Under the pieces are notes generated by a model. It did not search any database, was not told where the DNA came from, and was given only the letters and a program-made list of their open reading frames with translations. DNA of 13,198 nucleotides. It comes from a candidate division NC10 bacterium CSP1-5 (GTDB lineage: Bacteria; Methylomirabilota; Methylomirabilia; Methylomirabilales; CSP1-5). Both the position numbers and the translations under genes were made by a program. Shown piece by piece: positions 1 through 13,198 of the stretch (positions within the stretch are counted from its first letter, which is position 1; the number at the start of each line of letters is the position of its first letter). The DNA lies in assembly GCA_001443495.1 (NCBI GenBank), contig LDXR01000030.1, positions 1 to 13,198 of the forward strand, written 5' to 3'.

Positions 1-1
1 C

Positions 2-1261
2 GAAGGGGAGGAGCGCCTGCCGCCGCCCTCGCCCCCCAAACGACCCCCCCGCCAGGGACAGCCCTCGATCGACGAACTGCTCCAGGAGGGCCAGGAGGTG
101 CTGGTCCAGGTGGCCCGAGAGCCTTTGGGCACGAAGGGGGCCCGGATCACCTCACACATCACCCTCCCGGGCCGCTATCTGGTCTACATGCCCACCGAGC
201 AGCACATCGGCATCTCTCGGAAGATCGAGAGTGAAGGGGAGCGGGCCCGCCTCCGCCAGATCGTGCAGGAATTGACCACGGGGACCGAGGGGGTGATCGT
301 CCGCACCGCGGGGATGGGAAGAAAACGCGATGAGATCGCCGCCGATCTGCAGTTTCTCCGCTCTCTCTGGCGACAGATCAGGGCGCGGGCCGAGACGGTC
401 ACGGCGCCTGCCCTGGTCCAACGGGATCTCGATCTCGTCTTTCGGATCTTCCGCGACCTCTTCACCCGCGATGTCACGCGGCTGGTGGTGGACAACGAAG
501 GGGAGTATGAACGGTGTGTAGAGTTTGTCGAGTCGCTGTTCCCCGATCTGCGCTCTCACCTCTTCCTCTACACCGAGGAGGAGTCCATCTTTCGGTCCTT
601 CGGGGTCGAGCGCGAGATCGAAAAAGCCCTGCGGCCCAAGGTCTGGCTGAAATCGGGGGGGTATCTCGTCATCGAGGAGACCGAGGCGTTGGTCTCGATC
701 GATATCAACACCGGTCGCTATGTCGGCAAACACGACTTCGAGGAGACCGTCTTCAAGACCAATCTGGAAGCGGCGCGGGAGATTGCCCGTCAGGTGCGCC
801 TCAGGGACCTGGGGGGGATTGTCATCATCGACTTCATCGACATGGCAAAGCAGGATCACCGGGACCGGGTGGTCGCCGACCTCAAGGAGTACCTCAAATC
901 CGACCGCTCTCCCACCAACGTCGCTCTCCTCTCGGAATTGGGCCTGGTCGAGATGACCCGCAAGCGGGTCAAGCAGGGTCTCATTCGCTCCCTCAGCGTG
1001 AGCTGTCCCAACTGCGGGGGAACCGGCCTGCTCCGGGCCATCCCCTCGATCGCCCATCAGGTTCTGCGGGAGGCGGAGTGGCTGATGGTCAAGCGTAAGC
1101 CGGCGCACCTCAAGATCCGCGCCCATGCCGACGTGATCGCGTGGCTCCGGGCCGAGGAGGCGGAGGCGATCGAGGCCTTGCGGCAGAAGTTCGGGACGGA
1201 GATCTCTCTCGTGCCTGAGGAAGGATGGGGCACCGCAAAGTTCCAGGTCTCCGAAGGGTGA
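2..1261 (+). CDS. rng: Ribonuclease E/G family endoribonuclease, 5'-truncated by window edge
   Basis: This is a single-strand-specific endoribonuclease of the RNase E/G family, involved in rRNA maturation and mRNA turnover. The frame is open from base 2 and the true start lies outside the window. The visible part begins in a proline-rich loop inside the S1 domain, then continues through the sensor and DNase I-like catalytic regions. The two metal-binding aspartates are seen in SIDIN (codon 701-703) and in IDFIDM (codon 830-832); by the E. coli RNase E pattern these match D303 and D346. The zinc-link motif CPNCGGTG (cysteine codons 1004-1006 and 1013-1015) follows. The protein ends soon after the small domain, without the long C-terminal scaffold of E. 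coli RNase E, so it is RNase G-like in size. The GTG at 98 is internal, because homology continues upstream of it. RNase G followed by rplU and rpmA is a common gene order. Confidence 0.95.
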   Translation, partial: EGEERLPPPSPPKRPPRQGQPSIDELLQEGQEVLVQVAREPLGTKGARITSHITLPGRYLVYMPTEQHIGISRKIESEGERARLRQIVQELTTGTEGVIVRTAGMGRKRDEIAADLQFLRSLWRQIRARAETVTAPALVQRDLDLVFRIFRDLFTRDVTRLVVDNEGEYERCVEFVESLFPDLRSHLFLYTEEESIFRSFGVEREIEKALRPKVWLKSGGYLVIEETEALVSIDINTGRYVGKHDFEETVFKTNLEAAREIARQVRLRDLGGIVIIDFIDMAKQDHRDRVVADLKEYLKSDRSPTNVALLSELGLVEMTRKRVKQGLIRSLSVSCPNCGGTGLLRAIPSIAHQVLREAEWLMVKRKPAHLKIRAHADVIAWLRAEEAEAIEALRQKFGTEISLVPEEGWGTAKFQVSEG

Positions 1262-1279
1262 CACCCCGGCCATTCATCC

Positions 1280-1350
1280 GCCCCCGTTGCCCCCGATCCC
1301 GGTTCCCGCTGAGCCCCACCCCCGCACCTGAGCAACGGGGGCCCCTTCTT
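1280..1350 (+). terminator. Candidate terminator after the RNase E/G gene
   Basis: An 11-bp perfect inverted repeat pairs GCCCCCGTTGC (1280-1290) with GCAACGGGGGC (1332-1342). It is followed by a short pyrimidine run with a weak T tract, CCCTTCTT. The 41-nt loop is longer than usual for an intrinsic terminator and the T tract is poor. It sits 19 bases after the RNase stop and just before the rplU promoter, which is where the upstream transcript should end. It could instead be only a 3' stability hairpin. Confidence 0.45.
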
Positions 1351-1377
1351 GACAGGCGCAAATATTCCTGATACATA
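1349..1377 (+). promoter_or_regulatory. Sigma70-type promoter of the rplU operon, extended -10
   Basis: A consensus -35 box TTGACA (1349-1354) is separated by 17 bp from a -10 box TACATA (1372-1377). The bases TG at 1369-1370 make it an extended -10. The local sequence is AT-rich in an otherwise GC-rich window. A start near 1384 would give a leader of about 35 nt before rplU. Nothing else this good is seen until 8107, so it probably drives rplU through comF. That transcript length is inferred. Confidence 0.7.
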
Positions 1378-1418
1378 GGAATTTCGGTCCAGCCAGCGAG
1401 GCATCTGGAGGCATCGAG

Positions 1419-1730
1419 ATGTACGCCGTCATAGAGACCGGAGGAAAACAATACCGGGTGGCCCCGGGAGGGGTGATCGCCGTGGAGCGTCTCCCCGGGA
1501 GCGTGGGGGATGTCGTCGAGCTTTCCCGGGTCTTGCTGGTCGGCGAGGGGGAAGAGGTCAAGGTCGGGGCCCCCATCGTCGCAGGGGCGAAGGTGCGCGC
1601 GACTATTGTGGCGCAGGCGCGGGGCCCCAAGATCATGGTTTTCAAGTTCAAGCGGCGGCGAAAGTACCGGCGCAAGACCGGACACCGCCAGGCGCTGACC
1701 CGTCTCCGGGTCGAGGAGATCGTTGCCTGA
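1419..1730 (+). CDS. rplU: 50S ribosomal protein L21
   Basis: L21 is a structural protein of the large ribosomal subunit that binds 23S rRNA. The 103-residue product has the usual family length. Its N-terminus MYAVIETGGKQYRV is the family signature, and its basic C-terminal part (FKRRRKYRRKTGHRQ) carries the rRNA-binding region. The ATG at 1419 is preceded by TGGAGG (1406-1411) at 7 nt. The gene is the first behind the promoter at 1349-1377. No gene for the Prp cysteine protease, found between rplU and rpmA in Firmicutes, is present; the gap to rpmA holds an 8-bp repeat array instead. Confidence 0.98.
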   Translation: MYAVIETGGKQYRVAPGGVIAVERLPGSVGDVVELSRVLLVGEGEEVKVGAPIVAGAKVRATIVAQARGPKIMVFKFKRRRKYRRKTGHRQALTRLRVEEIVA

Positions 1731-1738
1731 GCAAGGCA

Positions 1739-1818
1739 GCTAGAACGCTAGGAAGCTAGTAGGCTCGAACGACGGAAGGCTTTCGCTTCCTAGCCTCCTA
1801 GCATACCAGCATCCCAGC
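1739..1818 (+). repeat. Inverted array of 8-bp units between rplU and rpmA
   Basis: The left arm (1739-1770) is four 8-bp units: GCTAGAAC, GCTAGGAA, GCTAGTAG, GCTCGAAC. The right arm (1787-1818) is four units of the opposite sense: TTCCTAGC, CTCCTAGC, ATACCAGC, ATCCCAGC. Compared as reverse complements, the arms agree at 22 of 32 positions, and unit positions 1, 2, 3, 5 and 7 (GCTnGnAn) agree in every pair. The 16-nt spacer contains GGAAG, which can pair with CTTCC at 1786-1790. A 10-bp perfect inverted repeat (1747-1756 with 1785-1794) is also present, in a different register. The array fills most of the 121-bp gap. Confidence 0.85.
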
Positions 1819-1851
1819 GTCTGATAGCACGGTAGCGAAGCGGAGGAAGAG

Positions 1852-2136
1852 ATGGCGCATAAGAAGGGGATGGGGAGTTCGAGAAACGGCCGCGATAGCC
1901 ACTCGCAGCGGCTCGGGATGAAGGCCTTCTCTGGGCAGACAGTCACGGGCGGGAGCATCCTGGTTCGGCAACGCGGCACCCGATTCAAGCCCGGCTGGAA
2001 CGTCGGGATTGGTCGCGACGATACGCTGTACGCGAAGGTGAGTGGGACCGTTTCCGTCGTAGAGCGGGGAGGCCGAGGTCGTTTTGTGAACGTCACGCCG
2101 GTTTCTGCAGGGGCAACCGCTTCCGATGACCGATGA
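1852..2136 (+). CDS. rpmA: 50S ribosomal protein L27
   Basis: L27 belongs to the large subunit; its N-terminal arm reaches the peptidyl transferase centre. The start [16 protein letters not shown] is the canonical form and lacks the cleavable N-terminal extension of Firmicutes. Conserved stretches [12 protein letters not shown] and [11 protein letters not shown] follow. GGAGG (1842-1846) lies 5 nt before the ATG. At 94 residues it is about ten longer than the usual ~85. The extra C-terminal residues end in SDDR, encoded by the first unit of the downstream 7-bp repeat array, and the stop TGA (2134-2136) is the first three bases of the next unit. The tail therefore looks repeat-derived. Confidence 0.97.
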
Positions 2137-2272
2137 CCGCAAACCTTTGACCCACCCGATGACCGTTGACCGATGTCCGATGACCGTAGGCCGGGGAAGG
2201 CGTTCCCGGTTCTATGTCGTCGGTCGTCGGTGATCGGTTTTCGATACACGGTCGCCGGTGGTCAGTCATCGG
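2127..2272 (+). repeat. Inverted array of 7-bp units between rpmA and obgE
   Basis: The left arm has units such as TGACCGA (2127), TGACCGC (2134), TGACCCA (2148), TGACCGT (2160), TGACCGA (2167), TGTCCGA (2174) and TGACCGT (2181). They are in 7-bp register except for one 5-bp step at 2155-2159. The right arm is eight units in perfect register: TCGTCGG (2217), TCGTCGG (2224), TGATCGG (2231), TTTTCGA (2238), TACACGG (2245), TCGCCGG (2252), TGGTCAG (2259), TCATCGG (2266). The outer ends form an 11-bp perfect inverted repeat, CACCCGATGAC (2153-2163) with GTCATCGGGTG (2265-2275). The centre holds CCGGGGAA (2191) facing TTCCCGG (2203). The array covers the rpmA stop and ends just before the obgE start. 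Confidence 0.85.
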
Positions 2273-2273
2273 G

Positions 2274-2288
2274 TGAACACTGTGTTCA
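2274..2288 (+). repeat. Perfect palindrome over the obgE start codon
   Basis: TGAACACTGTGTTCA is a 7+1+7 perfect dyad centred on base 2281. The right half begins with the GTG start codon of obgE. In DNA it resembles an operator half-site pair; in RNA a 5-bp stem with a 5-nt loop could form. No regulator is identifiable from the window, and it may be a by-product of the adjoining repeat array. Confidence 0.5.
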
Positions 2289-3310
2289 TTGATGTTGCCC
2301 GGATCAAGGTTAGAGCGGGCCAAGGCGGAAAAGGCTGCATCAGCTTTCGGCGTGAAAAGTACGTCCCCCGGGGCGGGCCGGACGGAGGGGACGGCGGACG
2401 GGGAGGCAGCATGTATATGGAAGCCTCCCGATCGGTGGGGACCCTCCTCGATCCGAAATACCAACAGGAGTATCGGGCACCACACGGGGGCCATGGACAG
2501 GGGAAGAAGAAGCGCGGTCGTGACGGGGCGGATGTCATCATCCGGGTTCCCCTTGGTACGGTGATTACGGACCAAAAGACGGGGCGGCTCCTCGGGGACC
2601 TCACGGAAGACCGGCAGCAGGTCTTGGTGGCCCGCGGCGGGCGAGGGGGCCGGGGCAACGCGGCCTTTGCTACGTCCACGCGCCGCGCGCCGCGGATCGC
2701 CGAGGAGGGACGGGCGGGCGAGGAGCGAACGCTCCTCTTGGAGCTGAAGCTCCTGGCCGACGTCGGGCTGGTGGGGGTTCCCAATGCCGGTAAGTCCACC
2801 CTTCTGCGGGCCCTGACTGCGGCGCAGCCGAAGATCGCCGATTATCCTTTCACCACTCTCGTCCCCAATCTGGGGGTCCTTGATCTCTCCCTGAACGAGC
2901 GCATGACGGTGGCTGACATCCCGGGGCTCATCGCTGGCGCCTCGGGAGGTGCGGGTCTTGGTCTCGACTTTCTCCGACACATCGAGCGGGTCCGCTTGGT
3001 CGTGCACGTCCTCGATGTCTCGGAGGCTCACGATCCCCTCAAGGCGTTCGAGGTGGTGGAGGAGGAGCTTCGAGCGTACCGTCGTCCCCTCACCGAGCTC
3101 CCGCGACTGGTGGCGGCCAATAAGATCGATCTGCCCCATAAGAAGAATCTGGCGCGCTGCCAGCGCTATTTTGCCGGCCGGGGAATCCCCCTGTACCCCG
3201 TCTCGGCCTTAACGGGAGCAGGTGTTTCCGCCCTCAAGGAAGGACTCCGGCAGAGCCTCAGGCGAGCGCTAGGCCAGAGGGAGAGCGGTGGAGCGCAGAG
3301 AGCTCTGTAA
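2282..3310 (+). CDS. obgE: Obg-family GTPase
   Basis: ObgE is an essential GTPase that binds the 50S subunit and acts in late ribosome assembly and stress response. The glycine-rich Obg fold is seen at the N-terminus (FRREKYVPRGGPDGGDGGRGG), followed by the G domain: G1 GVPNAGKST from about residue 165, switch YPFTTLVPNLG, G3 DIPGL, G4 NKID, and a final SALTG. The 342-residue product ends soon after the G domain and lacks the OCT-type C-terminal domain of some Obg proteins. I chose GTG at 2282 because family members begin (M)FIDxxxI at this point; in-frame GTG codons at 2258 and 2273 would read through repeat sequence. The only Shine-Dalgarno-like run is GGGTGA (2271-2276). The 3' end overlaps proB by 23 nt, which suggests translational coupling. 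Confidence 0.95.
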   Translation: MFIDVARIKVRAGQGGKGCISFRREKYVPRGGPDGGDGGRGGSMYMEASRSVGTLLDPKYQQEYRAPHGGHGQGKKKRGRDGADVIIRVPLGTVITDQKTGRLLGDLTEDRQQVLVARGGRGGRGNAAFATSTRRAPRIAEEGRAGEERTLLLELKLLADVGLVGVPNAGKSTLLRALTAAQPKIADYPFTTLVPNLGVLDLSLNERMTVADIPGLIAGASGGAGLGLDFLRHIERVRLVVHVLDVSEAHDPLKAFEVVEEELRAYRRPLTELPRLVAANKIDLPHKKNLARCQRYFAGRGIPLYPVSALTGAGVSALKEGLRQSLRRALGQRESGGAQRAL

Positions 3311-4424
3311 GCAGGTGCGGCGCCTGGTCGTCAAGGTGGGCTCGGGGGTCCTGTCCGGGGGGACCCTGTGCCTGCAGGCGGAGGCCATCCAGAGCCTCGC
3401 GAAACAGATCGCCTCCGCGACGGCCCGAGGGGCGCAGATCATTTTGGTCTCCTCGGGGGCGGTGATGGCTGGGCTAGAACGGCTCGAGCGGACGGAGAGG
3501 CCGCGCAGCATCCCCCTGAAGCAGGCGGCGGCCGCCGTCGGCCAGAGTGTGCTCATGGCGACCTACGAGGAGGCCTTTCGGCCCTTCGGGATCAAGGTGG
3601 CCCAGATCCTCCTCACCCAGGAAGATCTCCGGGACCGGGTCCGATACCTGAACGCCCGGCACACGCTCTTCACGCTTTTTGACCTCGGGGTCCTTCCCAT
3701 CGTCAACGAAAATGACACCGTGGCCGTCGAGGAGATCAAGTTCGGGGACAACGACATCCTCTCGGCTTTGGTCGCCTCGTTGGTGGATGCGGATCTTCTT
3801 GTGATGCTCACGGACCAGGAAGGGCTGTATACCGCCGATCCCCGCTCTGACCCAGGCGCGCGGTTGATCCCGGTCCTCTCGAGTCCCTTCCCCTCGGACA
3901 CCTTTTGGGCTGGCCCAGCCCGGACAACCGTTGGGATCGGGGGAATGGCCTCCAAAGTGGAGGCGGCCCGCGTGGCGACCGGTGCCCACATTCCGGCGCT
4001 GGTGGCGAACGGTCTCACGGCGGATATCCTCCTGCGCCTCCTGGCCGGCGAGTCCCTGGGAACCCTCTTCCTGCCCCAGGCGGCCAGGATGGGGAGCCGG
4101 AAGCGATGGCTGGCCTTCGCCACCCGTCCCAAAGGAGAAATCCGGGTGGATGCGGGGGCGAAACGGGCTCTCACGGAGCAGGGGCGGAGCCTCCTCCCCT
4201 CAGGAGTCCAGGGGACGATCAAGGCGTTTGCCGCCGGCGATGTGGTATCGATCCTGGGGGCCGAAGGGGAAGAGTTCGCCCGGGGCCTGGTCAACTACAG
4301 CGCGGAAGAGGTAGAACGGATCAAGGGGCGGAAGAGTAGCGAGATAGAGCGGATCCTGGGGTACAAGCACTCTGACGAGGTCATTCATCGGGACAACCTG
4401 GTCATTGTGGAGGGGCGCAGTTGA
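3288..4424 (+). CDS. proB: Glutamate 5-kinase
   Basis: ProB phosphorylates glutamate to gamma-glutamyl phosphate, the first and feedback-controlled step of proline synthesis. The 378-residue product has the amino-acid kinase domain first (VVKVGSG near residue 14, ILVSSGAVMAG, AAAVGQ, NENDTVAVEEIKFGDND, LLVMLTDQEGLYTADP, GIGGMASKVEAA). A C-terminal PUA domain follows from about residue 280 (GEIRVDAGAKRAL, GVQGTIKAFAAGDVVSI, LVNYSAEE). Length and domain order match the E. coli type. The start is GTG at 3288, inside the last 23 nt of obgE, with a purine-rich AGAGGGAGA just upstream. The gene ends in a TTGA overlap with proA. ProB and ProA form a metabolon in known systems, so coupled translation is sensible. 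Confidence 0.97.
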   Translation: MERRELCKQVRRLVVKVGSGVLSGGTLCLQAEAIQSLAKQIASATARGAQIILVSSGAVMAGLERLERTERPRSIPLKQAAAAVGQSVLMATYEEAFRPFGIKVAQILLTQEDLRDRVRYLNARHTLFTLFDLGVLPIVNENDTVAVEEIKFGDNDILSALVASLVDADLLVMLTDQEGLYTADPRSDPGARLIPVLSSPFPSDTFWAGPARTTVGIGGMASKVEAARVATGAHIPALVANGLTADILLRLLAGESLGTLFLPQAARMGSRKRWLAFATRPKGEIRVDAGAKRALTEQGRSLLPSGVQGTIKAFAAGDVVSILGAEGEEFARGLVNYSAEEVERIKGRKSSEIERILGYKHSDEVIHRDNLVIVEGRS

Positions 4425-5686
4425 GGGAGGTGGAGGCGTTAGCCCGTCAGGCGCGGGAGGCGGCGCGGGCCATGGCGCTCGCCTCGACGGAGGTCAAAAA
4501 TCGGGCTCTGAAGGCGATGGCTCAGGGGCTGCTCGATCGCCAGGCCGAGATCCTCACGGCGAACGCGGCTGACCGCGCCGCCGCGGAGGGCCGGGGACAC
4601 CCGCCCGCCTTTCTCGATCGACTCAGACTGAACACCGAGCGGGTCCGGGCGATGGCGCAAGGGCTCCAGGAGGTAGCAGTCCTTCCCGATCCCGTGGGGG
4701 AGGTGACCGGCATGGAGCGCCGCCCCAACGGCCTCTGGGTGGGTCGCATGCGAGTGCCCCTAGGCGTGATCGCCGTCATCTACGAGTCCCGGCCCAATGT
4801 GACCGCCGATGTGGCCGGACTGTGCCTCAAGGCCGGCAACGCGGTCCTCCTACGCGGCGGCTCGGAGGCGATCCGGTCCAATACGGCCATCGCGGCGGTG
4901 CTCACGAGCTGTGCCGAGACCGCGGGCCTCGCGAAAGGGGCCGTCGGGATCGTGGCGACGACTGATCGGGCGGCGGTGCACGCCCTCCTCAAGCTGGATC
5001 GATTCATCGATCTGGTGATCCCCCGGGGCGGGGAGGAGCTGGTCCGGACGGTCAAGGAGGCGTCGACCATCCCTGTGATCGCCCACGAGAAGGGGCTCTG
5101 TCATATCTACGTGGACGCGAGGGCCGATCTCCCTATGGCCGAGGACGTGGTCTGTAACGCCAAGGTGGAGCGGCCGGGGGTCTGTAACGCCGTCGAGACC
5201 CTGCTGGTGCACGGGGAAGTGGCGCGCGCGTTTCTCCCCAAGGTGGCTCAGCGCCTCGCGGCGGCGGGGGTCGAGCTCAAGGGCTGCCCAAGAACGCGGG
5301 CGGTCCTGCCCCATATCGGCGAGGCCACCGAGACCGACTGGGAGACCGAGTATCTCGACCTGATCCTGTCTATCAAGGTCGTGGACTCCTTTGAGGAGGC
5401 GGTGGCGCACATCGGCCGGTACGGCTCTGGCCTGGCGGAGGGGATCGTGACGAGCGACCATGGTCGCGCGCAGCGCTTCCTGCGCGAGGTGGATGCCGGG
5501 GTGGTGTTCGTCAACGCCTCGACCCGGTTTGCCGACGGGGGGGAATTCGGGTTGGGGGCGGAGATCGGCATCAGCACGCAAAAGCTTCACGCCAGAGGCC
5601 CGATGGGGCTCAAGGAACTTACCTGTACGAAATTCATCGTGCTCGGGGAGGGCCAGGTCCGTGACTCCCGCCCCGGAGCGGGTTGA
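4421..5686 (+). CDS. proA: Glutamate-5-semialdehyde dehydrogenase (gamma-glutamyl phosphate reductase)
   Basis: ProA reduces gamma-glutamyl phosphate with NADPH to glutamate semialdehyde, which cyclises and leads to proline. The 421-residue product is full length. Family blocks are GVIAVIYESRPNVTADV, LCLKAGNAVLLRGGSEA, the catalytic-cysteine block VERPGVCNAVETLL (Cys255), VVFVNASTRFADGGEFGLG, and ISTQKLHARGPMGLKEL near the end. The start is TTG at 4421, overlapping the proB stop in TTGA; GGAGGGG (4409-4415) lies 5 nt upstream, which supports this rare start. Its stop TGA (5684-5686) falls inside a degenerate first unit (GTTGAGG) of the 7-bp repeat array that follows. Confidence 0.97.
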   Translation: MREVEALARQAREAARAMALASTEVKNRALKAMAQGLLDRQAEILTANAADRAAAEGRGHPPAFLDRLRLNTERVRAMAQGLQEVAVLPDPVGEVTGMERRPNGLWVGRMRVPLGVIAVIYESRPNVTADVAGLCLKAGNAVLLRGGSEAIRSNTAIAAVLTSCAETAGLAKGAVGIVATTDRAAVHALLKLDRFIDLVIPRGGEELVRTVKEASTIPVIAHEKGLCHIYVDARADLPMAEDVVCNAKVERPGVCNAVETLLVHGEVARAFLPKVAQRLAAAGVELKGCPRTRAVLPHIGEATETDWETEYLDLILSIKVVDSFEEAVAHIGRYGSGLAEGIVTSDHGRAQRFLREVDAGVVFVNASTRFADGGEFGLGAEIGISTQKLHARGPMGLKELTCTKFIVLGEGQVRDSRPGAG

Positions 5687-5777
5687 GGGTTCATAGTTCA
5701 TGGTTCATGGCATGAGAATTCGGGAGGGCCGGCATGTGCTCTCCCTGTCGCTGAACCCTGAACCCTGAACCCTGAAC
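5682..5777 (+). repeat. Inverted array of 7-bp units between proA and nadD
   Basis: The left arm is GTTGAGG (5682), GTTCATA (5689), GTTCATG (5696) and GTTCATG (5703). The right arm is three perfect TGAACCC units (5752, 5759, 5766) plus a partial TGAAC (5773-5777). GTTCATG against the complement GTTCAGG agrees at 6 of 7 positions, so the arms can pair along their length. A small inner hairpin, GGGAG (5722-5726) with CTCCC (5741-5745), sits in the spacer. The array occupies most of the gap. Confidence 0.9.
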
Positions 5778-5789
5778 GGAGCAGGAGCG

Positions 5790-6524
5790 ATGCGCATCGG
5801 CGTGATGGGGGGAACGTTTGATCCGATCCACCTCGGTCATCTGCGGGCTGCCGAGGAGATCTACTGGGCGTTCGCACTGGATCACATCATCTTTGTCCCG
5901 GCGGCCCGTCCCCCCCACAAGGCGGACCAGGACGTGGCAGCGCCCATCCATCGGTACGAGATGGTCTCGTTGGCCACAGTCTTTTCCCCGTACTTCAGCG
6001 TCTCCCCCATCGAAATCAGTCGACCTGGCCGATCCTACTCGGTGGAGACCCTGCGAGAGCTGCTCAAGCTGTACGGTCCTGAGACCCACCTGTGGTTCAT
6101 CATGGGGGTGGACACCTTTCTGGAGATGAGCACCTGGAAGGAGGCGGCGCAGATCCTGCGCCTGGCCCAAGTCGTCGTGACCGCCCGACCCGGCTGGCGT
6201 CTCGACGAGGTAGAGAAGACCCTGACGCCTCGGCAGCGCCGACAGCTCGGCAGCCCCCAGTTCAAGTACCTGAAGATTGCAGAGGTGACTCCGGACCCGA
6301 GTCGCCGGGGGCCGGTCCCGGGACTGGTTCTACTGGTGGAGGTGGTGTCGCTGGACATCTCCTCCACCGAGATCCGACAGCTTGTGGAGGAGGGGCGAAG
6401 CATCCGGTTCCTGGTCCCCGACACCGTGGCCGCGTACATGAGCAAGAACAGACTCTATCAAGGGCGGCGGGAGGCTGCCGGAGAGGGGGTCCAGGGGAGC
6501 TTGCTTGGAGGATGGGAAGAATAG
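5790..6524 (+). CDS. nadD: Nicotinate-nucleotide adenylyltransferase
   Basis: NadD joins nicotinate mononucleotide and ATP to give deamido-NAD in NAD biosynthesis. The nucleotidyltransferase signature GGTFDPIHLGH is at residues 7-17, and the ISSTEIR motif typical of the family is at 190-196. FVPAARPPHK and the HLWFIMGVDTF / STWKE blocks are also present. The 244-residue product is somewhat longer than the E. coli enzyme (about 213) because of a longer region before ISSTEIR and a C-terminal tail (about residues 222-244). That tail overlaps the start of rsfS and includes its upstream purine-rich region. GGAG at 5778-5781 lies 8 nt before the ATG, immediately after the repeat array. nadD next to rsfS is a widely conserved pair. 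Confidence 0.96.
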   Translation: MRIGVMGGTFDPIHLGHLRAAEEIYWAFALDHIIFVPAARPPHKADQDVAAPIHRYEMVSLATVFSPYFSVSPIEISRPGRSYSVETLRELLKLYGPETHLWFIMGVDTFLEMSTWKEAAQILRLAQVVVTARPGWRLDEVEKTLTPRQRRQLGSPQFKYLKIAEVTPDPSRRGPVPGLVLLVEVVSLDISSTEIRQLVEEGRSIRFLVPDTVAAYMSKNRLYQGRREAAGEGVQGSLLGGWEE

Positions 6525-6865
6525 AGCCGGAGCGACTGGTCGATCTAGCAGCGCAGGCAGCCTGGGAGGTCAAGGCGCACAATCCTGTCATCTTGGACCT
6601 CCGGGGGATCTCGAGCCTTGCGGATCATTTTCTGATCTGCAGTGCCGATTCCGACCGGCACGTCCGTGCCATTGCCGATCACATCGGGGAGTGCCTCGAG
6701 AAGGCGCAGGTCCGGATGCATCACCGGGAAGGGTATCCAGAGGCGCGGTGGATTTTGCTTGACTACCATGACCTCATCATCCATATTTTCGACGCAGAAA
6801 CGCGGCGTTACTACAATCTGGAGTGGCTCTGGGGTGATGCGCCCCAGCGGGAGTACCGAGGCTAG
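6512..6865 (+). CDS. rsfS: Ribosome silencing factor RsfS
   Basis: RsfS binds L14 on the 50S subunit and blocks joining of the 30S subunit under nutrient limitation. The 117-residue product contains the conserved core: VILDLRGISSLADHFLICSADSD, HHREGYPEARWILLDYHD and IIHIFDAETRRYYNLEWLWGDAP. The start ATG at 6512 lies 13 nt inside the nadD 3' end. No good in-frame alternative fits the family N-terminus. GGAGG (6507-6511) touches the ATG with no spacing; an alternative, GGGGAG (6494-6499), is 12 nt away. The site is therefore unusual and translation may depend on coupling to nadD. The stop TAG abuts the next ATG directly. Confidence 0.95.
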   Translation: MGRIEPERLVDLAAQAAWEVKAHNPVILDLRGISSLADHFLICSADSDRHVRAIADHIGECLEKAQVRMHHREGYPEARWILLDYHDLIIHIFDAETRRYYNLEWLWGDAPQREYRG

Positions 6866-7210
6866 ATGAGGGCGTCCAAGCTCAAGGAACTGGAGAAATG
6901 GCTCCTGGAAAAGCGGAAGGGGCTCGTGAGCGGGGTCCGTTCGCGCAATGCCACCAGGTTCGAGACGGAGGGAGGGACGTTGGACCTGGCTGACCAGGCG
7001 GCGAGCGCGTACACCAAGGAGTTCCTGCTTTCCCTGGGTGATGCGGAACGGCGGCTCTTGCGCCAGGTGGACGCCGCTCTGGAGAAGATCCGCCTCCGGA
7101 CGTACGGCACGTGCGAGAAGTGCGGGGAAGAGATCGCCATCAGACGCCTGGAAGCCCTTCCCTTTGCTGAGTTCTGCATTGCGTGCCAGGAGGAGGAGGA
7201 ACGTCGGTAA
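6866..7210 (+). CDS. DksA/TraR-family C4 zinc-finger protein
   Basis: This 114-residue protein has the plan of DksA/TraR regulators: an N-terminal helical region, a short acidic tip, a second helix (about residues 50-78), and a C4 zinc finger with Cys83, Cys86, Cys104 and Cys107. The tip carries D40-L-A-D43-Q-A45, which fits the DxxDxA motif that DksA places in the RNA polymerase secondary channel. With motif and zinc ligands intact, a role in transcription control through the polymerase channel is likely. It is shorter than E. coli DksA (151 residues), so ppGpp dependence cannot be assumed. The ATG follows the rsfS stop with no gap, so the two are probably translated together. A general TraR/DksA zinc-finger annotation is the safe name. 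Confidence 0.88.
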   Translation: MRASKLKELEKWLLEKRKGLVSGVRSRNATRFETEGGTLDLADQAASAYTKEFLLSLGDAERRLLRQVDAALEKIRLRTYGTCEKCGEEIAIRRLEALPFAEFCIACQEEEERR

Positions 7211-7243
7211 GGCGCTTTTCTCCGGCCATCTTCCCCCTTCGGT

Positions 7244-8104
7244 GTGAGGTCGTCGTCGCCAGCGTCCTTCGGCAAGCCCTTCGACCAGCCCTTCGACGCG
7301 CTCAGGACGGTGGGAAACGTCGAACCGCTCAGTCGAGTCGTTGAGACGCGCGGCCGCTTCAAGCGCTGGGGCTCGGAACTCTACTTTGCCCTCCTCCAGC
7401 TCCTGCTCCCGGCCTGGTGTGCCGTCTGTCAGGGCCCGCTCGGCATTGGATCCCGATCGGTCGTCTGCGGCGCCTGCTGGGGAGGGATCCGGATTCTCGA
7501 CGCCCCCTTCTGTCCCCGGTGCGGGCGCCCCTTTTGGGGCAGCGCCCTCGCCCATCCCCCCTCGCACCGTTGCCAGGCGTGCCGGACCCGGGCGCCCCAG
7601 TTCCTTCTCGCCCGCTCCGCCGTTCTCTATGACCGGGACAACCCCCTCCGGGAGATCCTCCTCCTGTTCAAACACGGTCGACGAATCGCCCTGGGGGCCC
7701 ATCTGGGGCGCCTCATGGCGACGCGAGTCGCCGATCTCTTTGATGGGCGCGCCATCGACGCGGTCGTGCCGGTTCCCCTCCATCGAGGACGAGAGCGAGA
7801 GCGAGGGTTCAACCAGGCCGATATCCTGGCCAGGGTCGTCGGCAAGCGTCTCCATCGGCCAGTCCTCCGGAGGACCGTAGAGCGCGTCCGCCCCACCCCG
7901 CCGCAGGCTGGGAAGGCGCGGGACCGCGCGCGGAATGTCCGCGGGGCCTTCGCCGTCCGGGATCCGGTAAGGATCGACGGCCGATCCCTCCTCCTCGTGG
8001 ATGATGTCCTCACGACCGGCGCGACGGTCAATGAGTGCGCCAAGGTCTTGATGAAGGCCGGGGCCCGCACGGTCCTCGTCTACACGCTGGCGCGGGCGCT
8101 GTGA
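7244..8104 (+). CDS. comF: ComF family protein (zinc ribbon plus phosphoribosyltransferase fold), start uncertain
   Basis: ComF proteins pair an N-terminal zinc-binding region with a type I phosphoribosyltransferase fold and are linked to DNA uptake and recombination in competent bacteria. Cysteine pairs are seen in WCAVC, VCGAC, FCPRC and RCQAC, then the ComF blocks NPLREILLLFKHGRR, VVPVPLHRGRERERGFNQA, and the PRPP-binding loop LLLVDDVLTTGAT (7988-8026). The family core begins near 7368 (WGSELYFALLQLLLP). GTG at 7244 gives 286 residues; GTG at 7310 gives 264, nearer the usual size. Neither has a convincing Shine-Dalgarno. Codons between 7263 and 7309 come from a palindromic repeat (reading KPFDQPFDAL), so the N-terminal ~22 residues are doubtful. 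The stop is 3 nt before the gap promoter. Confidence 0.9.
   Translation: MRSSSPASFGKPFDQPFDALRTVGNVEPLSRVVETRGRFKRWGSELYFALLQLLLPAWCAVCQGPLGIGSRSVVCGACWGGIRILDAPFCPRCGRPFWGSALAHPPSHRCQACRTRAPQFLLARSAVLYDRDNPLREILLLFKHGRRIALGAHLGRLMATRVADLFDGRAIDAVVPVPLHRGRERERGFNQADILARVVGKRLHRPVLRRTVERVRPTPPQAGKARDRARNVRGAFAVRDPVRIDGRSLLLVDDVLTTGATVNECAKVLMKAGARTVLVYTLARAL
7263..7309 (+). repeat. Palindromic repeat with 12-bp units at the comF 5' end
   Basis: Three 12-bp units lie in tandem: TCCTTCGGCAAG (7265), CCCTTCGACCAG (7277) and CCCTTCGACGCG (7289), followed by CTCAGGACG. The ends CGTCCT (7263-7268) and AGGACG (7304-7309) are inverted. The pattern CCTTCGAC...GCTCAGGA recalls a dispersed palindromic repeat I know from many environmental bacterial genomes; that link is from memory. 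It lies within the longest comF reading frame. Confidence 0.75.
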
Positions 8105-8106
8105 GG

Positions 8107-8135
8107 TTGACTTCGCAGCGCGCGGCCCCTATCAT
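8107..8135 (+). promoter_or_regulatory. Sigma70-type promoter of the gap-pgk-tpiA-secG operon
   Basis: TTGACT (8107-8112) and TATCAT (8130-8135) are each one base from consensus and are separated by 17 bp. The -35 box begins 3 bp after the comF stop. A start near 8142 would leave a leader of about 62 nt before gap. This is the best promoter after 1349-1377 and coincides with the change from ribosome/cofactor genes to glycolytic genes. Confidence 0.7.
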
Positions 8136-8141
8136 GGATGA

Positions 8142-9209
<1,068 letters not shown>

Positions 9210-9213
9210 GACT

Positions 9214-9241
9214 GTTCACAGTTCACGGTTCATGGTTCACG
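9214..9241 (+). repeat. Direct array of 7-bp units between gap and pgk
   Basis: Four tandem units, GTTCACA, GTTCACG, GTTCATG and GTTCACG, begin 5 bp after the gap stop. They share the unit type of the left arm between proA and nadD, including the exact 12-mer GTTCATGGTTCA (here 9228-9239, there 5696-5707). Unlike the other arrays in this window, no inverted arm follows. Confidence 0.9.
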
Positions 9242-9272
9242 GAAAGGCAGAGCGCACCGACGGGTGCCTGCG

Positions 9273-10463
9273 ATGTTTAATAAGGTGTGTATCGATGAGG
9301 TTGAGCTGAAGGGCAAACGGGTGCTGATCCGGGTAGACTTCAACGTCCCGTTGGAGCAGGGCCGCGTGACCGATGATACCCGGATCCGCGAGAGTCTGCC
9401 CACGATCCGGTACGCACGCCATCAGAAGGCGCGGGTGATCCTCTGCTCCCACCTCGGTCGGCCCAAGGGCAAACCCTCTCCCGAGCTGTCCCTTAGACCG
9501 GTCGCGGTACGTCTGTCGGAGCTGCTCGGGGAGCCCGTTGGGATGGCCGAGGACTGTGTTGGGGAGACAGTGCACGAAGCGGTCGCAAAGCTCAGCGCGG
9601 GCGAGGTCCTCCTCTTGGAGAACCTGCGCTTCCATCCGGAGGAGGAGCAGAATGGAGCGGAGTTCTCCCGGGCGCTCGCGGGGCTGTGCGACGTGTATGT
9701 CAACGACGCCTTTGGTGCTGCGCACCGCGCCCATGCCTCGACGGCTGGCATCACTCGTGTTGTCCCCGTGGCCGCGGCCGGCTTCCTCCTGAGAAGGGAG
9801 GTCGAACACCTCGGCAAACTCCTCACCGCGCCGGAGCATCCCTTCGTGGCGGTGCTGGGAGGGGCCAAGGTCTCGGACAAGATCGGGGTCCTCCGGAATC
9901 TTATCGGGAAGGTGGATGCGTTCCTCCTGGGCGGGGGGATGGCGTACACCTTCTTGAAGGCGGTCGGGTGTTCGGTGGGAAGTTCCCTGGTGGAGGAGGA
10001 CAAGCTGGTGGTTGCCCGCGAGACGATGAAGGCGGCCCGGGCGGCAAAGGTCGCCTTCCTGCCTGCGTCCGACCATGTCGTTGCGGAGCGGATTCAACCA
10101 AATCCCCCGACCCGCGTGGTGGACGGTCCCGAGATCCCCGAGGGGTGGATGGCGCTCGACATCGGCCCCAAGACGCGGGAGGCCTTTGCCGTCGTCATCC
10201 GGGGCGCGCGCACGGTCCTCTGGAACGGACCCATGGGGGTCTTTGAGGTTCCTCCCTTTCATGAGGGGACCTGGGCCGTCGCGGCGGCCATCGCGTCCAG
10301 TGGGGCTACCTCGATCATCGGCGGGGGGGATACTGCGGCGGCTGTCACCCGGGCAGGGGTGGCGGACAAGATGACCCATATCTCGACGGGAGGCGGGGCC
10401 TCGCTCGAGTTTCTGGAAGGGAAGGAGCTGCCCGGGATCGCCGCCCTCACCGATAGACGATGA
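9273..10463 (+). CDS. pgk: Phosphoglycerate kinase
   Basis: Pgk transfers phosphate between 1,3-bisphosphoglycerate and ADP, giving ATP and 3-phosphoglycerate. Blocks in order are [94 protein letters not shown] and [21 protein letters not shown]. The 396-residue length is typical. ATG at 9273 is preferred over GTG at 9264 because the family starts close to the first conserved strand; GGGTG (9262-9266) is the nearest ribosome-binding-like run and partly lies in a small hairpin, GCACC (9254-9258) with GGTGC (9263-9267). The last codons and the stop TGA (10461-10463) lie in 7-bp repeat units. Confidence 0.97.
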
Positions 10464-10520
10464 CAGTTGACCGAAAAAAGCCCCTTGGGTCCCGTGCGGT
10501 CATCGGTGATCGGTCGTCGG
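10450..10520 (+). repeat. Inverted array of 7-bp units between pgk and tpiA
   Basis: The left arm holds TAGACGA (10454), TGACAGT (10461) and TGACCGA (10468). The right arm holds TCATCGG (10500), TGATCGG (10507) and TCGTCGG (10514). Taken as 24-nt arms (10450-10473 and 10497-10520), they match at 17 of 24 positions as reverse complements, around a 23-nt spacer. The unit type is that of the rpmA/obgE array; the 12-mer TCGGTGATCGGT occurs in both (10503-10514 and 2227-2238). The pgk stop is the start of unit TGACAGT. Confidence 0.85.
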
Positions 10521-10530
10521 TTTGCGAGAG

Positions 10531-11298
10531 ATGCGGAAGCCGTTGATTGCCGGCAACTGGAAGATGTACCAGACCACGGGTCAGGCCGTGGCCCTCGTCG
10601 AGCGGCTGCGGGCGCTGCTGGCAGAGATCGCCGGGGTCGACGTAGTGGTTTGCCCCCCCTTCACCGCAATGCAGGCGGTGGCCGAGGCGCTGAAGGGCTC
10701 TCGGATCGGTCTCGGGGCGCAGAATATGCACTGGGAAGGGGAGGGGGCGTATACCGGCGAAGTCTCGCCGGTGATGCTGACGGACCTCGGCTGCCGCTAC
10801 GTCATCTTGGGGCACTCCGAGCGAAGACAGCACTTCGGTGAGACCGACCTCAACGTCAACCGGAAGGTCAGGGCAGCCCTCCGGCACCACCTTGCTCCCA
10901 TCCTCTGTGTCGGAGAGACATTTGGGGAGCGCGAGGAAGGTCGCACGTTTCCGGTGGTCGAGGGGCAGCTCCGCGGAGGGCTGAGCGACATCCCTCCGCA
11001 GGCGGGGGAAGGGATCGTCGTGGCGTATGAGCCGGTCTGGGCGATCGGAACCGGGCACACCGCCACCCCGGAACAGGCGGCAACGGTTCACGCCTTTATC
11101 CGGAAGCAGCTGGGGGAGCTCTGGGGGGAGGCAGCGGGCAGGGCAGTCCGAATCCTCTATGGGGGGAGCGTCAAACCCGATAATATCGATGCGTTGATGG
11201 CCGCGCCGGAGATCGATGGGGCGCTCGTCGGAGGGGCAAGCCTCAAGGCTGATGCCTTTGCCCGTATTGTCCACTTCAAAGCGTCGAAGCGTCCATAG
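10531..11298 (+). CDS. tpiA: Triosephosphate isomerase
   Basis: TpiA interconverts dihydroxyacetone phosphate and glyceraldehyde 3-phosphate. The 255-residue product has Lys11 in AGNWKM, the electrophilic His95 in ILGHSERR, the catalytic base Glu167 in [11 protein letters not shown], and the phosphate loop GGSVKPDN near the end, so all active-site residues are present. ATG at 10531 places the conserved [11 protein letters not shown] at the N-terminus; the TTG at 10522 is less likely. The start has only a weak purine run (GAGAG) upstream, because the region before it is repeat sequence. The stop TAG (11296-11298) spans two 7-bp units of the next array. Confidence 0.97.
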
Positions 11299-11365
11299 TC
11301 CAACGTCCAAAGTCAATCCGAAAGAACCTCGCTGGGGTCTTGACATTGGACTTCGGACTTTGGAC
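11291..11365 (+). repeat. Inverted array of 7-bp units between tpiA and secG
   Basis: The left arm is GTCCATA (11291), GTCCAAC (11298), GTCCAAA (11305) and GTCAATC (11312). The right arm is TCTTGAC (11338), ATTGGAC (11345), TTCGGAC (11352) and TTTGGAC (11359). As reverse complements the 28-nt arms match at 22 positions, and the last four positions of every unit always match. The spacer is 19 nt. This is the clearest of the inverted arrays. It covers the tpiA stop and ends 7 bp before the secG Shine-Dalgarno. Confidence 0.92.
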
Positions 11366-11382
11366 CCTGAGTGGAGGAGAAC

Positions 11383-11685
11383 ATGCACGCAGTCCTGGTC
11401 GCTGTCCATATCCTGCTGGCGTTGGCCCTGATCGGGGTGATTCTGGTCCAGACCGGGAAGGGTTCAGACATCGGCGCAGCCTTTGGTGGGGGGTCCTCTC
11501 AGACCGTCTTCGGCGGTCGCGGGCCGACCACCTTTCTCCACCGGTTGACCGCCGCCATTGCTGCCCTCTTCATGGTCACCTCGGTCATCCTCACGATCTA
11601 CGCCACCAGACGAGGGCCCGCCTCGGTCATCCCGGACGAGCCACCGAAAACGGCGCCGGCCGGGCCCGTTTCGGGACAACAATAG
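11383..11685 (+). CDS. secG: Protein-export membrane protein SecG
   Basis: SecG is the small accessory subunit of the SecYEG translocon in the inner membrane. The 100-residue product has two hydrophobic segments (about residues 3-22 and 51-72) joined by the glycine-rich cytoplasmic loop GKGSDIGAAFGGGSSQTVFGGRG, with FL after it, which is the family signature. A short polar, proline-rich tail follows. ATG at 11383 has GGAGG (11373-11377) 5 nt upstream; GTG at 11371 is in frame but is part of that ribosome-binding region. tpiA-secG adjacency is common in bacteria. Confidence 0.95.
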   Translation: MHAVLVAVHILLALALIGVILVQTGKGSDIGAAFGGGSSQTVFGGRGPTTFLHRLTAAIAALFMVTSVILTIYATRRGPASVIPDEPPKTAPAGPVSGQQ

Positions 11686-11737
11686 CGAGGGTCCGGGGTA
11701 TGACCAGAAGGCCGGTGGCGTCCACTCCGGGTTCTCC

Positions 11738-13198
11738 ATGCGGGTAAAGCGGATCCTGATCCTGGCTCCGACCCTCGTCGGTCTTTTTCTGCTGCAGTCC
11801 TATTTCTGGGTCCCCACCTTTGAAGATCAGGTGAAAGGGGATCCGGGCCGGCTCACCCGGTATATCGAGACCTCCATTGGCGATGCATCCATCTTGAATC
11901 CCACCCTCGCCGCCGATTCAGCCAGCGCGGCGATTCACACCCTCGTCTTCGAAGGGTTGATCGATCGCGACCTCGACCTCTCCTTCCGCGGGCGACTGGC
12001 CGAGGCGTGGGAGATCTTTGAAGAAGCGTATCTCACCGTGGATGAGACCCAGCGCCTGCCCGACGGCTCTGCGGCCACCGCCGACGAGCTGCTCCGATAC
12101 CTTGAGCGGGCGCGAGCGGCGGGCGAACCCGCGCTCAAGCTCGTCCGGCGGATCGACTTGCTGCCCGGCCGGTCGAGCGTTGAGCAGATCGAGGTGACCG
12201 AACCGGGCCCGGAGCGGCGCAACCCCGTCAAGCGTCAGATCGCGGTGACGGTGCGCCAGCCCCCTCGAATCAAGTTCACCCTCCGCGAGGTCGATCAGGA
12301 CTTCTTTACAAAGATCGACCGCCTCCTCGGTGGGTACGGGGACCGGATCGATCCCTCGCGCTTTGTGCAGGCGGCTGACCCCATCGTCACCCGGGAGCGG
12401 GCCGCGGAACTCGTCCCGCCAACCGAGCACAATCCCGTCGTCCTCTTCCGGCTGCGGAAGGGGATCCTCTTTCACGACGGGCATGAGTTCGACTCGGGCG
12501 ATGTCAAGTTCACGTACGAGGCGATCATGGCACCCGAGAATCTCTCGCCCCGCGTCCCCGACTTTGAGCCGGTCAAGGCGGTCGAGCCCCTCGGCCGGTA
12601 TGCGGTCAAGATCACCTACAAGCGCCTCTTCGAACCGGGCTTCGGGAGCTGGACCATGGGGATCCTGCCCGAACACCTCCTCAACCGGGACGCCCTGCGG
12701 GCGGAGGCGATCCGCGCTGGCCGTGATCCCAAGGACTTTTCCCTGCGCCATTCCCAGTTCAACCGGTCGCCCATCGGCAGCGGCCCCTTTCAGTTCGACG
12801 CGTGGAAGACGGACCAGTTCATTCGTCTCACGCGGTTTGACCGCTACTGGGAGGGGGCGCCGAACCTCCGCGAGTTTCTGTTCCGCATCATCCCCGACCT
12901 GCTGACCGCCGAGGTGACCTTCTATGCCGGGACCAGCGATGCCTACGGTGCACAGCCGCACCAGGTCGAGCGGTTGCGACACGACCCGCGCTTCCAGAGC
13001 TTCTCACGGCTCGGGTTAGGCTACACGTACATCGGGTATAACATGCGACGCCCGATCTTCCAGGACGTGCGGGTGCGGAAGGCATTGGGCATGGCGATCA
13101 ACGTCGAGGAAATCATCGACTACGTGCTCTACGCGCAGGCAGAGCGGACGACCGGTCCCTACCCGAAGCAGACCGAGTTCTACGATCCGACGGTCGAG
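11738..13198 (+). CDS. ABC transporter substrate-binding protein, family 5 (peptide/nickel type), 3'-truncated by window edge
   Basis: This is the extracytoplasmic binding component of an oligopeptide-type ABC importer. The open frame has 487 codons and continues past the window. Residues 1-23 (MRVKRILILAPTLVGLFLLQ...) are a hydrophobic signal peptide or anchor. Family-5 blocks are seen: SILNPTLAADSAS and LVFEGLIDRD early, FRLRKGILFHDGHEFDSGDVKFTYEA from about residue 237, IGSGPFQFDAWK, and YIGYNMRRPIFQDVRVRKALGMAI later. About 145 residues separate AEAWE (88-92) from FRLRKG (237), where typical members have only a short link, so there is a large insertion. ATG at 11738 has no good Shine-Dalgarno and starts 52 bp after secG. 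The transported ligand cannot be told from sequence. Confidence 0.88.
   Translation, partial: MRVKRILILAPTLVGLFLLQSYFWVPTFEDQVKGDPGRLTRYIETSIGDASILNPTLAADSASAAIHTLVFEGLIDRDLDLSFRGRLAEAWEIFEEAYLTVDETQRLPDGSAATADELLRYLERARAAGEPALKLVRRIDLLPGRSSVEQIEVTEPGPERRNPVKRQIAVTVRQPPRIKFTLREVDQDFFTKIDRLLGGYGDRIDPSRFVQAADPIVTRERAAELVPPTEHNPVVLFRLRKGILFHDGHEFDSGDVKFTYEAIMAPENLSPRVPDFEPVKAVEPLGRYAVKITYKRLFEPGFGSWTMGILPEHLLNRDALRAEAIRAGRDPKDFSLRHSQFNRSPIGSGPFQFDAWKTDQFIRLTRFDRYWEGAPNLREFLFRIIPDLLTAEVTFYAGTSDAYGAQPHQVERLRHDPRFQSFSRLGLGYTYIGYNMRRPIFQDVRVRKALGMAINVEEIIDYVLYAQAERTTGPYPKQTEFYDPTVE

Follow-up and report, generated by a model that had tools for sequence, protein, structure and literature searches.

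Similar heptamer arrays are already known from cyanobacteria (the trnL intron and STRR sequences), Xanthomonas and Beggiatoaceae. The Nostoc trnL intron carries facing heptamer arms, one class of which has been replaced whole by another (PMC4476775, PMC3488679). Heptameric intergenic repeats have been described in Xanthomonas (GGGAATC) and Nostoc (GGGGA(C/T)T), with 70-75 convergent inverted pairs per Xanthomonas genome (PMC4692102), and direct heptamer repeats of the unit TAACTGA in Beggiatoaceae (PMC4679880). Such repeats have been treated as local curiosities and were usually taken for regulatory or slippage products; in the open-licence literature, we found no paper on arrays of this kind in Methylomirabilota. 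New here are the genome-wide replacement of whole gaps, the polarity of unit families and the evidence for neutrality.

The window, i.e., the whole stretch of DNA analysed, is one entire contig of 13.2 kb from a 2.77-Mb genome (G000) that is 99.7% complete, and its closest named relatives are MAGs of Candidatus Methylomirabilota. It encodes the operons rng-rplU-rpmA-obgE-proB-proA-nadD-rsfS-dksA and gap-pgk-tpiA-secG. Gene names follow the initial annotation of this DNA together with ordinary homology, and orthologous loci were compared; genes were called with a simple predictor that failed to detect rpmA in the window. Tested for periodicity against 2000 dinucleotide shuffles each, 6 of 6 gaps were found to contain a period-7 array, or a period-8 array in rplU/rpmA (P<0.0005 each), and arrays were also picked up by TRF (Table 1). 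The same test revealed no array in the promoter gaps (1262-1418 and 8105-8204), in the dksA/comF gap or between secG and the next gene. Both the short-period arrays that the initial annotation had described in all six gaps and their absence from the two promoter regions are thus borne out. Its count of five gaps with inverted arms was too generous, since gap/pgk holds a left array only (P=0.92) and pgk/tpiA a right array plus a remnant (P=0.47); inverted arms are significant (P<=0.003) in the remaining four, rplU/rpmA, rpmA/obgE, proA/nadD and tpiA/secG. The left array of tpiA/secG starts within the final codons of tpiA, and the spacer of proA/nadD occurs a single time in the genome.

Table 1. 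Array elements in the gaps of the window, with the score and P value of the periodicity test.
Gap	Position (strand)	Layout	Arms	Period score	Inverted arms	TRF spans
rplU/rpmA	1731..1821 (+)	left array of 8-bp GCTAGRAN, spacer, reverse-complement array	1739-1756 and 1785-1802	period 8: 17, P<0.0005	P<0.003	1730-1759, 1800-1818
rpmA/obgE	2156..2243 (+)	left CGATGAC units, GC-rich spacer hairpin, right GTCATCG units	2157-2184 / 2216-2243	period 7: 22, P<0.0005	P=0.003	
proA/nadD	5687..5777 (+)	left GTTCANR units, 44-bp unique spacer, right TGAACCC units	5687-5707 / 5752-5772	period 7: 20, P<0.0005	P<0.003	
gap/pgk	9211..9242 (+)	lone left GTTCANR array without right arm		period 7: 17, P<0.0005		
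pgk/tpiA	10464..10521 (+)	right GTCATCG array (10497-10521) and short left remnant TTGACCG		period 7: 12, P<0.0005	not significant	
tpiA/secG	11291..11365 (+)	left GTCCRAN units, spacer, right array (11342-11365)	11299-11316 / 11340-11357	period 7: 11, P<0.0005		11291-11314

A genome-wide check for 7- and 8-bp periodicity, as proposed in the initial annotation, revealed a strong excess in gaps. The scan covers 1.06 Mb of the 2.77 Mb, with the first 783 kb also counted separately, and applied cut-offs of >=11 for the period-7 (period-8) score and >=12 for the inverted-repeat score. Arrays were present in 87 of 464 co-directional gaps, 72 with period 7 and 18 with period 8 against 0.2 expected for each; period 9 followed with 6, and 0-2 gaps qualified at each of periods 4-6 and 10-12. 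Of the 331 co-directional gaps in the first 783 kb, 39 scored for period 7 and 13 for period 8 (0.10 and 0.15 expected), and 0-3 for each of the other periods (4-6, 9-13). Co-directional gaps show elevated autocorrelation at lags 7, 14 and 21. Divergent gaps lack this signal, and arrays were found in 0/35 (783 kb) and 2/50 (1.06 Mb) of them. The arrays occupy intercistronic gaps between co-directional or convergent genes, and promoters only rarely. Arrays are carried by the taxonomic families f1, f4 and f6; none was found in the 167 kb sampled from family f7.

About ten unit families with 7- or 8-bp units were distinguished, each combining a fixed core with particular free positions. The 7-bp families are GTTCANR, GTCATCG, GTCAGCN, GTGATTR, GTCCRAN, GTCAATR, CTGAGGR and GTGCAGA, and the 8-bp families are GCTAGRAN and GGAGCAAT. 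Reversed-pattern controls were far rarer for most main families (GTTCA 114 vs 3, GTCAGC 65 vs 5, GTCATCG 31 vs 0), the control being weak for GTGATTR (9 vs 7). Where two arms face each other, their order is almost invariant within a family: counting simple two-arm orders only, and including some orthologous elements of related species, FR:RF is 30:0 for GTTCA, 15:1 for GTCAGC, 13:1 for GCTAGRAN, 6:0 for GTCCRA, 5:0 for GTGATT and 6:0 for GGAGCAAT, and GTCATCG shows the opposite polarity (0:9). A general rule of a G/T-rich left arm was considered and discarded, as it holds in most families and is reversed in GTCATCG and in taxonomic family f4; facing-arm polarity is therefore a property of the unit family.

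Several features of these elements recall the described systems. With the P6b region of the Nostoc trnL intron they share degenerate 7-nt units, two facing arms and the replacement of one class by another as a whole, which has been inferred repeatedly there and is seen within the same gap here too. However, trnL represents one group I intron locus of tRNA-Leu with two classes, whereas the Methylomirabilota elements occupy many gaps between protein genes, comprise about ten families and include 8-bp units. The heptamers of Xanthomonas and Nostoc are likewise intergenic, less frequent where genes diverge, differ from one close species to the next and are generally not linked to IS elements, but consist of a single G-rich unit that was studied as a G-quadruplex, and that work included neither family swapping nor a comparison of polarity between unit families (PMC4692102). 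The TAACTGA repeats of Beggiatoaceae are also intergenic heptamers upstream of start codons with an unexplained origin; in contrast to the present arrays, they consist of one unit, are hardly ever inverted and were proposed to regulate translation (PMC4679880).

Inverted arms were identified in 33 of 64 co-directional array gaps (score >=12), where 0.4 would be expected. Together with the placement of arrays between co-directional or convergent genes and their near absence between divergent ones, with the repeated finding, in related species, of array elements at corresponding gaps, whatever their family, and with the significant RNA folding of rpmA/obgE (z -4.1) and proA/nadD (z -3.2), this would suit REP/BIME-like intercistronic hairpins that are selected at the RNA level for mRNA processing or differential stability in operons. 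However, these are the only 2 of the 6 window gaps that fold clearly better than shuffles, with a third doing so weakly and three not at all, and 2 of the 6 have no significant second arm. Furthermore, a G·U excess is expected for a hairpin kept in mRNA and not for a process blind to transcripts, so that the sense-strand arm mismatches of 121 elements, with 152 G·U against 144 A·C (P=0.68), count against maintenance at the RNA level. The initial annotation had proposed that arms able to pair are created or maintained, and had named pairing no better than that of random array pairs as a refuting outcome; this outcome was obtained with random arrays drawn from one family. Measured against arms from other elements of the same family, the arms of one element match no better, and in GTCAGC worse, with GTCCRA (n=6) as an exception in one of two tests; nor was any covariation of arms detected within elements. 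The mismatch of arms within elements would fit an avoidance of perfect palindromes.

The same picture emerges from substitutions in conserved elements, which were counted with unit chains in 14 element pairs: 6.6% in cores, 5.8% in spacers and 9.7% at free positions, compared to 3.9% in other gaps. Unit cores thus drift at the rate of spacers, and no constraint is detectable in these 14 pairs once an element is resident; since the neutrality test comprises 14 conserved element pairs, weak selection could still act. With independent arms, no G·U excess, two to three of six gaps folding and drifting cores, neither the maintenance of pairing arms nor a role in mRNA processing or stability finds support here, and we regard RNA-level selection as the least probable of the explanations considered.

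The comparison of orthologous gaps, also suggested in the initial annotation, revealed different unit families at the same gap in close species, in support of its proposal of an active process that creates arrays with changing units. The rplU/rpmA gap carries GCTAGRAN in the window and GTTCANR in G005; proA/nadD carries GTTCANR in the window and G002 and GTCAGCN in G005; and at pgk/tpiA three species differ, with GTCATCG in one, GTCAGCN in another and a GTGATTR-type element in the third. Pooled over three species pairs that are 92-97% identical, 25 of 41 array gaps had changed and 16 were conserved, as opposed to 5 changed and 50 conserved among 55 non-array gaps (Fisher 8e-8; 7e-4 for the G006-G003 pair alone). 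Arrays are replaced far faster than the surrounding genes change. Often the entire stretch between stop and start codon has been exchanged for another family. Between G003 and G006, which share about 94-97.5% identity over a region that includes proA/nadD, that gap has been replaced whole, from the final codons of proA up to the ATG of nadD. Such fast swapping is indicative of a yet undescribed process that writes or mobilises DNA, and not of a signal for mRNA control. Taken together, the arrays constitute a genome-wide class of elements, paired or as single halves, that are quickly replaced as wholes and drift like ordinary spacer DNA once resident. For the explanation built on this, in which they act at the DNA level, are neutral as residents and are not arms kept for mRNA pairing, we see an even chance overall.

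Different processes could underlie these replacements, and among the rivals to the explanation proposed below, support falls from transposition or import through allele exchange and slippage with fold-back to RNA function. A mobile element family, MITE- or REP-like and either cut-and-paste or imported, whose machinery recognises the core and whose residents drift until they are replaced by insertions, is a possibility that we take seriously without favouring it. It would account for family polarity, for elements of one family nested within those of another and for locus L108:1847, where an element is present in G000 and the gap is empty in G002, and the pattern of core and free positions could serve as a recognition site. 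Nevertheless, the heptamer elements compared have no spacer in common, 9 of 9 tested spacers are single-copy in the 2.77-Mb genome, and the spacer of the element swapped into G006 has no match elsewhere in 35 genomes; a search for spacer donors in the genome and its relatives yielded none. This differs from MITEs, whose copies share internal sequence, the exception being the 8-bp GGAGCAAT family, a genuinely dispersed repeat whose copies share a spacer. REP/BIME elements with RAYT also lie in co-directional and convergent gaps, often as inverted pairs, but are dispersed copies of a fixed palindromic sequence with a transposase for the GTAG types (PMC3733652), whereas the arrays have unique spacers and, by inspection, no common palindrome, and no transposase is linked to them. 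The likeness to REP elements noted in the initial annotation holds for location and for nothing beyond it. The only Y1 transposase gene of G000 adjoins gaps without arrays, and G001 (a MAG that is 92% complete) contains arrays and no Y1 match, which argues against a RAYT/REP driver and weighs on mobility in general.

Allele exchange, i.e., homologous recombination with co-occurring lineages that carry another element at the same gap, would be in line with the occurrence of the same families throughout genus and order. The flanks of swapped gaps are, however, about 97-98.6% identical up to the gap, leaving no divergent tract, and the question of origin would only be shifted to the donor; we consider this explanation improbable.

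Local mutation alone, with slippage producing the tandem units and fold-back template switching the inverted arm, would require no special machinery. Copy numbers differ between close species, adjacent GTTCA units agree at N above chance (0.50 vs 0.30), and one arm in G005 consists of six perfect copies of GCTAGAAG; this unit duplication and the perfect arm indicate that slippage contributes. Yet slippage predicts adjacent units to be alike everywhere, and in GTCAGC, GTCATCG and GCTAGRAN neighbours mostly resemble each other at free positions no more than random units do. Fold-back predicts like arms and both polarities, neither of which is seen. Moreover, the same unit families occur in different genera, and whole gaps switch family. 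An origin by local mutation only is thus already disfavoured and ranks below allele exchange. Copying from other arrays in the genome was likewise rejected, as GTTCA arrays show no excess of common 3-unit words (5 vs 8.6 expected); words common among GTCAGC arrays derive from a duplication of the tuf region and one more word. The distinction between core and free positions is already in place in newly swapped elements, where identity between adjacent units is 0.90 in the core and 0.55 at free positions, with 0.44 expected under independence.

Our tentative preference is for a scheme in which each replacement would be a break-and-refill event in a damage-tolerant gap. A putative polymerase or end-joining activity may add units of a single family to both broken ends, working inward, before the ends are joined with filler DNA between them; slippage could alter the copy number afterwards, and a function in gene expression would not be needed. 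Inward extension and joining would explain the common unit, family polarity, independent arms, unique spacers and boundaries at stop and start codons. We are more doubtful about a stronger version, in which an activity independent of RVT_1 and Ku would write 7- or 8-nt units de novo at both ends of intergenic breaks, much as telomeres are added to broken ends. The core of a unit would then follow a template and the free positions would not, each template would correspond to a family, and the activity would operate in Methylomirabilota and cyanobacteria alike. No enzyme for break-and-refill was identified in the genome, which is devoid of RVT_1 and Ku, and swapped-in elements could be older than their arrival and stem from unsampled donors.

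Candidate machinery was searched for in the genomes. A retroelement or telomerase-like system with a reverse transcriptase domain was rejected, as no RVT_1 was found in G000, despite its completeness of 99.7%, or in G001. Ku is absent from G000 to G034 with the exception of G005, and classical NHEJ is therefore not the writer; family f7 shows the reverse, with Ku in most members and no arrays in its sampled sequence, a contrast that is confounded with phylogeny. A three-frame stop cassette, for which a period not divisible by 3 would be suited, was dismissed because some units lack a stop, as judged by hand only.

The arrays emerge as a single type of element that is sharply periodic and fixed in polarity, has arms independent of each other and is very rapidly replaced as a whole. 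The origin of heptamer arrays thereby becomes testable with pairs of close strains. Hairpins of this type should not be taken as regulatory RNA, and gap sequences of array-bearing genomes are poor stable markers. The heptanucleotide repeats of cyanobacteria had been named in the initial annotation as a parallel, a likeness that proved good: at proA loci, a period-7 array was found in 60 of 203 cyanobacterial gaps (0.7 expected), often with facing arms, and the test was negative in the Firmicutes and actinobacterial loci compared. Cyanobacterial STRR sequences share the heptanucleotide period, the intergenic location and the multitude of loci, but their units are AT-richer, their arrays are often longer and more perfect, and divergent gaps are included. 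The units differ in their letters between the two groups, and some of those in Methylomirabilota resemble, by look alone, GC-richer versions of cyanobacterial ones (GTCATCG vs GTCATTR).

The left arm built of six perfect GCTAGAAG copies in G005 is likely the product of a recent slippage expansion. At L188:8641 in G006, the copy number of a GAGAGAAGAGC tandem repeat differs from that in L187 of the closely related G003; this was the sole altered gap without a period-7 or period-8 array in the first comparison of the two species.

Two copies of one GTCAGC element in the source genome are separated by 16 kb, and their identity extends to the upstream 40 bp. Element and upstream sequence look as if they were copied jointly, probably, judging by context, through gene conversion between tuf copies. 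The G002 gap matching the L108 copy lacks the element and is possibly an empty site.

The dispersed repeat with GGAGCAAT arms also holds a AGTAAACGCAC..GTGCGTTTACT palindrome. Its spacer is common to its copies, whereas the spacers of other array families are not shared.

Table. Coordinates of repeat features in the compared loci
Feature	Position	Genome, contig
GTCAGC element, two identical copies	L107:5681-5790; L108:1847-1962	G000, C2
Dispersed repeat, 8-bp GGAGCAAT arms	L087:1802; L093:15828; L101:2570; L101:6764; L118:18358; L119:16046	
Left arm of six perfect GCTAGAAG units; the right arm that faces it is degenerate	L248 (ortholog of L108:4891)	G005, C132
Dispersed repeat family	L222:4748-4900; L222:12634-13062	G006, C134

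Across G000-G059, hardly any genome of the array-bearing families carried Ku; most genomes of family f7, in whose sample no arrays were found, did carry it. This opposite distribution is confounded with phylogeny.

The dispersed repeat family of L222 matches G003 at more than 20 places and apparently bears no relation to the heptamer arrays. At L222:6240, roughly 120 bp that look like a MITE are inserted where the G003 counterpart has a clean short gap.
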